Below are positions 1-64,000 of a DNA stretch of 64,000 nt, one piece after another. The DNA is from Psychrobacter submarinus (GTDB taxonomy: Bacteria; Pseudomonadota; Gammaproteobacteria; Pseudomonadales; Moraxellaceae). Position 1 is the stretch's first letter, and the number at the start of each line of letters is the position of its first letter. The translations under genes and the position numbers were made by a program. The notes beneath the pieces were generated by a model that worked only from the letters and a program-made list of their open reading frames with translations, was not told the DNA's origin and searched no databases. The stretch lies in NCBI RefSeq assembly GCF_904846685.1, contig NZ_CAJHBQ010000001.1:620001-684000 (forward strand). Reading direction: 5' to 3'.

Positions 1-1
1 T

Positions 2-658
2 TGGAACAAAATTAAACCTCGTACTCGTCATGTTGAAGAAGAGTATTTAGGAGTATATTTTAGAACTTTGATTGAACACCGTGACGGTAGTTCTTTCAAA
101 CAAGCATCTTATAGCAATAATGCTCGTGATCTTTTACTGCTTTTTATGTTTGCTGGAGTTCGCTTAAATGAAGCGCAGACACTAAGATGGGAAGATGTAG
201 ATCTTGACGCTGCTCGTATCGTTTTTAAAGCCACTAAAAATGGTTCTGATTACCATATGCCTACTGGAAAAATACTTCAAGCCATACTTAGTGAACGCTA
301 TAGATTGAGCAATGGAGAGCGTTGGGTATTTCCGAGTGATTTGAAAAGAAATAGCGACCACGTTAAAGATTTGAGCGGTAGTTATCATTCAATATCAAAC
401 AAAGCTGGCTTGCACATTACGCCTCACGATTTGCGTCGTACATTTGGCACTGTCGCTAATGGTCTTAATGTAACCTATCCAGTGTTAAAGAGACTGCTCA
501 ATCATCGTGAGGCTAAATCTAGTGATGATGTGACACTACATTACATACAGGTATCACAGCGACAATTACGTGAAGCTTTAGATGAGATTGAAGCTTTTTA
601 TTGCAAGCATATAGGAATGACTCAAGATGAGGTGATTAAGAGTCTCTTACAGACATAA
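2..658 (+). CDS. tyrosine recombinase (integrase), 5' end outside window
   Basis: Site-specific recombinase of the phage-integrase family; 218 residues are visible and the frame is open to the left edge, so the N-terminal arm-binding and core-binding domains are missing. The catalytic domain is recognisable: first Arg in the AGVRLNEAQTLRW motif, the HxxR box in TPHDLRRTF, then LLNH and the nucleophile region HYIQVS with its Tyr near the C-terminus. A TTG at 68 also opens this frame, but the reading frame continues upstream of it with integrase-like residues, so that codon is probably internal. It may be the integrase of the island that fills the left half of the window. Family assignment is secure; the target site is not visible. 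Confidence 0.88.
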   Translation, partial: WNKIKPRTRHVEEEYLGVYFRTLIEHRDGSSFKQASYSNNARDLLLLFMFAGVRLNEAQTLRWEDVDLDAARIVFKATKNGSDYHMPTGKILQAILSERYRLSNGERWVFPSDLKRNSDHVKDLSGSYHSISNKAGLHITPHDLRRTFGTVANGLNVTYPVLKRLLNHREAKSSDDVTLHYIQVSQRQLREALDEIEAFYCKHIGMTQDEVIKSLLQT

Positions 659-737
659 CTTCATATAATTTTTTAAAGTTCTGTACAACTAACTAATCGA
701 TAGAACATGTAATGACATTTTGATTAGGAGACATACT

Positions 738-1052
738 ATGGGTATCAAACTTGAATTTGGTATGACACAGAATAGTAGAGATCAAAAAATCTGTGTTGAT
801 TATTGGGCATATGATCATAAGGAGGATTATCTTGAACATGTACAAATGCTATGTCAGAAATATAGAATCAGCTCAAATCTATTGTTTGAGACGATTGCTC
901 AATGTTACGCTTGTTTAGATGATATGCTCTGTGAGTACTGTGCAAGTGCTTGCCCGGTAGAGATGCCAGCAGATATCCTATATATGCGTGCTCAAGATAG
1001 TTGGTGTTGTATGGTTTGCAAAAACGCAGTATGGCAAAAGGATTACGTTTGA
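738..1052 (+). CDS. small cysteine-rich hypothetical protein
   Basis: Not a family I recognise; 104 residues. The start at 738 is chosen over an upstream start at 720 because an AGGAG ribosome-binding site lies 7 bases before it. The C-terminal half carries a run of cysteines (CYACLDDMLCEYCASAC, then CCMVC), suggesting a small metal-binding, perhaps zinc-ribbon-like, fold. No signal peptide or membrane segment is seen. It lies about 80 bases after the integrase on the same strand, a usual place for small accessory genes of integrated elements. Function unknown. Confidence 0.6.
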   Translation: MGIKLEFGMTQNSRDQKICVDYWAYDHKEDYLEHVQMLCQKYRISSNLLFETIAQCYACLDDMLCEYCASACPVEMPADILYMRAQDSWCCMVCKNAVWQKDYV

Positions 1053-1149
1053 TCGCTTTCAAACTTATATAGTAATTATTGCAAAATCTACAGTAGTAAA
1101 TTACATTATATGATTTTTTATAAACAATCACATATGCCAATTATTCTGA

Positions 1150-2364
1150 TTAAACTGGTTCACTATCTCTAGTAACCCATTTACCAAACTCAAAACTCTC
1201 GTTATATTTGATTTTGAAACTGTTGTTTACAAGGTAAACACATTCCGTATTAAGAGTTGTATTCGAAGTATAGAATTTTTCTGTATTAAGACCTAAATGC
1301 TTTATAAAAAGCGGCTTAGTGAAAAATTTTTTTAAATAGGTACTATATTGACCATCTCTATCTATGACAAAACCACATTCAACACAAGTGTTGACTATAA
1401 AAACTTTGTTAAGTATTTCACTACGCACCTTTTTTATGGGTGAAAAAACATAATTCTTAGAAAAATGTGTATTAATAATTCTAAGCTCTTTATCGCTACA
1501 ATCTTTTATTTTCTTAGAACGTACTTTATAGTCTTCTTTATATCTCACCTCAGAAATTATCGGATTGGAGTAACCACATTTAGCGCAAGAGTCTTTACTC
1601 ACCCCTAAAGTCATCTCAGTGATACCGTTGGATTTAAATCTAAACTTTGTAGAGGTGAATCGCTCATAAGGTATAAAAACTAGGCCCTGTGAAACCAATC
1701 TTTGTATAAAATTCTCTAATGGTAGTGTAATAGGCTTAAATGAACGGTGGTTGTACCGACTACTGTTGCTGTCTAGCTTATTCACGTTATAAATCATATA
1801 AGCTTGATTGCCCTGCGTCTTATTTCTATAAATAGAGAATACAGGTATGTCTTTCGTACTATAGGCATAATCGCCTGTAATTGCATTGGTATCTTTAATT
1901 GAGCCACTTCTAAGCAACCACGCACACCTTACACCTGATTGAGCATATTTTTCTTGTCTGCGTTTTATTTCTATAAAAGTTTGAGGGCTCCATTGCACTT
2001 CAATTGCAATCTTAGCTTTACCTTTTTCTACGTAGATATCTGCTATCCATTCCTCCCCACTAGGGGTAACCCCTCTTTTTTCGACTTCTACATTCCAACC
2101 GTTTCTATCTAATTCTTTCATAACAAGATATTTGATATGCATGTGTTCGGCAGTTTCACCACCAGTCGAGCAGTTAGAGTCTTTAGGTTTTGCCTTATGA
2201 GCGAAGAACTGCGTACCTAGCTTACTTGTCTTTAGTATTGCCTGATTACCACAGCAAGCCATATTGAAACTGGACGCTTTATCTTCTTTTAAAGCTATCC
2301 AATCTTTTAAGCTATATATAAAACTATAGATTTTTTCATCGTTTTTTATGCAAATAAAAGCCAT
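1150..2364 (-). CDS. CoiA-like competence/nuclease family protein
   Basis: A 404-residue protein resembling the CoiA family, whose Gram-positive member is needed for processing DNA during competence; in proteobacteria the role is largely unknown. The N-terminal third has a Cys/His-bearing segment (MACCGNQ, FFAHK). It is followed by an E-HMHIKYL helix and a PD-(D/E)XK-like nuclease core: Asp in WIADIYVEKG, then the AIEVQWS strand (E-x-Q form). The C-terminal half has CxxC pairs (SCAKCGYSN, CVECGFV) that may bind zinc. It stands alone on the minus strand between an integrase region and an IS3 element. CoiA-like genes are common cargo of mobile islands. Assignment is by motif recognition only. 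Confidence 0.7.
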   Translation of the reverse strand: MAFICIKNDEKIYSFIYSLKDWIALKEDKASSFNMACCGNQAILKTSKLGTQFFAHKAKPKDSNCSTGGETAEHMHIKYLVMKELDRNGWNVEVEKRGVTPSGEEWIADIYVEKGKAKIAIEVQWSPQTFIEIKRRQEKYAQSGVRCAWLLRSGSIKDTNAITGDYAYSTKDIPVFSIYRNKTQGNQAYMIYNVNKLDSNSSRYNHRSFKPITLPLENFIQRLVSQGLVFIPYERFTSTKFRFKSNGITEMTLGVSKDSCAKCGYSNPIISEVRYKEDYKVRSKKIKDCSDKELRIINTHFSKNYVFSPIKKVRSEILNKVFIVNTCVECGFVIDRDGQYSTYLKKFFTKPLFIKHLGLNTEKFYTSNTTLNTECVYLVNNSFKIKYNESFEFGKWVTRDSEPV

Positions 2365-2555
2365 ATTGACCCTTAGTTATTTTGACTTTTGATCTAGCAA
2401 TACATTCTTATATATATTCATGCTTTATAAGATGATCGCGCATAATTAGGGTTTACCTTCTCCTATGCCTTTACCTTCGTATCCAGTAAAAACCGCGTGA
2501 ATTGACTCAAGCGCTTTGAACCGCCCCGACTATATCGGAGACTTGATTGCTTGAG

Positions 2556-3461
2556 TCAGGCAGCTTTGTCTGACTCAATAAAACTATCATAGTATCGTCT
2601 CTCAAACTCAAAAGGCGACACATAACTAATCGTACTATGAATGCGAGTTTTGTTAAACCAATCGACCCATTCAAGGGTTGCTAATTCAACATCACACGCA
2701 TCCCGCCACTGCTGTTTTAAATATTCAATCATCTCCGTTTTATAAAGTCCGTTAACCGTTTCAGCCAACGCATTATCGTATGAATCACCTGTCGTGCCAA
2801 CAGATGCAATGACGCCAGAATCAGCCATCTTATCAGTATAGCGAATTGATAAGTACTGAACGCCGCGATCACTATGATGAATGACATCTTTAGGATGGTT
2901 TCTGTCTGCAATGGCTTGGTTTAGTGCTGCCATCACCATATCAGTGTTCATACGATCTGATACTTTCCAGCCAACGATAGCGCGAGCAAATACATCAATG
3001 ATAAAGGCGGTATATACCCAGCCACTCAGTGTCTTTATATAGGTAAAATCAGCAACCCATAGTTGGTTAGGGCGATGGGCATTAAAGTTACGATTAACCA
3101 AATCATCAGCACGCTTTTGATCGTCACGAGACTTAGTCGTTATCTTACCTTTACCTCGCCAAATACCCTGCATTCCATGCTGACGCATTAAACGCTCTAC
3201 AGTGCAGCGTGCAGGATGTATACCCTCTGCTTTCAACTGTTGCCAGACTTTACGAGTACCATAACGGCATTTGCTGTCCTTCCAAATACGTTTAATCTCA
3301 TTAAGATAGAAGTCGTCATGCTGACTACGCTGTGAACGCTTCTCCGGATTGTCGTTTAAGTCTTTGGTACGATAGTATGTGGATGGGGCAATCGGCAAGA
3401 CTCTACAAATAGCTAGAATGCCATAAATAGATTTATTCTCGTCGATGAATTGAACCATCAC
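2556..3461 (-). CDS. IS3-family transposase OrfB (DDE integrase subunit)
   Basis: 301 residues carrying the retroviral-type integrase core. The DDE residues are visible: Asp in WVADFTYIK, Asp in HHSDRGVQY and Glu in DNALAETVNGLYK. The N-terminal HTH_21-like part (IYGILAICRVLPIAPSTYY, CRYGTRKVW) and the C-terminal WVDWFNKTRIHSTI segment match full-length members. No disruption is seen, so the element looks capable of transposition. Confidence 0.93.
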   Translation of the reverse strand: MMVQFIDENKSIYGILAICRVLPIAPSTYYRTKDLNDNPEKRSQRSQHDDFYLNEIKRIWKDSKCRYGTRKVWQQLKAEGIHPARCTVERLMRQHGMQGIWRGKGKITTKSRDDQKRADDLVNRNFNAHRPNQLWVADFTYIKTLSGWVYTAFIIDVFARAIVGWKVSDRMNTDMVMAALNQAIADRNHPKDVIHHSDRGVQYLSIRYTDKMADSGVIASVGTTGDSYDNALAETVNGLYKTEMIEYLKQQWRDACDVELATLEWVDWFNKTRIHSTISYVSPFEFERRYYDSFIESDKAA

Positions 3462-3775
3462 TAAGGTTTGCGGTCTATTTCCGCCTGGGCGAAAAAAGCG
3501 GCTGCTTTCCTTATGATCTCATTGGCTTGTTTTAATTCTTTGTTCTCACGTTCAAGCTCTTTGATGCGCTCGGCTTGGCTTTGAGCTTGAATCTTTGCAG
3601 GAATGGTTTTATCAATGTGCTTTTTATGCCATGATCGTAGGGTCTCAGGCGTGCAACCTATCTTTGGCGCTATGGCTTTGATGGCTGACCAGGTGGATGG
3701 GTAATCGTCTTTAGCTTCAATTAGCATACGGACGGCGCGCTCTTTCATTTCAGGAGTGTAGGTTTGTCTTTTCAT
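3461..3775 (-). CDS. IS3-family transposase OrfA (helix-turn-helix subunit)
   Basis: 104 residues. The N-terminal half is the DNA-binding HTH of IS3 transposases (KRQTYTPEMKERAVRML, then TPETLRSWHKK). A leucine-zipper-like coiled coil follows (ERIKELERENKELKQA), ending in the family hallmark AAAFFAQAEIDR. It recognises the terminal repeats and is normally fused to OrfB by a -1 ribosomal frameshift. Its stop codon lies directly before the OrfB start and the two frames are in the -1 relation. Confidence 0.92.
   Translation of the reverse strand: MKRQTYTPEMKERAVRMLIEAKDDYPSTWSAIKAIAPKIGCTPETLRSWHKKHIDKTIPAKIQAQSQAERIKELERENKELKQANEIIRKAAAFFAQAEIDRKP
3491..3497 (-). other. candidate -1 frameshift heptamer of the IS3 element
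   Basis: On the minus strand the OrfA codons read GCT TTT TTC, giving the slippery heptamer T TTT TTC. After a -1 slip the frame stays open and runs straight into OrfB, with no stop in between. This would make the OrfAB fusion transposase typical of IS3 elements. Confidence 0.6.
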
Positions 3776-4019
3776 TGTCGTATTCTCTCAGAATGTTAAG
3801 TCTCCGACAATACCGGGGCGGTTCAATGTGTGTGCTAAGTTATTCTCCAATAATAATCTTATCAGGAATCCACACTGTCATTATTAATGAGGATTTGATG
3901 AATTTCTACGAGCGAAATCATAATTTGTTAGATGTCAAAAACTCAACTATTGAGGGGCTATAAATCTTACTTCATGGTATATATGCGCTTATATTTTGTG
4001 CATTTGAGACATTAAAAAA

Positions 4020-4056
4020 GGCTACTAACACTATGCTATATATAGCGTTAGTAGCC
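4020..4056 (-). terminator. hairpin terminator of the LRR gene, part of a structured repeat
   Basis: GGCTACTAAC pairs perfectly with GTTAGTAGCC, and the inner loop holds a second short stem (GCTAT/ATAGC). On the minus strand it is followed by a run of six T, as expected for a factor-independent terminator downstream of the 4146-5630 gene. A hairpin of the same length, also 20 bases from a 31-base repeat, occurs at 23892-23928. Confidence 0.7.
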
Positions 4057-4076
4057 TTCGTTTAAATTGATATTTT

Positions 4077-4107
4077 ACTCAGGTGAGGTTGTTAATATTA
4101 GGGTTTG
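4077..4107 (-). repeat. 31-base dispersed repeat, copy A
   Basis: This unit, containing AGGTGAGGTTGTTAATAT followed by TAGGGTTTG, matches two units of identical length at 23948-23978 and 23992-24022. It lies just downstream of a minus-strand gene, next to a hairpin. Confidence 0.5.
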
Positions 4108-4145
4108 AAGTTTGCTAAGAGTATGATGTGAATATCGCACGACCG

Positions 4146-5630
4146 CTAAGAGTATGATTGTTTATCCCAACCGTAGACTGTATCAATAGAACGTAAATAA
4201 CATTTCACCCTCGGAGAAAGCCTATCAAGAGGATTACCAGTAAGATTGATACATCTCAAACTATTCAGCTGTGTAAAATTATCTGGCAGGTTTCTAAGAT
4301 TACAATAAACAAGCTCAAGCTTAACAAGATTATTAAGCTCACCAATACTATTAGGTAGCTTGCCCAATTTACAATAACTGATAAAAAACTCAGTCAGACT
4401 CTTAAGTTGCCCTATGATTTCAGGCAGCTCTTTGAGGCTACAATGGTTAATATAAAGCTTCTCTAGATTAGTAAGTTGACCTACGCTATCAGGTAGCTTG
4501 TCAAACTTGCCATGACTAATAAAAAGCTCAGTTAAGCTAATAAGCTGCCCTATGCTATCAGGTAGGACTTCAAGCTTAGAGTGATTAAAATTGAGCTTAG
4601 TTAAGTTAACGAGCTGTCCGATGCTATCAGGCAATACTTTAAGTTTACAGTTGATAATATTAAGCTCAGCAAGGTTAATGAGGTGTCCAAAGCTATCGGG
4701 TAGCTCCGTTAGTTCAAGGTGAAGCAGGTCAAGGTGAGTTAAGCTCAAAAGCTGGCCTATGCTATCAGGTAGCTCTTCAAGCTCACAATGAGTAATAAAA
4801 AGCTCTGTAAGACTGCTCAGTTGTCCAACGCTGGCGGGCAACTCTTTAATACGACAACGATTAATATAAAGCTTGTTGAGGTTGGTAAGCTGTCCAATAC
4901 TACTAGGTAGGTCTTTGAGATCACAGTTAATAAGATCAAGGTCATTTAAATTTTTGAGTTGCCCTATGCTGTCAGGCAAGTGCTTGAGCGGGCAATAACT
5001 AATAAAAAGCTTAGCGAGGTTAATAAGCTGCCCTATGCTGTCAGGCAGTTCTTCAATCTCACAGTGAACTATATCAAGTACCGTAAGCTTAGTAAGCTGT
5101 CCAATGCTGTCAGGTAAACATTGAATCTGACAGCGACCAATGAACATCTTAGTAAGGTTATGAAGTTGTCCAATACTATCAGGTAGCGCTTCGAGTTCAC
5201 TTTGATCAATAAAGAGTTCAGTAAGATAACTCAGTTGCCCGATGCTCTCAGGTAATGCGACAAGTTTAGAGTGACTAATAGACAGTTTGGTTAGATTAGT
5301 GAGCTTACCGATATTGGGCAGTAAATGACTTGAACATATGCCACTGATAGTTATATCTACTAGATTTGTAAGGTTGGTAAGCTCATCGGGTAGATAGGCT
5401 ATTCTATAGACGTCTTTTGAGTGTTGCTCATCATGTTCAGGCTCTAAGATCTCTAGCTTTTTTAGGGCTAACAGTGATTCTTTATTACGAGGAATTTCAG
5501 AATGCTTGAGCTCAAACTCATCTGCCCACGCCCATATTTTCTCAATCCAGTTGTCATTAGTATTTAATGTTTTATTAGAAGTATCAGACTGATGAATGTC
5601 CTGATGGTAGTTATTATTGTTTGGATTCAT
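4146..5630 (-). CDS. leucine-rich-repeat protein, cytoplasmic-looking
   Basis: 494 residues. After a hydrophilic N-terminus of about 90 residues (no signal peptide; NDNWIEKIWAWADEFE helix) comes one irregular repeat. It is followed by sixteen 23-residue leucine-rich repeats of the form LPDSIGQLxxLTxLxIxxCxL. The unusually uniform repeat, with a Cys in the asparagine-ladder position of many units, resembles plant intracellular Ras-group LRR proteins and bacterial ROCO-type solenoids rather than secreted LRR effectors. An AAGGA ribosome-binding site precedes the ATG. Such solenoids bind proteins; the partner is unknown. Its position between mobile elements suggests acquired DNA. Confidence 0.85.
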   Translation of the reverse strand: MNPNNNNYHQDIHQSDTSNKTLNTNDNWIEKIWAWADEFELKHSEIPRNKESLLALKKLEILEPEHDEQHSKDVYRIAYLPDELTNLTNLVDITISGICSSHLLPNIGKLTNLTKLSISHSKLVALPESIGQLSYLTELFIDQSELEALPDSIGQLHNLTKMFIGRCQIQCLPDSIGQLTKLTVLDIVHCEIEELPDSIGQLINLAKLFISYCPLKHLPDSIGQLKNLNDLDLINCDLKDLPSSIGQLTNLNKLYINRCRIKELPASVGQLSSLTELFITHCELEELPDSIGQLLSLTHLDLLHLELTELPDSFGHLINLAELNIINCKLKVLPDSIGQLVNLTKLNFNHSKLEVLPDSIGQLISLTELFISHGKFDKLPDSVGQLTNLEKLYINHCSLKELPEIIGQLKSLTEFFISYCKLGKLPNSIGELNNLVKLELVYCNLRNLPDNFTQLNSLRCINLTGNPLDRLSPRVKCYLRSIDTVYGWDKQSYS

Positions 5631-5756
5631 AGCTTTATTCCTTATAACAACTTGAACTATTTTTCTTATGCCAGAATAACGTTAGTATCCTGACATAGGT
5701 TTATGCAGCCCTATGCTACACATAGTCGAGATAGTCTTTAGCTAAATAGTCTTTAG

Positions 5757-6197
5757 CTAATTTGCAAGGGGTTTTTTACCATTTATGATCTGCAGCACAA
5801 AGGTTCCGGACATTGTAATCAGTAGGAAACCATGGAAGGCCTCCATCGCGGTCATAAATCGAAGATGTCCGTTAGGCATGAGGTCACCTCGCCCAAGCGT
5901 TGTGTAGTTAACTAGCGAGAAGTAAAAGTAGTCCATAAAGGTAAGGGAGGCACTGCCGTTGGATGAGGACGAGACGAGGTCACCAACCTGAAAGTTATGC
6001 ACAGCAATCCAAAAGCCAGTCGCATAAAGCAGTGCCTCAAGGATATGAGCCAGCACGATTGAGGCAACTGCGACCCCAAGGCAGTGTCCCGGATGGCGCG
6101 ACGGCGTCACAAACTGTGACGAGAATTTTAATACGCCATAATGTATTGCTGTGCAGACAGCGATTAGAATCGCTGCCATTATAATTGCCAGAATCAT
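5757..6197 (-). CDS. two-transmembrane ion-channel family protein
   Basis: 146 residues with three hydrophobic segments: residues 1-20, 40-62 and 112-135. A pore loop precedes the last helix, where TTLGRGDL stands in the place of the potassium-filter motif TVGYGD. This is the Ion_trans_2 architecture of small bacterial channels. The Tyr/Phe of the filter is replaced by Arg, so potassium selectivity should not be assumed. An AAAGGAT ribosome-binding site precedes the ATG. It is a monocistronic minus-strand gene, 109 bases from its right-hand neighbour. Confidence 0.75.
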   Translation of the reverse strand: MILAIIMAAILIAVCTAIHYGVLKFSSQFVTPSRHPGHCLGVAVASIVLAHILEALLYATGFWIAVHNFQVGDLVSSSSNGSASLTFMDYFYFSLVNYTTLGRGDLMPNGHLRFMTAMEAFHGFLLITMSGTFVLQIINGKKPLAN

Positions 6198-6303
6198 TTT
6201 TTATCCTTTTTGAGGAAGGAACGACATTAAAGGAAGATTACCCTATTTATTTTAACTAATCCTGTATAATTTTTTCACTATAGCTAACGACTACGCATAA
6301 GCA

Positions 6304-6633
6304 CTAGAGTCTATTCAGATAGGTCATTACGCAGTCATTTGAATCAGTCAGCATATGTAGTAACAATCCTAGACCAATTATTCTATAGGGCTTTGGTAGA
6401 AATAGCATAGCCGCATAAACTGCCATTGCATAGTAAGTATGTAATGGATGAAAATTAATACTACAGCGATCAGGTAAGAAAACAGGTGTTGCTAGCAAGT
6501 GATCTAAATCTACCAGCATGGTTGCTAAAAGAATCAAATATACTCGTTTGTAATCATCACGAAAAAAAGTATAGGCAATAATCAACGGCATGCCAAAATG
6601 CAGGAAGTAGTGGATAACGGTTTGGATCATCAT
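6304..6633 (-). CDS. small DUF6122-like membrane protein
   Basis: 109 residues with three or four hydrophobic helices. Conserved acidic/His positions lie at the membrane face (TMLVDLDHLLA, CSINFHPLHTYYA, LLLHMLTDSNDC). The VDLDH and HPLH pattern is that of the DUF6122 family, related in appearance to membrane-bound metal-dependent hydrolases. The reaction is not known. The start is the first ATG of a tandem ATG-ATG. Nothing in the neighbourhood identifies its role. Confidence 0.65.
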   Translation of the reverse strand: MMIQTVIHYFLHFGMPLIIAYTFFRDDYKRVYLILLATMLVDLDHLLATPVFLPDRCSINFHPLHTYYAMAVYAAMLFLPKPYRIIGLGLLLHMLTDSNDCVMTYLNRL

Positions 6634-6734
6634 CTTTCCAATTCAGCATGATGTTTTATTGATAAGTTGGTATGCAGAATAATTAAACTAGTAAACGTTA
6701 CTTAAGAAGCCAAAGCTACATGTTCATGCTATGT

Positions 6735-8027
6735 TCAGACTTGAAAAACAGGCGCAAAGCCACCCCCTGGTGTGCGAAAGTTAGTCGCTTGGCCTTGATA
6801 GATACGCCCAGCAGTTAGTAGCAGCTGTCCTGCATAGGTATAAAGACGTATATCTACCTTTCTAGTCGTCACCACATCATCAATCTTTATTGATCGCTCT
6901 GTAGCAGGGATAAAGGTCTGCGCAATATAGCTTTCATCTAAAATAGTCTCGAATACGCGGCGGGTAATCTTGCTGCCACGGTAAACGCCCTTACTACCAT
7001 AACCAGCTACTGGCTTAAAAAACAATTGTCTCCGAGTACGCCATAATTCTGCTGCATCCTCTTTTGTAACCATTCTGGTAGTTGGTACTGACTTTTTTAG
7101 ATATTCTGCATCATCATCACCTAATCCCCACGACTGCAAAGTTTGCGTATCGGATAGTAAAGTCAGGTTGCGCTTATTAGCGAATATAGCATGGGCATGC
7201 GGATTGGGGGTTACTACTACCGCACCCTCTAAATAGGCACTTTTAAGCACGGCGTGGTTGGGGTTTTCAAAGGCGAAATCGACTAACCGATTATAGATCA
7301 TATCAATGGGCTTGCTATGAGCTGTCAGTACACCATCAGCATAGTTAAGCTCAGACGGATCGAGTATAACGGTATCAATGCCTTTAGCTTGAAGTAGTTG
7401 GCAGGCCAGCTGAAACTCCAAATACATGAACTGGCTTTTGGGCTCATTATCCACAATAGCAATGCGATTGGGCATGCTAGTTGCCGATTGTCGCTGCCAT
7501 TCTTGTATGAACATATTAGCGACCGCTTCTTCAAACCCATCAAGCATTTTAGTAGTAGCAACACTTTGCTCTGAGGGGCGACAGCAGTGTTTTTGTGCGC
7601 GGGCAAGTGCTACGTTTAAAAATGCGCCTCCAGCATTGGTATTGATCTCAATAAGCTTGGGGTCATCGCTCCCTAAGTGAAAGTCATAACCCATAAAGGC
7701 CCCTATTGGCCCCGGATCGAAAGCCGCGATATTGGGTGCCCACGACAGTACTTGCTGTTGATATGACGGTAGTCTAGCAGTCGACTCAATAGCTGCGATG
7801 ATTCGCACCATTGCTTCTATCTCTGTCTTAGGGACGAACACCGGTGTCGCTGAAAACAGCTTATTAAGCTCATTGGCTCCTAGTGGATTATCTCTTGTGT
7901 TTACTAATTGATCTTGCAGGCTGTTATTAAGCGCTTTACGATCTAAAGTACGGCAATAGCACTCTTGATTAAGCTGATTTGCCAGATTATCATTCGTTTT
8001 GTTTTTATTATTAGTTAGGGATTCCAT
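6735..8027 (-). CDS. ATP-grasp-like protein of unknown substrate
   Basis: 430 residues without signal peptide. The C-terminal half resembles an ATP-grasp fold: NKRNLTLLSD, a glycine-rich loop in FFKPVAGYGSKGVYRG (Lys plus Gly-rich small loop), and a late VDIRLYTYAGQLLLTAGRIYQG metal/nucleotide segment. The N-terminal half contains GYDFHLGSDDPKLIEINTN, reminiscent of glutathionylspermidine/glutathione synthetase-type ligases. It would then ligate a carboxylate to an amine or thiol with ATP; the substrate is unknown. It sits 175 bases downstream of tatC with no clear operon link. No strong ribosome-binding site is seen before the chosen ATG. Confidence 0.55.
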   Translation of the reverse strand: MESLTNNKNKTNDNLANQLNQECYCRTLDRKALNNSLQDQLVNTRDNPLGANELNKLFSATPVFVPKTEIEAMVRIIAAIESTARLPSYQQQVLSWAPNIAAFDPGPIGAFMGYDFHLGSDDPKLIEINTNAGGAFLNVALARAQKHCCRPSEQSVATTKMLDGFEEAVANMFIQEWQRQSATSMPNRIAIVDNEPKSQFMYLEFQLACQLLQAKGIDTVILDPSELNYADGVLTAHSKPIDMIYNRLVDFAFENPNHAVLKSAYLEGAVVVTPNPHAHAIFANKRNLTLLSDTQTLQSWGLGDDDAEYLKKSVPTTRMVTKEDAAELWRTRRQLFFKPVAGYGSKGVYRGSKITRRVFETILDESYIAQTFIPATERSIKIDDVVTTRKVDIRLYTYAGQLLLTAGRIYQGQATNFRTPGGGFAPVFQV

Positions 8028-8202
8028 TTAAATCTCATTACTAAGTTGAATGTACTGATAGGGTTTAGGGGACAGCCAAAATAAAAAAAGTGTCTTAAAT
8101 GTTTAAGATAAGGTTGTTTTTATAGTTACTTTACGAAATAGTCATTTTGCAAGATACTTAATTTGCAATATATCTAGTTTATAAATTAGCTACTTTGCAA
8201 GG

Positions 8203-9036
8203 TTATACGGTTTTACGCTCTTCTTTAATGAGTACTTTCGCTAAAAACAAACCTAACTCGAACAGTAGCCACATTGGAATCGCGAGCAATAGCATTGACA
8301 CCCCATCGGGCGGTGTGACTACCGCTGACACAGCAAAACAACCGACGATGATATATCGGCGCTTACTCTCTAGACTCTGAGTGGATATGATACCGACCAT
8401 TATCAATAATAAAGTAACCACTGGAATCTCAAAAGTGAGTCCAAATACCATAAATAACTTTAGCGCAAAGCTTAAATAACTGTCGATATCGGTCATAGGT
8501 ATAACGTTTTGCGGAGCGAATAAAATAAAGAACTTCAATACGCCTTTGAGTACCACAAAGTAGGCAAAAGCGACACCAGAATAAAATAGGAATATCGAAG
8601 ATATCAGCACTGGAATAGTGATTTTTTTCTCTTTTTTATATAATCCAGGCGCTATAAATGACCAAATTTGATACAGAATATACGGCATCACTACAAAGGC
8701 AGCAACGAAAATCGTCAAGCGAATAGGTGCCATAAAGTTCGAGGTAATATCAGTAGCAATCATAGTCGAATTCGCAGGCAGCTGCGCAACCAGAGGGTCT
8801 GATAAAAGATTGTAGAGCTCACGCGAAAACCCTACCAATGCTAAGAAGACGATCAAAACGGCTACGCATATTTTGATGAGATGCTTGCGTAATTCAATCA
8901 AATGCTCAGTAATAGGCATATCACTAAGCACATTCAGCACATTATCAGTCTCAACATTATGGGTAGCATCTGACGCCTTAGCATCTGTATTTGCTAACTT
9001 TCTTTGGCGACTTTTTTGGTGCTTAAATAAGCTCAT
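8203..9036 (-). CDS. tatC: Sec-independent protein translocase TatC
   Basis: Core receptor of the twin-arginine translocase in the inner membrane; it binds the RR signal peptide. 277 residues with a hydrophilic N-terminal extension of about 40 residues, then the conserved DMPITEHLIELRKHL start of the family. Six hydrophobic helices follow, including the family segments FMAPIRLTIFVAAFVVMPYILYQ (split here only by position) and VVTPPDGVSMLLLAIPMW. The ATG overlaps the tatB stop (AAATGA), so translation is coupled. It is last gene of tatA-tatB-tatC. About 8 kb away lies a Tat-signal copper oxidase that would need this system. Confidence 0.96.
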   Translation of the reverse strand: MSLFKHQKSRQRKLANTDAKASDATHNVETDNVLNVLSDMPITEHLIELRKHLIKICVAVLIVFLALVGFSRELYNLLSDPLVAQLPANSTMIATDITSNFMAPIRLTIFVAAFVVMPYILYQIWSFIAPGLYKKEKKITIPVLISSIFLFYSGVAFAYFVVLKGVLKFFILFAPQNVIPMTDIDSYLSFALKLFMVFGLTFEIPVVTLLLIMVGIISTQSLESKRRYIIVGCFAVSAVVTPPDGVSMLLLAIPMWLLFELGLFLAKVLIKEERKTV

Positions 9037-9419
9037 TTATCCCCCTTCTCTATAGCTGAAGAAGAGGAAGTATCTGGCTGATGATTTTGCTGCTGAGGAG
9101 TGTTTGACTGATAGGAAGTATCTAAGCTTTGGTTTTGCGAGTTTTCAAACTTATCCATACTACCGCGCATCTCGGCTAACTCACGCCGCATGTCTGTCTC
9201 AGTCTGACGAATCTTTGCCAGCTCATCTTGCATCTGTTTTCGTGTCTCAGCCAAATCAAGCTCAGACTCTATATCAGACTGTAAGGTTGAAATCGTGCGA
9301 CGCAATTTGGCATACCATTGCCCAGCGGTACGTGCGGCTTGCGGCAGTTTTTCTGGGCCCAATACGATTAAAGCAATGACGCCAAACAAGAGTAATTCGG
9401 AAAACCCAATATCAAACAT
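9033..9419 (-). CDS. tatB: Sec-independent protein translocase TatB
   Basis: 128 residues from the ATG at 9419, chosen because TatB proteins begin MFDIGFSELLLFG; an in-frame GTG three codons upstream is less likely. One N-terminal transmembrane helix with the GPEKLPQAAR hinge, an amphipathic helix, then a charged coiled-coil stretch (QMQDELAKIRQTETDMR) and a Gln/Ser-rich tail. It hands substrates from TatC to TatA. Middle gene of the operon; 55 bases separate it from tatA. Confidence 0.94.
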   Translation of the reverse strand: MFDIGFSELLLFGVIALIVLGPEKLPQAARTAGQWYAKLRRTISTLQSDIESELDLAETRKQMQDELAKIRQTETDMRRELAEMRGSMDKFENSQNQSLDTSYQSNTPQQQNHQPDTSSSSAIEKGDK

Positions 9420-9474
9420 AACAGTCACATATATTAATAGACTACTTAGTGCCGCTATTTATAAGCGGCGCGCT

Positions 9475-9759
9475 TCATACTTTAGGCTGGTCATCAGTGG
9501 AAATAGGGCTGATTTCCATATCATCAGCCTGATTACCTACACGCGTATTTAAATCATTACTTGCAGCTGGCGTACTATTTTCATGGCTAAGCACATGATT
9601 TTTGCGAGCATTCTCGGGTTCTTCATCTTTGACCGCTTCTTTAAAACCCTTCACCGCACCGCCTAAATCTTTACCTGCATTTTTAAGCTTGGCAGTACCA
9701 AATACGACCACCACTACGACCAATAAAATCAGCCAATGTGTAATAGAAAAGCTGCCCAT
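9475..9759 (-). CDS. tatA: Sec-independent protein translocase TatA
   Basis: 94 residues. A short N-terminal helix ([17 protein letters not shown]) is followed by the invariant [20 protein letters not shown] amphipathic segment, then an acidic, disordered tail. It forms the polymeric pore of the Tat system. The ATG follows a good AAGGA site. First gene of the tatABC operon, transcribed leftwards. Confidence 0.95.
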
Positions 9760-9839
9760 AACGGTATCCTTATATTTTGTGATCTTGTTTAGACCAGTAT
9801 GTGTCAGTGTGCTTTAGAACACTTTTTACCGTACCAGAA

Positions 9840-12449
9840 TTATAGTTTCAAACGGCGCAATCGCAGCGCGTTAGCAATCACCGAGAATGACGACAAGCTC
9901 ATCGCTGCCGCTGCTATCATCGGACTGAGCAGAAGCCCAAATATGGGATAGAGCACACCTGCGGCAATAGGAACACCAAGTGCATTGTAGATAAAGGCAA
10001 AAAACAGATTCTGTCTGATATTGCGCATGGTGGCGCGGCTAAGCTTATAAGCTTTGGCAATGCCCATTAAATCACCTTTTAGCAGGGTAATGCCCGCACT
10101 CTCCATCGCCACATCGGTACCGGTTCCCATAGCGATACCAACATTAGCTTGCGCTAGCGCTGGTGCGTCGTTGATACCATCACCCGCCATAGCGACCAAT
10201 TTACCGCTGTCTTGCATTTCTTTGACGATACGGTTTTTATCCTCTGGTGAGACATCCGCATGAACTTCATCAATACCTAGTTTATTGGCGACTGCCTGCG
10301 CGGTTTTTTCGTTGTCACCGGTTAGCATCACAACTTTTAAACCTGCGTCATGAAGCAGTGAAATAGCCTCTTTAGTGCTTGGTTTAATAGGGTCAGCAAC
10401 TGAAATAATACCAGCAGCTTTACCGTCTATAGCCACAAACATTACCGTTTCACCGTCTTTTCTACGGACATCAGCTTTAGTGGACAGCTCATTATCAAAA
10501 CTATTTAGGCTTTCCATAAGCTTAGAGTTACCAATAGCGACTTTCTTACCATCGACCACGGCTTGTACGCCTTCGCCAGTAGTCGAATTAAAGTCAGTAG
10601 CTTTAGGAATAATGAGTGATCTTTCTTGAGCTGCTCTAACGATAGCTTCTGCTAAAGGATGCTCGCTAGCGCTTTCTACTGAGGCTACCAATGCGAGGAA
10701 CTCGTCTTCATCTTGACCTACCTGCGCATCAATTGCGGTAAGCTCGGGCTTACCAGCGGTCAGTGTTCCGGTCTTGTCGACGACAATGGTATCGACTTTT
10801 TCCATACTCTCTAACGCTTCAGCATTTTTGATGAGGACGCCGTTTTGCGCGCCTTTGCCGGTACCAACCATAATGGACATCGGCGTCGCTAGACCAAGGG
10901 CACAAGGACAAGCAATAATCAGTACCGCAATCGCGTTAACCAAAGCATAGGCCATAGCGGGCTCAGGGCCGAATATCGCCCAGACAATAAAGGTTATGAT
11001 AGAGGTGACAATAACAATAGGTACGAACCAACCCGCCACTTGATCTACCAAGCGCTGGATAGGCGCGCGGCTACGCTGGGCTTCAGCAACCATTTGTACA
11101 ATTTTAGATAATACTGAATCTGCTCCAACATTGACCGCTTCGACTAATAGCGTTCCGGTGCCATTTACCGTACCACCAGTCACTGTATCTCCTGCTACTT
11201 TTGATACAGGGATTGGCTCACCCGTCACCATTGATTCATCAACACTACTATTACCATCGATCACTGTACCATCTACGGGTAGTTTCTCACCTGGTTTAAC
11301 CCGTAGCTTATCGCCAGTGACGACCTCATCAAGCGAGACTTCGACTTCTTCACCGTTTTCATCGACACGTCTTGCGGTTGGTGGTGCGAGCTCAAGCAAA
11401 GCTCTAATCGCACCTGAAGTTTGACTTCTAGCTTTGAGCTCTAATACTTGACCCAGTAGCACCAAGGTTACAATGACAGCTGCTGCTTCATAGTAGACTC
11501 CGACTTGACCAGAGGCATCTCTGAAACTGTCTGGGAAAATATCGGGAAAAAAGGTCGCGACAATACTAAAAATATAAGCAGCGCCTACGCCTATCGCAAT
11601 CAAAGTAAACATATTTAGATTGCGGCTTTTTATAGACTGCCAGCCACGAACGAAAAACGGGGCGGCGCCCCAAAGCACTACAGGGGTCGCGAGCACTAAC
11701 TCAGCCCATTGTAAAACCTGTGAAGGTATACCATACTGACTAAAGTCAACTCCAAACATACCGCTCATCACATATATTAATAGCGGTACAGTCAACACGG
11801 TACATATCCAAAAACGACGAGTCATGTCGTCAAGCTCTGAGGTGTCCTCTTCACCGATAGTAAGCGTTTCGGGCTCAAGCGCCATACCACATATCGGACA
11901 ACCGCTATTTCTAACGTCTCTCACTTCAGGATGCATAGGACAGGTATATACCGTGCCATCGTAATCAGCAGGTACTTTATCGTATTTACCGCCTTTAACA
12001 GATTTTACTCCGCTACTATCAGTATCCTTTCCATGACAACTGGCGTGACTATCATCTTTAGCAACTTCGTCTTCAGGTTTAAGAAACATGCCACATATTG
12101 GGCAGTCACTTTTTTCAACATCTCTTACTTCTGGATGCATAGGACAAATATAAATCGTGCCGTTATAATTTTCTGGTATCTTGTCGTACTTATTGCCTTC
12201 GACAGACTTTAACTCAGTACTATTATTAGCATCCGCTTTATGACAATGCGCATGACTGCCCTCATTACTGTTGGATTCAGCAACCTCGTCTTCAGGTTTG
12301 AGAAACATGCCGCATATCGGACAATCGCTCTTCTCAGTATCTCTAACCTCAGGATGCATAGGACAAATATAGACCGTACCGCTATAATTTTCCGGTACTT
12401 TATCGTACTGACCACCTTTGATAGATTTTTCATCGGCAATATGTTTCAT
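9840..12449 (-). CDS. Cu(I)-exporting P-type ATPase with three N-terminal metal-binding modules
   Basis: 869 residues from the ATG at 12449, chosen for the AAGGAG site seven bases upstream; the TTG at 12470 lacks one. The N-terminus holds three tandem heavy-metal-binding modules (about residues 15-50, 80-115 and 140-175), each with [11 protein letters not shown] and CPICGM. The first two are almost identical, pointing to a recent internal duplication. The rest is a P1B-ATPase: [11 protein letters not shown] metal site in the membrane, [11 protein letters not shown] phosphorylation site, VVMLTGDN and [13 protein letters not shown] hinge. The CPC motif and HMBD modules fit copper or silver export (CopA/SilP-like). 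It lies between tatABC and further copper genes. Confidence 0.93.
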
Positions 12450-12587
12450 AAAACCACTCCTTGAAGACAATAAATATTGATAATAAGTACAACTCTTAAA
12501 GCACTATCATCAATCCTCGATTGCTATTCATCTAATCATTAATCTAAAAACCTCTAAAAAATAATTTCTATACTTTTTAATTGGAAT

Positions 12588-12743
12588 TTAGTTTTTATCA
12601 CGCAAATACTTGAGCAGTGCCATGATTGTTAGTACTAGTACTGCGAAAAATAGTAGGGTGAATAACAAACAGATAAGCATCATAACCCAGCCCATGCCAT
12701 ACATCATTGAGCCGTTCATCATGCCATGCATTGACCCATTCAT
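12588..12743 (-). CDS. 51-residue Met-rich single-pass membrane peptide
   Basis: A short gene with a GAGGAG ribosome-binding site eight bases before its ATG. The N-terminus is Met/Gly/Asn-rich (MNGSMHGMMNGSMMYGMG), then one strong transmembrane helix follows and the chain ends KYLRDKN. Methionine clusters outside a membrane helix are typical of Cu(I)-binding accessory peptides, and the gene sits between a copper ATPase and a DUF5676-like gene. Function is inferred from composition and place only. Confidence 0.65.
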   Translation of the reverse strand: MNGSMHGMMNGSMMYGMGWVMMLICLLFTLLFFAVLVLTIMALLKYLRDKN

Positions 12744-12841
12744 TATGATTTCTCCTCAGTCTAAACTGTGATCACTCCAACTCTTCAATTAATTTTTACT
12801 CGAACCGAAGAGGTTTACTGACTGTTAATATATCAATATCT

Positions 12842-13121
12842 TTAGCGCACTTTGGCGAACCAACGATATAGTGGCACGAACAAGATGGCGAAATACCAAC
12901 CGTAAAGATATGATTCTACAAGTCCAATTAGAAAACCTGTCCATGTTAACCACTCAAAGCCAGGTAGTAGAGGTGCCCAAGCTTCGTGCATCGCTATCTG
13001 TTCGGGTGCGAGTAAACCAAACCCCTATGCATAATAGATAACTAATAAGTAGAAACAACGATACACTGTTGCCAACAGGGGCAATCCTTAAAGTACTTGT
13101 TGTTAAGTTTGATTTGACCAT
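12842..13121 (-). pseudogene. DUF5676-like membrane protein gene with a single-base frameshift
   Basis: The first 32 codons from the ATG at 13121 (GAGG site upstream) encode an N-terminal hydrophobic segment, then the frame is lost at a run of four G (13022-13025 on the plus strand as CCCC). Removing one G gives a continuous 92-residue protein with CIGFGLLAPEQIAMHEAWAP, a PGFEWLTWTGFL motif and a second helix ending at 12844. This matches the DUF5676 family, small two-helix membrane proteins often found in metal-resistance loci. It is either a true frameshift or a sequencing error in the homopolymer. Confidence 0.75.
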
Positions 13122-13233
13122 CTTAGTAATCCTCACTATTGTATGATGTGGTTCAAGCTCAAGATAACCAATCGTATCTAACCATGCTAACTCTAAGGAT
13201 TTGTATGAATTAAAGCTTTATCCTGTATTGATA

Positions 13234-13887
13234 TTACTTTTTAACTCGTGCGGCGGCGGCAAGTTGACGCCATTGACCCCATTGAGGAATAAACATTGGC
13301 ACTTGCTGTTTGTAAGCAAGGTAGTCTTTACCAAACTCTTCAAACATATGCCGTTCCTCACGTCGAGCTAACCATTTGTATACAAGCACAATCACTGGAA
13401 ACAGACCGATTGAAAACAGAGTTGGCCAATGCACCACACCCTCACCGAACAGTGCAATAAACAACCCGGTGTACTGAGGATGACGTACGTAGGCATAGAG
13501 TCCATCAGTTACTAAACGATTTTCCCCTCGTGCTTTGTGGACTTGGCGCCAACCTTGAGCAAAAAGACCGACTCCTAAAAATGCAATAGCATAGCCGAGT
13601 AGCATTGAGATCATCATGCCTGTCTCACCTAAACCAACAAGGGTCGACCATAAGCTAGCGCTGACATATTGGCTGTCCAAACCAAAAAACCGTACTAATA
13701 AATATATAGTGAGCGGAAAGCCATACATTTCTGCGTAAAGTGCAATAATGAAAGCCTGAACTACACCAGCACCCGCCCATTCACGCCAGTTCTTTGGTGC
13801 GAAATAACGGTAAAAGAACCAAGAAATCAGAACAATAACAATTAGTGCGAGACCCCAAGTTCCAGCGTGATTAAATGACTCATTCAT
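13234..13887 (-). CDS. isoprenylcysteine carboxyl methyltransferase-like membrane protein
   Basis: 217 residues with five or so membrane helices. The conserved SAM-binding C-terminal signature is clear: LVTDGLYAYVRHPQYTG, then REERHMFEEFGKDYLAYKQQVP. This is the ICMT/PEMT superfamily, bacterial members of which methylate lipids, thiols or unknown small molecules. Homologues are frequent in copper and mercury resistance clusters, but the substrate here is unknown. Minus strand, in line with the surrounding metal genes. Confidence 0.8.
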   Translation of the reverse strand: MNESFNHAGTWGLALIVIVLISWFFYRYFAPKNWREWAGAGVVQAFIIALYAEMYGFPLTIYLLVRFFGLDSQYVSASLWSTLVGLGETGMMISMLLGYAIAFLGVGLFAQGWRQVHKARGENRLVTDGLYAYVRHPQYTGLFIALFGEGVVHWPTLFSIGLFPVIVLVYKWLARREERHMFEEFGKDYLAYKQQVPMFIPQWGQWRQLAAAARVKK

Positions 13888-14016
13888 AGCTTACTTTCCC
13901 TGTTGTCTTTATGAATATCGTATTGCATGAAATCAATTCTTGAAGATAGTAAGCAGACGCTTAAATCTATGCAATTTTTAACCAAACAATTTTCTGTAAA
14001 CTCTTTGATGTTACTG

Positions 14017-15360
14017 TCAATGATGGTCTGCAAGCGTATCTTTTTCGATAGCTTTTTTCCTCGCTGAAGATTTCAGGTAAACCTGCTCAGCCACAGCAAT
14101 CACTACAATAGTGACGACTGCTACGCCAAGTACGAATGGATCTGAGTTTAGTTTAATCCAGACAAAACCGCCGAGAACCAACAGGTCAAGAAGTATGGCC
14201 ACTATAGGCACCCACATCACCGCCTTTATATCCTGACGAAGGTATCGCAAAACACCCCAATGAATGGCGATATCCATAATTAGATAGAAAACAATGCCAA
14301 GCGCTGCAATTCGTGATAAGTCAAATAACGTCGTAAAAGCTAAACCCAACACCACAGTATAGACCAACGTATGTTTTTGAACGCTTCCCGGCATTCCCAA
14401 ATGACGATGAGGCACCAGCTTCATCTCAGTCAACATAGCAAGCATACGAGAGACTGCGAAGATGCTAGCAAGGAGGCCGCCAGCGGTAGCTACCATTGCG
14501 ATTGCAACTGTGAACCATAGACCATAGTCGCCAAGTGCTGGGCGTGCGGCGGCAGCCAAGGAGTAATCTTTAGTTTCGATGATTTCGGCAAGAGATAGAT
14601 TACTAGACACCGCTAAACCGACTAGAGTGTAAATAACTACGCATATTGCGATTGATATTACAATGGCACGGCCGACGTTGCGATGAGGATTTTTTACTTC
14701 CGAGCCACTGTTGGTAATCGTGGTAAAGCCTTTAAATGCCAGTATGCCTAGCGCCGTTGCGCCAAGAAAGTCACCAACAGTATTAGTGTCACCTAATGTA
14801 GAAGAATCAACTGCAAAGCTATCAGCTAGCCAGATACCAACCAACCCGAATATAAGAATACCGACAATTTTTATAATACCGATAACCGATGCAACCCCCT
14901 GAATCCAACGATTACCAAGTAAATTGATAAAGAACGCAGCAAGAATAAGCGCGGCGCCAAGGATGGATACCATGCGACCGCTGTCATCGCCACCGAATAA
15001 CTGCATAGTGTATGACCCGAACGTCCGGGCCAAAAAGCTCTGCGCTATAACCATGGAGAAATACATCAGCAGGGCATTAAATCCAGTCGGTAAACGATCT
15101 CCGTATGCCTGATGCAGGTACATTGCAACACCGCCAGCCGACGGGTAAGCGTTAGAGATTTTGATATAAGAATAGGCACTAAAAGAAACAACGATTGCGG
15201 CGGCTAGAAAAGCAAGTGGGAAAAGCGAACCCGTCATCTGAGCCATCTGACCGGTCAGAGCGAAAATACCAGCACCGATCATGACACCGGTACCTAGCAT
15301 AACTGTTCCTGATAATGTCAAACTATCCTTCTGATAGCGAGTCGCTCTATCTTGCTTCAT
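14017..15360 (-). CDS. APC-superfamily amino-acid/polyamine permease
   Basis: 447 residues with about 12 hydrophobic helices. The N-terminal consensus of the superfamily is visible: SGTVMLGTGVMIGAGIFAL, the unwound TM1 glycine motif. AYPSAGGVAMYLHQAYGD (TM3) and FKGFTTITNSGSEVKNPHRN (TM6 to loop) follow. It would move amino acids or amines by exchange or proton symport across the inner membrane. Substrate not deducible. It lies inside the copper region without obvious functional tie. Confidence 0.85.
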   Translation of the reverse strand: MKQDRATRYQKDSLTLSGTVMLGTGVMIGAGIFALTGQMAQMTGSLFPLAFLAAAIVVSFSAYSYIKISNAYPSAGGVAMYLHQAYGDRLPTGFNALLMYFSMVIAQSFLARTFGSYTMQLFGGDDSGRMVSILGAALILAAFFINLLGNRWIQGVASVIGIIKIVGILIFGLVGIWLADSFAVDSSTLGDTNTVGDFLGATALGILAFKGFTTITNSGSEVKNPHRNVGRAIVISIAICVVIYTLVGLAVSSNLSLAEIIETKDYSLAAAARPALGDYGLWFTVAIAMVATAGGLLASIFAVSRMLAMLTEMKLVPHRHLGMPGSVQKHTLVYTVVLGLAFTTLFDLSRIAALGIVFYLIMDIAIHWGVLRYLRQDIKAVMWVPIVAILLDLLVLGGFVWIKLNSDPFVLGVAVVTIVVIAVAEQVYLKSSARKKAIEKDTLADHH

Positions 15361-15505
15361 ATTTATTCGACCTTAATCTATTTCTTCGTAGAACTTCAGT
15401 TTTACAGGTTATTTTTGAAGTAAGGAGTAGGTATAGTTAGAATTAAAAGACGCGATATAGTAAATAGTTTTTAAAGAAGAGCTTACTTATTGGTATCATA
15501 ATATA

Positions 15506-15979
15506 TTATTCCAATTCATCAATAAGCGCTTGCATCTCAGCGATTTCACGTCTTTGGGCTTCGATAATTTCATCAGCAAGCTGACGTACACGTGGATCTT
15601 CGATATCAGCACGCGAACTGGTCAAAATAGCAATCGAGTGATGCGGTATCATCGCCTGCATCCAATCCACTTGATCGACCGTTTGTTGTGAGCGCACACC
15701 CCACAATCCAAAAGCAAACAACACCACGCTCAAGCCGTAAACCATTAGATTAACTTTAGTTTTTTTATACATATTACCCATAAAAGCAAGCATGATAACG
15801 GCCATCATCGCACCCATATATAGCGCCATATAAGCACGGGTCTCACTAAAATAGACGTGATCCCATTTATAGGTATTAAAGTACATCATGATGTACATGA
15901 CGATGGTGGAGGTCAGAATCATCAGACCAAATTTGACATAAGGATTCATTTTTTGCTTATGGTTCATATCGTTGTTCAT
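15506..15979 (-). CDS. DUF305 membrane-anchored protein
   Basis: 157 residues: three hydrophobic helices (about 13-32, 45-68, 73-92), then a DUF305 module with its signature AMIPHHSIAILTS. It ends in LADEIIEAQRREIAEMQ. DUF305 is a ferritin-like four-helix domain whose His/Met/Glu residues probably bind metal, and it is common in copper/silver clusters. A GGAG ribosome-binding site precedes the ATG. Separate from the cop operon by a terminator at 16095. Confidence 0.85.
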   Translation of the reverse strand: MNNDMNHKQKMNPYVKFGLMILTSTIVMYIMMYFNTYKWDHVYFSETRAYMALYMGAMMAVIMLAFMGNMYKKTKVNLMVYGLSVVLFAFGLWGVRSQQTVDQVDWMQAMIPHHSIAILTSSRADIEDPRVRQLADEIIEAQRREIAEMQALIDELE

Positions 15980-16094
15980 GCGATTACTCCTTTTTTATAG
16001 TTATATGGTTAAGCCAATTTAAAATTGATCTTTAGTTGCTTAGTCAAACCATTAATATACTTATTAAATTCAGCTAAATAATAATTTAACAAAA

Positions 16095-16116
16095 AAGCAC
16101 CTTTTAAAAGGTGCTT
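16095..16116 (-). terminator. terminator of the cop operon
   Basis: A perfect 11-base stem (AAGCACCTTTT/AAAAGGTGCTT), followed on the minus strand by a run of T. It lies about 100 bases after the copB stop. Confidence 0.75.
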
Positions 16117-16215
16117 GTTTAGTCGTTAACACGTTAGTAATAGTATCAAGGTTCATACTAACGTTAATCTCAGCACTTTAAATAATGAGATATTTGTGCA
16201 TTTAGAACTAGGAAC

Positions 16216-17349
16216 CTAGAACCAAAACATCACACCAGCAGTCAGACTACTAGAATCAACAGCTTCGTCCTCTTGACGACGTAAGTCTCGCGCATCACCC
16301 AAGGCGCTCTCGTAGCTGAAACCAACATAAGGCGCGAGCTGACGACTGAATGTCTCATAAGCCAGCCTAACTTCAGCCCCAAACTCATTAAATCCTTTAG
16401 TAATACCGTTATCGGTATCATCTTTACTAAAGGCAGTCAGCTCCAGCTCTGGTCTGACCACCCAACGCTGATCTAAGCGCCACTCGTACGCTGTCCCAAG
16501 ATCAAGCTGGACTTGACCATCAGTATATAGATAAGCTCTTGCGTCAGTCTCAACGAAGTACGGCGCCGTACCAGCAATGCCTGCCATGATTGCGGACTTA
16601 TCGTTTTCAGTATTATAAGCAACACCGGCTTCTCCATTCCAAAAGATACCGAGCGGCTTCCAATAAGCGAGTGAGCTTAGACTATCGATCTCTTTATCAT
16701 TGTTAGTTTGAGCACTACCTTCACTGCGTAGAGTGACACGATTACTATCAGTACCGTACCATCCTTGGGCTTCAAAATCGATTTGGTCATTCTCAAACTG
16801 ATAGCCCAAAGTTTCTACTAACACACCCCATAACGGTAAGCTACCCATCATTACCGGTTTACCATACTGTCCATAGTCAACACCATTTGAGTAGTCGGGA
16901 CTACGAGCATTAGGAGGTGGTTCGCCGCCTTGCATTCCAGACATATCCATATTCATACTGCTATGATCCATACCTGACATGTCCATACTACTGTGATCCA
17001 TACCTGACATATCGCCCGACATATCCATGCCACTATGATCCATATCTGACATGTCACCTGACATATCCATACCACTGTGATCCATATCCGACATATCGCC
17101 TGACATATCCATACCACTATGATCCATATCCGACATATCGCCTGACATATCCATGCCACTATGGTCCATATCTGACATATTGCCCGACATATCCATGCTG
17201 CTGTGATCCATATCTGACATATCCATACCAGACATGTCCATACTGCCATGATCCATGTTCGACATCTCAGCAGCGTTTGCTAAAGGTGACATTAGTAGCA
17301 TCAAAGATGACATGCCAATAAACGGTAGACCTACTTTATATATTTTCAT
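16216..17349 (-). CDS. copB: copper-resistance outer-membrane protein CopB
   Basis: 377 residues from the ATG at 17349 (a second ATG four codons upstream at 17361 is possible). N-terminal signal peptide ends LMSPLANAAE. A Met/Asp/His-rich region of about 110 residues follows, built of 14-residue units MDHSGMDMSGDMSD. After YGKPVMMGSLPLWGVLVE comes a C-terminal beta-barrel domain ending in MFWF with the terminal Phe of outer-membrane proteins. CopB barrels store or pass copper across the outer membrane. Its start lies 25 bases after the copA stop, so the two are cotranscribed. Confidence 0.92.
   Translation of the reverse strand: MKIYKVGLPFIGMSSLMLLMSPLANAAEMSNMDHGSMDMSGMDMSDMDHSSMDMSGNMSDMDHSGMDMSGDMSDMDHSGMDMSGDMSDMDHSGMDMSGDMSDMDHSGMDMSGDMSGMDHSSMDMSGMDHSSMNMDMSGMQGGEPPPNARSPDYSNGVDYGQYGKPVMMGSLPLWGVLVETLGYQFENDQIDFEAQGWYGTDSNRVTLRSEGSAQTNNDKEIDSLSSLAYWKPLGIFWNGEAGVAYNTENDKSAIMAGIAGTAPYFVETDARAYLYTDGQVQLDLGTAYEWRLDQRWVVRPELELTAFSKDDTDNGITKGFNEFGAEVRLAYETFSRQLAPYVGFSYESALGDARDLRRQEDEAVDSSSLTAGVMFWF
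17018..17227 (-). repeat. 42-base in-frame tandem repeat in copB
   Basis: Five units begin at exact 42-base spacing (17018, 17060, 17102, 17144, 17186), each starting GACATATCC, with degenerate units on both sides (about 16932-17262). They encode the 14-residue Met-rich copper-binding unit. Slippage here would change copy number without breaking the frame. Confidence 0.85.
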
Positions 17350-17374
17350 AATAAGGCTCATATTCGAAGGTTTA

Positions 17375-19072
17375 TTAAACAACGGCAACTTCTCTAAACA
17401 TCCCTGCTTCCATGTGATAGAGCAAGTGGCAATGCCATGCCCATCTGCCAGCTTCTCCGGTGACATCAAAGCTTATCTTTTGTGCAGGCTGTACCATTAT
17501 CGTATGCTTACGTACTTGAAACTCACCTGAAGGCATCCGCAGATCGCTCCACATACCATGCAGATGCATAGGGTGGTTCATCATAGTGTCATTGACTAAG
17601 GTAATACGCACACGCTCGCCCGGTTTGATATTGACAGGCGGCGCATCCTTAAACATGATGCCGTCGAGTGCCCAGATATAGCGCTCCATATTACCGGTTA
17701 GATGTATTTCAATCTCTCGAGTGGGCTTGCGCTGCTCGGCCATTATTTCATTGCCAACAGAATGCAGTTGGTTATAGGTTAAAACCTTACGATTAATATC
17801 ACGCAAATTAATACCCGGATCATCGAGATTCATCCGTGGACTATCGACGCGCATATCTGTCTTAAAGTCATATTCGGTCTTAGCATGACGGGCATCATAG
17901 CCATTAGCACCCATAGCCCCCATCATATCGGACATAGTTAGCCACTCAACATCATCCATAGCAGGTATGGCAGCGCGAGCGCCTCTTTTAGTGGCAAGCG
18001 TGGTTGCGACAAAGCCGGTGCGATCGATGTTTTGGGCAAATATGGTATGCGCGTCACGGGTTGGGGTGACGATGACGTCATAAGTCTCGGCCACCCCGAT
18101 ACGGAAGTCATCGACATCAACGGGCGCGACATCAATCCCATCCGTCGCGACGACTTTCATTTTTAGGCCGGGGATGCGTACATCAAATATCGTCTGCGCG
18201 GAGCCATTGATAAAGCGTAGTTTGACAGGCTGTCCAGCCTTGACAAGTTGCGTCCAGTTAGCCGCTGTCGTTTTACCATTCATAAGATAAGTAAACGTGG
18301 TCTCACCAGATAAATCAGTAAAATCAGTCGGCATCATGCGCATCTGGTTCCACATTTTACGTTTATCATAAGCCGCCTCAAGATCCGTAGCGGCAATATC
18401 GGACAATAGCTTTTTAAAGTCTGGCAGATGATAATTATCAAAGTCAGCACGCTGCTTAAGTAGTTTTAGCAGATTATGCGGATCGCGATGCGTCCAATCA
18501 CTAAGCAGGATAACGTGATCTTCCTCAATAGGATAGCGTTCGCGCCCTTTAGGTTCAATCACAATAGCCCCGCGCATACCGGTTTGTTCTTGGAATCCAG
18601 TGTGCGAGTGATACCAATAAGTGCCTGACTGTGTCAGTTTAAATTTGTACGTGAAGGTGCTACCCGCAGGAATACCATCAAAGCTGATACCCGGTACGCC
18701 ATCCATCTCAAACGGCACTAAGAGGCCATGCCAGTGAATAGAGGTCGACTCATTCAGCTGATTATGGACTCGAATGGTGACCGTATCGCCTTCTTGCATC
18801 TTAAGCGTTGGCGCAGGCAGTGAGTCATTTATCAGCGTTGCCATGCTTGACTTGCCGTTGACCGTTATCATCTTCTCACTGACATAAAGATCAAATTCAT
18901 TACCCGTTAGTATAGGTACAATGTGATCGGCTCTATCACTATTGACTACGACATTTTGGCTTTTAGTTAAAGCACTATTAGCCATCGTCGGTAGTGTGGA
19001 TAGCATCGACGCGCCGAGCAAGGTGGATGACCCTGTCAAAAAACGCCTGCGGTTAAATCTGTTTTTATTCAT
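17375..19072 (-). CDS. copA: multicopper oxidase CopA, Tat-exported
   Basis: 565 residues. The N-terminus NRRRFLTGSS is a twin-arginine signal. Cupredoxin domains carry all four copper-binding segments: SIHWHGLLVPFEMDG, YWYHSHTGFQEQ, HPMHLHGMW and WHCHLLYHMEAGM (type 1 copper with axial Met). CopA oxidises Cu(I) in the periplasm. A Met/Asp stretch in the middle (LTMSDMMGAMGANGYD) is a shorter form of the Met-rich inserts seen in relatives. It is followed directly by copB and preceded by the DUF411 gene in one operon. Export would rely on a Tat system such as the one encoded at 8203-9759. Confidence 0.96.
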   Translation of the reverse strand: MNKNRFNRRRFLTGSSTLLGASMLSTLPTMANSALTKSQNVVVNSDRADHIVPILTGNEFDLYVSEKMITVNGKSSMATLINDSLPAPTLKMQEGDTVTIRVHNQLNESTSIHWHGLLVPFEMDGVPGISFDGIPAGSTFTYKFKLTQSGTYWYHSHTGFQEQTGMRGAIVIEPKGRERYPIEEDHVILLSDWTHRDPHNLLKLLKQRADFDNYHLPDFKKLLSDIAATDLEAAYDKRKMWNQMRMMPTDFTDLSGETTFTYLMNGKTTAANWTQLVKAGQPVKLRFINGSAQTIFDVRIPGLKMKVVATDGIDVAPVDVDDFRIGVAETYDVIVTPTRDAHTIFAQNIDRTGFVATTLATKRGARAAIPAMDDVEWLTMSDMMGAMGANGYDARHAKTEYDFKTDMRVDSPRMNLDDPGINLRDINRKVLTYNQLHSVGNEIMAEQRKPTREIEIHLTGNMERYIWALDGIMFKDAPPVNIKPGERVRITLVNDTMMNHPMHLHGMWSDLRMPSGEFQVRKHTIMVQPAQKISFDVTGEAGRWAWHCHLLYHMEAGMFREVAVV

Positions 19073-19139
19073 AATATTGACCTAAGTTAATCCATGAAAT
19101 GAGAGTTGAACTTATATATCTGATAACTTATTAATAGAA

Positions 19140-19769
19140 CTACATCTGCTGCGCTGGCGACTCAATAGCCGCATACACTTGAGTGCTGCCATCCTTGTTC
19201 AATTGCATGACTTTATAGGGCATAAATTTATCTTGATATTCCATGCCCGGACTACCAACTGGCATACTCGGTACCGCAAGACCGATGGAATCAGTTGGCG
19301 GATTGGCTAGAAACTGTGCCATGTATTTGGCAGGAACGTGACCTTCAAAAACATAACCATTAGTAGTGACGGTGGTATGACAAGAGCGCATTTGCTGCGG
19401 GACACCGTAACGCTCTTTAAATAAAGATAAATCTGTAACGTCTTGCGCAGTTGCGCTTAGACCATGACCTTCGGCATAGCCTACCCATTCTTTGCAGCAG
19501 CCACAATTAGCATCTTTGTAAACTGTAGCCGAGACGTTTTGTAGAATTGTCGACCCAGTACCTGAATTAGCACTGACAGACATCATTTGCGGTTGTGGTT
19601 GCTCTATTTGAGCACTTTTGGTGGCAAGCGTTGGCTCAGTTTGAGTAGAATTTGAAACACTAGTATCGGGCTGACTACAAGCCATTACTGTTGACGTTGC
19701 TACTAGTAAAAGAGCAGAAGCTGATACCTTTTTATGTCCATTGCCCATTATATTTATATAGCGTCTCAT
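19140..19769 (-). CDS. DUF411 copper-associated lipoprotein-like protein
   Basis: 209 residues with an N-terminal signal ending in STVMACSQ, a plausible lipobox. The DUF411 domain has thioredoxin-like CGCC (KDANCGCCKEW), the SCHTT motif and GHVPA. It ends in the usual LAVPSMPVGSPGME segment. Cys and Met residues make it a likely periplasmic copper binder or delivery factor. An AGGAG site lies seven bases before the ATG. Located 67 bases before copA in the same orientation. Confidence 0.88.
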   Translation of the reverse strand: MRRYINIMGNGHKKVSASALLLVATSTVMACSQPDTSVSNSTQTEPTLATKSAQIEQPQPQMMSVSANSGTGSTILQNVSATVYKDANCGCCKEWVGYAEGHGLSATAQDVTDLSLFKERYGVPQQMRSCHTTVTTNGYVFEGHVPAKYMAQFLANPPTDSIGLAVPSMPVGSPGMEYQDKFMPYKVMQLNKDGSTQVYAAIESPAQQM

Positions 19770-19908
19770 AACTTACTCCTAAGCGTCTGCTTATCTGTTG
19801 AACCTTCTAAAGATTTATACCCTATAACTAAGTGTAGTATAGGCAAAGTTTAAATCCCAAAAGGCAGCACTATTTAGCACTGCGCTTTTATAAAGGAATA
19901 TGGAAGAA

Positions 19909-20502
19909 TTAATGCTGCATTCCAGATCCATCATCCGACATATTCATATCACCGTCAAATGACATGTCCATCATATCGCCATCTATCCTAGTGGTTAGCA
20001 TCGTGTATTGGCTTTCATCTAATTCAGGTAACGATCTAATGAAGGCTACCATTGCCCACATTCTATCGTCGTCATGAGAAGCACCCCATGCTGGCATGCC
20101 TGATGCCATAATACCGTGCTTAATCGCCCAAAAACTTTGCTGAGCTCCTGCATCCGTTTTATAACGATCAACTACTTGCGCATTAGTGAAATTAGGTGGC
20201 TTAGGGTATAGGCTCTCACTAAAATCAGTGCTCTCTACCCCAGGAGACAAATGGCAGCCTGCGCACATATCTTTGTAATCGGCACCGCCTGAGCTAATCA
20301 TCTCTACTTTTTCTAAATCTGGAACAATAATGTCCTTGCTAGCGTAGGCTATTGAACGGGTGCGAGCCGTCTCCAAGAAATTATAAACCAATGGACTATG
20401 TCCTTGATCAGCGCCAATATTAATGACACCACTCATAACCACAGTAAAGACACCAACAATAGCGACCACGACAGTGAAAAGTACTCCTAGTAAAAACTTC
20501 AT
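19909..20502 (-). CDS. c-type cytochrome of the cop operon
   Basis: 197 residues. An N-terminal membrane helix (residues 1-28) anchors a monohaem domain with CAGCH at about residue 80 and candidate axial Met in ASGMPAWGASHDD. The C-terminal tail is Met/Asp-rich (MMDMSFDGDMNMSDD), matching the composition of CopB and hinting at copper binding. It may accept electrons during Cu(I) oxidation; that role is inferred from context. AGGA site before the ATG. Confidence 0.88.
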   Translation of the reverse strand: MKFLLGVLFTVVVAIVGVFTVVMSGVINIGADQGHSPLVYNFLETARTRSIAYASKDIIVPDLEKVEMISSGGADYKDMCAGCHLSPGVESTDFSESLYPKPPNFTNAQVVDRYKTDAGAQQSFWAIKHGIMASGMPAWGASHDDDRMWAMVAFIRSLPELDESQYTMLTTRIDGDMMDMSFDGDMNMSDDGSGMQH

Positions 20503-20563
20503 ATGTTTTCCTAAAAATTTATTTCCGTTAAGTGTTGACTGCTATTTAACAGAGCTAAAATTT

Positions 20564-20842
20564 TTAAGATTTACTGTCGTTAGTAACGCAGTGTTTTTGG
20601 TACATTTGCTTCATTTTACCCATGTTAGCCATCATCGCTTTCATGGCAGGATCGCTCATGTCCATCTTGCTATGATCCATTTTTCCCATCATTTGCATAT
20701 GCTTTTGCATTTTTTCACAGTTCATCTGATCTTTTTCAGCATGCATTTTTGGATCATGTGCTAGAGCTGAGGTTGAAACGACTAGAGCGACGGCAGTGGC
20801 TACGATTGCTTTAGGTAAAGACTTTGATTTAAAGAGTGACAT
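20564..20842 (-). CDS. small secreted Met/His-rich protein, first gene of the cop operon
   Basis: 92 residues with a signal peptide ending STSALAHD. The mature part is dominated by Met, His, Lys and Asp (KMQKHMQMMGKMDHSKMDMSD), with single Cys residues near each end. It resembles periplasmic copper-sequestering peptides but I do not recognise a named family. It lies 61 bases before the cytochrome gene and about 95 bases downstream of a perfect CopR-type palindrome, which makes it the likely first gene of the copper operon. Confidence 0.75.
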   Translation of the reverse strand: MSLFKSKSLPKAIVATAVALVVSTSALAHDPKMHAEKDQMNCEKMQKHMQMMGKMDHSKMDMSDPAMKAMMANMGKMKQMYQKHCVTNDSKS

Positions 20843-20937
20843 GGTTAATCCTTAATTGATTTAGTTGAGGGTACATAAAGCTTTAGGATATTAATTCAGT
20901 CTAAAGCATAACTTATTGATTCTGACAGAGAGATGAC

Positions 20938-20965
20938 AGCAAGATGACAATATTGTCATCTTGCT
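20938..20965. promoter_or_regulatory. 28-base perfect palindrome, likely CopR/CusR operator
   Basis: The two 14-base halves (AGCAAGATGACAAT and its exact complement) include TGACA/TGTCA in the layout of the E. coli CusR box (TGACAA-NN-TTGTCA). It lies upstream of the Met/His-rich gene and of the whole cop operon. Without a clean T-run on the minus strand it is less likely to be a terminator, though a role after the 20977-21303 gene cannot be excluded. Confidence 0.7.
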
Positions 20966-20976
20966 ACTTTTATATT

Positions 20977-21303
20977 TTAATGCTGCACGTATTCATTTAG
21001 TATGGCATCAGCATTTCTATCACGATCGCTACCATATTTTTTTATAAAATACTTTTCAGACTGCAGATGTTGATTTTGATGCTGAACTTCGCAAGCGACT
21101 CGTGCATCAACATAGCTTTTCATTTGAGCATCAGACATCTGCGCGTTATTGTGATCTAGATTTCTGGCAAACGTAGTTAAGTTATCGCAATTATCGATAA
21201 TTGAAGTGCTTAGATTGGTAGTATGCGCATTAGCTGCTGATATACCGATAAGCATCGAAGCGGATAGCAGCACCACTTTTTTGAATGAACGATAGCTTTT
21301 CAT
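20977..21303 (-). CDS. small secreted protein of unknown function
   Basis: 108 residues with a signal peptide ending ISAANAHT. The mature protein has two Cys (SIIDNCDNLT, RVACEVQHQ), probably a disulfide, and a helical charged region; its end is NEYVQH. No family recognised. AAGGA site before the ATG. It lies between two CopR-type palindromes and divergent from copR, so copper control is likely. Confidence 0.6.
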   Translation of the reverse strand: MKSYRSFKKVVLLSASMLIGISAANAHTTNLSTSIIDNCDNLTTFARNLDHNNAQMSDAQMKSYVDARVACEVQHQNQHLQSEKYFIKKYGSDRDRNADAILNEYVQH

Positions 21304-21446
21304 ATAACATCCTTAATAAATTATTAAATATTGAAACTAATTACCTGTAGTAATAATTCATAGTAGCTACTCGTATCAAGAATGAGCCGCTATGTACTAT
21401 AGGTATAGATTAACAAACGAAGACTGACCATTTGATGACGAGCGCA

Positions 21447-21460
21447 TGACATCTTTGTCA
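21447..21460. promoter_or_regulatory. second CopR-type palindrome in the copR intergenic region
   Basis: TGACATCTTTGTCA is a perfect TGACA-N4-TGTCA dyad between the divergent 20977-21303 gene and copR, 70-84 bases before the copR ATG. A half site (TTTGTCAT) lies at about 21476. It is well placed for autoregulation and for control of the divergent gene. Confidence 0.6.
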
Positions 21461-21530
21461 GATACCAGTCCGTTTTGTCATTTATATTGATTTGGGTATT
21501 ATAAAATCATAATTATATTGAAGGATTACT

Positions 21531-22265
21531 ATGAAAGTACTACTAGTAGAAGATGAATTAAAACTCGGCGAATATGTAAAAAAAGGCTTAAGTGAAGCAG
21601 GCTTCATTGTTGATCATCAGCTGACAGGTTTAGATGGCTACCATGCTATGATGACTGAAGAGTTTAGCGTGATACTCATGGATGTTATGCTGCCTGATGT
21701 TAGCGGTTTTGAGCTAGTACGTAATTACCGAGCGGCTGGCAAGCATACGCCAGTGTTATTTCTAACCGCAAAAGATGATTTAGATGACAAAATCAAGGGG
21801 ATTGAGATTGGCGGTGATGATTATCTGACCAAACCTTTTGCCTTTGCAGAGTTAATAGTCAGGATAAAAAGCTTATTACGACGCGCCAATCAAGCCGACT
21901 ATAAAAGTACGCTCATGCAAATAGCGGATCTCAAAATGGACATTGCTAAGCGCACTGTACATAGAGGAGACACGCCCATTAAACTAACCGCAAAAGAGTT
22001 CTCCCTATTACAGTTTCTATTAGAGCGCCGCGGTGAAGTATTACCACGCTCAATCATTGCTTCACAAGTATGGGATATGAACTTTGATAACGATACTAAT
22101 GTGATTGATGTGGCAATAAGACGTCTGCGTATAAAAATAGACGATGAGTTTGATACCAAGCTAATTCATACTGTGCGTGGCATGGGCTACCGATTAGATG
22201 CTGTCGACGTTTCAGCTAGTAATAAAGCTGCCAGCGAAACGGAAGATAGCCAATATGATAAATAG
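21531..22265 (+). CDS. copR: copper response regulator, OmpR family (CopR/CusR type)
   Basis: 244 residues: receiver domain with the acidic pair in VEDE, phospho-acceptor Asp in ILMDVMLPD and Lys in YLTKPFAF. An OmpR-type winged helix follows (LTAKEFSLLQFLLERRGEVL, then DVAIRRLRIKID and HTVRGMGYRL). Starts after an AAGGAT site. It overlaps the kinase gene at its 3' end. The adjoining TGACA dyads and copper genes identify it as the copper-responsive regulator. Confidence 0.92.
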   Translation: MKVLLVEDELKLGEYVKKGLSEAGFIVDHQLTGLDGYHAMMTEEFSVILMDVMLPDVSGFELVRNYRAAGKHTPVLFLTAKDDLDDKIKGIEIGGDDYLTKPFAFAELIVRIKSLLRRANQADYKSTLMQIADLKMDIAKRTVHRGDTPIKLTAKEFSLLQFLLERRGEVLPRSIIASQVWDMNFDNDTNVIDVAIRRLRIKIDDEFDTKLIHTVRGMGYRLDAVDVSASNKAASETEDSQYDK

Positions 22266-23808
22266 ATTGGACAATCGACGCTTACCCTTACTATGGCGAA
22301 CTGTGTTTTTATTGACGATATTTGTCGTTTTATCGCAGTTGATAATCTATATCTGGGTACAGCACTCTGTTAAAGGCCATTTTGAGCAAATGGATGCTGA
22401 AATCATTACCCACGCAGCCTTTAATCTACGTAAGCGCGTAACAGAGGCGGATAACCAAATAGCCTCTCAGACACTACCTAAGCCTCAAAGTCCATCAAAC
22501 ACTCAACAACCGCTAAGCTCGAAAGCTTCTTCAAATCTACTTCCTACAATAGCCACAGAAAATGATGATCACCTGCATTCATCAGCGCTAGATTACGATC
22601 TAAAAACTATCATTGCTGATAAAGAGGGGCGATTGCTATCTAGTACTCCCAAAAACTTTGCTAATGAATTAAGTGCCGACTTTAACCTATTATCATTACA
22701 GCAAAATCATGATGACAGACAGTTTGTAATAAATATTAAAGACAGACGTTATCGAGCTATGGTTATTGGAGACGATGACATGCTTGCCCTTATCGCCTTA
22801 CCCATTGACGTGCATCATCAGTATTTATTACAGTTTAACCGTCAAATTAGTCTGATCCTATTTGCCATCACACTACTGTTGGTTTCAATAGCAGCCTTAA
22901 GCGTGTATTGGGGTTTTGCCCCTTTATCCACTATCGTGCAAAGGATGAAAGGTATTCATCCTGAAAGATTGAGCGAAAGAGTAATAGTTAGTGATATGCC
23001 ATTAGAGCTAAGACCTTTAGCAGAATCCTATAACTCGATGATGGCTAAGCTTGAAAGCAATTTTGAGTCGTTGTCGCGATTTTCAGACAATATCGCGCAT
23101 GAGCTACGCACGCCAATAGCGACGCTGATTACGCAAACGCAAGTCATGTTAAATAAGCCTAGAGAGGAAGAGGAATATGTCGAACAATTACATCAGCAAC
23201 ATGACACCTTAGAGCAATTATCGTCGATGATTAACAACATGCTACTGCTAGCAAAAACCCAAAAAGGACTGAGTGATTCGCAAGTGACTACTGTAGATAC
23301 TGAGGTCCTAATCAATAAGCTGTTAGATTACTTTGAAATGATTGCCGAGGATCGTAAAATAACTTTTGTAAAATTAGGAGATTTTAAGGCAGTATTAGGC
23401 GATGAAGGTTTATTGCAAAGGCTATTTGCTAATCTGCTATCAAACGCGATCTACTACGCCGCTAGTAATAGTGTCGTCACAATATCAGCCACTGTCAACA
23501 CTCCAAATACTTCCGTTAATACTTATAAGATGCTTGAAGACGATCAAAGTAACACTCAAACCGCGAAGCAATCTTGGCTAGAGATAACTTTTACTAATCT
23601 TCTAGAAAAACCGTTAAACCAAAGCGAAGCAGATCGATTGTTTGAGCGCTTTTATCGTCATGATAAAACTAGCCAGCACCACTCAGGCTCAGGTTTGGGT
23701 TTATCTATCGTTCAGGCTATTGCTAATGCTCATAAAGGGACGGTCAATATCACTATCAAAGATGAGTATTGTTTTGAAGTTACTGTAGGATTATTGATTG
23801 CTAAGTAG
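22255..23808 (+). CDS. copS: copper sensor histidine kinase (CopS/CusS type)
   Basis: 517 residues from the ATG at 22255, which overlaps the copR stop (ATGATAAATAG); upstream in-frame codons lie inside copR. First helix at about 15-35, a periplasmic sensor loop of about 160 residues, second helix near 200-220, and HAMP. Then come the H-box FSDNIAHELRTPIATL, the N region LLSNAIYYAA and the G box HHSGSGLGLSIVQAIANAH. Heavy-metal sensor kinase architecture. It would sense periplasmic copper and phosphorylate CopR. Confidence 0.92.
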   Translation: MINRLDNRRLPLLWRTVFLLTIFVVLSQLIIYIWVQHSVKGHFEQMDAEIITHAAFNLRKRVTEADNQIASQTLPKPQSPSNTQQPLSSKASSNLLPTIATENDDHLHSSALDYDLKTIIADKEGRLLSSTPKNFANELSADFNLLSLQQNHDDRQFVINIKDRRYRAMVIGDDDMLALIALPIDVHHQYLLQFNRQISLILFAITLLLVSIAALSVYWGFAPLSTIVQRMKGIHPERLSERVIVSDMPLELRPLAESYNSMMAKLESNFESLSRFSDNIAHELRTPIATLITQTQVMLNKPREEEEYVEQLHQQHDTLEQLSSMINNMLLLAKTQKGLSDSQVTTVDTEVLINKLLDYFEMIAEDRKITFVKLGDFKAVLGDEGLLQRLFANLLSNAIYYAASNSVVTISATVNTPNTSVNTYKMLEDDQSNTQTAKQSWLEITFTNLLEKPLNQSEADRLFERFYRHDKTSQHHSGSGLGLSIVQAIANAHKGTVNITIKDEYCFEVTVGLLIAK

Positions 23809-23850
23809 CATACACCTCAATATCCTAGTGTTCAAAATATTAATAATATA

Positions 23851-23869
23851 TAGACCTACTATAGGTCTA
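23851..23869 (+). terminator. terminator after copRS
   Basis: TAGACCTA pairs with TAGGTCTA around a three-base loop, followed by TTCTATTTT. It lies about 45 bases after the copS stop. Confidence 0.6.
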
Positions 23870-23885
23870 TTCTATTTTGATAAGT

Positions 23886-23978
23886 CAAAAAAGCCATATA
23901 TGCTATTACTTATATAGCGTATAGGGCTAAAGTGTGAAGTCTAATTTTCTTAGGTGATGTTGTTGATATGGGGGTTTG
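23886..23978 (-). repeat. structured repeat: 37-base hairpin plus 31-base unit, copy B
   Basis: A hairpin at 23892-23928 (AGCC/GGCT outer stem, GCTAT/ATAGC inner stem) stands 19 bases from a 31-base unit at 23948-23978. The layout repeats that at 4014-4107, including the run of A before the hairpin. A further 31-base unit follows at 23992-24022. Confidence 0.5.
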
Positions 23979-23991
23979 TATTTATCATTTT

Positions 23992-24022
23992 ACTTAGGTG
24001 GTGTGCTTAATATTGGGGTTTG
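23992..24022 (-). repeat. 31-base dispersed repeat, copy C
   Basis: The third unit (ACTTAGGTGGTGTGCTTAAT, then ATTGGGGTTTG) overlaps the last codons and stop of the truncated SLOG gene. Confidence 0.5.
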
Positions 24023-24630
24023 CCTTCTAACTGGTTTAACCCTTTAAGTATCAAATGAACAACTTCGTCAACAAAAGGCGTCGTCATCAAGCGATTGTAG
24101 TCTTCTTTACTTAAACCAGATCTTAAAGACAATTTTTCAACCGATAAACCTAGAATTAACGTTTTTACCTGTTCGTAATCAGCCTCAAAAGAATTACTTT
24201 TTGCAATCTGTTGAAGTTCGATATATCTCGCATTATGACTTATCTGCCACTCTTCAGTAAATTCTTCGCTTATTTCATTATTTAGAATACTGTCACACAG
24301 TTTTTGACAAAGTCCACCCAGACCTCCAGCCAAATATATCGGTTTATTTAAGTCGATAGCTATCAGAAACTCTTCTAGTACTCCAGGCATCTTACCTAAG
24401 TATCCCCCTAACTTACCTCCTGCAAAAATTCTGACATCTGAACTCTCTATCGATTCTTTCCTCATAGTCGTTAAGCAACGCGACCATATATATTGGTTTT
24501 CTGGACAGTCAGGTTTAAGAAAAATTTCTTTATTCTTTAATATAGAATCTATATCATCGGGTACTTCATGTTTGACAATATCTAATAAACCATAATACTT
24601 AATACTAAATTCTTTACTGGCTGGAGTTAA
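24007..24630 (-). pseudogene. SLOG-domain gene truncated at its 5' end by an IS630-like element
   Basis: From an ATG at 24465 there are 152 residues, but the frame stays open for 56 more codons up to the end of the adjacent insertion sequence, with family-like residues (CPENQYIWSRCLT). The segment RIFAGGKLGGYLGKMPGVLE, followed by IYLAGGLGGLCQKL, is the Rossmann-like SLOG nucleotide-binding domain. That domain is found in stress and phage-defence effectors and sensors, often with TIR or other domains upstream. The missing N-terminus was removed by the insertion. No ribosome-binding site precedes 24465. Probably non-functional. Confidence 0.7.
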
Positions 24631-24697
24631 GTATAGTCACCTGACCACAAAAATGTTATAAAATAAATCAACTAAACGACTACCACAATAAATAACC

Positions 24698-25003
24698 ATG
24701 ACTTACTCCCTAGATTATCGCAAACAAGTCTTAAAAAGCTTAGATGAGGGCATGACCTTTGCTGAAGCTGCTGTTTTCTATGATATCAGTCCAACGACTA
24801 TCCAGAAGTGGAAAAAGCGTCTTCATAGTAAAACCACTCGATATATTAAGCCCTACAAAATAGAGGATGAAGCCTTAGCTCAAGATGTCAAAGACCACCC
24901 TGACGATTATCACTATGAGCGAGCACAGCGTTTTGATTGTAGCCCAACAGGCATCAGTAAAGCCTTAAAGCGTATTGGTGTTAGCAAAAAAAAAGACACT
25001 TGA
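24698..25003 (+). CDS. IS630-family transposase, N-terminal HTH frame
   Basis: 101 residues with two HTH units (YRKQVLKSLDEGMTFAEAAV; then SPTTIQKWKKR). The linker ends GVSKKKDT at a run of nine A. The C-terminal catalytic part continues in the +1 frame, so the full transposase needs frameshifting in the A-run. Confidence 0.85.
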   Translation: MTYSLDYRKQVLKSLDEGMTFAEAAVFYDISPTTIQKWKKRLHSKTTRYIKPYKIEDEALAQDVKDHPDDYHYERAQRFDCSPTGISKALKRIGVSKKKDT

Positions 25004-25541
25004 GCATCCCAAAGCCTGTCCTGTGAAAAGAGCGACTTATCTAGCCAAGCTTAACCACTACATTGCTCAAGGCTTTGCTATTGTCTATATGGACGAAAGT
25101 GGGTTTGAGAGTGAAACGATGCGTCCTTGTGGTTATGCACCCATTGGTAGCCCCTGCATTGGCAGTTACAATTGGCAAGCCAAAGATCGAACCAACGTCA
25201 TTGGTGCACTATATGGCAAAACGCTGTTTGCACTCAATTGCTTAAAGACCAACATTAATAAAAAGATTTTCTATCACTGGTGCAAGTTCACGCTGATACC
25301 AAAGCTTAAGAGAAAATGTGTAATCGTTATGGATAATGCAGCCTTTCATAAGCGCGTTCAAAAGCTGCTTAACAGGCATGGTCACAGGCTATTATTCTTA
25401 CCTCCTTATAGTCCTGACTTAAATCCCATCGAGAAAAAGTGGGCTCAAGTGAAGTTTTTACGCCAAGGTTGGATGGAAAATGACTTATCTAAATTGTTTT
25501 ATGATATTCATCCAAAACATAACTCTTTTGTAGTGCATTGA
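24975..25541 (+). CDS. IS630-family transposase, DDE catalytic frame
   Basis: 188 residues beginning inside the A-run of the upstream frame. DDE residues are present: Asp in VYMDESGFE, Asp in CVIVMDNAAFHK and Glu in DLNPIEKKWA. Two residues are missing after FHK compared with the second copy at 33958 (HKGKRIQK there, HKRVQK here). The catalytic set is complete, so copy 1 may be active if frameshifting occurs. Confidence 0.87.
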   Translation: MVLAKKKTLEHPKACPVKRATYLAKLNHYIAQGFAIVYMDESGFESETMRPCGYAPIGSPCIGSYNWQAKDRTNVIGALYGKTLFALNCLKTNINKKIFYHWCKFTLIPKLKRKCVIVMDNAAFHKRVQKLLNRHGHRLLFLPPYSPDLNPIEKKWAQVKFLRQGWMENDLSKLFYDIHPKHNSFVVH

Positions 25542-25547
25542 CTATAG

Positions 25548-25801
25548 CGTCAGTCTTTGCTATAGTCCGCTCAATTGGATTTATTGAAGACGTTTTTATT
25601 TCTATTCAAAACGTTTGTATCCAAAATATTTTCTATATCGAATCAACAGGTATCTCAGTAAATATCTTAGTAATGTTGATCCCTTGGCAAAAAATGACCT
25701 CAACAATGTATTTGATGTCCCAATCGCTAATAGAGTTATAAATCAACAATCACAACGACCAAAAATCTAACTATCACAATGACTAAAAATAAGGAATAAC
25801 G
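25548..25801 (+). other. gene remnant or non-coding spacer
   Basis: An open stretch ending at the stop codon 25768-25770 reads RYLSKYLSNVDPLAKNDLNN and then VFDVPIANRVINQQ, which looks like the C-terminus of a real protein. However, it has no start: a stop lies just upstream near 25580. It could be the tail of a gene removed by the IS630 insertion. I cannot name it. The last 30 bases hold the ribosome-binding region (AAGGAATAACG) of the next gene. Confidence 0.3.
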
Positions 25802-26803
25802 ATGATTAATGCATATGCAGCAAAAGAGAAAGGTGGCAAATTTGAACCTTATGAGTATGACCCAGGTGCTCTAGGTGATCACGAAGTAGAAATCGAAGTA
25901 CACAGCTGCGGCATATGCCACAGTGATCTATCAATGTGGCAAAACGAATGGGGCATGACCGAGTACCCGTTCGTCGGTGGTCATGAAGTTGCAGGTAAAG
26001 TCCTCAATAAGGGTAAACATGTCAAGCATCTGGAGCTAGGCGACAAAGTTGGACTTGGTTGGCATAAAGGGTACTGCAACGTCTGCGATCTATGTATCGG
26101 TGGAGATCATAACCTATGCCCTGAGCAAGAAGGGACGATCATTAGTAACCATGGTGGCTTTGCAGATAAAGTACGCGCAAAAGATACCAGTGTCATAAAA
26201 GTACCTGAAGGTCTAGATTTTAATGCAGTGGGACCACTGCTGTGTGGCGGTGTCACCGTGTTTAACCCACTTATAGAGTACGGTATCACACCAACCTCAA
26301 GAGTAGCCGTGATCGGTATTGGTGGCTTAGGTCATCTTGCATTGCAGTTTGCCAATGCATGGGGCTGTGAAGTGACCGCATTCACCAGTGAGTCGAAACT
26401 GGAAGAAGCAAAAGAGATGGGTGCTCATCATTCGCTAAATTCAAGAGAAGATAGCGAAATCGAAAAAGTCGCGGGTTCTTTTGATTTGATCATCTCAACG
26501 GTAAACGTCGATATGAATTGGGATCTGGTTGTTCAGACATTGAAGCCAAAGGGCAAACTACACTTTGTTGGTATATTAGAAGCACCGCTAGAGATATCGG
26601 TCGCGCCCATGATTATGGCGCAAAAAAGCCTATCAGGCTCACCCGGTGGCTCACCATCGACGCTGCGCAAAATGTTAGATTTTGCTGCTCGACATAATAT
26701 CCAGCCAGTAACTGAAACCTATAAAATGTCTGAGATTAACGAAGCGTTTGAGCGCTTAGAAAGCGGTAATGCTCGCTACAGAGTGGTATTAGAAAGAGAA
26801 TAG
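25802..26803 (+). CDS. zinc-dependent alcohol/aldehyde dehydrogenase (MDR family)
   Basis: 333 residues. Catalytic zinc ligands are in [11 protein letters not shown] and GGHEVAG; the structural zinc has four Cys in [15 protein letters not shown]. The Rossmann motif [17 protein letters not shown] binds NAD(P). This is the cinnamyl-alcohol/YahK-like group that reduces aldehydes with NADPH. AAGGAATAACG before the ATG is a good ribosome-binding site. It is flanked by IS630 and IS256 elements, so it may be cargo or a leftover of a larger cluster. Confidence 0.9.
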
Positions 26804-26888
26804 CTTCTAAAGACATTACTCTAAAGATAGAGAGCTCTAAACATAGTAGCGATAGGTCATTTAATAGATGACGTATCGCTACTATTGG

Positions 26889-28188
26889 GAGTTTCCTAAA
26901 AACTGTGTAACTGCTTATAATCCATTAACAGGAGAATAAGCAATGACGACTCAATCTGACATTAAAAAACTAGCCGAGCAAATGGCTGGTAGCATGAAAA
27001 GCTTCGATGACATCAAAGATTTTCAAAAGCAGCTCATGCAATCCTTTATTGATACTGCCTTAGAAGCTGAGATGGAAGATCATCTCGGCTACCCTAAACA
27101 TGAGAAGGCAGACAAGCCCAATAAGCGCAACGGCCACACTAAAAAGACCGTCCGCAGTGACACAGGCGATCTTGAGATCTCCACCCCAAGAGACCGTGAT
27201 GGTGACTTTGAACCTGCGTTAGTGCGTAAGCATCAAACCCGTATCTCAGGTCTCGATGATAAAATAATCATGTTTTATGCCAAGGGTCAAACCACCACTG
27301 AAATTGTCGAAACCATCAAAGACATCTACGACGTTGATATATCAAGCTCTCTTGTCTCAAGAGTCACGGATAAACTCTTAGATGACATCACCGCATGGCA
27401 GAACAGGCCACTGAGCAGCATCTATCCTATTGTCTATCTAGACTGCATCGTCGTGAAGATACGTCAAGACAAGCAGATCATCAACAAAGCCATTTACTTA
27501 GCCCTAGGCGTTAACCTTAACGGTAAAAAAGAGCTGCTTGGTATGTGGCTCTCAGAGAATGAAGGCGCTAAGTTCTGGCTAGGTGTTCTTACCGAGCTTC
27601 AAAACCGTGGCGCACAAGACATCTTAATCGCTTGTGTCGATGGTCTAAAGGGCTTCCCTGATGCCATTAACACCGTCTATCCAAAGGCACAGGTTCAGCT
27701 GTGTATCGTACACATGGTACGTTACTCCATGAAGTTTGTACCTTGGACAGATAAGAAGGCCGTAGCGGCTGATTTAAAGGCCATTTACGGTGCTGATACC
27801 CTTGAGATGGCAGAGGCCAATCTTGAGCACTTTGATGAGACTTGGGGCAAAGATTACCCGCACGTGGTCAAGTCTTGGCGTAATAACTGGGAGGGCCTAA
27901 CGGTGTTCTTTGAGTATCCGAAAGACATCAGAAAAGTGATTTATACCACCAATGCGATAGAGTCGCTAAACAGTGTGATTCGGACGGCAGTGAATAAGCG
28001 TAAGGTGTTCCCCTCTGATGAGGCAGCATTCAAGGTGATTTATCTGGCGACTCAGCAGGCATCCAAAAAGTGGTCGATGCCCATCCGTAACTGGACGTCT
28101 GCCCTTAATCGCTTTATGATTATGTTTGATGATCGTATTAGCAGGCATTTAATCTAAATGGCAGTTACACAGAATCTGGGATGGTCTC
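26889..28188 (+). mobile_element. IS256-family insertion sequence
   Basis: Related ends are GAGTTTCC...CTGTGTAACTGC at 26889-26914 and the complement of GAGACCATCC...CTGTGTAACTGCC at 28160-28188. They enclose one full transposase gene. No 8-9 base target duplication is apparent. The right end lies inside, and fuses to, the large recombinase-like gene 28154-30085. Confidence 0.85.
26943..28157 (+). CDS. IS256-family (mutator-type) transposase
   Basis: 404 residues, normal length. DDE residues: Asp in VYLDCIVVKIRQD, Asp in LIACVDGLKGFPDAI and Glu in TTNAIESLNSVIR. The N-terminal MEDHLGYPKHEK and STPRDRDGDFEP motifs are typical of the family. Starts after a GGAG site. No disruption seen; likely active. 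Confidence 0.95.
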   Translation: MTTQSDIKKLAEQMAGSMKSFDDIKDFQKQLMQSFIDTALEAEMEDHLGYPKHEKADKPNKRNGHTKKTVRSDTGDLEISTPRDRDGDFEPALVRKHQTRISGLDDKIIMFYAKGQTTTEIVETIKDIYDVDISSSLVSRVTDKLLDDITAWQNRPLSSIYPIVYLDCIVVKIRQDKQIINKAIYLALGVNLNGKKELLGMWLSENEGAKFWLGVLTELQNRGAQDILIACVDGLKGFPDAINTVYPKAQVQLCIVHMVRYSMKFVPWTDKKAVAADLKAIYGADTLEMAEANLEHFDETWGKDYPHVVKSWRNNWEGLTVFFEYPKDIRKVIYTTNAIESLNSVIRTAVNKRKVFPSDEAAFKVIYLATQQASKKWSMPIRNWTSALNRFMIMFDDRISRHLI

Positions 28189-30085
28189 GTATGAGTCTTC
28201 CCTGCTCTTGTCCTTGACGCTCTTCTTTATCAGAGACCCAAAACAACCCTGCTATAAAATCAAGCTGGTTTAACACACCTGGCGCATGTACAACAGGTCT
28301 TATACCTGTCTGAATCATGATAATATGCCATAGCCAAATACCATAGGCATTAAACTGCTCTATATAACGATCCTTTCGAATACTTAAGTTTCGCTCAAGG
28401 CGTCCATTAAAACTTTCGGCTCCATTCGCTAGTTCTGCAAAGAACTTTTGACATGTTAGTTTGTTTAAAGCCATCTCACTACCGATATAACTCTGACGCT
28501 CTATATTTTCTGATTTAGATTTGTAGTCTTGACGAAGCTTTGCTTGAATCACATTAGGACAATGCTTGCCCATCAATAAAATGGCACTTCTATATGTATT
28601 CTCAATACTATTAGAATCAATGCTTGTGTAGTAAAGAGGCGAGCTATGTCTAACGTCAACACCAGTGATTAAATCAGCGTGCAATGGCTCATTTAACTTA
28701 TTTTTTATGATGAAATATAGAGCTAAATTTATGTGTTGATAACTGAGTGCAGGCAGGTCTAATTGTTCTTGTAGGTCTTTTAATATTTCAGATATATCTG
28801 TATTTTCGATATTGACTATTTTTTCTATAATGGAATGCAACTGAGGAGGTAAAAGAAGTATAAATTCGTTATCAATGCTTTGACGATGTTGTATTAGATG
28901 ACTTCTGCGATTCATAGTGACGTTTACTACGATCTTTAAAGCATAGTAGCTTTCATCTATCCTTTTTTTACTGCTGAGCCATGTGCGTTGGCTTTTCTCT
29001 TTACCAATTTCATTAATGACTTCTTGGATCTTACGTCCACTAAGCAATGACATTAAGATAACTACATAGCCAAAACGACTATCATCATCCGTAACCATTG
29101 AAAGTTGCCAGACTCTATCAAACAATATTTGAATACTCAGTAAACTTAGCTGCCGCAAACTTGTTGGAAAGCCAAATTGATTGCGCCTAGTGTGACGAAA
29201 GTTATTTTTAATTTTCCATTGCTGCAGTTCAGCAGACTTAGCAGTATATCTAGAAGGCTTAAAATCGTTATCTAAAAGCTTCTCTGGATCATCATCAGCT
29301 AAATTTTCATTGGAGGACACATTATCGTTTTGGTGACTTATTCCAAATATAGTGGCTCTAAGTGGTTCATCATCACTATCAAGAAAAACCTTGTTTAAAC
29401 CAACACTATTATTGTCAGTGTCATCAGACTTAGAATAAGTCTTGCCAATAAACGCCTTATCTTCCGCTACGACCTCGTAAGCGAGCCTAATACGACCAAT
29501 CTTTCCTGCCAGCTTTTTATTAACAACCTTACTTGAGGCTTCTGACTGCTTAGTTAAAACCTCATACTGGCAAATAGCATGTAGTACACTTTCTAATGAA
29601 CTCCGCTGGGCATGTATATCAATAAGCTGATTTATTAGCTCAGATTGTGGATTGTGTGCATTCAATCCCATTCTGACTCTAACACCTAACTGACTGACCT
29701 TAGCAAAGTGATTATCCCCACGCATTGTGATTCTTATAATTATTTGCAGGTAAACACTCATAAACTGCCAAGCACTGTTTTTGCTATCTACCGTTCCATA
29801 TCTTTTATAAAACAGTACGAGCATGTATGTTACAGCCCATTCTTCAGTTTTCTGCTCTTTAATAATAATAGTTGCTATGTCAAAGCATTCACTTTCTGTA
29901 AAATTAACCTCAAACACATCTATAGCGAAGTTTATATTCAAAGCAAAATTTGGTCTAAAGCCCAAAACGTAAATGATCAAATTTTGTATTTTTAGACTGT
30001 CAGGTGAACCTTCAGGTATTAACTTATTAAGAACTGTTTTTAGCTCATTCTTATTTAAATTCATCATAATTAGTTCGCCAGCCAA
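28154..30085 (-). pseudogene. very large tyrosine-recombinase-like protein, 3' end replaced by IS256
   Basis: 643 residues are open, but the last eleven (RDHPRFCVTAI) are encoded by the IS256 terminal repeat, so the native C-terminus is lost. A recombinase-like first-Arg helix is visible around residue 345 (VVILMSLLSGRKIQEVINEI). A segment with YYTSIDSNSIENTYRSAILL follows near 510. Near 605 a second TGIRP motif (WHIIMIQTGIRPVVHAP) leads into FWVSDKEE, where related large proteins continue for a few hundred residues more. The frame overlaps the preceding gene by 16 bases. Membership in a large, little-studied integrase family is my recognition, not proven. Confidence 0.55.
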
Positions 30086-30624
30086 TCCATGTTTTTTGGA
30101 ATACCTATCACATCGTTCTCAATAGCTTTTCTACATTGTTGATACTCAAAGTTTGCCTTTTTAATACCTGCAAATTTACAATACGACTCAACGGATAAAA
30201 CATCTATGCGCATCAATTTACAAATAACTGAGCTGGGCGCTTTCTGCTGAAGCGCCTTAAATAAGTCAGGGTGATTAATATTTTTTAGGTTGACGAGTTG
30301 CACTACCTCAGCCCATGCCAGCATTTGAATATCTTTAATACTTTCTGGTGTGATGAGACATGGATAACTGTCCGTACTTTGCAGTCTTAATATCTCATCA
30401 ACTCTCTTAAAATCATTAATAAAAAATAATGTATCACTACTGTTTTTGATCACTCTAATAGGCGGGCAATAAAACTTATCTAGATATCTAATGCTTACAG
30501 AAGATGAGCTGAGCCTGAGTCTTTGCCAAATTATTAAAGCTTGCTCAGCTTGCGGATGTATAAGCAATTTGTCTCTATTTAAATTAATAAGCTTTTGATT
30601 CGGTTTTAAGTTTGTAGTTTTCAT
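30070..30624 (-). CDS. unknown protein of the recombinase operon
   Basis: 184 residues; no family recognised. It has helical, basic N-terminal (KPNQKLINLNRDKLL) and C-terminal parts, without signal or membrane segment. The start ATG overlaps the upstream stop (ATGA at 30621-30624), and the stop overlaps the recombinase start region by 16 bases. The three genes are therefore translationally coupled and likely act together. Confidence 0.6.
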   Translation of the reverse strand: MKTTNLKPNQKLINLNRDKLLIHPQAEQALIIWQRLRLSSSSVSIRYLDKFYCPPIRVIKNSSDTLFFINDFKRVDEILRLQSTDSYPCLITPESIKDIQMLAWAEVVQLVNLKNINHPDLFKALQQKAPSSVICKLMRIDVLSVESYCKFAGIKKANFEYQQCRKAIENDVIGIPKNMDWLAN

Positions 30625-31409
30625 ACTGTCTCAAATTTATTTTCTTTTTGTATTTCAGTTATCAATCGATCATACGTCTCATCCTTCGACTCGCCTGGCA
30701 TGTGATGCTGTTCTATATATGAGTAGGTTTCATCAACTGACATTTTAGGTAAAGTTGATTTCCATAATCCGTTAAGAACTACATTAATTTTAGGGTTGGC
30801 TTTAACTTTAGAAGTTGATGAATTTTTATGACTTGGGTGATAAACATCAGTCGTACTCTCTCTGCTATCATTCTTATTTGATTTGCTACTTCTCTCATTT
30901 TCCCAGTCTTCATCATCGATATTGAAGCGTTTATCAGTCTGCTCTTTAGTAGTGAGTTGGCGATCTGCAACACGTTGTAACCATTGGCGTAGTCTTAGCT
31001 TACGAATACCTTCACTTTCTAAAGGCTTGCCGTTCTGAGCCTTCTCTGCGTAATAAGTTTTAAAATCTTCAACGTGTAACTTATACTCATTATCTGTCAT
31101 TTCTAATTTCACACTTGCCTGAGATAGATCAACTTGCATAACGCTCTTTGAGGGTGCTTGCCATTTTTCAATACCATCATAACCGCTAGTGGATAAATCA
31201 TGGTTAGTATCATTTTGCTCAACAAAATCAGTTTGAACATCTGAGCACACAATAGAAGAACCTTGTGAGTGCGCCTCTCTCTCAAATGTTTCTTGTTTTC
31301 TGTTTTCTAGTTCATGTTTTATAGTTATAGCTTCTTTTTGCGTGACTCTCAGAGTGACACGTTGCAATGTTATTGTTGTTTGAGTTAATTTTATGCTGAT
31401 GTATGTCAA
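30621..31409 (-). CDS. DnaT-like/unknown protein of the recombinase operon
   Basis: Up to 262 residues. The first third overlaps the end of the DUF1376 gene in another frame, so the true start is probably further in. A conserved-looking helical block (DFKTYYAEKAQNGKP, then LRLRQWLQRVADRQ) resembles the single-strand-DNA/primosome-binding domain of DnaT-like helicase loaders. A charged linker and a small C-terminal helix pair (VDETYSYIEQHHMPG) follow. With the DUF1376 neighbour it suggests a replication or mobilisation module. Weak assignment. Confidence 0.45.
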   Translation of the reverse strand: MTYISIKLTQTTITLQRVTLRVTQKEAITIKHELENRKQETFEREAHSQGSSIVCSDVQTDFVEQNDTNHDLSTSGYDGIEKWQAPSKSVMQVDLSQASVKLEMTDNEYKLHVEDFKTYYAEKAQNGKPLESEGIRKLRLRQWLQRVADRQLTTKEQTDKRFNIDDEDWENERSSKSNKNDSRESTTDVYHPSHKNSSTSKVKANPKINVVLNGLWKSTLPKMSVDETYSYIEQHHMPGESKDETYDRLITEIQKENKFETV

Positions 31410-31935
31410 ATAATTTTCGCAACTTAGTCATGCCTTTAGTGCCTGTGCTATCTACACCTATGTCTGATAACTGCTGACGCATTATCTTTTCAGCATCACG
31501 TGACTTGGCTTTTCTTTGAGCATCAGTTAAGGGAGTGTTTGAGATAGTGTTACTATCATCAGTCGTGACATCACTACTGCCTGTTGTATCGTTTGTACTA
31601 TTTTCCCAGTTGCGAGCCCTATAATTTTTTAGAGTAGTTTCCCACGCAGTGTGTTTATAAGATTTAGTACGTTTATCCAATTTAAATTTATCTTTTAAAA
31701 TTATTTCTAAGGCCTTTCTTTCATTATCACTGTTACAAGATAACCTGTGCGCCAATAGATCTACATCAGAAGTAAACGGCTTACCATCTTTTAAATAATT
31801 CGTACGCATATCTAAATATATGCTTTTCTCTATACGCGTCATATGGCGAGTTTCAAGCTCCCAGTCACCGAAATTATGATTAACATAATGCATGGCACTA
31901 GAGCTAATTGGTGTATTTTTTGAATTCCTCATCAT
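31312..31935 (-). CDS. DUF1376 (YdaU-like) phage/plasmid replication-associated protein
   Basis: 207 residues. The N-terminal domain is the DUF1376 fold: YVNHNFGDWELETRHMTRIE, then YLDMRTNYLKDGKPF and LAHRLSC. This domain is found in prophage replication organisers such as YdaU. A Ser/Thr-rich linker and a basic C-terminal helix (DAQRKAKSRDAEKIM) follow. It is first of a four-gene minus-strand operon ending in the recombinase-like gene, and probably acts in replication or excision of the element. Confidence 0.75.
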   Translation of the reverse strand: MMRNSKNTPISSSAMHYVNHNFGDWELETRHMTRIEKSIYLDMRTNYLKDGKPFTSDVDLLAHRLSCNSDNERKALEIILKDKFKLDKRTKSYKHTAWETTLKNYRARNWENSTNDTTGSSDVTTDDSNTISNTPLTDAQRKAKSRDAEKIMRQQLSDIGVDSTGTKGMTKLRKLFDIHQHKINSNNNNIATCHSESHAKRSYNYKT

Positions 31936-31988
31936 TAATATCCTTAAATATAATTTGTCCTGAATTTACTAATACTTTTCACAAACAT

Positions 31989-32255
31989 TTAATTTGATGT
32001 ACATGACCTTTGGCAGACATCAAGATATTCATCAAGATGTTTTTTACGATATAAAACATGCCTGCCAGCTTTGCTATAAGTAATAGCGTCTGATTGATGA
32101 CAGCGCATATGTTGTAATGTGTGCAACGACTTGCCAATATAGGCGGCGGCAAATTCAGGAGGAAAAGGAGTTTCTGGAGCAGCTTCAATGACTTTTTGTT
32201 TTAAAATCTCTTTTTCATCATCTGTATATTCTGACCAAGTTTTTTTGCGATACAT
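31989..32255 (-). CDS. excisionase/AlpA-like helix-turn-helix protein
   Basis: 88 residues. A MerR/excisionase-type HTH is visible in the second half: FAAAYIGKSLHTLQHMR for the helix pair and AGRHVLYRKKHLDEYLD for the wing and last helix. Such proteins bend DNA at attachment sites or switch on integrase genes. It is divergent from the repressor gene, the position of a cro/xis-type gene. Confidence 0.7.
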   Translation of the reverse strand: MYRKKTWSEYTDDEKEILKQKVIEAAPETPFPPEFAAAYIGKSLHTLQHMRCHQSDAITYSKAGRHVLYRKKHLDEYLDVCQRSCTSN

Positions 32256-32492
32256 AACTTCTTTCCTTGTCGATATAGATTATTACTTCTAAATACTAGT
32301 AAGTATAGTTTACTCTCGAAACTATCAAAATCAATCGAAACCTAAATTATTATTGTTAAGTAATGTAACTTTCATGTATAGCAGGGTACAAGTAGCTATG
32401 GCATAAGAAATCACTATTTTATGCTATTTCTTTTAAAAGTTTCTCGTGATAAAATAAATACAAGAAACTTTTTATGAGTTAAGGGGAAATTT
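32256..32492. promoter_or_regulatory. divergent control region with candidate repressor operators
   Basis: Between the excisionase-like gene and the S24-type repressor lie related sites. AAAAGTTTCT (32435-32444) faces AGAAACTTTT (32463-32472) as an inverted repeat. TCGAAAC also occurs twice near 32316-32340, related to the GTTTCTCG half. They are good operator candidates; promoters were not resolved. AAGGGG at 32481 supports the repressor's GTG start. Confidence 0.45.
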
Positions 32493-33392
32493 GTGAGTGA
32501 AGATCTAAAACAGATGGCTAATAGAATTAAAGAGTGCATGAAGGCGAAAGGACTTAAACAAGTAGATATTGTTAAAACTACGGGGGTTTCTAAAGGAAGC
32601 ATATCAAAATGGTTAGCTGGTAAAGCCAAACCAAGTGGCGAATATTTACTCCGCCTTTCACAGGTTCTAGGTGAATCAGAATATTGGTTATTGAATGGTG
32701 AATATCCTTATAGTTCTTATGAAGATATTGACGACGCTATGGACTATATGAACGCTTACGAAGAAAGTATGAGGGATCATTACATTACAGAGCTCGGTTT
32801 AGAACCTAGACTTCCGTATAGTATTAGATTTTTAAAAGAAGAGTTTGAGAATAAGATTTTTAGTGAGCATGAAGAGTTTGAAAAACGATACGAGCCTTCT
32901 GCTGAACAAGAGCGTCAAATCGAAGAGTATGAAGAGTGGCTAGAATGGGAGGAAAGAGCGGATGATTTTATTGAAAATAGGTCGACCTTAGAACAGATAA
33001 AGAAATATCCCAATTTAAGTGTTTTTATAGAAAATTTTAAACATGTAGAACAACCATTAAGGTCGCAATCTGAAATTGCTGAACGGACGAACAGTAACTT
33101 AAGTAAGACCCTATTCTATAATCAAGAAGACCATAGCATGCAGCCGATAATCACTATTGGTGCACAGTGCTCAGTAGATTTAACTAAACGCACTATAAAA
33201 AACGGCAAGTTTTACTTGATAAGAACGGATAGCTTTTACGGGGTAAGAGCACTATTTAATCAGTCTGATGGTGGCCTGCTACTACAATGTAAGAACAAGG
33301 AATATCCAGATGAGAAAATTTCTAAATCCAAAACAGACAGCTTAGAGGTTCTCGGTTATGTTTATGCTTGGACTAATATGGATCCTTGGTAA
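32493..33392 (+). CDS. phage-type repressor: XRE HTH plus S24-like domain
   Basis: 299 residues from a GTG with an AAGGGG site six bases upstream. HTH at residues 8-62 (KGLKQVDIVKTTGVSKGSIS, WLAGKAKP). A long acidic, coiled linker (residues 70-200) is unusual. The C-terminal LexA/CI-like domain has the Ser region DHSMQPIITIGAQCSV. The usual catalytic Lys position reads GVRALF, with Arg. It may therefore repress without self-cleavage, or be controlled by another signal. It governs the divergent excisionase/replication operon. Confidence 0.82.
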   Translation: MSEDLKQMANRIKECMKAKGLKQVDIVKTTGVSKGSISKWLAGKAKPSGEYLLRLSQVLGESEYWLLNGEYPYSSYEDIDDAMDYMNAYEESMRDHYITELGLEPRLPYSIRFLKEEFENKIFSEHEEFEKRYEPSAEQERQIEEYEEWLEWEERADDFIENRSTLEQIKKYPNLSVFIENFKHVEQPLRSQSEIAERTNSNLSKTLFYNQEDHSMQPIITIGAQCSVDLTKRTIKNGKFYLIRTDSFYGVRALFNQSDGGLLLQCKNKEYPDEKISKSKTDSLEVLGYVYAWTNMDPW

Positions 33393-33680
33393 AGAAATGT
33401 CTTAACGTGACCTTAAAGCTACTTATGAAGAGTACTAAATATTAAAAAAAGGTCATCTGCACCTTTAGGAAGCATAAGCAAATAATAAGCTCGACTATCC
33501 AAACGCGCTAAATCAATAGTTTAATGACAATCGCTCGAATCTGAAGAGGATCAGTGATATTAAATGCATTTGGACTACTAAGGACTGCTTGTATCTAATG
33601 TATAATAAAGAATTATGTATAGTCTAATCCAAATAAAACCGATACAATATTTATAACAATCTTAATTAATGAAATAAACA

Positions 33681-34031
33681 ATGACTTATTCAATAGACTA
33701 TCGCAAACAGGTACTTTCTAGCATCGCTGATGGCATGACCATACGAGAAGCTGCGCTGTTTTATGGACTTAGCACCAGCACCATTCACAGCTGGCAGCAG
33801 AACCTAACTCCTAAAACAACCAGAAATAAAGCACCAACTAAAATACCTGATGACGCATTGATTGAAGACGTAAAAACATATCCAGATGATTATAACTATG
33901 AAAGAGCTCGTCGCTTGAACTGTAGTAAGACTGGCATCTTTAATGCTTTAAAGCGTCTTGGTATCAGTCAAAAAAAAGACCTTAGAACATCCAAAAGCGT
34001 GTCCGATAAAAAGAGCGGTATTCCAGAATAA
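33681..34031 (+). CDS. IS630-family transposase, N-terminal HTH frame (copy 2)
   Basis: 116 residues as open; the HTH part (YRKQVLSSIADGMTIREAAL) matches copy 1. The frame passes the A-run at about 33970 and continues for about 20 residues without homology. The catalytic part follows in the +1 frame as in copy 1. Confidence 0.75.
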   Translation: MTYSIDYRKQVLSSIADGMTIREAALFYGLSTSTIHSWQQNLTPKTTRNKAPTKIPDDALIEDVKTYPDDYNYERARRLNCSKTGIFNALKRLGISQKKDLRTSKSVSDKKSGIPE

Positions 34032-34524
34032 GCTTGATAGCTTTACGCAGCAAGGCTACCCCATTGTCTATATATACGCGCGCGGCTTTGAGGCTGAAAC
34101 CATTCGTTCTCATGGCTATGCACCGATTGGTACACCCTGTATCGATAGCTACAACTGGCAAGCAAAAAAGCGAACCAACGTCATCGGAGCTCTCTATGAA
34201 AAAATGCTTTTTGCGCTTGATTACTTTGAGCAGAACATCAATGGCACCATATTCTACGACTGGTGCAAACACACTTTAATTCCAAGTCTCAAGACTAAAT
34301 GCGTGATTGTCATGGATAACGCTCGGTTTCATAAAGGCAAACGTATTCAAAAGCTACTCAACAGACATGGCCATCGTATTCTTTGGCTACCACCGTACAG
34401 CCCTGATCTAAACCCTATTGAGAAAAAATGGGCACAGGCTAAGTTTCTGCGCCAAGGGTGGATGGAGAATAATCTCCCTAAACTGTTTTATGATATGGGC
34501 TGTATCGATTTTATAAAGACTTAA
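33958..34524 (+). pseudogene. IS630-family transposase catalytic frame lacking the first Asp
   Basis: 188 residues. Where copy 1 reads VYMDESGFE, this copy reads VYIYARGFE, so the first catalytic Asp is Tyr and the following Glu is Ala. The second Asp (IVMDNARFHK) and the Glu (LNPIEKKWA) remain. A DDE enzyme without its first acid should be inactive. Confidence 0.75.
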
Positions 34525-34530
34525 CTATAC

Positions 34531-35168
34531 TAGAGAGCTTATTGGCTAAGCAATAAATAAATGTACGCAGCTGATTCGATATGCTGCGCATTCAATGTAA
34601 TAATTAGGGATAAACGGTTGGGTCAAAGTTTAATTATTACAATCTATATAATTTAATATTTTGTACAATCTGCTGATAACTTTTTTGGTACTCTTAACTG
34701 AATCGAAGTCCGTTACATAAATGCGTTTCATCATATTAAAATTAACGACGAGATCTAAAACTAGTTAAACAAACCAATTTTTAAAAGTAATTTTGATACT
34801 TATTTGATACTTGAAAAATATTGTTACATCTTTTTAGTTATAGCTAAATATAGTTAATTTAACCCTAAGTCATTGTTTATAAATATATTTTATCTCTACT
34901 CATTGCTTATTATCGTTAAGTATATCTAGTTATTTGAGATAGCCAAAGGATTCAAAATCCGTTGCCTTTAAAAGCGTGTCGGTTCGAGTCCGACCACTGG
35001 TACCAATATATAGTTCTATAGTTACTTATAGAGCCGTCAAAGCCCCTGATATCAGGGGCTTTGACGTATCTGGTGTTTCATACTGTCCTATGAATCTATC
35101 CTAATCCATGCATCTGATGTACACTACTATGTACACTGGTTTTTAAATGTACATTAGGGGTGGCAGTC
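34531..35168. other. gene-free, AT-rich island junction
   Basis: No coding frame is convincing. The stretch holds the tRNA-Leu 3' half at 34949-35005. Beyond it is an inverted AGCCCCTGATATCAGGGGCT-type dyad at about 35038-35060, which may be a terminator. Confidence 0.5.
34949..35005 (+). tRNA. 3' half of tRNA-Leu(CAA), attachment-site scar
   Basis: From the anticodon loop (GATTCAAAATCC) through a Leu-type variable arm, an intact T arm (GTCGGTTCGAGTCCGAC) and acceptor strand CACTGGTACCA. No D arm or 5' acceptor strand exists upstream, so this is not a working tRNA. It has the form of the 3' tRNA duplicate left by integration of an island at a leucine tRNA gene. A broken P4-type integrase follows 160-220 bases downstream. 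Confidence 0.8.
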
Positions 35169-35223
35169 ATGGAAGCACGCAAGCCGATCAGCTCTGACCG
35201 TAGCATCAGCAGTCATAAAGCCT

Positions 35224-36393
35224 ATGTTAAAGAATATCTGGTCTCTGTCAAAAAACCATCCGATGCTTTATCTTATGGTCAGACCTAATGGCACTAAGTC
35301 TTGGGTTTATCGTTACCTGTCCCCTACTCATTCAAAAAACAAACGTATATCGCTTGGTGTATATCCAAACGTATCGTTCTCACGTGCCTGTAAAATTTGG
35401 TATGAATATGAAGATCTATTAAGCCGCAATATTGACCCTAAACCTTATCGTGAATAAATAAAAAAATAGTCTTATTAGGGCGTGTCCCTATTTTAAAAAT
35501 GGTGATAAAAATGAGATAAATTAAAGGCAAACAAGGAAAATAGCGCAGGTAATATCAAGATATTGGCCAGCTATTTGACACCGTTTGCCAAAGATTTAGC
35601 CATTTTTAGCCCATTTAGTCATAAACGCTTGAATTAGGGACACGCCCTAGTAAAACTAAAAAATCTTTCAGTGATTTTGCTTTAGAGTATTTCGATAGCT
35701 TAGAGCAAACTCAAAAAGGTAACACGCTTGTTCGTAAGAAAGGCCGTTTAGAGCTTATATGTTCTTATATTGGTAATGAACCTATTAGTGAAATTGGCTC
35801 ACCTAGAATGCTCGAAGTGTTACTAGACATCCAAGCTAATTCATTACATAAAGCTGGTAAGCCCACAGATAAGGCTGAACGCTGTGCAGGTAACGCTAGT
35901 GACGTATTTATTTATGCTGGGGCTCGTGGATTTTGTAGCAGCAATCCTGCGGCACTTATTAAGAGCCAATTAGCTAAGTCCAACTATGGTTAAAGATATG
36001 GTTGTTCCCCTACCTCTTCAAGCTATAGCTATACTACGTGAACAGCAAAAGATTAATGGTCATACCGAATATGTCTTTTTTAGCGAAACGGCAAAAAAGC
36101 ACCAGATCATCTCTGAAAATACAGCAAACAAACGCCTCAAGGATTTAGGTTATCAAAACATACATTGTGCTCATGGTTTTAGAGCGACAGCAAAGACACT
36201 CTTACAAGAGCAGCTAAAGTATCCGCTTGTGCTTGTAGAGATGGCATTGGGTCATACCACTAAAGATACTAATGGAAGCGCTTACGGTCGATTTGAGTAC
36301 ATTGATGATCGTAGCGATATGTTGAAGTGCTGCCTTTCATTCAAAATTTCAGGCAGCACCCTCATACATTTAAGTGTCGGTATGACCTGGTAG
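35224..36393 (+). pseudogene. degraded P4-type integrase interrupted by a MITE
   Basis: Three pieces remain. The N-terminal DUF4102-like part (LYLMVRPNGTKSWVYRY, SLGVYPNVSFSRAC) ends at 35457. The core-binding part resumes after the 170-base MITE (FSDFALEYFDSLEQ to AALIKSQLAK) and stops at 35993. The catalytic end (35986-36393) has HGFRATAKTLL, LGHTTKD and the Tyr in SAYGRFEYID. The segment with the first catalytic Arg is deleted between the last two pieces. The gene cannot make an active enzyme. Its place next to the tRNA-Leu scar identifies it as the integrase of a decayed island. Confidence 0.85.
35478..35647. mobile_element. 170-base MITE, copy 1 (inside integrase)
   Basis: Terminal inverted repeats GGGCGTGTCCCTA / TAGGGACACGCCC, flanked on both sides by TA, with no coding frame. 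The reverse complement of nearly the same 170 bases is found at 42777-42946. Confidence 0.88.
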
Positions 36394-36684
36394 TTTACTA
36401 GCCAAAACATCTACTTTTTCAATAGACGGTGGCTCTGAAAATAGCTCATCGGCCTGATCCATCAAAGCAGCTGCAACTTTGCCAGATAAATGTGCTTCGC
36501 GACCCGCCTCATCAGGAAATGCATCAAAAATACCAAATGTTGTAGGTCCAAGACGTAGGCCAAACCACGCAACTGTCGCAGGTTCTTCCATTACAATAGG
36601 TAAACCGGCTTTAAGGAAAGCTTCCACTTCGTCTTCTTTACCCGGTTTAGCTTCAAGACGGACATATAAAGCTGTTTTAAGCAT
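36370..36684 (-). CDS. ABM-domain putative quinol monooxygenase
   Basis: 104 residues of the antibiotic-biosynthesis-monooxygenase fold: TALYVRLEAKPGKEDEVEAF, then GPTTFGIFDAFPDEAGREAH. These small dimeric ferredoxin-like proteins oxidise quinols or bind small aromatics without cofactor. GGAG site eight bases before the ATG. It converges on, and slightly overlaps, the decayed integrase. A second ABM gene lies at 42970. Confidence 0.82.
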   Translation of the reverse strand: MLKTALYVRLEAKPGKEDEVEAFLKAGLPIVMEEPATVAWFGLRLGPTTFGIFDAFPDEAGREAHLSGKVAAALMDQADELFSEPPSIEKVDVLASKLPGHTDT

Positions 36685-36823
36685 GACTAAAACTCCATAA
36701 TTATTAGAATTAAAACTGATTCTGACATTTCTAATATATGCATGTCAGACAGTTTTGTTGTACAAAAGTTAAAACAATTTCCCATAGCTGAGCCAAAATC
36801 TGGGTTTTTATTTCGACATAATG

Positions 36824-36949
36824 CTATTGTTGCAGAATTGCACCACATTCCACATTGTCTTCTAACGCTTTTTCAATCGCTTGCGTCTGACCTTTGATCC
36901 TTCTGACGCGTAGAAGAATCTTTTTTTTGTCTTCAACCTGATTAGGCAT
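36824..36949 (-). pseudogene. frmR fragment (CsoR/RcnR-family repressor), truncated
   Basis: Only 41 residues: starts [20 protein letters not shown] and stops after ECGAILQQ, half-way through the family fold of about 90 residues. A very strong AAGGAGGT site precedes the ATG, so the peptide may still be made. The metal/formaldehyde-sensing Cys region is retained but the following His-bearing helices are lost. Relatives repress the formaldehyde dehydrogenase operon or copper/nickel exporters. No partner gene is adjacent. Confidence 0.72.
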
Positions 36950-37416
36950 CAGACCTCCTTATTTGCTAGCTTTTATACTATAGTACCCCATAGTATAAAA
37001 AGAGCAATATTTTTTATAAATCGAAAATCAAAAAGCTCTTTAGCGAAAATTTTCTATCCCTGTTTTTAGTTTTTTTTAAATTAACATCATAGAGCTTATG
37101 CGAAAGTCACAAAAAAATGGGACTTTTAGCTCCCATTTTTTATTTTGGCTAATGTTCTTTGTAATGCTGTGACCTTTTAGAATTATGTTTCAAATTTTAG
37201 CCACTTTGTAGATATTTTGAACGTTTCAAGCCTTGAAAATACTACCGACAGTTTAGATTAAACTGCCTTTACAGACTGTACTAGAATATTTTTAGTGAGC
37301 GGATGATATTCATTATTCATTATTTAGGAATTATTAAATCCTATAAATATCATTTATTGGATTAATTTACTTTGGTATTGTGCATATCATCCCCCAGTTA
37401 AGAATAAGGAACAACT
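36950..37416. other. gene-free control region
   Basis: Contains the frmR ribosome-binding site, an orphan hairpin at 37112-37141 and a run-in to the reductase gene at 37417 (AAGGAACAACT site). A dyad TACTATAGTACCCCATAGTA near 36976-36997 could be the operator of the truncated repressor. No further gene seen. Confidence 0.4.
37112..37141. terminator. orphan bidirectional hairpin terminator
   Basis: AAAAAATGGGA pairs with TCCCATTTTTT, with T-runs on both strands. No intact gene ends here, suggesting it lost its gene when the region was rearranged. Confidence 0.55.
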
Positions 37417-38412
37417 ATGAATAAGATGATGAATGCGCTTATCCTAGAAAATTTTGGTGATCATGAATTTAAACGTGTAGAACTCCCTATACCTCAACCA
37501 GAGGCTGGGCAAGTTCTAGTACGTATTCATGCCAGTGGTGTAAACCCTATTGATTATAAAATTCGTCTTGGTGAAGCAACATATGCTATGCCAGAGCTTC
37601 CTGCCGTGTTGGGAACGGATATGGCTGGAGTTGTAACTGCTGTTGGTGAAGGTGTCACCCACTTCAACGTCGGAGATGAAGTTTACGGTCTGATAGGTGG
37701 CGTTCGTGGTCTTCAAGGATCTTTAGCAGAATATGTTGTAGCAGATGCTGATCTGATCGCATTAAAGCCACGGAATATCTCTATGCGCGAGGCAGCAGTA
37801 CTACCATTGACGTTCCTCACCGCTTGGGAAGGTTTAGTGGATAATGCTAAGGTCCAACCAGGGCAAACTGTACTGGTTCAGGGTGGTGCTGGTGGCGTTG
37901 GTTATATGGTTGTTCAGCTTGCAAAAGCACTTGATGCAAATGTTTGGGCGACTGGTCGTACAGCTGATCAATCACTGATTTCAGAACTCGGTGCAACACC
38001 TCTCGATTACACGACAGCATCTTCCGATGACATTATTGCTGCAAGCCCTGAGGGTCAAGGTTTTAACATTGTTTACGACACTGTGGGTGGTCCAGTACTC
38101 GAAGCGTCACTTTCCATGACGACTCACTATGGCCACATCACCAGCTGTGCTGCATTTGGCAATCATAATTTAGCGAATTCATCTCTACGGTGTGCCACAG
38201 TGTCTGGCGTATTCGTCCTAATGCCGACGTTAACAGGCAATCGCCGTTCTCATCATGGTGATATCCTTAAGACCGCGACTCGTCTCGTTGAGGAAGGTAA
38301 ACTGCGTGCTATTGTTGATCCTCGTCATTTTACTCTAGACCAAGCGATTGAGGCTCATGATGCTGTTCAAGATCGCTCTGCCAATATTAAGGTAGTTATC
38401 GATGTCATTTAA
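37417..38412 (+). CDS. MDR-family NADPH:quinone reductase-like protein
   Basis: 331 residues of the medium-chain reductase fold without zinc ligands: GROES-like N-terminus (HASGVNPIDYKIRLG, LGTDMAGVVTAVGEGV) and NADPH motif VQGGAGGVGYMVVQLAKAL. Belongs to the quinone-oxidoreductase/enoyl reductase group that reduces quinones or alpha,beta-unsaturated carbonyls. AAGGAACAACT precedes the ATG. It overlaps the next gene by 11 bases, so both are in one operon. Confidence 0.85.
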   Translation: MNKMMNALILENFGDHEFKRVELPIPQPEAGQVLVRIHASGVNPIDYKIRLGEATYAMPELPAVLGTDMAGVVTAVGEGVTHFNVGDEVYGLIGGVRGLQGSLAEYVVADADLIALKPRNISMREAAVLPLTFLTAWEGLVDNAKVQPGQTVLVQGGAGGVGYMVVQLAKALDANVWATGRTADQSLISELGATPLDYTTASSDDIIAASPEGQGFNIVYDTVGGPVLEASLSMTTHYGHITSCAAFGNHNLANSSLRCATVSGVFVLMPTLTGNRRSHHGDILKTATRLVEEGKLRAIVDPRHFTLDQAIEAHDAVQDRSANIKVVIDVI

Positions 38413-39418
38413 CGCACTTCAGGCCAACACTTGGCGCTTCAATTGTATTGGAGATACAGATGTTCTGACATTAGAAACACTTCCTGTTGCTTTACCAGCC
38501 GCAGGAGAAGTTCTAATACAGATTAAAACGATCGGACTCAACCGGGCTGATGTAATGTTTCGGCGTGGTACTTATATTCAAAAGGCAGTATTCCCTTCTC
38601 GTCTGGGATATGAGGGAGCAGGCATAGTTCTTGCGGTAGGTGAAGGTGTACGCCAATTTTCTCCAGGAGATGCAGTATCGATTCTTCCGACTGACAATCT
38701 AGCCAAATATGGAACATATGCGGACAAGCTTCTGATTCCAGAAACTTTTTTAGTTCACAAACCCGATAATTTAAGCTGGGAAGAAGCTTCTTCAATCTGG
38801 ATGCAGTATTTGACGGCTTGGGGTGGTGTAATCCATGCTGGTGGATTATCGAAAGGAAAAACGATCTTGATCACAGCAGCTTCAAGTAGCGTAGGACTAG
38901 CTGCGATACAGATAGCTGAAGCAGCGGGTGCTAAGGTCATTGCAAGTACACAGACGATAGAGAAAAAGCAGCGTTTACTGGATCTCGGTGTTAAAAATGT
39001 TATAGCCAGTGAAGACGAACCAGATTTGTATGAGGCGCTTGTTTTACGTTTAGGTGGAGAACATCTTGATGTCGCCTTCGATGCTGTAGGAGGGCCTCAT
39101 ATTGAACAGATTGCAAAAGCGATGTCTGTAGGAGGAACTATGGTTATGCATGGTGCGCTTAGCCCGGAGATTACACCATTTCCCCTTAAAATTGCATTAC
39201 GCAAGAGCTTAACCATGCGAGGTTTTTTGTTCCTTGAGGTTCTCCATGACCCTGTTCTAAGGGAGCAAGCCAGACGATTTATTCTGAGCAGTATAGGTGC
39301 AGGATACCTTCGTCCAGTGATCGACCGTTGCTTTAACTTTGAGGACATGCATGACGCTCAGCGCTATCTTGAATCAAATCAGCAAATAGGAAAAATTGTA
39401 GTTACTCTAAATACATGA
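38402..39418 (+). CDS. second MDR-family quinone reductase/zinc-free dehydrogenase
   Basis: 338 residues; TIGLNRADVMFRRGTYI and LGYEGAGIVLAVGEGV in the N-terminal domain, and a modified Rossmann motif ITAASSSVGLAAIQIAEAAG. No zinc-binding Cys. Its ATG lies inside the end of the preceding reductase gene. Likely acts on a related electrophile; the substrate is unknown. Confidence 0.85.
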   Translation: MSFNALQANTWRFNCIGDTDVLTLETLPVALPAAGEVLIQIKTIGLNRADVMFRRGTYIQKAVFPSRLGYEGAGIVLAVGEGVRQFSPGDAVSILPTDNLAKYGTYADKLLIPETFLVHKPDNLSWEEASSIWMQYLTAWGGVIHAGGLSKGKTILITAASSSVGLAAIQIAEAAGAKVIASTQTIEKKQRLLDLGVKNVIASEDEPDLYEALVLRLGGEHLDVAFDAVGGPHIEQIAKAMSVGGTMVMHGALSPEITPFPLKIALRKSLTMRGFLFLEVLHDPVLREQARRFILSSIGAGYLRPVIDRCFNFEDMHDAQRYLESNQQIGKIVVTLNT

Positions 39419-39472
39419 TGGTCTTATCTGATTTCTACTTTCTATAGTCGATTCGCTCTAAAAATGGTATAG

Positions 39473-39540
39473 CGCTGCTGGGATGAATTTTGCGCAGCCT
39501 CTGGGAACGCAGCACGCAAGTAAAATTTATACCAGTAGCG
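39473..39540. repeat. imperfect 68-base inverted repeat
   Basis: CGCTGCTGG at the left faces CCAGTAGCG at the right, with AATTTT/AAAATT and GCGCAGC/GCAGCACGC inside. It forms a long imperfect hairpin between the reductase and the MITE remnant. Possibly a REP-like element. Confidence 0.45.
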
Positions 39541-39590
39541 TCTCTAAATTTATAACACTTTTATTTCGAACTGACTGTAGAAAAAAGGTT

Positions 39591-39637
39591 AGGCGTGCCC
39601 CTAATTCAAGCGTTTATGACTAAATGGGGACACGCCC
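39591..39637. mobile_element. 47-base deletion derivative of the 170-base MITE
   Basis: Keeps both ends (AGGCGTGCCCCTAATTCAAG and GGGGACACGCCC) and a stretch of the left interior (CGTTTATGACTAAATGG), but about 120 central bases are missing compared with the copy at 42777. Confidence 0.7.
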
Positions 39638-39651
39638 TAGTTCCATCTGAT

Positions 39652-40551
39652 TCAGGTTTCTATACGGCCCAGCACTTCCACTAAGTAATCAAACAATGCT
39701 CGGATTCGCAAAGGTGTCGGGCCCCGCTGTGGACGATATAAATACAGGCGCCAAACGGGAGAGGTTTCCTCATGAAGTATATGAATGAGCTTACCACTCC
39801 TAAGCCACGGCAAAACTAGAAATCCAGGCATGTGTCCAAATCCAACTCCAGCGAGAATAGCTTGAAATTCAGCTTCTAGATCATCTGTAATAAAACGAGG
39901 CTTTGATGGCGTAAAGCTTCGACTTTCGGTGAATGTCCATGGCCAGTAACGCCCTGTTTTATGATCGAATAGTGCTGTTAGAGGGTATTTATCAAGGTCA
40001 ATAATTTTTTTGGGCATTCCAACCTTATCAATTAACTCTGGCGTACCCACAGAATAAAATTTCACTTTAGCCAATTCCCTTGCCACATATCGATTGTCCG
40101 GCAAAAATCCAAATCTGATCCCGATATCTATCCGCTCATCGATCACATCCGAGTGTGAATCTGTTAGCACACAATCCACGACAATATCTGGATAACGTAT
40201 GGCAAATTCTGCTAGTGCAGGTACTACCACTTTACGCCCTAACACAGACGACACAGTAAGACGGACAGTCCCACGCATTTCATCTCGTTTTTCCTTGGTG
40301 TCTTTTACAAGCAAAGTATCGATCGATTCCACCGCAAGACGTGCTTGCTTTGCCAGACGCTCACCATCAGCAGTAATTTTAATTTGTCGAGTACTCCTGT
40401 AGAACAGAATCTCTCCGCGCTGCTCTTCTAGCTCTTTTATTGCCCGTGTCACTACCTGTGGGGAAATACCCAGCTGAGTTGCTGCCTCTTTAAAATTTCG
40501 AGACTCTGCTGCGACACAAAAGATACGCATCATTTCCAATTTGTTCTGCAT
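39652..40551 (-). CDS. LysR-family transcriptional regulator
   Basis: 299 residues from the ATG at 40551 (AGGA site seven bases upstream; a longer start at 40614 has none). HTH: KLEMMRIFCVAAESRNFKEA, then TQLGISPQVVTRAIKELEE. C-terminal effector domain with RIDIGIRFGFLPDN and GHMPGFLVLPWLRSGKL. It is convergent to the reductase pair and divergent from the SDR gene, so it probably controls one or both. Confidence 0.88.
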   Translation of the reverse strand: MQNKLEMMRIFCVAAESRNFKEAATQLGISPQVVTRAIKELEEQRGEILFYRSTRQIKITADGERLAKQARLAVESIDTLLVKDTKEKRDEMRGTVRLTVSSVLGRKVVVPALAEFAIRYPDIVVDCVLTDSHSDVIDERIDIGIRFGFLPDNRYVARELAKVKFYSVGTPELIDKVGMPKKIIDLDKYPLTALFDHKTGRYWPWTFTESRSFTPSKPRFITDDLEAEFQAILAGVGFGHMPGFLVLPWLRSGKLIHILHEETSPVWRLYLYRPQRGPTPLRIRALFDYLVEVLGRIET

Positions 40552-40685
40552 GTCCAATCCTGTGTTATAGTAATTATTCCGTAAATAGGAATTCTGAAAG
40601 ATAATATTATTCATTTATTATACCTAACAAGGCTGTAATACTTAACCCTCAAATATGATTGACAAATAGGTTGAAGGTTACTTGT

Positions 40686-41426
40686 ATGAATAATATAGAA
40701 AATAAAGTTATTGTTATCACTGGTGCAAGTAGTGGTTTAGGTGAAGCTACTGCTCGCTTACTTGCTAAAAAAGGTGCAAAGGTTGTCATTGGTGCTAGAC
40801 GTACTGAAAAATTAGAGGCTATTGTTCACGACATTCGTGCTGAAGGTGGTCAAGCTGAATTTATTGGTGTGGATGTAACCAAACCACATGAAGTGCAAGC
40901 ACTTATTGAAAAGGCATTAAGCGCATTTGGTCAAATCGATGTATTGGTAAACAATGCTGGATTGATGTCTATTGCACCATTAAGTGAGCTAAAAGTTGAT
41001 GAATGGGATCGTATGATCGACATTAATATTAAAGGTGTTCTTTATGGAATAGCAGCTACCCTACCTGTTTTCCAAAAACAAAACTTTGGACACTTTATTA
41101 ATCTCTCATCTGTTGCAGGGGTAAAAGTATTTAGTCCAGGAGGTACGGTTTATAGCGGTACTAAGTTTGCTGTAAGAGCCATCTCAGAAGGCCTTCGTCA
41201 TGAAGTTGGGGAAACAATTAGAACGACTACTATTGAGCCTGGTGCAATTGAGTCAGAACTAAAATTCGGTTCTTCTCATGAAGAGAGTTCAGAGTTTGTT
41301 ACTGATTTCTACAAGCAAGCCATACCATCTGACTCAGTCGCTCGAGCAATTGCTTATGCAATTGAACAGCCTGCTGATGTAGATATTAATGAAATTGTTT
41401 TGCGCCCAACGAGCCAAGAGTTTTAA
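40686..41426 (+). CDS. SDR-family NAD(P)-dependent oxidoreductase
   Basis: 246 residues from the ATG at 40686 (GAAGG site; an earlier in-frame start at 40659 is unlikely). Classical SDR: cofactor motif TGASSGLGEA, NNAG, the Ser in LSSVAGVKVF and YSGTKFA, with the catalytic Tyr and Lys. The end RPTSQEF is that of the YdfG-like group. Divergent from the LysR gene. Terminator at 41442. Confidence 0.9.
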   Translation: MNNIENKVIVITGASSGLGEATARLLAKKGAKVVIGARRTEKLEAIVHDIRAEGGQAEFIGVDVTKPHEVQALIEKALSAFGQIDVLVNNAGLMSIAPLSELKVDEWDRMIDINIKGVLYGIAATLPVFQKQNFGHFINLSSVAGVKVFSPGGTVYSGTKFAVRAISEGLRHEVGETIRTTTIEPGAIESELKFGSSHEESSEFVTDFYKQAIPSDSVARAIAYAIEQPADVDINEIVLRPTSQEF

Positions 41427-41441
41427 TGATTGAATAATATA

Positions 41442-41468
41442 AAATGGGAGCACTTCGCTCCCATTTTT
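41442..41468 (+). terminator. terminator after the SDR gene
   Basis: AAATGGGAGC pairs with GCTCCCATTT around a short loop and runs into TTTTTAC; 16 bases after the stop codon. Confidence 0.75.
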
Positions 41469-41472
41469 ACTA

Positions 41473-41749
41473 GGGCGTGTTGAACATTCGCAAATAGGCA
41501 CTGCTGATCGCTAAAATTGTTCCAGACAAGGCAACAAAGCGACGATAATGCAGATGCCTTAGCGAGATTTGTAACGCAGTATGGGGCAATTTTAGCATCA
41601 GCCCTCACGACAACAACAGGGACAGGACTCTTTTTTGCCGCTTCATCGTTAAAAATAAGCGCTTAGAATGACTAAACTTATTATTTTTAACATCGAATCG
41701 CCTAAAAAATAGTCGCTGTCAGTGCCATGGTCGAATGTTCAACACGCCC
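41473..41749. mobile_element. 277-base MITE of a second family
   Basis: Perfect 18-base terminal inverted repeats (GGGCGTGTTGAACATTCG and its complement), flanked by TA on each side. It has no transposase frame and several internal inverted segments (AAAATTG...CAATTTT). It ends only 30 bases before the next gene's ATG, so it forms most of that gene's upstream region. Confidence 0.88.
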
Positions 41750-41778
41750 TATATTTTTTTAAAGCTGAGGACAAATCT

Positions 41779-42777
41779 ATGAAAGCCGTATCGTATGTTA
41801 TAGACAACCATGATGATTTTAAAAATTCATTGGTAGATATTGAAAAAGCGAAGCCTACGCTTAAAGAGCGTGATGTACTGGTAAAAGTTCAGACAATCTC
41901 TGTGAATCCAGTTGATACCAAAGTGAGAAAAAATTCGTCTGAAGCAGACGATCGTATTTTAGGTTGGGATGCCGTTGGGGAAATTATTGAAGTTGGCTCA
42001 AAAGTTACCTCGTTTAAAGTAGGAGATTCTGTTTGGTATGCTGGCGATTTAACCCGAGATGGTAGTAATGCTGAGTATCAAGCAGTCGATGAACGAATTA
42101 TCAGTCTTAAACCAATTACAGTATCTAATGCAGAAGCAGCAGCATTGCCATTAACTGCAATAACGGCATGGGAAATGCTGTTTGATCGGTTTCAAATTTC
42201 AGAAACAGAAGTTGGCAGTATTTTAATTATTGGTGGTGCAGGAGGTGTAGGATCAATCGCTATCCAACTCCTAAAAGCAAAAACAAATCTGACCGTTATA
42301 GCAACAGCGTCACGTGAAGAAACGAAATCTTGGGTGGAATCACTTGGTGCCGACCATGTCATTGATCATAGCAAAGATTTAAATGCACAAATCGAGACAC
42401 TAGGCATTGCAAAACCAAAATACGTATTCTCTACCAATCATACAGAAACATATATCGAACAAATAGTTTCTCTGATTGCACCACAAGGCAAGCTTGGATT
42501 GATCGATGATCCACAAACCTTTGATATTATGCCGTTTAAGACTAAATCTATTTCTATCCATTGGGAGTTGATGTTCACCCGTTCAATGTATGAAACCGAT
42601 GATATTGAAAAGCAAGGTGATCTGTTGCAACAGGTTGCCCAATTAGTTGACCAGCAAAAAATTAGAAGTACCCTCAACCAAAATCTAGGCAACATTAACG
42701 CTGCAAACTTGGAAAAAGCACATAAGTTACTTGAATCAGGCAAGTCAAAAGGCAAAATTGTATTAGAAAACTTCTAG
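41779..42777 (+). CDS. zinc-binding-dehydrogenase family (MDR) oxidoreductase
   Basis: 332 residues from the ATG at 41779 (GAGG site); longer in-frame starts lie in the MITE. MDR features: TISVNPVDTKVRKN, LGWDAVGEIIEVG, and cofactor motif IIGGAGGVGSIAIQLLKAK. No zinc Cys cluster. Similar to the ZBD-family YhdH/quinone reductases. Its TAG stop codon coincides with the TA target and first G of a downstream MITE, so the native C-terminus may have been altered slightly. Lies between two MITEs. Confidence 0.87.
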   Translation: MKAVSYVIDNHDDFKNSLVDIEKAKPTLKERDVLVKVQTISVNPVDTKVRKNSSEADDRILGWDAVGEIIEVGSKVTSFKVGDSVWYAGDLTRDGSNAEYQAVDERIISLKPITVSNAEAAALPLTAITAWEMLFDRFQISETEVGSILIIGGAGGVGSIAIQLLKAKTNLTVIATASREETKSWVESLGADHVIDHSKDLNAQIETLGIAKPKYVFSTNHTETYIEQIVSLIAPQGKLGLIDDPQTFDIMPFKTKSISIHWELMFTRSMYETDDIEKQGDLLQQVAQLVDQQKIRSTLNQNLGNINAANLEKAHKLLESGKSKGKIVLENF

Positions 42778-42946
42778 GGCGTGTCCCTAATTCAAGCGTT
42801 TATGACTAAATGGGCTAAAAATGGCTAAATCTTTGGCAAACGGTGTCAAATAGCTGACCAATATCTTGATATTACCTGCGTTATTTTCCTTGTTTGCCTT
42901 TAATTTATCTCATTTTTATCACCATTTTTAAAATAGGGACAAGCCC
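42777..42946. mobile_element. 170-base MITE, copy 2
   Basis: Terminal repeats GGGCGTGTCCCTA / TAGGGACAAGCCC with flanking TA. The interior is the near-exact reverse complement of the copy at 35478-35647. Supplies the stop codon of the preceding gene. Confidence 0.88.
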
Positions 42947-42969
42947 TAAAACAAATTCAAGGTGAAATA

Positions 42970-43254
42970 ATGACTATTTCAATAATTGCGAACTTTAAGG
43001 CAAAATCAGATCAAAAAGAGACGTTAGAAGCGCTTTTAAAAAGTGTAATAGAGCCTACGCTTCAAGAAGAAGGGTGCTTGAAATATGAGCTTTATATTAG
43101 CGAAAATGACTCGAGTAGATATTTCTTCTTAGAAGAATGGCGTAGCAGGGAGGATTTAGATATCCATATAGCGTCTGATTATATTCAAAGTTTATTTGGT
43201 AATATCCAATCGCTAATTGAATCAAATGATATTGTAGAAATCAAAAAAATATAG
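42970..43254 (+). CDS. ABM-domain putative quinol monooxygenase
   Basis: 94 residues: IIANFKAKSDQKETLEALL, then GCLKYELYISENDSSRYFFL and EEWRSREDLDIHIAS, the YgiN-like signature. Starts after AAGGTGAAATA. These enzymes oxidise quinols. Together with the quinone-reductase-like MDR genes upstream it suggests a quinone or electrophile-handling cluster. Only 23 bases after the MITE. Confidence 0.87.
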   Translation: MTISIIANFKAKSDQKETLEALLKSVIEPTLQEEGCLKYELYISENDSSRYFFLEEWRSREDLDIHIASDYIQSLFGNIQSLIESNDIVEIKKI

Positions 43255-43266
43255 CTGTATATAGAA

Positions 43267-43303
43267 AATACCGCTAACCATTAAGCTTAGCGGTATTTTT
43301 TTG
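43267..43303. terminator. bidirectional terminator
   Basis: AATACCGCTAA pairs with TTAGCGGTATT and is followed by T-runs; it separates the convergent 42970 and 43341 genes. The ACCGCTA/TAGCGGT stem is reused in the terminator at 54285. Confidence 0.8.
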
Positions 43304-43340
43304 TCTATTGCTTCTACACATCTACCTTCTATAAAAAACC

Positions 43341-44051
43341 TTACTCCGCTGCATCTATCTTTTCATTGAGCGCGTCTGCCATGGCATCATCGATAATGTG
43401 ATCTTCGATGTAATTGACGACAGCATGAACAGTGGTCAAATCCATCTCTCTGATGCCTAATTTATTGAGCTCAGCGTTAATAGACTCTAAGCTTATGACA
43501 TCGTCAGGATTTCCCAATAAATGCTCATCAAAACCATCGTGGACGAACCAGTAGAGCTTTTCGAGTACGGTGTTCTTTTCGGTCAAAGTCGAGTAGCCAT
43601 CGCCTTGGATGAATAAATTAAAATGATACGGTATTTGGATCTCATTGATATAAAAGGTGCGCAGACAGTCGATGGTAAAGGCTTGAGCATCGTTGCTGTC
43701 ATTATTAGCCTGATCTTTTGATTGCTCTTCAGTTTCTTCTAGAATGCTCTCTTTGACCAGCTCGCCCAATAGCTGATAGTCGCCTACTTTGATTTTATGA
43801 TTATAAATGATAGCGGCATCGCCAATAGCGTCAAAAATCACGGCGCTGATATCTAAGGTATTATCGTCGATGTCATAAAAGGCTTTTAGAGCGGGCAAAA
43901 ACTCGGTGAGCTTGTCGTCAGGCACTTCGGTCAAAAACTGCTGCTCATAGATAGTAATCATGTCATCAGGAGAATAGAGATTGACGTTATCTGTCTCATT
44001 TCTACCTGTAGGTGTCAGTGGAATAAGATTAAAGGGATTGTTATTGGTCAT
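43341..44051 (-). CDS. acidic hypothetical protein
   Basis: 236 residues, strongly acidic, no signal peptide or membrane helix; no family recognised. It begins MTNNNPFNLIPLTPTGRN. An internal low-complexity stretch (ETEEQSKDQANNDSNDAQ) separates two helical halves. AAGG lies 14 bases before the ATG. Marks the left end of the housekeeping part. Confidence 0.65.
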   Translation of the reverse strand: MTNNNPFNLIPLTPTGRNETDNVNLYSPDDMITIYEQQFLTEVPDDKLTEFLPALKAFYDIDDNTLDISAVIFDAIGDAAIIYNHKIKVGDYQLLGELVKESILEETEEQSKDQANNDSNDAQAFTIDCLRTFYINEIQIPYHFNLFIQGDGYSTLTEKNTVLEKLYWFVHDGFDEHLLGNPDDVISLESINAELNKLGIREMDLTTVHAVVNYIEDHIIDDAMADALNEKIDAAE

Positions 44052-44490
44052 GCAAAGCGGCCTTGTACTAGAGATTTGCGGTATTGATGTCTGTGGCTAT
44101 TATTCTAGCGTGTAGCACCGATTAGGGCGTCACAGAATCTATGACAGGCATTATCGCTTATTTAGGCTTGTTTTGATATATGCTCTACTCTCGCAAAACT
44201 CCAAGTATAAAAGTAACAGGGTTAAATGGCACGTAGACTAGGGTTTTAGTCTCATAGACTTATAAGTGGTTATATAGGCGGTTACCTAGTATATCGCAAA
44301 TCGACATTGCTAATAACTATGGATTTATCGGATCATTTGTCAAAAACCCTCTATAGCTATTTTCTAAATATCTCTTAGAAGATAGCTATAGAGAGTTAAG
44401 TCATACTCTTATAGAGTCATCATATAGTAACGTTTATCACGATATAACAAGGCAACTCTTCGATCTTAAATTCTGGGCTAAATGATAATA
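44052..44490. other. gene-free stretch with a long hairpin
   Basis: No gene seen. The long hairpin at 44349-44393 is the main feature and probably terminates the gene to its right. Confidence 0.5.
44349..44393 (-). terminator. 19-base-stem hairpin terminator
   Basis: CTCTATAGCTATTTTCTAA pairs with TTAGAAGATAGCTATAGAG with one mismatch. On the minus strand it is followed by GGGTTTTTG, about 100 bases after the stop of the 44491-44763 gene. Confidence 0.6.
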
Positions 44491-44763
44491 TTACTTCAAA
44501 CTAACCGGACTAAATTCTTCTTCTATAGGACTTTGTCCGACTGCGACTATCCTTATAGGTACCGCAAAAGCCCAAGCTCTACCATGATTACAATAAAAAT
44601 AATCATTATCAAAAGACACGATATAAGCGGTGAAGTCGTTACCATAGTGATCTAACATGGCCTCCTCATCACTCTCATCGCTTATCGCACACCAAACCTC
44701 TTGGTTACCACTCATTAGCATAAAGCGGGTCAAATCACTACCTACTATTTTAGTACTATTCAT
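44491..44763 (-). CDS. small hypothetical protein
   Basis: 90 residues; no family recognised. Contains DSDEEAMLDHYGNDFTA-like acidic stretch (SDESDEEAMLDHYG) and YFYCNHGRAWAFAVP. An AAGGAG site lies six bases before the ATG, which supports real translation. No signal or membrane segment. Confidence 0.6.
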   Translation of the reverse strand: MNSTKIVGSDLTRFMLMSGNQEVWCAISDESDEEAMLDHYGNDFTAYIVSFDNDYFYCNHGRAWAFAVPIRIVAVGQSPIEEEFSPVSLK

Positions 44764-45074
44764 CGTCAGCTCCTTGATTATTGAACCTCTAAAATGTACC
44801 GATCGGCCAATAAATACTTAGAGTTCTATCCATCTTAGCTCGACCCTAAGTTTTATTATTATTGACTGTAACTTCATAGTCTTCATATTAATTATAACGA
44901 ATGAGCTATTAGTTTAGAATAGTACAAATATACTACTGTAAAGAACAATTTATAATAAAAGGTACTGATATAGCGATGAGCGGTAGCTTAAATAAAGGCA
45001 AGTTTGGTATGAAAGGAGTCTTATCTAGAATATTGATCCATAAAATATCCTTAAATTAAGGTAAAATAGTACCT
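44764..45074 (+). promoter_or_regulatory. dinB upstream region
   Basis: Gene-free 311 bases between divergent genes. A TAAAAT box (45061-45068 region, GGTAAAATAGT) lies directly before the dinB ATG, and TAAGGT may serve as its ribosome-binding site. No clear SOS box recognised. Confidence 0.3.
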
Positions 45075-46163
45075 ATGACTGCCTCAACCCAACCGACTCT
45101 GCGTAAAATTATTCATTTAGATATGGACGCATTTTATGCCAGTGTTGAACAGCGCGATTTTCCAGAGTTAAGGGGCAAGCCTCTAGTCGTCGGCGGTGAT
45201 CCTAATGGCCGCGGAGTGGTCGCTGCTGCCAGCTATGAAGTACGCAAGTTTGGGGTACGCTCTGCGATGTCTTGCTATGAAGCGCGCAAACGCTGTCCTG
45301 AGGTGCTTTTTGTCAGGCCACGGTTCGATGTTTACCGCGCCGTTAGTGCCGATATTCGCAAAATCATGCATCGCTTGACCCCGCTAGTCGAGCCGCTGTC
45401 CTTAGATGAAGCTTATCTTGACGTTACAGGCTTGAGTGCTCATAAAGGCTCAGCGACCTTGATGGCGAACTGGTTACGCGCGCAAATACTTGAGCACACC
45501 GGCCTTAACGCTTCTGCTGGCGTGTCCTTTAATAAAATGCTGGCAAAAATCGCCTCGGACATCAATAAGCCCAATGGTATCGCCGTGATCACCCCAGCGG
45601 ACGCTGAGGCTTTTATTAGTAGCCTACCAATTGAGCGCTTTCATGGGATTGGCAAGGCCACTGCTAAGCGTATGCATGCGCTAGGTATCAGTACTGGTGC
45701 AGATCTGCGCCGTACTGAGGCGACGCTACTGGTCAATGAGTTTGGTAAACGCGGTCAGTTTTATTACGATATTGCCCATGGCAAGGATTTGCGCCAAGTT
45801 AAAGCCGAGCGGCAACACAAGTCAGTAGGCTCAGAGACGACTTTTCGAGATAACTTGAGTGCGGATGCGCCTTTACTTGCGCAGATTTATGAGCAAAATG
45901 CTGACGCCTTTAGTCAATTGCAAAAAAAACAGCTTATTGCTTATACCATCACTCTAAAAGTTAAGTATGCTGACTTTACGCAGATCACGCGCTCACACAC
46001 CTTGTCCACCGCGTTTACTAGCGCAGAATCGGCTCACTATTGGCTTGATAAACTGTTTGCTGATATCGCCCGAACGCTGCCGATCAGGCTCGTCGGCGTC
46101 ACTTACTCTTCTTTAGCGCCAGCGAGTCAGAGCTTACCGCAGCTAAATCTATTTGATTTTTAG
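45075..46163 (+). CDS. dinB: DNA polymerase IV (Y family)
   Basis: 362 residues, typical length. Palm motifs [19 protein letters not shown] and [12 protein letters not shown] carry the catalytic acids. [15 protein letters not shown] and [15 protein letters not shown] (HhH) are conserved, and the C-terminal QLNLFDF resembles the beta-clamp-binding motif QLxLF. It performs error-prone translesion synthesis. Monocistronic, followed by queA 165 bases later. Confidence 0.96.
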
Positions 46164-46327
46164 TTTTGGTTTTAGCTGATACTTTTTGCCCTTTTACCAC
46201 TGTCTACCCTTCTACGGACGGTTCAAATACAACAGCTAGCAAACGACTTAGAAGTTATCCCCTCAAGACTACTTTCTGCTACAATTATGCCAAAATCTCT
46301 CTCATTAATGATCGAATCATAACCAAT

Positions 46328-47509
46328 ATGGATCCTACTATTTTGACCGAACCTGCCTCTATTGCCGATGAACCAGCAGCTATGGATACTCCTAACTACC
46401 TAAGCGTCAGCGACTATGATTATGAGCTGCCTGATCATCTAATCGCTCGTTATCCTCTCGCTGAGCGCTCAGCCTCTAAGCTACTTTATTTACCGGCTAA
46501 TACTGATGAGGCGGCAGTTGCACCGATCGATCATTTATTTACCGACTTGCCAGCGCTACTCAATACTGGCGATTTAATTGTCTTTAATGATACTAAAGTC
46601 ATGAAAGCGCGCTTGTTCGGTCAAAAGGACACTGGCGGCAAAATTGAGGTGTTAATCGAGCGACTACTTGAGCGCGATGATGTCGATAGTGATACTCTCA
46701 ACATAGCAAAAGCAGCAACAACTCATCCACATCTAGCGCTATGCCATGTCAAAGCCAGCAAAGCACCTAAGCTTGGTCAGCAGCTGTTATTGGCTGATGG
46801 TCATATCGAAGCACTTATGGTCGGCCGTGAAGAGAACCTATTTATCTTAGCTTTCGCCGCGCCTATTTTGCCTGATTTAGAGCGCTATGGCGAGCTGCCG
46901 ATACCGCCTTATTTTGAGCGCCATGCTGATGCAACTGACAACACTCGTTATCAGACCGTCTTTCACGACCCGGCCAAGCTTGCCAGTGTCGCTGCGCCTA
47001 CTGCTAGCCTGCATTTCGATGAAAAAGTGCTATCAATGCTCAAAGATAAAGGCATCAATAGCGCTTTTGTCACCCTGCATGTTGGTGCAGGTACTTTTGC
47101 CCCTGTCAAAGCCGACAATCTTCTCAACCACACTATGCACAGCGAGTATGCGCACTTGCCGCAAGCGACTGCCGATCTGATCAATCAGACTCACGCTAAT
47201 GGCAATCAAGTCATTGCTATTGGTACGACTGTCACTCGAGTACTAGAGAGTGCTTATCAGCAGACGGCAGTCAATGGGCAGCCGCTAGCCAGTTGGTCTG
47301 GTGATACAGATATCTTTATTTATCCTGGTTTTAAATTTGGGGTAATAGACCGGCTACTTACTAACTTTCATCTACCAAAATCGACCTTGTTAATGCTAGT
47401 TGCGGCCTTCGCTGGTAAGTCGGCTATTGAACACGCTTATCAGCATGCTATTGAGCAGCAGTATCGTTTCTTTAGTTATGGCGATGCGATGCTTTTGGAT
47501 AAAGCTTAA
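46328..47509 (+). CDS. queA: tRNA preQ1(34) S-adenosylmethionine ribosyltransferase-isomerase
   Basis: 393 residues from the ATG at 46328; an extended -10 (TGCTACAAT, 46277-46285) lies before it, which argues against a longer frame opening at 46166. A later ATG (46382) is also possible. Family motifs: [47 protein letters not shown] and [17 protein letters not shown]. It transfers ribose from SAM to preQ1 in tRNA during queuosine synthesis. Confidence 0.95.
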
Positions 47510-47705
47510 GACGGCCTATAGGTCACTTGCCAGAACAAATCGGCTTAGCATAGTAAGGTGAGATTTAACGCCAATGAGTAAAACTATTGCACGCAGTTTA
47601 AAAAACTCTAGAATATTGCTGCGTTTTAATGTTGCTTAACGTTATAATTCAGTTAATATGTTTATGGTGTATTGGTATCAGCTTAATACCTTATAGACTT
47701 TAACT

Positions 47706-47714
47706 TGCTATACT
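47706..47714 (+). promoter_or_regulatory. extended -10 promoter of fimV part 1
   Basis: TGCTATACT, an extended -10 element, ends 27 bases before the ATG at 47741. The same nine bases at the same distance precede the second fimV-like gene (49869-49877). No good -35 is seen. Confidence 0.5.
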
Positions 47715-47740
47715 CTCAGTGGCTACTCAAAGGGCAGCGC

Positions 47741-49834
47741 ATGGCTTGGCAATTACCTTATCGACCGACTCGTCTTCATTGTGCAGTGTCTGCAGCGCTA
47801 TTGTGTTCAATGGGCAGCGCTATATTGTTGCCAGCAGCCATGGCGGCGACTATCGGTAAAACAACCATTACCTCAGCACAGCATGAGCCGCTTGTCGCTA
47901 TTATTAGCATCTCTGACATCGAATCCTCAGACTTCTCAGCCAATTTGGCCAACCCTAAGGTGTATAAACAGCTAGGATTGACCCCGACTGATGCCATGTC
48001 CGTGAGCTTTATCCCTACTTCTGCTAGCACCGGACAGCTGATGATAAGCACCTCTCAGCCAGTCTCAAAGCCTTTTGCCGATGTGGTATTAGCAATCAAC
48101 GACAATGGTCAGCGCAATACAGTGCCAAAAACCTTGCTGATGCCTCTAGGCTCTGCTCAGCCAGCGAAACGCTCAGAACGTGTAAAATCTGCAAAACCTA
48201 TAGTCGCTCGTGCTCCTAAACCCAATTTACCAGTGATTTCAGCGCCAACTGTAACATCGCCAGTCACCAAAAAAGCGCCCATTGTTGCTACTAGCAGCAC
48301 TAAACCCTTAGCAGTTAAACGCGAAGCGCCGCCGCCTTTACTTGCGCCGTCTAGCTCAGCGGCTAATTCAGGCACCATCAATACCGTAAATTCCAAAAAT
48401 AGTAGCGCTCTACCTATTGCGCGCGTAGCAGCGGCTCCGAATCTACCGCTGGCACCAGCGTCAAGATTTGACCTCGAAACGACTGCTAACCCTGCGCCAT
48501 CGATGGCCAAAACTAATACGCTAGATATAAAAAACAATCGCCGCGTAAGTAGCCGCCCTACTCAACCAAGTCCCCCTAACGGCGATATCCCTATCAATGC
48601 TAGCGCCAAAGCTTTGCAGCCAATCCCTAACCGTAATGATACAGCTATCAGCGTTGAAGACATTAATAGCGTTGAAGATGTTGAAAGTATTGAAAGTGTT
48701 GAAAAACTTAAAAGTGTGGAAGGCTTGGTAAAAGCGTCAACTTCGGTAGCATCTGCTGATGCGGCAACTAACGTGCAGCAAACCTTATTAGCGCAAATGC
48801 CAGCCAATAACCGTACCCAAAATAATCAGCCTTCTTTAGAAAACAAAACTGCTAAAACCAGCAGTACGAATAGTAATACGCTAAATATACAAGTCTCGCG
48901 GCAGATTACCGTGCGTAATAGCCCTATTAACAAAGTCGATAGTACCGATAGCCCTACTTTGGCGCTGAGTTTCGATGAGAGTATGGCTTCGCTGAACTCA
49001 GATGATACTGCCAAGCTAAACAGTCAAGTAGCGCATAACTTAGCAACTGCCGCAGATAGCGCTGTGCCTGAGCCTGTGGCGACTAGTAAGAACGCCGCTG
49101 ATAGCGCTTCTGCCAGTACCATCAGCGCTCGCCGCGAGACTGCAGCAACCGATAGCTTGCCAGTCGCTAATGAGAAAATGGTTAGCTATACCGTACAGCG
49201 TAACGACAACCTATGGCTGATCTCCAAGCAAATCGCTGAGCAGAATAATCTTGATATATCAGCGGTGATGAGTCAGATCAAAACGCAAAACCCCAATGCT
49301 TTTATTAATCAAGACGCCGATCAGCTCAAAGCCAATGCCGAGTTGCGTTTACCTAATTATGAGGTAATACCCTCACAAAGCAGCATCCAAGCCGCCATAT
49401 CTGAACAGCGAGCACGCTATCTACGAGCCAATAAAAAAACTGCTAAAGCATCTAGCGAAAAAGCAACAGCGGACAATACTACAAGTGCAGCCTCAGTATC
49501 CTCGCAGATAGCCCAAGCAAAACCAACTAAGTCGGCTAATAGCACAGCAAAACCTACGACTCGGACACTACCACAAGCACGTTTTTCGGTAGTGGCTCCA
49601 GGGGGTAAAGGTCAAGCTGATGGCACTCAAACCAAAGCAGATGCGGCGGCAGGCAATGGGCTAAGTACTGAGGTTCTCGCTTCCCTAAAGTCGTCTCGGC
49701 AGCGCACTGCTACGCAAGCTCAGCGCACAAAACTGATGAATAATAGCCTTGGTAGTTATACACAAAAACTGCAACTACAAAATCAAAAACTGGCTGAGCT
49801 TGAGGCTCGACTAAAAAAATTACGCAATCAATAA
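47741..49834 (+). CDS. FimV-like protein, periplasmic N-terminal half (LysM)
   Basis: 697 residues from the ATG at 47741 (AGGG upstream). Signal peptide ends LLPAAMAATIG. A FimV N-terminal domain (EPLVAIISISDIESSDFSAN, LMPLG) is followed by a long Pro/Ser/Ala-rich linker. A LysM module at about 480-545 (YTVQRNDNLWLISKQIAEQN) would bind peptidoglycan. The end is a coiled coil (LQNQKLAELEARLKKL). FimV/HubP proteins organise type IV pili and the cell pole. Unlike usual FimV, the transmembrane and cytoplasmic parts are in the next gene. Confidence 0.85.
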   Translation: MAWQLPYRPTRLHCAVSAALLCSMGSAILLPAAMAATIGKTTITSAQHEPLVAIISISDIESSDFSANLANPKVYKQLGLTPTDAMSVSFIPTSASTGQLMISTSQPVSKPFADVVLAINDNGQRNTVPKTLLMPLGSAQPAKRSERVKSAKPIVARAPKPNLPVISAPTVTSPVTKKAPIVATSSTKPLAVKREAPPPLLAPSSSAANSGTINTVNSKNSSALPIARVAAAPNLPLAPASRFDLETTANPAPSMAKTNTLDIKNNRRVSSRPTQPSPPNGDIPINASAKALQPIPNRNDTAISVEDINSVEDVESIESVEKLKSVEGLVKASTSVASADAATNVQQTLLAQMPANNRTQNNQPSLENKTAKTSSTNSNTLNIQVSRQITVRNSPINKVDSTDSPTLALSFDESMASLNSDDTAKLNSQVAHNLATAADSAVPEPVATSKNAADSASASTISARRETAATDSLPVANEKMVSYTVQRNDNLWLISKQIAEQNNLDISAVMSQIKTQNPNAFINQDADQLKANAELRLPNYEVIPSQSSIQAAISEQRARYLRANKKTAKASSEKATADNTTSAASVSSQIAQAKPTKSANSTAKPTTRTLPQARFSVVAPGGKGQADGTQTKADAAAGNGLSTEVLASLKSSRQRTATQAQRTKLMNNSLGSYTQKLQLQNQKLAELEARLKKLRNQ

Positions 49835-49868
49835 CCGCTTAGCTGACTAGCAACACTTGCTCTGAGCT

Positions 49869-49877
49869 TGCTATACT
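49869..49877 (+). promoter_or_regulatory. extended -10 promoter of fimV part 2
   Basis: TGCTATACT ends 27 bases before the ATG at 49904, mirroring the upstream gene's promoter exactly. Confidence 0.5.
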
Positions 49878-49903
49878 CAGCACGAATAGTCGTAGGAATC
49901 ATT

Positions 49904-51721
49904 ATGGATAATATGCTATATATCATTGCAGGACTAATCATTGTTTTACTAATAGCTGTGTTGATTATGCGTAGGCAAAAAGCGCAGCCAACCGCTAGAC
50001 ATATAGACGATGCTCCGTCCAGTACTAGACGCGTGCCTACCGACTATGATGCGGCTCGTACCAATGCAACAGCAGGCGCGACTAAGTTTGACAATTTGAC
50101 TGTCGCTGAGCGGTTTATCGATCAGCAGCGTTATGACAAAGCAATCGAGGTACTAGAGCGCGGCCTTATCCAAAAGCCTCATGATGCTAAGCTGTCACTC
50201 AAGCTTCTCAACATCTATGCTCTGACTACGCAGACTGAGAATTTTTATAGAACTTATGACGCTATCAGTGCTCATTGCGATGCCGCTACTATCGCCCAAG
50301 CCAAAGACCTAAAGGCACTATTTGACCAAGAACATTCTCAGACGCCTATAGCAGCACGTGACGATACCCATGCTAATGATCAGCAGCAGGCAGTAGCAGC
50401 GGATTACGAGAGCCTCGACTTCGATGTCGCAAGCGTTTCTAATGAAACGCAGAGTCATCAACAGGATAAATTCAGTACGTCTCAAGAAACTGCGGCGAGT
50501 ACTGACTCTATTACTGACTTAGACTTTGTATCTTCGGCTCCATCAGCGAGCTCTTTTAATGAGAGTACTATCACTGATGATACGAGTAGCAATGACAGTG
50601 CTGATGCTATCTTTGATCTGACCTTAGATGATTTAGAGAGTGAAAGTTTTGATGAGGCTACTGCTAATACAGCCCGCAATCTATCTGTTAACGATTCTGG
50701 CTTAGATAGCCATACTTTGAGCTTAGACGAGCAGTTTGAGAGCGATAGCACTGCTGCATCTACACCTGTCAAAGATAGTCAGGAGAGTAACCTTATCAGC
50801 GAAGATTTTAGTGCTGCTGAAGCTCGCTCTAATGAAGTGAGCTTTGATGAAGTAAGCTCTGATAAATTGAATCTTGATGAAGACTTTAGCCTTGATTTTG
50901 ATGAGCCGGCGGCGAATTCCCTGAGCAGTGAGACGGTAGCGCTGCAACCTACCGACAGTCAAAATGACAATTTACAAGAAGATTTTGTACTAGATTTTGA
51001 TGATCTAGCATCAGATAACCCTTCAAATAGCGATACAGGCATAAGCACCGACCTGAACACCGACATAAATATTGATACTATTGGCGACTCTGAGCTTGCT
51101 GCTTCTGATCTTACGACTGAAGAAGAGACAGCGGACGTCTCTAGTTTTGACTTGGATTTGAGCTTAGACGATGATAATTCAAGCGAGCTGCAACTAGACG
51201 CTTTATCATTAGACAGTTTAGAACAAACAAACACCCAAGAGACGGTAAACGACAATAGCACTTTAGCAGTAGAAGAAAACTTATCCTCTACGGCGTCATC
51301 CAATTCTATCGAGACACTCACTACCGAGCTAGATGATTTCGACTTCGATTTAACTGATTCGCAGCCTATTGAGAATGAGCCAAGCACGACTGAAACTGAC
51401 TCTCCTTTGATGTTCGATGACGAGACGCCTTTTGAAGAGGATTTTAGTCTCGATGATTCTATCTTCGAAGACGCAGCCACGACAGCTAGCCCAGTCGTCA
51501 CAGAGGACAAAGCAGATAATACAGACTTTGCGGCGCAGTTTGCCGCGGATTTTGACTTCGTTAATGATTTAGATAATCAACAAATCACTCTAGACTTAGC
51601 AGCAAAATATTTGGAGCTTGGTGAATACGATAGCGCCAAACGTTTACTCAGCGAAGTTATTGCGCAAGGCAGTAGCGCTCAACAGGCTCAGGCACAAACG
51701 CTATTAGAGCGCACTGTATAA
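49904..51721 (+). CDS. FimV-like protein, membrane and cytoplasmic C-terminal half
   Basis: 605 residues from the ATG at 49904 (TAGGA site); the frame open from 49868 precedes this site. One N-terminal transmembrane helix (MLYIIAGLIIVLLIAVLIM) is followed by RRQK. A TPR-like block follows (ERFIDQQRYDKAIEVLERGL), then a 400-residue Asp/Ser/Glu-rich disordered region. The conserved FimV C-terminal TPR ends the protein (LDLAAKYLELGEYDSAKRLL). This matches the cytoplasmic half of FimV/HubP, including the C-terminal TPR that recruits polar partners. It should act together with the periplasmic half encoded just upstream. Confidence 0.85.
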   Translation: MDNMLYIIAGLIIVLLIAVLIMRRQKAQPTARHIDDAPSSTRRVPTDYDAARTNATAGATKFDNLTVAERFIDQQRYDKAIEVLERGLIQKPHDAKLSLKLLNIYALTTQTENFYRTYDAISAHCDAATIAQAKDLKALFDQEHSQTPIAARDDTHANDQQQAVAADYESLDFDVASVSNETQSHQQDKFSTSQETAASTDSITDLDFVSSAPSASSFNESTITDDTSSNDSADAIFDLTLDDLESESFDEATANTARNLSVNDSGLDSHTLSLDEQFESDSTAASTPVKDSQESNLISEDFSAAEARSNEVSFDEVSSDKLNLDEDFSLDFDEPAANSLSSETVALQPTDSQNDNLQEDFVLDFDDLASDNPSNSDTGISTDLNTDINIDTIGDSELAASDLTTEEETADVSSFDLDLSLDDDNSSELQLDALSLDSLEQTNTQETVNDNSTLAVEENLSSTASSNSIETLTTELDDFDFDLTDSQPIENEPSTTETDSPLMFDDETPFEEDFSLDDSIFEDAATTASPVVTEDKADNTDFAAQFAADFDFVNDLDNQQITLDLAAKYLELGEYDSAKRLLSEVIAQGSSAQQAQAQTLLERTV

Positions 51722-51818
51722 ATGATAGGCGGCTTGGTTTAATAGAGCCATACCGCCTTACTTTTCTTTTTTATCGTCATCTCATCAACGGTTTTTAATA
51801 ACATTTTGCGACTTAAAT

Positions 51819-52925
51819 ATGGCTTCACGTTCCACATTATCATCTCTCAACTCGCAGTCTGTACAGCTGATTTATGCAGGCGGCACCTTTGGCAGTTATG
51901 GGCGGCCACTAGCGCCGCTTGCCGCCGAAGTGTTCTTACCCGCCTTACAGCAACTTGTCACTGAGCACGATGATGCCGCTTTTTTACCTAAGCTGTGTTG
52001 GTTAGATAACTCGCTTATCAAAGACAGTAGCCAATTAACGCCAAGCGACTTTGTACATTTTTATACGCTGTTACTCTCGGCCTATCAAGCTGGCGAGCGC
52101 CAGTTTGTGCTGATCACAGGGACTGACACCTTAAGCTACTTAGGAGCGTTTTTGGCAGAAGCTTTTGCCGGTTCTGACATCAGTATTACTCTCACAGGCA
52201 GCATGCGTCCACTACTAGATAGCGAAGAGCTGCACGCTTATAAAATCGACAGCCACGGTGATGCTTGGGATAATTTTCGTGAAGCTCTGCGCTTAGCAGC
52301 AGCGGGGCAATCAGGGGTGAAGATATGTTTTGGCGGTGAGTCTTGGCCGGCGCAAACGGTGCAAAAGATTCATAGCCATGATTTTATGGCCTTTACCGGT
52401 CATCACCGCGCTGCCTATCCTGATAATAGCTATATAGATAAGCTGACAGATACTCGCCGGCAGCATTGGCTTGATGACCAACAACAAGTTTTGGCAGCGG
52501 TACAAAATCAGCCACAGCACGCTCATGTTCATGCACTTTACTGCTTGCCTAACGATCCAAGCGTGCTCAGCGAGCAGTTACAAGCGCTGCTGTCAAAACC
52601 GCCATGCGCCATTATCTTATTAGGGTTTGGCAGCGGCAACGTACCTTACTCGCCGCAGCTTGCCGAGGCGCTACAAGCGGCTTATAAACAAGGCCATATG
52701 GTAGTCTGCGCAAGCCAATGCCCATTTGGCGGCGTGAGTAGCAGTTACGCCGCGGGCAGCTGGCAATATGATTATCACGTCATCGCTGGTGGACGCCTCA
52801 CTCTCTCTGCGATCTACGCGCGCCTACTGTGGTTATTGCTACGTTACGACACCCCTGCCCGTAGACGTCAGCGCTGGACTTATAGCGTTAACCAAGCAGG
52901 AACTTCTACGAGTCGTCAGCGCTAA
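51819..52925 (+). CDS. L-asparaginase (type I-like)
   Basis: 368 residues. Catalytic Thr regions: first in LIYAGGTFGSYG, second in ITGTDTLSYLGAFLAEAF with the TDT motif; SMRPL and GSGNVPYSP are also conserved. The first motif normally reads TGGT; here AGGT retains the Thr. No signal peptide, so cytoplasmic; hydrolyses asparagine to aspartate and ammonia. It ends 43 bases before truA. Confidence 0.85.
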   Translation: MASRSTLSSLNSQSVQLIYAGGTFGSYGRPLAPLAAEVFLPALQQLVTEHDDAAFLPKLCWLDNSLIKDSSQLTPSDFVHFYTLLLSAYQAGERQFVLITGTDTLSYLGAFLAEAFAGSDISITLTGSMRPLLDSEELHAYKIDSHGDAWDNFREALRLAAAGQSGVKICFGGESWPAQTVQKIHSHDFMAFTGHHRAAYPDNSYIDKLTDTRRQHWLDDQQQVLAAVQNQPQHAHVHALYCLPNDPSVLSEQLQALLSKPPCAIILLGFGSGNVPYSPQLAEALQAAYKQGHMVVCASQCPFGGVSSSYAAGSWQYDYHVIAGGRLTLSAIYARLLWLLLRYDTPARRRQRWTYSVNQAGTSTSRQR

Positions 52926-52968
52926 ACAATCCCAAACTCATAAAATAAGCTTAAGCACCTCAACCATT

Positions 52969-53850
52969 ATGACCGACTCTTTATCAGATAACGCTCAGCC
53001 AATAGTGCCGCAAGACGAGCTAATCCAACACACCGATGAAGACACTCCTACTTACACTTTAGCGATAGCTATCGAGTTTTTGGGGACTCATTATTATGGC
53101 TGGCAACGACAAAAAGAGGTTTTAGGCGTCCAGCAAGTCCTAGAGGCTGCTATTAGCAAAGTCGCTAACGAGACAGTAGAAGTGGTCGCCGCAGGACGCA
53201 CCGACTCTGGGGTACACGCAAGTAACATGGTCGCTCACTTTGTCACTCGAGCCTACCGACCTACCCATAATTGGCTGCGCGGTGTCAATAGCTTATTACC
53301 CGATGATATTGCACTACGCTGGATTCAGCCGATGCCAAGCGATTTTCATGCGCGCTTTAAGGCCATCGCTCGGCGTTATCGCTATGTTACGCTCAATCAA
53401 GACACGCGCCCGGCTATCTTAAACCACCAAGTGACTCACATTCATCAGCCACTTGATCTAGCCGCAATGCAAAAGGCTGCTGCAGACATAGTAGGAACGC
53501 ATGATTTTACAAGTTTTCGCGCCGCAGCTTGCCAGTCCAATCAGCCGGTGCGTACCATCAGTCATGCCAAGCTCTTTGCTCATGGCGCCTTTATTGTATT
53601 TGATATTCAAGCCGATGGCTTTTTGCATCATATGGTACGTAACTTAATGGGTACGCTGTACGCTATCGGCCGTCACGAGCTGCAGCCGGACGACCTCTTA
53701 GCTATTTTAGCGCAAAAAGATCGTACGATTGCCCCGCCGACCGCTGCTGGTGATGGACTTTATTTTATAAAAGCGTATTATCCTGACGAGTACGAGTCGC
53801 TGCTCCCAAAAGAGCCATTGACTCCAATTTGGCTCAATCTGCCAGATTAA
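52969..53850 (+). CDS. truA: tRNA pseudouridine(38-40) synthase
   Basis: 293 residues from the ATG at 52969; longer frames overlap the asparaginase gene. Catalytic Asp in AGRTDSGVHASNMVAHF; RRYRYVTLN, FRAAACQSNQPVRTI and DGFLHHMVRNLMGTL are family motifs. An N-terminal extension of about 30 residues precedes the core. It modifies the anticodon arm of many tRNAs. Confidence 0.95.
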   Translation: MTDSLSDNAQPIVPQDELIQHTDEDTPTYTLAIAIEFLGTHYYGWQRQKEVLGVQQVLEAAISKVANETVEVVAAGRTDSGVHASNMVAHFVTRAYRPTHNWLRGVNSLLPDDIALRWIQPMPSDFHARFKAIARRYRYVTLNQDTRPAILNHQVTHIHQPLDLAAMQKAAADIVGTHDFTSFRAAACQSNQPVRTISHAKLFAHGAFIVFDIQADGFLHHMVRNLMGTLYAIGRHELQPDDLLAILAQKDRTIAPPTAAGDGLYFIKAYYPDEYESLLPKEPLTPIWLNLPD

Positions 53851-53928
53851 TTTTTTAGATATTCAAGCTCAATTATAATTTGACATACATAACCACTAAA
53901 CGCTGTCAAGCAAAAACCCGTTGCCATA

Positions 53929-53957
53929 TTGCTTTAATCGCTAAACTTACGTATAAT
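53929..53957 (+). promoter_or_regulatory. promoter of infA
   Basis: TTGCTT and TATAAT are separated by 17 bases, ending 32 bases before the infA ATG. Confidence 0.55.
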
Positions 53958-53989
53958 ATTGGCTTATTTTTCATTGATTGATATAAATT

Positions 53990-54214
53990 ATGGCTAAAAA
54001 AGACGATATTATCGAGTTTGAAGGCGAAGTCATCGATACCTTGCCAAACACTCTGTTTAAGGTTCGTTTAGAAAACGGACACGAAATCATTGCCCATATC
54101 TCTGGCAAAATGCGTAAGCATTACATCCGTATTTTGACTGGTGATAAAGTCAAAGTCGAGATGACGCCTTATGACTTGACCAAAGGTCGTATTACTTATC
54201 GTGGTAAGAACTAA
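53990..54214 (+). CDS. infA: translation initiation factor IF-1
   Basis: 74 residues, the S1-like OB fold: [34 protein letters not shown] and [16 protein letters not shown]. Binds the A site of the 30S subunit during initiation. Single gene with its own promoter and terminator. Confidence 0.98.
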
Positions 54215-54284
54215 ACTACTTACTTCGTATGACCTTTAAGTTTTGATCTAGTCTAGAGAATTAAGCACGCTTAGCATCTCTTGT

Positions 54285-54334
54285 CAGGCAAAAAAATACC
54301 GCTAATAATTGTACTAGCGGTATTTTTTTGCCTG
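54285..54334. terminator. bidirectional terminator between infA and ldt
   Basis: A perfect 20-base stem from CAGGCAAAAAAATACCGCTA to its complement, with T-runs on both strands; it serves the convergent infA and L,D-transpeptidase genes. Confidence 0.85.
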
Positions 54335-54382
54335 ATATTCTAGCTTAAGGATGTAAGCAACTTGATTTGTTGTAAGATAAAA

Positions 54383-55477
54383 TCACTTAAACTCTACTGT
54401 AGCGTCATCGTCGATAACTCCTAACAAAGATAACGCGTCCCAGTTGGTCAAACGCACGCAGCCTGCTGAGGCTTGGCGACTAATGCGATCAGGATCTGGC
54501 GAACCATGTATACCATAAGACGGCTTTGACAAGCCAATCCAAACCTTGCCTACTGGGTTATTAGGACCTGGCGGAATAATAAACTTCTCTCCGTTATCGC
54601 CAGTATAAGTATAGTTGGGGCCATAGACTTTCACTTTTACTTCATGCGTACCTGTTGGTGAAGGCGTAGCAGTGCTGCCGACTGTCGTGGGATAGCTTGC
54701 CACAAGATTGCCTTGTTCATCATAGGCATAGAGAGTTTCGGTAGTTTTATCCGCGACCACACGGCTGACCGGCGTTGTATTAGGATTGCCCGGATTATAG
54801 ACGGTGATGGTCTCGCCAGCATTAAAGCTAGCCTTCGGATTTAGAGACTTCAGGTAGCTGTCACTCATATGAAACTTCTCAGCTAATGCCTCAAGCACGG
54901 ATTCATAATACATGCCCTCCAGATTAGACTTGGCTTCTGCGCCAGCTGGAATCGTGGTCGTTTTGATATTGACATCATCAGGGGTTAATTTATAGCGCAC
55001 TAGTACAGGTTGACGGGTTAATGCCTCACTCGCTGTCAGTGCATCCCAAGTTTCGGTATTTAACTGGTCAGTGACGCTCAAACCATTAGCCTTTTGAAAC
55101 GCTTGCATCGCTTTACGAGTGTTTTTGCCCCAGTACCCATCCACTGAGCCGACGCCGCTATGGTGCCAATTTAATAGCGCTTGCAAGCGAGTGCCAACTT
55201 CACGATCTATCTTCTCCCCCTCTTTCCAATTAACACGGTTTATTTTTTTTGCAGATTTTGATAGTCCCTCTGTCGTATACTTAATGGTTGGTAGTAGCTC
55301 GTTAAGAGACTCAGCTGTCGCTTTACTTGCTGCTTTATCACTATTTATCTTTTGACTGACGCCATTAGTAACGGGGCTAACATCGCTGTTAGTTGCCGCT
55401 AGCGCTGGACTCATTAGTAGCACAGTAGATAGACTGCTCGCTAGCATGGCACTGGTAATTTTGGTTAATTGAGACAT
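54383..55477 (-). CDS. L,D-transpeptidase with peptidoglycan-binding domain
   Basis: 364 residues. Signal peptide ending SPALAATN. PG-binding domain at about 85-145 (VDGYWGKNTRKAMQAFQKAN) and a LysM-like linker (YNPGNPNT). The YkuD catalytic domain has IHGSPDPDRISRQASAGCVR: His, Ser and catalytic Cys in SAGCVRL. It cross-links peptidoglycan or attaches proteins in the periplasm. Confidence 0.93.
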   Translation of the reverse strand: MSQLTKITSAMLASSLSTVLLMSPALAATNSDVSPVTNGVSQKINSDKAASKATAESLNELLPTIKYTTEGLSKSAKKINRVNWKEGEKIDREVGTRLQALLNWHHSGVGSVDGYWGKNTRKAMQAFQKANGLSVTDQLNTETWDALTASEALTRQPVLVRYKLTPDDVNIKTTTIPAGAEAKSNLEGMYYESVLEALAEKFHMSDSYLKSLNPKASFNAGETITVYNPGNPNTTPVSRVVADKTTETLYAYDEQGNLVASYPTTVGSTATPSPTGTHEVKVKVYGPNYTYTGDNGEKFIIPPGPNNPVGKVWIGLSKPSYGIHGSPDPDRISRQASAGCVRLTNWDALSLLGVIDDDATVEFK

Positions 55478-55785
55478 AGTTTCCTCTAATATTCAATATA
55501 GTCTTATAGTGACTTTTTATTATTGTGAAAGTATTTACTAATATAAATACTTCAATAATAATGACATAGCGCCCTGTTAGCATATAAGCCCATTATGTTA
55601 ATAGCGGTCTACTCATATAGTATCTATGTAAATATAACAACTATGTAAAATCTACGTAAAAAACTGCTTACTTAGTAAATATATAAATAAGCTCTTTTGG
55701 ACAAAAAAACCTATAAATCGGCAAACGATTTATAGGTTAAATGAGAGATAAAAATCCATAAATATGGACTAGCACTTAAAAACAG
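55478..55785. other. intergenic region leuB-ldt
   Basis: 308 bases without a gene. Holds the ldt promoter region, several CTATGTAA-type short repeats (55620-55665) and the leuB terminator at 55708-55738. Confidence 0.4.
55708..55738 (-). terminator. leuB terminator
   Basis: AACCTATAAATCG pairs perfectly with CGATTTATAGGTT; on the minus strand TTTTTTT follows. About 50 bases after the leuB stop. Confidence 0.8.
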
Positions 55786-56889
55786 TTATAGCAGTTTGGC
55801 CAATACCGCCTCGCCCATCTGACGACAGCCCACTTGCGTCAGGCCACTTTCGCTGTTATCCAAGATATCAACCGTACGTAGACCATCATCCAACACATCG
55901 CTGACCGCTTGCTCTATCGCTTGTGCAGCGGTCTCTTGCTTAAAAGTATAGCGTAGCATCATAGCCACCGATAGAATCGTCGCTAAGGGATTGGCTTTAT
56001 CTTGTCCAGCGATATCAGGAGCCGAGCCATGACAAGGCTCATACATACCTTTACCGTCCTCATCGAGGCTCGCTGATGGCAGCATCCCAATAGAGCCTGT
56101 GAGCATAGCCGCTTCATCCGATAAAATATCGCCGAACATGTTGCCGGTGACCATGACATCGAACTGTTTGGGATCCTTTATGAGCTGCATACAAGCGTTG
56201 TCAGCGTACATGTGCGACAACTCAACATCGCTATAATCCGCTTCTTGCATCTTAATCATCGTCTGCTTCCACAGCTCAGTCACCTCTAACACGTTGGCTT
56301 TATCAACTGAACAAATCTTAGCCGGCTTGCCGCTGGATTGGGAGCGAGTCTGCGCCATCTCAAACGCGACTTTGCCGATACGCTCAATCTCGCTGGTGCT
56401 ATACACCATAGTGTTGTAGCCCTGCTGCTCGCCGTTGTCTAAAGTACGGATGCCGCGCGGTTCACCAAAATAGATACCACCCGTCAGCTCACGGACGATT
56501 AATAAGTCAAGCCCTGAGATGATATCGGCTTTGATACTCGAAGCATTCGCTAGCTGCGGATATAGTTTGGCGACACGCAAATTAGCAAACAGACCAAGCT
56601 CACTGCGAATCTTGAGCAAACCACGTTCAGGACGTTTACTGCGCTCAATGTTATCCCACTTAGGGCCACCAACTGCGCCTAACAGTACAGCGTCGGCTGC
56701 ACGAGCCTGCCTTAAAGTCTCCTCGGGCAACGGCTCACCAGTCGCATCAATCGCCGCACCGCCAAGAAGCCCCGACTCCAGAGTAAAGCCCAAATCGAAT
56801 TTATCATTGGCCGCTTTTAGGACATCGATAGCTTGAGTCATAATCTCAGGACCGATGCCATCGCCTGCTAGTGTCAATATAGTCGCCAT
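55786..56889 (-). CDS. leuB: 3-isopropylmalate dehydrogenase
   Basis: 367 residues, usual length. [12 protein letters not shown] start, [46 protein letters not shown] and [20 protein letters not shown] are hallmarks. It oxidises and decarboxylates 3-isopropylmalate in leucine synthesis with NAD. 107 bases downstream of a lipoprotein gene on the same strand. Confidence 0.97.
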
Positions 56890-56996
56890 ACTTTTCCTTG
56901 TCTTTGAATATTGTAATAAAACTAGAGCTTGTCAAAACTTAGTTATTTGTGGGAATCGGAGGTTTTAATAATTGCGATAAAACGTTATAAAGGGAT

Positions 56997-57659
56997 TTAA
57001 CTGGTCACCGTATCATCAAACACGCCAGTTTCTACAAACTCGCCTTGACGCTCAGTATCAACTTGCTTACAAAAACGACGCTCAATAGTGCCATCTTGAA
57101 TAAGCTCTATGCATAGAGGGTTCGGCGATGCACTCGTTAATAAGCTACTGTCTTTTTGTGGAGATTGAACTTTATAAGCGCGCAGCTGATAAGTACCCGC
57201 AACGAACTCGTGAATAACCGTGAAACGCTCGACGTATTCTAAGTTATTTTCAGGATAAAAATTCACTTGTACTTCGCGCTTGATAGGTGTTACTCGGGCG
57301 TAATAATTAGTCAAACCGGAGATGCCAGAGGCCGATAACGGCACCAGCTTAACAGCTTTAGTATCGACTAGTGGCACCTTATCTTTTTCAGGTTCTACTA
57401 TTACAATGTTACGGTCAACAGGCTGATGCGTCTCTTCTGCAATAGTCGGCGTTTGATCGATGCGAGTAATCTCACAGTGATAAGTACCTACACAAGCGAT
57501 ATTAGTCTCGCCTGCCACCGGGTAAATCTTGCCAGACCAATTGTCAGCACTATCAGCAGCTTCTATCTGATGATAGCCTGTAAAAAGCTGACAACTTGAT
57601 AACAGTGCACTCATAGCGAAAGTGGCACCAACATAAGCGGCAAAACGTGTTTTTTTCAT
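56997..57659 (-). CDS. putative lipoprotein within the leu region
   Basis: 220 residues with a lipobox ALLSSCQLF after a typical signal peptide. Mature part has Cys pairs (IACVGTYHCEITRI; NPLCIELIQ with RRFCKQ) and beta-rich character. No named family recognised. Sits between leuD and leuB on the same strand, probably part of the ancestral transcription unit, now cut off from leuCD by the IS5-family insertion. Confidence 0.7.
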   Translation of the reverse strand: MKKTRFAAYVGATFAMSALLSSCQLFTGYHQIEAADSADNWSGKIYPVAGETNIACVGTYHCEITRIDQTPTIAEETHQPVDRNIVIVEPEKDKVPLVDTKAVKLVPLSASGISGLTNYYARVTPIKREVQVNFYPENNLEYVERFTVIHEFVAGTYQLRAYKVQSPQKDSSLLTSASPNPLCIELIQDGTIERRFCKQVDTERQGEFVETGVFDDTVTS

Positions 57660-57743
57660 AATGACGGCTACTTTTTTTAAATGATAAAGTTGCTTTTATA
57701 ATAGACCTCTTGCAAAAGTAGTTGTAAGACACAACGTATATTA

Positions 57744-58208
57744 TTGAACTCTACTTACTTAATAGATATGCCAAACATAAATAAGCTACTCAAACAAAGT
57801 AACGCTGGTTTTAAACGCTACACTGGCATTCATAAAGCCACCTTTTATGAGATGCTTGATGCCATGCAAGAGCATGAAGCATCTAAGACCAAATCAGGCA
57901 GACCAAGTGTGCTCAGTCTTAAGGAGCAGATACTACTAGCCCTGACTTATTGGCGTGAATACCGCACGCTTTATCATATCAGTATGGACTTTGGTATTCA
58001 TGAGTCTTCTGCTAGCCGTATCATTCGTAAAGTAGAAGACACACTGATTGACTCTGGCAAGTTTGAATTGCCTAAAAAGCTGCCTAGTCGTGTCGATGAG
58101 GACATCAATTGGTCAGTCGTCATCGTCGATGCCACCGAAACCCCTATTGAGCGTCCAAAAAAAACCAAAGCGACTACTACAGCGGCAAGAAAAAACAACA
58201 CACCTTAA
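57744..58208 (+). CDS. IS5-family transposase OrfA
   Basis: 154 residues as open: HTH part (GRPSVLSLKEQILLALTYWR, SRIIRKVED) and the start of the catalytic domain with the first Asp in VIVDATETPIERPKK. The frame is lost after an A8 run (58157-58164); true continuation is in the -1 frame. Confidence 0.88.
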   Translation: MNSTYLIDMPNINKLLKQSNAGFKRYTGIHKATFYEMLDAMQEHEASKTKSGRPSVLSLKEQILLALTYWREYRTLYHISMDFGIHESSASRIIRKVEDTLIDSGKFELPKKLPSRVDEDINWSVVIVDATETPIERPKKTKATTTAARKNNTP

Positions 58209-58600
58209 AAGCGCAGGTTATCGTCCATTGGCAAACCGGCTTGATACTTGATGTGCAAACCTGCAAAGGGTCAATCCACGATTTTAAGCTCTATAAAGAT
58301 ACTTGTCCTGATTGGCTTCCTGACAATGCTAAATTACTAGCAGATAGTGGCTATCAAGGTATAGCAAAGCTACATAAGCAAACCTTCACCCCTTTTAAAA
58401 AGCCACGTGGTGGTCAGTTACTGGAGATATGCAAACAGGCCAATCACTATCTGGCAAAGTTCCGTATTGTGGTTGAGCACAAAATAGGCTTAATCAAGTT
58501 GTTTAAAATCGTGGCTCATAAATATCGCAACCGTCGTCAGCGCTATGATCTTAGAATGAAGCTGTTTGCTGGTATCATTAATTCCGAGCTTAGACTATGA
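58157..58600 (+). CDS. IS5-family transposase OrfB, reached by -1 frameshift at A8
   Basis: The -1 frame after the A run reads SDYYSGKKKQHTLKAQVIVH without interruption. It carries the second Asp in LLADSGYQGI and the Glu in VVEHKIGLIKLFK. Combined with OrfA this gives a complete DDE transposase of about 285 residues. Confidence 0.85.
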   Translation, partial: KKNQSDYYSGKKKQHTLKAQVIVHWQTGLILDVQTCKGSIHDFKLYKDTCPDWLPDNAKLLADSGYQGIAKLHKQTFTPFKKPRGGQLLEICKQANHYLAKFRIVVEHKIGLIKLFKIVAHKYRNRRQRYDLRMKLFAGIINSELRL

Positions 58601-58761
58601 CTTTTGCAAGAGGTCTAATAGCTATCTTGCCGCCATAACTCAACACAGTATTGCTCACTGTATAACTATTATTAACGCTGGTATAAATAAGTAAATAGCC
58701 TTAAGAGTGTTAAATACTCATAAGACGCTACTGCCGATAGAGCATCGCCTAGAAATTTCGG

Positions 58762-59412
58762 TTAAGCATGCACTTGATTAAATATCCAAGGCGTCTTTTG
58801 CATCATTTTATGCTCATAGTCTTTGATAGCATCGCTTTGTTGCAAGGTTAGACCGATATCATCTAGACCATTTAACAGACAATGCTTGCGAAACTCATCG
58901 ACCTCAAACGCATACTCTTCTCCTGTCGGGGTGATGACCACTTGGCGCTCTAGATCAGCGGTCAGCTCATAGCCCTCATTCGCTTGCGTGGCTTGCATAA
59001 GCGTATCGACAATAGCTTCATCTAAAATAATGGGCAGCATTCCGTTCTTAAAGCAGTTATTATAAAAGATATCGGCAAAGCTTGGCGCAATCACCGTACG
59101 AAAGCCGTATTCTGAGAGGGCCCATGGCGCATGCTCGCGACTAGAGCCACAACCAAAGTTTTTACGCGCAAGCAAAATTGTTGCGCCTTGATAGCGGGGC
59201 TGATTTAAGACAAAATCAGGGTTGATCGGGCGTTTACTATTATCTTGCCCCGGAAACCCTTCGTCCAAATATCGCCAATCGTCAAATAAATTGACGCCAA
59301 AACCGGTGCGCTTAATAGATTTTAAAAACTGCTTAGGGATAATCTGATCGGTATCAACGTTTGAGCGGTCTAAAGGGCATACAATGCCCGTTTGAATATT
59401 ATAAGCTTGCAT
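58762..59412 (-). CDS. leuD: 3-isopropylmalate dehydratase small subunit
   Basis: 216 residues: [40 protein letters not shown] and [17 protein letters not shown] are the swivelling-domain motifs. Pairs with LeuC to isomerise 2- to 3-isopropylmalate. 54 bases downstream of leuC, same operon. Confidence 0.97.
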
Positions 59413-59466
59413 AGTGTTTCCTATAAATAACTATCGAATGTTAGAAGAGTAATCGATTATCCTCTT

Positions 59467-60885
59467 CTAAAAAGTACGCACATCGACAAAGTGACCCGCC
59501 AATGCGGCCGCTGTCGCCATCGCTGGACTCACTAAATGCGTGCGCCCACCATTGCCTTGACGGCCCTCAAAGTTACGGTTAGAGGTCGACGCGCAGTGCT
59601 CACCGGGCTCAAGCTTATCGGCATTCATCGCCAAGCACATTGAGCAACCAGGCTCGCGCCACTCAAACCCTGCATCAGTAAATAGCGTATCTAAGCCCTC
59701 AGCTTCTGCCTGCAGTTTGACTTGTCCGGAGCCAGCAACGACGATCGCTTCTTTGACGCTATCAGCGACCGTGCGCCCTTTAATTACTGCCGCCGCATCA
59801 CGCAAATCTTCAATACGCGAGTTGGTACAAGAGCCGATAAAAATACGATCAAGATGAATATCTGTGATCGGCTGACCTGCCTTGAGTCCCATATAACGGT
59901 ATGCGCGCATCCAGCCCTCTTCTTGAGTGGCATCTGCCGCTTGCTCTGGCGTCGGAACGGACCCCGTGACATCAACGACCATCTCAGGAGAGGTGCCCCA
60001 AGAGACTTGCGGGGCAATCTGGCTACCATCAATCTCAACGACAGTATCGAATACCGCATCAGCATCTGAATACAAAGTACGCCAGTAGCGCTCTGCTTGC
60101 TGCCACTGCTCACCAGTGGGTGCGTAAGGACGACCTTTGACATAATCGATGGTAGTATCATCAACTGCCACCATGCCAACGCGCGCGCCTGCTTCAATCG
60201 CCATGTTACAGACCGTCATCCGGCCCTCCATGCTCATCTCTTCAAAGACCTGACCGGCAAACTCGATAGCGTGACCGTTGCCGCCGGCGGTACCGATCTT
60301 CGCGATAATCGCGAGCACCACATCCTTTGGCGTCACCCCAGCACCAAGCTCACCGGTGACACGGATCTGCATATTTTTCATTTTTTTGGTGATCAGGCAC
60401 TGCGTCGCTAAGACATGCTCAACCTCAGAGGTCCCGATACCATGCGCTAAGCAGCCAAGCGCACCATGAGTAGCGGTATGTGAGTCTCCGCAGACAACCG
60501 TCATACCCGGTAACACTAAACCTTGCTCAGGTCCTACCACGTGCAAGATACCTTGACGCGCATCATTGATCGTAAATTCAGCAATATTGAATTTGGCGCA
60601 GTTGTCATCGAGCGTGACCACTTGCAGACGCGATACTTTATCTTTGATACCTTCAACGCCTTCTAGACGCTCTTTGGTCACCGTCGGTACATTATGATCT
60701 GGACTTGCGATATTGGCCGACAGACGCCATGGCGCTCTGTTGGCCAGCTCTAAGCCTTCAAAAGCTTGCGGACTCGTCACCTCATGCAGTAGATGACGGT
60801 CAATATAAATAAGGCTAGAACCATCATCACGCTTACTGACTTCGTGAGCATTCCAAAGTTTGTCGTATAATGTTTGAGCGGCCAT
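59467..60885 (-). CDS. leuC: 3-isopropylmalate dehydratase large subunit
   Basis: 472 residues, normal length. Iron-sulfur ligands in [12 protein letters not shown] and [23 protein letters not shown] and [18 protein letters not shown] are typical of the aconitase superfamily. First gene of the leuCD operon, divergent from a LysR gene. Confidence 0.97.
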
Positions 60886-61218
60886 GTAGCTGTCCTTTTC
60901 CGGTTATTGATCTTTGAACTGAGCTTCAATTAGTATGCGCCTATACTTAACGCTAATATCCTAATTATACCTTATAAGCTAAATCGATAACGCTGTAGTC
61001 TATTTAATTAATAACTATTTATTTGCTAAACTTAACAATTAACAAAAATAACAAAGTAAAAGTGTTAAAAAGTGGGTTCATCTCTTGTGATTATAGCAGC
61101 CTAATCCTATAATAATAATTGATGATTTTTATCCATTCCCAAACTTATATTTCTAATAAATTGTGATTGGATTAGCCAACTTTTAATTATAGCTCTACAT
61201 ATAGCTAAGGATACCGGT
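60886..61218. promoter_or_regulatory. leuC / lysR divergent control region
   Basis: 333 gene-free, AT-rich bases between divergent genes. The LysR ribosome-binding site AAGGA lies before a TTG start. I see no leader peptide rich in Leu codons and no convincing riboswitch. Confidence 0.4.
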
Positions 61219-62091
61219 TTGAATACCACCAATTTGACAACGTTTGTCACCGTTATGCAAACAGGCAGTATCTCAGGAGCAGCAGAAAAGCTGTTTATCA
61301 CTCAGCCTGCCGTCAGCAAACGTATCAAAAACTTAGAAGACGAATTCAATATTACGCTATTTGACACCGTAGGCCGCGGTATCGTGCCTACCCAAGCCGC
61401 TAACGAGATGCTGCCGCACGCCCGGCGTTGGCTCGATGATTATGATAATTTTAGGATTAATCTTCAGCACTCAGAACAAGTGGTCTCAGGCAAGCTAGTC
61501 ATTGGTACGAGTCATCACATTGGTCTACATCACTTAGCGCCAGTGCTCAAGCATTTTATTCAAACTTATCCTGCTGTGCAGTTAGAAGTGCATTTTGTCG
61601 ACTCTGAAGAGGCACACAAATCCGTTCTTGATGGTAACTTATCTCTGGCTTTCTTAACCTTACCGCCCGTCTATGACAAGCGCTTGACTTATCATACGCT
61701 ATGGTCCGATCCCCTATATTTCATGACCGGCACGTTATCGCCCTTAGCGCAAAAAACCAATGTGACTTTAGAGCAGCTAGCACACTATCCAGCTATTCTA
61801 CCTTCTGCCAATACCTTTACGAGTCAGATCACCTTGGCTGAATTTGCCAAACATAACTTAAAGCCTTATGCCACAATGAGTACCAATCCACTTGAGTCGA
61901 TTCGTATGCTCGTCTCCGTAGGACTGGGCTGGTCGGTACTGCCGCAAACCCTGATAAGCCAAGACTTAGAGCGTATCAATATGGCGGATAATATCGAGCT
62001 GCAACGCTACTTAGGCGTGGTTATCAATCCAAAATTGACGCGCTCTAGCAGTGTCGAGGCGCTATTGGAGCTACTTGCACCTATTGATTAA
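61219..62091 (+). CDS. LysR-family regulator, divergent from leuC
   Basis: 290 residues from a TTG start supported by AAGGA eight bases upstream. HTH: TFVTVMQTGSISGAAEKLFI, TQPAVSKRIKNLE. Effector domain with GTSHHIGLHHLAPVLKHFIQ and a C-terminal GLGWSVLPQTLI. The divergent position suggests control of leuCD, as LysR regulators do elsewhere, but the effector is unknown. Confidence 0.9.
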   Translation: MNTTNLTTFVTVMQTGSISGAAEKLFITQPAVSKRIKNLEDEFNITLFDTVGRGIVPTQAANEMLPHARRWLDDYDNFRINLQHSEQVVSGKLVIGTSHHIGLHHLAPVLKHFIQTYPAVQLEVHFVDSEEAHKSVLDGNLSLAFLTLPPVYDKRLTYHTLWSDPLYFMTGTLSPLAQKTNVTLEQLAHYPAILPSANTFTSQITLAEFAKHNLKPYATMSTNPLESIRMLVSVGLGWSVLPQTLISQDLERINMADNIELQRYLGVVINPKLTRSSSVEALLELLAPID

Positions 62092-62132
62092 TTCATGATA
62101 CCGTTAGTAATATAAACGTAACAAATATGATA

Positions 62133-62160
62133 AACGTGATCTACAAGGTCACGTTTTTTT
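62133..62160 (+). terminator. terminator after the LysR gene
   Basis: AACGTGA pairs with TCACGTT and runs into eight T. Confidence 0.75.
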
Positions 62161-62759
62161 TATAGTTATTCTATAGCTCAAAAGTATTGAGGAGCTTATG
62201 TCACGCTAGTCGCATCTAACCTACGATTAGTAATTGATATTGTGATGCGTTATAATTCTTAAGTATGAATTTTAACATTCAGTTACTTCAGTGATAACTA
62301 TGTCATTTTAATTAATGCTTTATCATTATTGAAGTAAGGTTACTGACTGATCTACTTGATAACTGATGCTACTTAATTTAGTGATGAATCTAGTGTTAAA
62401 AGTAGCTGACAGTATCACTGATTTGCAATGCTATTGATTTAAGATCTGCTTAAGTATTAAAGGTCATAACTAAAGACAGTATAATTAGCAGCCAGTTTCC
62501 TTTATGTTTGTGAGTAAGATGACTTATACAACCATAAATGACAGCTCATTTTCAAAAAGAGCTTATTATCTGCTCTTAGAGTCATATCGATAAACGTATG
62601 GTAAAACTGACGATTTTAAACGATTGATATCCTTCACTGCGATGAATAAAGGATGACTTACTTTTATTTATCGGTGTAAGCCTAAAGCTGACTGTAATTA
62701 TATCAATCCTGTAAAGTCAAAAGTAATCACTTATTGATAAGTGCAAAGTTAATAAGTGC

Positions 62760-62788
62760 AAAGCCATTACGAGATATCTAATGGCTTT
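62760..62788 (+). terminator. hairpin upstream of putP
   Basis: AAAGCCATTA pairs with TAATGGCTTT and is followed by TATTGTTTTT. No gene ends nearby, so it may close an unannotated small transcript or attenuate putP. Confidence 0.5.
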
Positions 62789-62885
62789 TATTGTTTTTAG
62801 ATATTATCTTTTGTGCTGAGTTTCTATTTTTATCTCGATAGCAAAATATAATAACAGCCAACAGCGTTGGTTAAGGACAATTTAT

Positions 62886-64000
62886 ATGAACGGAGTTTCT
62901 AGTGGCGTGCTGATATCGCTTGCCGCCTATTTCCTAGTGATGATTGGGATTGGCATTTATGCTTACTTTAAGCAGGCCAATGACACAGAAGGCTATATGC
63001 TCGGTGGCCGTAATCTCAGCCCAGCAGTAACGGCACTCTCAGCGGGTGCCTCAGATATGTCAGGTTGGTTACTACTTGGCTTACCTGGTTATATGTTTGC
63101 CGATGGTGTGGTTAGTATTTGGATCGCACTTGGTTTGACATTAGGGGCATTATTAAACTATCTGATCGTGGCACCGCGTCTTCGGGTGTATACCGAAGTA
63201 GCTGACAACGCTATTACCCTACCCGATTACTTCGCTAACCGCTTTGAAGACAAGTCACACATGCTACGTGTCATCTCAGCCGTTGTCATCATTCTATTCT
63301 TTACCGTCTATACCGCTGCAAGTCTTGTAGGGGGTGGTAAACTTTTCGAAAGCTCATTAAACCTATCTTATAGCACAGGCCTATGGGTTACTGCTGGTGT
63401 GGTAGTTGCTTATACACTATTCGGTGGTTTTCTCGCTGTATCCATGACTGACTTCGTACAAGGGGTCATCATGTTATTTGCTATGGTGATCGTCCCTATC
63501 GTTGCCTTTACTGATCTTGGCGGCATTTCAGCTACGACAACCGCAGTTCAAAATATCGATCCAAGCTTGCTCGATATTACCAGTGGTATGACAGCACTTG
63601 GTATCATCTCACTGATGGCCTGGGGCTTGGGTTATTTTGGTCAGCCGCATATTATCGTACGTTTTATGGCGATTCGCTCAGTTAGAGACGTTCCGACCGC
63701 CCGTAATATTGGTATGAGCTGGATGATTATCAGCCTTATCGGTGCCCTGATGACTGGTTTTGCTGGTCGTGCGTATGTGCAAAAGACTGCCATGACACTA
63801 GATGATCCTGAGACTATCTTTTTGGTATTCACGCAGTTTTTATTCCATCCATTGGTTTCAGGCTTCTTATTAGCGGCTATCTTGGCCGCTATCATGAGTA
63901 CCATCTCCTCTCAGCTATTGGTGGTATCAAGCTCATTGACGAAAGACGTCTATAAGCTGTTCTTTGATAAAGAAGCCCCAGAGGCGCGTCAAGTACTGGT
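62886..64000 (+). CDS. putP: sodium/proline symporter, 3' end outside window
   Basis: 371 residues visible, frame open to the right edge. SSS-family features: YFLVMIGIGIYAYFK, LGGRNLSPAVTALSAGASDM and GWLLLGLPGYMF; sodium-site SAGASDMSGW and the later AWGLGYFGQPHIIVRFMAI are PutP hallmarks. AAGGACA precedes the ATG. Takes up proline with sodium across the inner membrane. Confidence 0.95.
   Translation, partial: MNGVSSGVLISLAAYFLVMIGIGIYAYFKQANDTEGYMLGGRNLSPAVTALSAGASDMSGWLLLGLPGYMFADGVVSIWIALGLTLGALLNYLIVAPRLRVYTEVADNAITLPDYFANRFEDKSHMLRVISAVVIILFFTVYTAASLVGGGKLFESSLNLSYSTGLWVTAGVVVAYTLFGGFLAVSMTDFVQGVIMLFAMVIVPIVAFTDLGGISATTTAVQNIDPSLLDITSGMTALGIISLMAWGLGYFGQPHIIVRFMAIRSVRDVPTARNIGMSWMIISLIGALMTGFAGRAYVQKTAMTLDDPETIFLVFTQFLFHPLVSGFLLAAILAAIMSTISSQLLVVSSSLTKDVYKLFFDKEAPEARQVL

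Follow-up and report, generated by a model that had tools for sequence, protein, structure and literature searches.

The window, a stretch of 64,000 nucleotides from Psychrobacter submarinus, carries two adjacent genes that together hold the parts of FimV, a protein that helps place type IV pili. As the original prediction had it, FimV lies here in two complete genes, with frames at 47741-49834 and 49904-51721 that are 69 bases apart. The features of the locus are:

47706..47714, + strand: TGCTATACT upstream of fimV-N, extended -10-like
47741..49834, + strand: fimV-N, ATG at 47741, 697 aa, the half of FimV that is exported to the periplasm; carries a signal peptide, FimV_N Ig-like domain (37-124), low-complexity linker, LysM-like FimV_core (489-551) and C-terminal coil
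49835..49903, + strand: intergenic stretch between the halves, 69 bases, containing the second TGCTATACT
49869..49877, + strand: TGCTATACT upstream of fimV-C, poorly conserved
49904..51721, + strand: fimV-C, ATG at 49904, 605 aa, membrane-anchored acidic TPR half; membrane helix (4-22), first TPR (about 66-106), acidic linker and FimV_Cterm TPR (562-603)
51819..52925, + strand: gene 3' of fimV-C, presumably asparaginase-like, so named from the resemblance of its translation
52768..53850, + strand: truA-like frame; the true start probably lies further in

The order fimV-C, asparaginase-like gene and truA recurs in the Acinetobacter-type loci, whose fimV has asd and truA as neighbours. The same two genes flank fimV in Pseudomonas, where fimV and truA are syntenic, truA being the usual downstream neighbour of fimV.

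Profile searches recovered the FimV_N domain in fimV-N (PF25800, 37.4 bits, cut-off 27) and, above the cut-off, in 10/10 relatives. The match to the FimV_core model (TIGR03505) has an E-value of 1.4e-7 but its 31.2 bits fall below the cut-off of 43.45; the ten relatives all match this model too, only two of them above the cut-off. An AlphaFold2 model of the Acinetobacter nosocomialis N half (mean pLDDT 59, pTM 0.30) is usable only for the Ig-like part (pLDDT about 80-89), the helices at 285-329 and the end helix. It displays an Ig-like fold, with Ig domains as the best PDB matches at low TM-scores to the whole query, and does not prove a LysM fold. Past residue 60, a hydropathy scan of fimV-N found no hydrophobic 19-mer above 0.92. 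The fimV-C product matches FimV_Cterm (TIGR03504, 52.9 bits, cut-off 30.65) as well as TPR models, and its family profile hits the structure of the FimV C-terminal domain (4mal/4mbq, E-value 6e-16). By hydropathy its single strong hydrophobic segment lies at the N-terminal end, and the positive charges after this helix predict an N-out, C-in orientation under the positive-inside rule; the cytoplasmic part is acidic (22.6% D+E versus 4.5% K+R). As the parts are not all in one polypeptide, we class the pair as a two-gene variant rather than ordinary FimV.

That the split is functional and not a mutation had been argued from equal promoters, TGCTATACT having been placed exactly 27 bases before both start codons. 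The positions agree, the last base of each copy lying 27 before the A of its ATG. Further, TTGCTATACT has no other exact copy within the 64-kb window, and a 12-base run identical in register with both ATGs was reached by 0/5000 shuffles of the two upstream regions; hence, the coincident placement of the motif is real in this genome. Counted on the fimV-C side, TGCTATA lies 90 bases or less from the C-half ATG in only 4/49 loci of the genus, at -35 in the window, L068 and L126 and at -46 in L061, and neither TGCTATACT site passes a simple -35/-10 scan. With the motif not conserved, we dropped the shared promoter as a sign of a functional split. The TTG of the repeated TTGCTATACT, from which both frames are open, was considered as an alternative start and is not favoured, given the ribosome-binding-like sequence before the ATGs and the lack of such a TTG before fimV-N in the close relative L061. 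No terminator-like site is seen in the 69 bases between the genes, a gap that measures 51 bases in many relatives; this usual spacing looks more like an operon than separate, equal promoters.

We sampled 66 genomes of the genus, in which 52 loci were read and 49 of them could be paired. FimV is split at the same break point in 49/49 of these, and the one-piece gene in close strains that the original prediction had named as contrary evidence was found in none. The split is likewise present in 80/80 Acinetobacter-type loci fetched, with the periplasmic half as the next gene upstream (A. baylyi is not among the named ones), and in four further genera (g7, g8, g10 and g11), the break always falling just ahead of the membrane helix. 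Thus, the split covers at least six genera including Acinetobacter, a wider scope than the original prediction had given to what it correctly saw in the window. In nine pairs, dN/dS ranges from 0.14 to 0.29 in the N half and from 0.15 to 0.39 in the C half, which indicates purifying selection on both. Outside the family, 140 genomes of the order were searched and splits judged among the matches listed. Adjacent separate frames in four of them (G220, G221, G236 and G288) proved, on inspection of the DNA, to reflect frame overlaps and stretches of unknown bases, with no clean split. Short C frames occur in two other genomes outside the family (G210 and G284).

These out-of-family cases do look like the product of a local frameshift, sequencing error or pseudogene, and some N halves within the genus are broken (L068, L126 and L130). 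As an account of the present locus, however, such local damage to a single gene is hardly credible and is refuted by the same break in every paired genus locus and every Acinetobacter-type locus, by a fimV-C that has its own ATG and ribosome-binding-like sequence, and by purifying selection. The earlier conclusion that the split is no mutation therefore survives on its conservation and on the selection acting on the halves, although the promoters from which it had been drawn do not support it.

How the halves might come together is a separate question, for which a coiled-coil link had been suggested. In its specific form, the N-half coil would bind the C-half helix, or the few residues outside it, and thereby rebuild one FimV. 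The coil end is indeed conserved in 39/49 genus loci and nearly invariant across the Acinetobacter alignments, and the AlphaFold2 model from A. nosocomialis shows it as a single long helix spanning residues 403-449. Nevertheless, in the 30 C halves that lack a signal peptide the membrane helix starts 0-15 residues in, and in 28 of them 0-7 residues in (3 in the window), so hardly any of the C half projects into the periplasm and it offers the N half no coil partner there. Moreover, 10/49 genus loci keep both genes with a coil end that is degenerate, cut or missing, and one-piece FimV has this coil as well, without any need for such a role. Joining through the coil is accordingly doubtful, and we regard direct binding of this kind as very unlikely.

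A view of how the gene came to be split is offered by relatives with one-piece FimV. In 9/9 such proteins of genera g5, g12 and g9, an internal signal-peptide-like segment sits exactly where other genera split, and it is found in 0/11 one-piece FimV proteins of other genera and outgroups. These segments were called by a lenient rule of our own, which also flagged another internal site in L259 and, in two g2 proteins, the membrane helix. An internal start codon as an explanation of the segment was rejected, there being no conserved in-frame start before it in g5, g12 and g9. An N-terminal signal peptide on the C half is present in 4/4 cases in g11 and in 0/30 elsewhere. Judged from their sequences, the one-piece FimV of g5, g12 and g9 and the C half of g11 are apparent fission intermediates. 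We posit that a one-piece FimV might first have gained a signal-peptide-like segment after the coil and ahead of the membrane helix, that the gene might then have broken there, leaving this signal peptide at the head of the C half, and that the membrane helix alone might finally have become the C-half start. In an RpoB tree, g5 and g12 are sister to the clade holding the split genera (98/95) and the one-piece g9 groups with Acinetobacter (82/90). This placement of g9 implies that it re-fused or that the gene split more than once, which leaves the simple order of steps undecided.

A tentative extension, which we consider possible but not the likelier case, is that the g5, g12 and g9 proteins are polyproteins cut at the internal signal peptide by signal peptidase I, such that the two pieces predate the gene split. 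The predicted cleavage site in g5-type and g9-type proteins reads AKA|A or ARA|A. Every break would then fall at the same point because the peptidase already cut there; fission would merely have fixed that cut in DNA, perhaps repeatedly (in Acinetobacter, g11 and the window's clade), and the "truncated" Acinetobacter FimV would be half of an ancient two-part landmark. Whatever its processing, the internal segment provides an unusual view of intermediate steps in the splitting of a membrane protein gene.

The fate of the N half is associated with that of the pilus secretin PilQ. In Pseudomonas aeruginosa, the FimV LysM and PilQ AMIN domains are both reported to be required for machine placement (PMC5285504). 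PilQ is short in 17 of the 21 genomes that have PilQ and lack FimV_N; of these short proteins, 14 have no AMIN and three have a single, weak one. By lineage, loss of the N half was accompanied by loss or erosion of the PilQ AMIN region in 3/4, the co-loss thus amounting to three lineages only. Full PilQ without a detected N half occurs in four genomes, namely G121 and G165, a complete sister pair with two AMIN domains each, together with the less complete G112 (63%) and G016 (68%). Both halves are missing together in 13 genomes of g10, or 12 if G112 is excluded (G109 and G112 being judged among the matches listed). Three genomes (G008, G102 and G108) have short C-half frames (300-452 aa) and no N half, with PilQ short where found (645 and 594 aa). 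As a marker of the Pil-Chp system, PilJ (PF13675) matched in 16/36 genomes but not in the window's genome or G095; this model misses divergent PilJ, and hence the search is no guide to an association between the C half and Pil-Chp.

The survival of C halves without N halves in these three genomes means that the two need not work together. Fission might even have parted two functions that no longer cooperate, with fimV-C as a pilus-placing scaffold and fimV-N as a peptidoglycan or secretin factor, adjacent merely by descent. We hold this to be rather unlikely. It fits the short PilQ of those genomes and work on A. baylyi in which the C half alone accounts for the localisation phenotype (PMC9596432), whereas the genes remain neighbours in at least six genera, most genomes of the clade keep both, and the g10 genomes lack both together. 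Counting against the overall model proposed below, deleting the gene called fimV in A. baumannii W068 is reported to have left transformation unaffected (PMC8811193).

Alongside the split, its extent, the selection on both halves, the sequence intermediates and the PilQ association that we document here, we propose as the probable overall model a two-gene FimV that arose by gene fission within the family and whose halves, retained as adjacent genes and as components of one pilus, most likely meet through shared clients. The fimV-N product would be a soluble, Sec-exported periplasmic protein, probably sitting on peptidoglycan through its LysM-like domain, and may help place or assemble PilQ. 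The fimV-C product would cross the inner membrane once, and its cytoplasmic TPR domain might recruit the Pil-Chp factors FimL and PilG and in this way position the pilus machine. The PilMNOP-PilQ machine is the likeliest meeting point, in preference to a covalent link or the coil.

The layout of fimV-C is that of A. baylyi FimV (ACIAD0477), with an N-terminal membrane helix, a cytoplasmic region and the FimV C-terminal domain; this protein recruits FimL and PilG, places pili and is described as a truncated homologue without a periplasmic domain, with no partner gene reported in the portion of the source consulted, which puts lateral pilus placement down partly to the truncation (PMC9596432). 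A 2026 paper similarly describes Acinetobacter FimV as completely without a periplasmic domain (PMC12918733). From the gene order, we suggest that this "missing" domain is probably the next gene upstream, A. baylyi itself not being among the loci examined. That gene is a candidate for the part believed lost, and if it is the periplasmic domain, the A. baylyi model of pilus placement requires a second player. As far as the literature searched goes, the upstream-gene domain, the internal segment together with the g11 signal peptide, and the co-loss of the N half and the PilQ AMIN region are new. HubP of Vibrio and Shewanella shares the LysM domain, membrane helix, acidic region and FimV domain; as described in PMC12918733, which also gives Neisseria TspA as a FimV homologue, it differs in being one-piece and without an Ig-like domain. 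The one-piece FimV of Pseudomonas runs from a signal peptide and Ig-like domain through LysM and the membrane helix to an acidic region and TPR. The window's two genes carry these parts, with a LysM-like region for LysM, in the same order, but as two polypeptides with no covalent link between peptidoglycan and cytoplasm. This raises the question of whether such a landmark has to connect wall and cytoplasm physically, as these bacteria appear to manage without the bridge.

In the window, FimV is encoded by two complete genes, whereas most relatives of the order have one:

fimV-N, 47741-49834, 697 aa: the exported periplasmic half, in which a signal peptide and a FimV_N Ig-like domain are followed by an extended low-complexity region, a LysM-like match to FimV_core and a C-terminal coil.
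fimV-C, 49904-51721, 605 aa: the other half, which opens with a membrane helix, has matches to TPR, is acidic in its middle part and carries FimV_Cterm.

FimV_N (37.4 bits, cut-off 27) and FimV_Cterm (52.9 bits, cut-off 30.65) are recovered above threshold, and FimV_core (E 1.4e-7, 31.2 bits) below its cut-off of 43.45. The 69 bases between the genes contain no terminator-like site. Across nine pairs of loci from Psychrobacter (g1 among the Moraxellaceae genera g1-g16), dN/dS ranges over 0.14-0.29 in fimV-N and 0.15-0.39 in fimV-C, silent sites being saturated in the pair that includes the window. Both halves are genes. In one g8 locus (L051:4109-4112) the two overlap by four bases, an arrangement that suggests coupled translation.

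A survey of 199 family genomes places this organization in a wider context. Among the matches listed, FimV_N and FimV_Cterm share one frame of ~900-1050 aa in 25 of the 26 genomes of g3, g4, g5, g6, g9, g12 and g13, the sole exception (G019) being broken between contigs; they occupy separate frames in g1, g7, g8, g10, g11 and g15 (Acinetobacter), and lie on different contigs in g14. The g2 genomes encode a short one-piece FimV (~550 aa), accompanied in L045, L046 and L047 by a second gene downstream of truA that matches FimV_N and has its membrane helix at the C terminus. For 140 genomes beyond the family, the matches listed include no clean split. Of the 66 sampled g1 genomes, 52 yielded loci that were read; a further three have the C half only, two have neither half, and nine were not included. 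The C-half start pattern matched in 49 of the 52 (all except L099, L103 and L124), and FimV is split in all 49, which bears out the original prediction that the two genes are no mutation. Likewise, in the best 80 of 107 relatives from an N-half scan (79 titled Acinetobacter, one 'Moraxellaceae bacterium'), the neighbor of the N half, 46-341 bases downstream (median 65), is in every case a C half whose membrane helix is N-terminal.

The prediction also invoked one promoter at an equal distance from both genes. This holds for the window, where TGCTATACT stands at an identical distance before each gene, TTGCTATACT has no further exact copy, and an in-register run of equal length arose in none of 5000 shuffles; it does not extend to the genus, as only 4 of 49 g1 loci have TGCTATA no more than 90 bases from the ATG of fimV-C, and the two genes are often 51 bases apart. 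The repeated motif is thus a feature of the window's species, and the argument for a functional split does not rest on it. Each motif's TTG (47705 and 49868) shares the reading frame of the gene it precedes, and a mechanical ORF call accordingly begins both proteins with MLYS.

Contact between the halves through the coiled coil, as had been proposed, fares poorly: on the outer side of the membrane the C half offers hardly any residues, and of 49 g1 N halves that retain the pair, 10 have a degenerate coil end or none. Hence, rather than a coil link, we favor contact by way of clients that the halves share. In L068, L126, L130 and other g1 loci the N-half end is stopped short or in another frame beside an unbroken C half, which gives the impression of a coil in decay within part of the genus.

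As to the origin of the break, the one-piece FimV of g5 (4/4), g12 (1/1) and g9 (4/4) displays, between the coil and the membrane helix and ~400-470 residues from its start, a segment like a signal peptide: positively charged at first, then hydrophobic, with an AxA site after which come A and, in many cases, an acidic residue. No such segment precedes the helix in the 11 one-piece FimV of g2, g3, g4, g6, g13 and four outgroup genomes. In g11, where FimV is split, all four C halves bear a matching signal peptide ahead of the helix, which is found in none of 30 C halves from g1, g7, g8, g10 and g15. Since g5 and g12 group with the clade of split genera in an RpoB tree of 27 of 30 genomes (support 98/95), the segment probably arose before the split, which would have happened at it. 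One-piece g9 groups with Acinetobacter (82/90): either g9 was re-fused, or Acinetobacter, g11 and the window's clade each split independently, and an Asd tree including g8 does not decide between these alternatives.

FimV_N matches are absent from 24 of the 199 genomes, in which a profile of ten N halves recovered nothing but one weak LysM-type hit (G091), both positive controls matching. Three of these (G008, G052, G055) have no match to the pilus secretin PilQ, and 17 of the remaining 21 encode a short one: eleven in g10 (441-502 aa), four in g1 (594-663 aa) and two in g15 (531 and 672 aa). PilQ is full-length despite the missing FimV_N match in G121 and G165 (731 aa each), G112 (716 aa) and G016 (733 aa), the latter two genomes being 63% and 68% complete. 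Among the PilQ listed from FimV_N-bearing genomes, lengths are 738-848 aa in g1, 701-725 aa in g10 (9/9) and at least 686 aa in g15, except in G098, where a contig end truncates the frame. Other genera contribute two more short frames: one is at a contig end (G014), the other is a fragment from a genome that is contaminated (G064). At the G014 contig ends (L055, L279) both frames end in peptide strings resembling translated sequencing adapter, so its FimV-N and PilQ frames are truncated.

By Pfam, the AMIN domain of PilQ occurs as two stretches in seven of eight proteins tested from FimV_N-bearing genomes and as one in the eighth. It is absent in all eleven g10 genomes without FimV_N and in G108, G128 and G193, single and weak in G102, G105 and G113, and present twice in G121 and G165. 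Since G102 and G108 lack the N half, keep the C half and have a short PilQ, the association tracks the N half. In L069, L070 and L071 (G102, G108 and G008; C half only), another gene, which by resemblance we take to be tgt-like, occupies the usual fimV-N stretch; in L069 the first TPR of the C half is missing as well. In the PilQ tree the genomes without FimV_N form four lineages, three with AMIN loss or decay and one without. The association comprises few events, yet fits the situation in P. aeruginosa, where the FimV LysM and PilQ AMIN domains are both required for machine placement and PilQ multimers are fewer without FimV (PMC5285504). Another paper describes PilQ of M. catarrhalis as without AMIN and that of A. 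baylyi as having two (PMC10653833).

Searches of open-access papers, as distinct from subscription papers and preprints, brought up no description of a FimV encoded by two genes, and we claim novelty within that limit. According to its published description, A. baylyi FimV escaped bioinformatic tools and came up as the FimL-binding protein ACIAD0477, truncated and without a periplasmic domain, with roles in placing pili and in recruiting FimL and PilG (PMC9596432); a 2026 paper restates this truncation, naming A. baumannii (PMC12918733). The upstream neighbor in Acinetobacter loci matches FimV_N above the Pfam cut-off in all eight proteins tested and FimV_core in all eight (one above cut-off), and an AlphaFold2 model of an Acinetobacter N half (mean pLDDT 59) has an Ig-like domain, is helical in the LysM-like position and finishes in a single long helix. 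For A. baylyi, a species outside the named loci, we strongly expect, rather than read directly, that the upstream gene would supply the 'missing' periplasmic domain of ACIAD0477.
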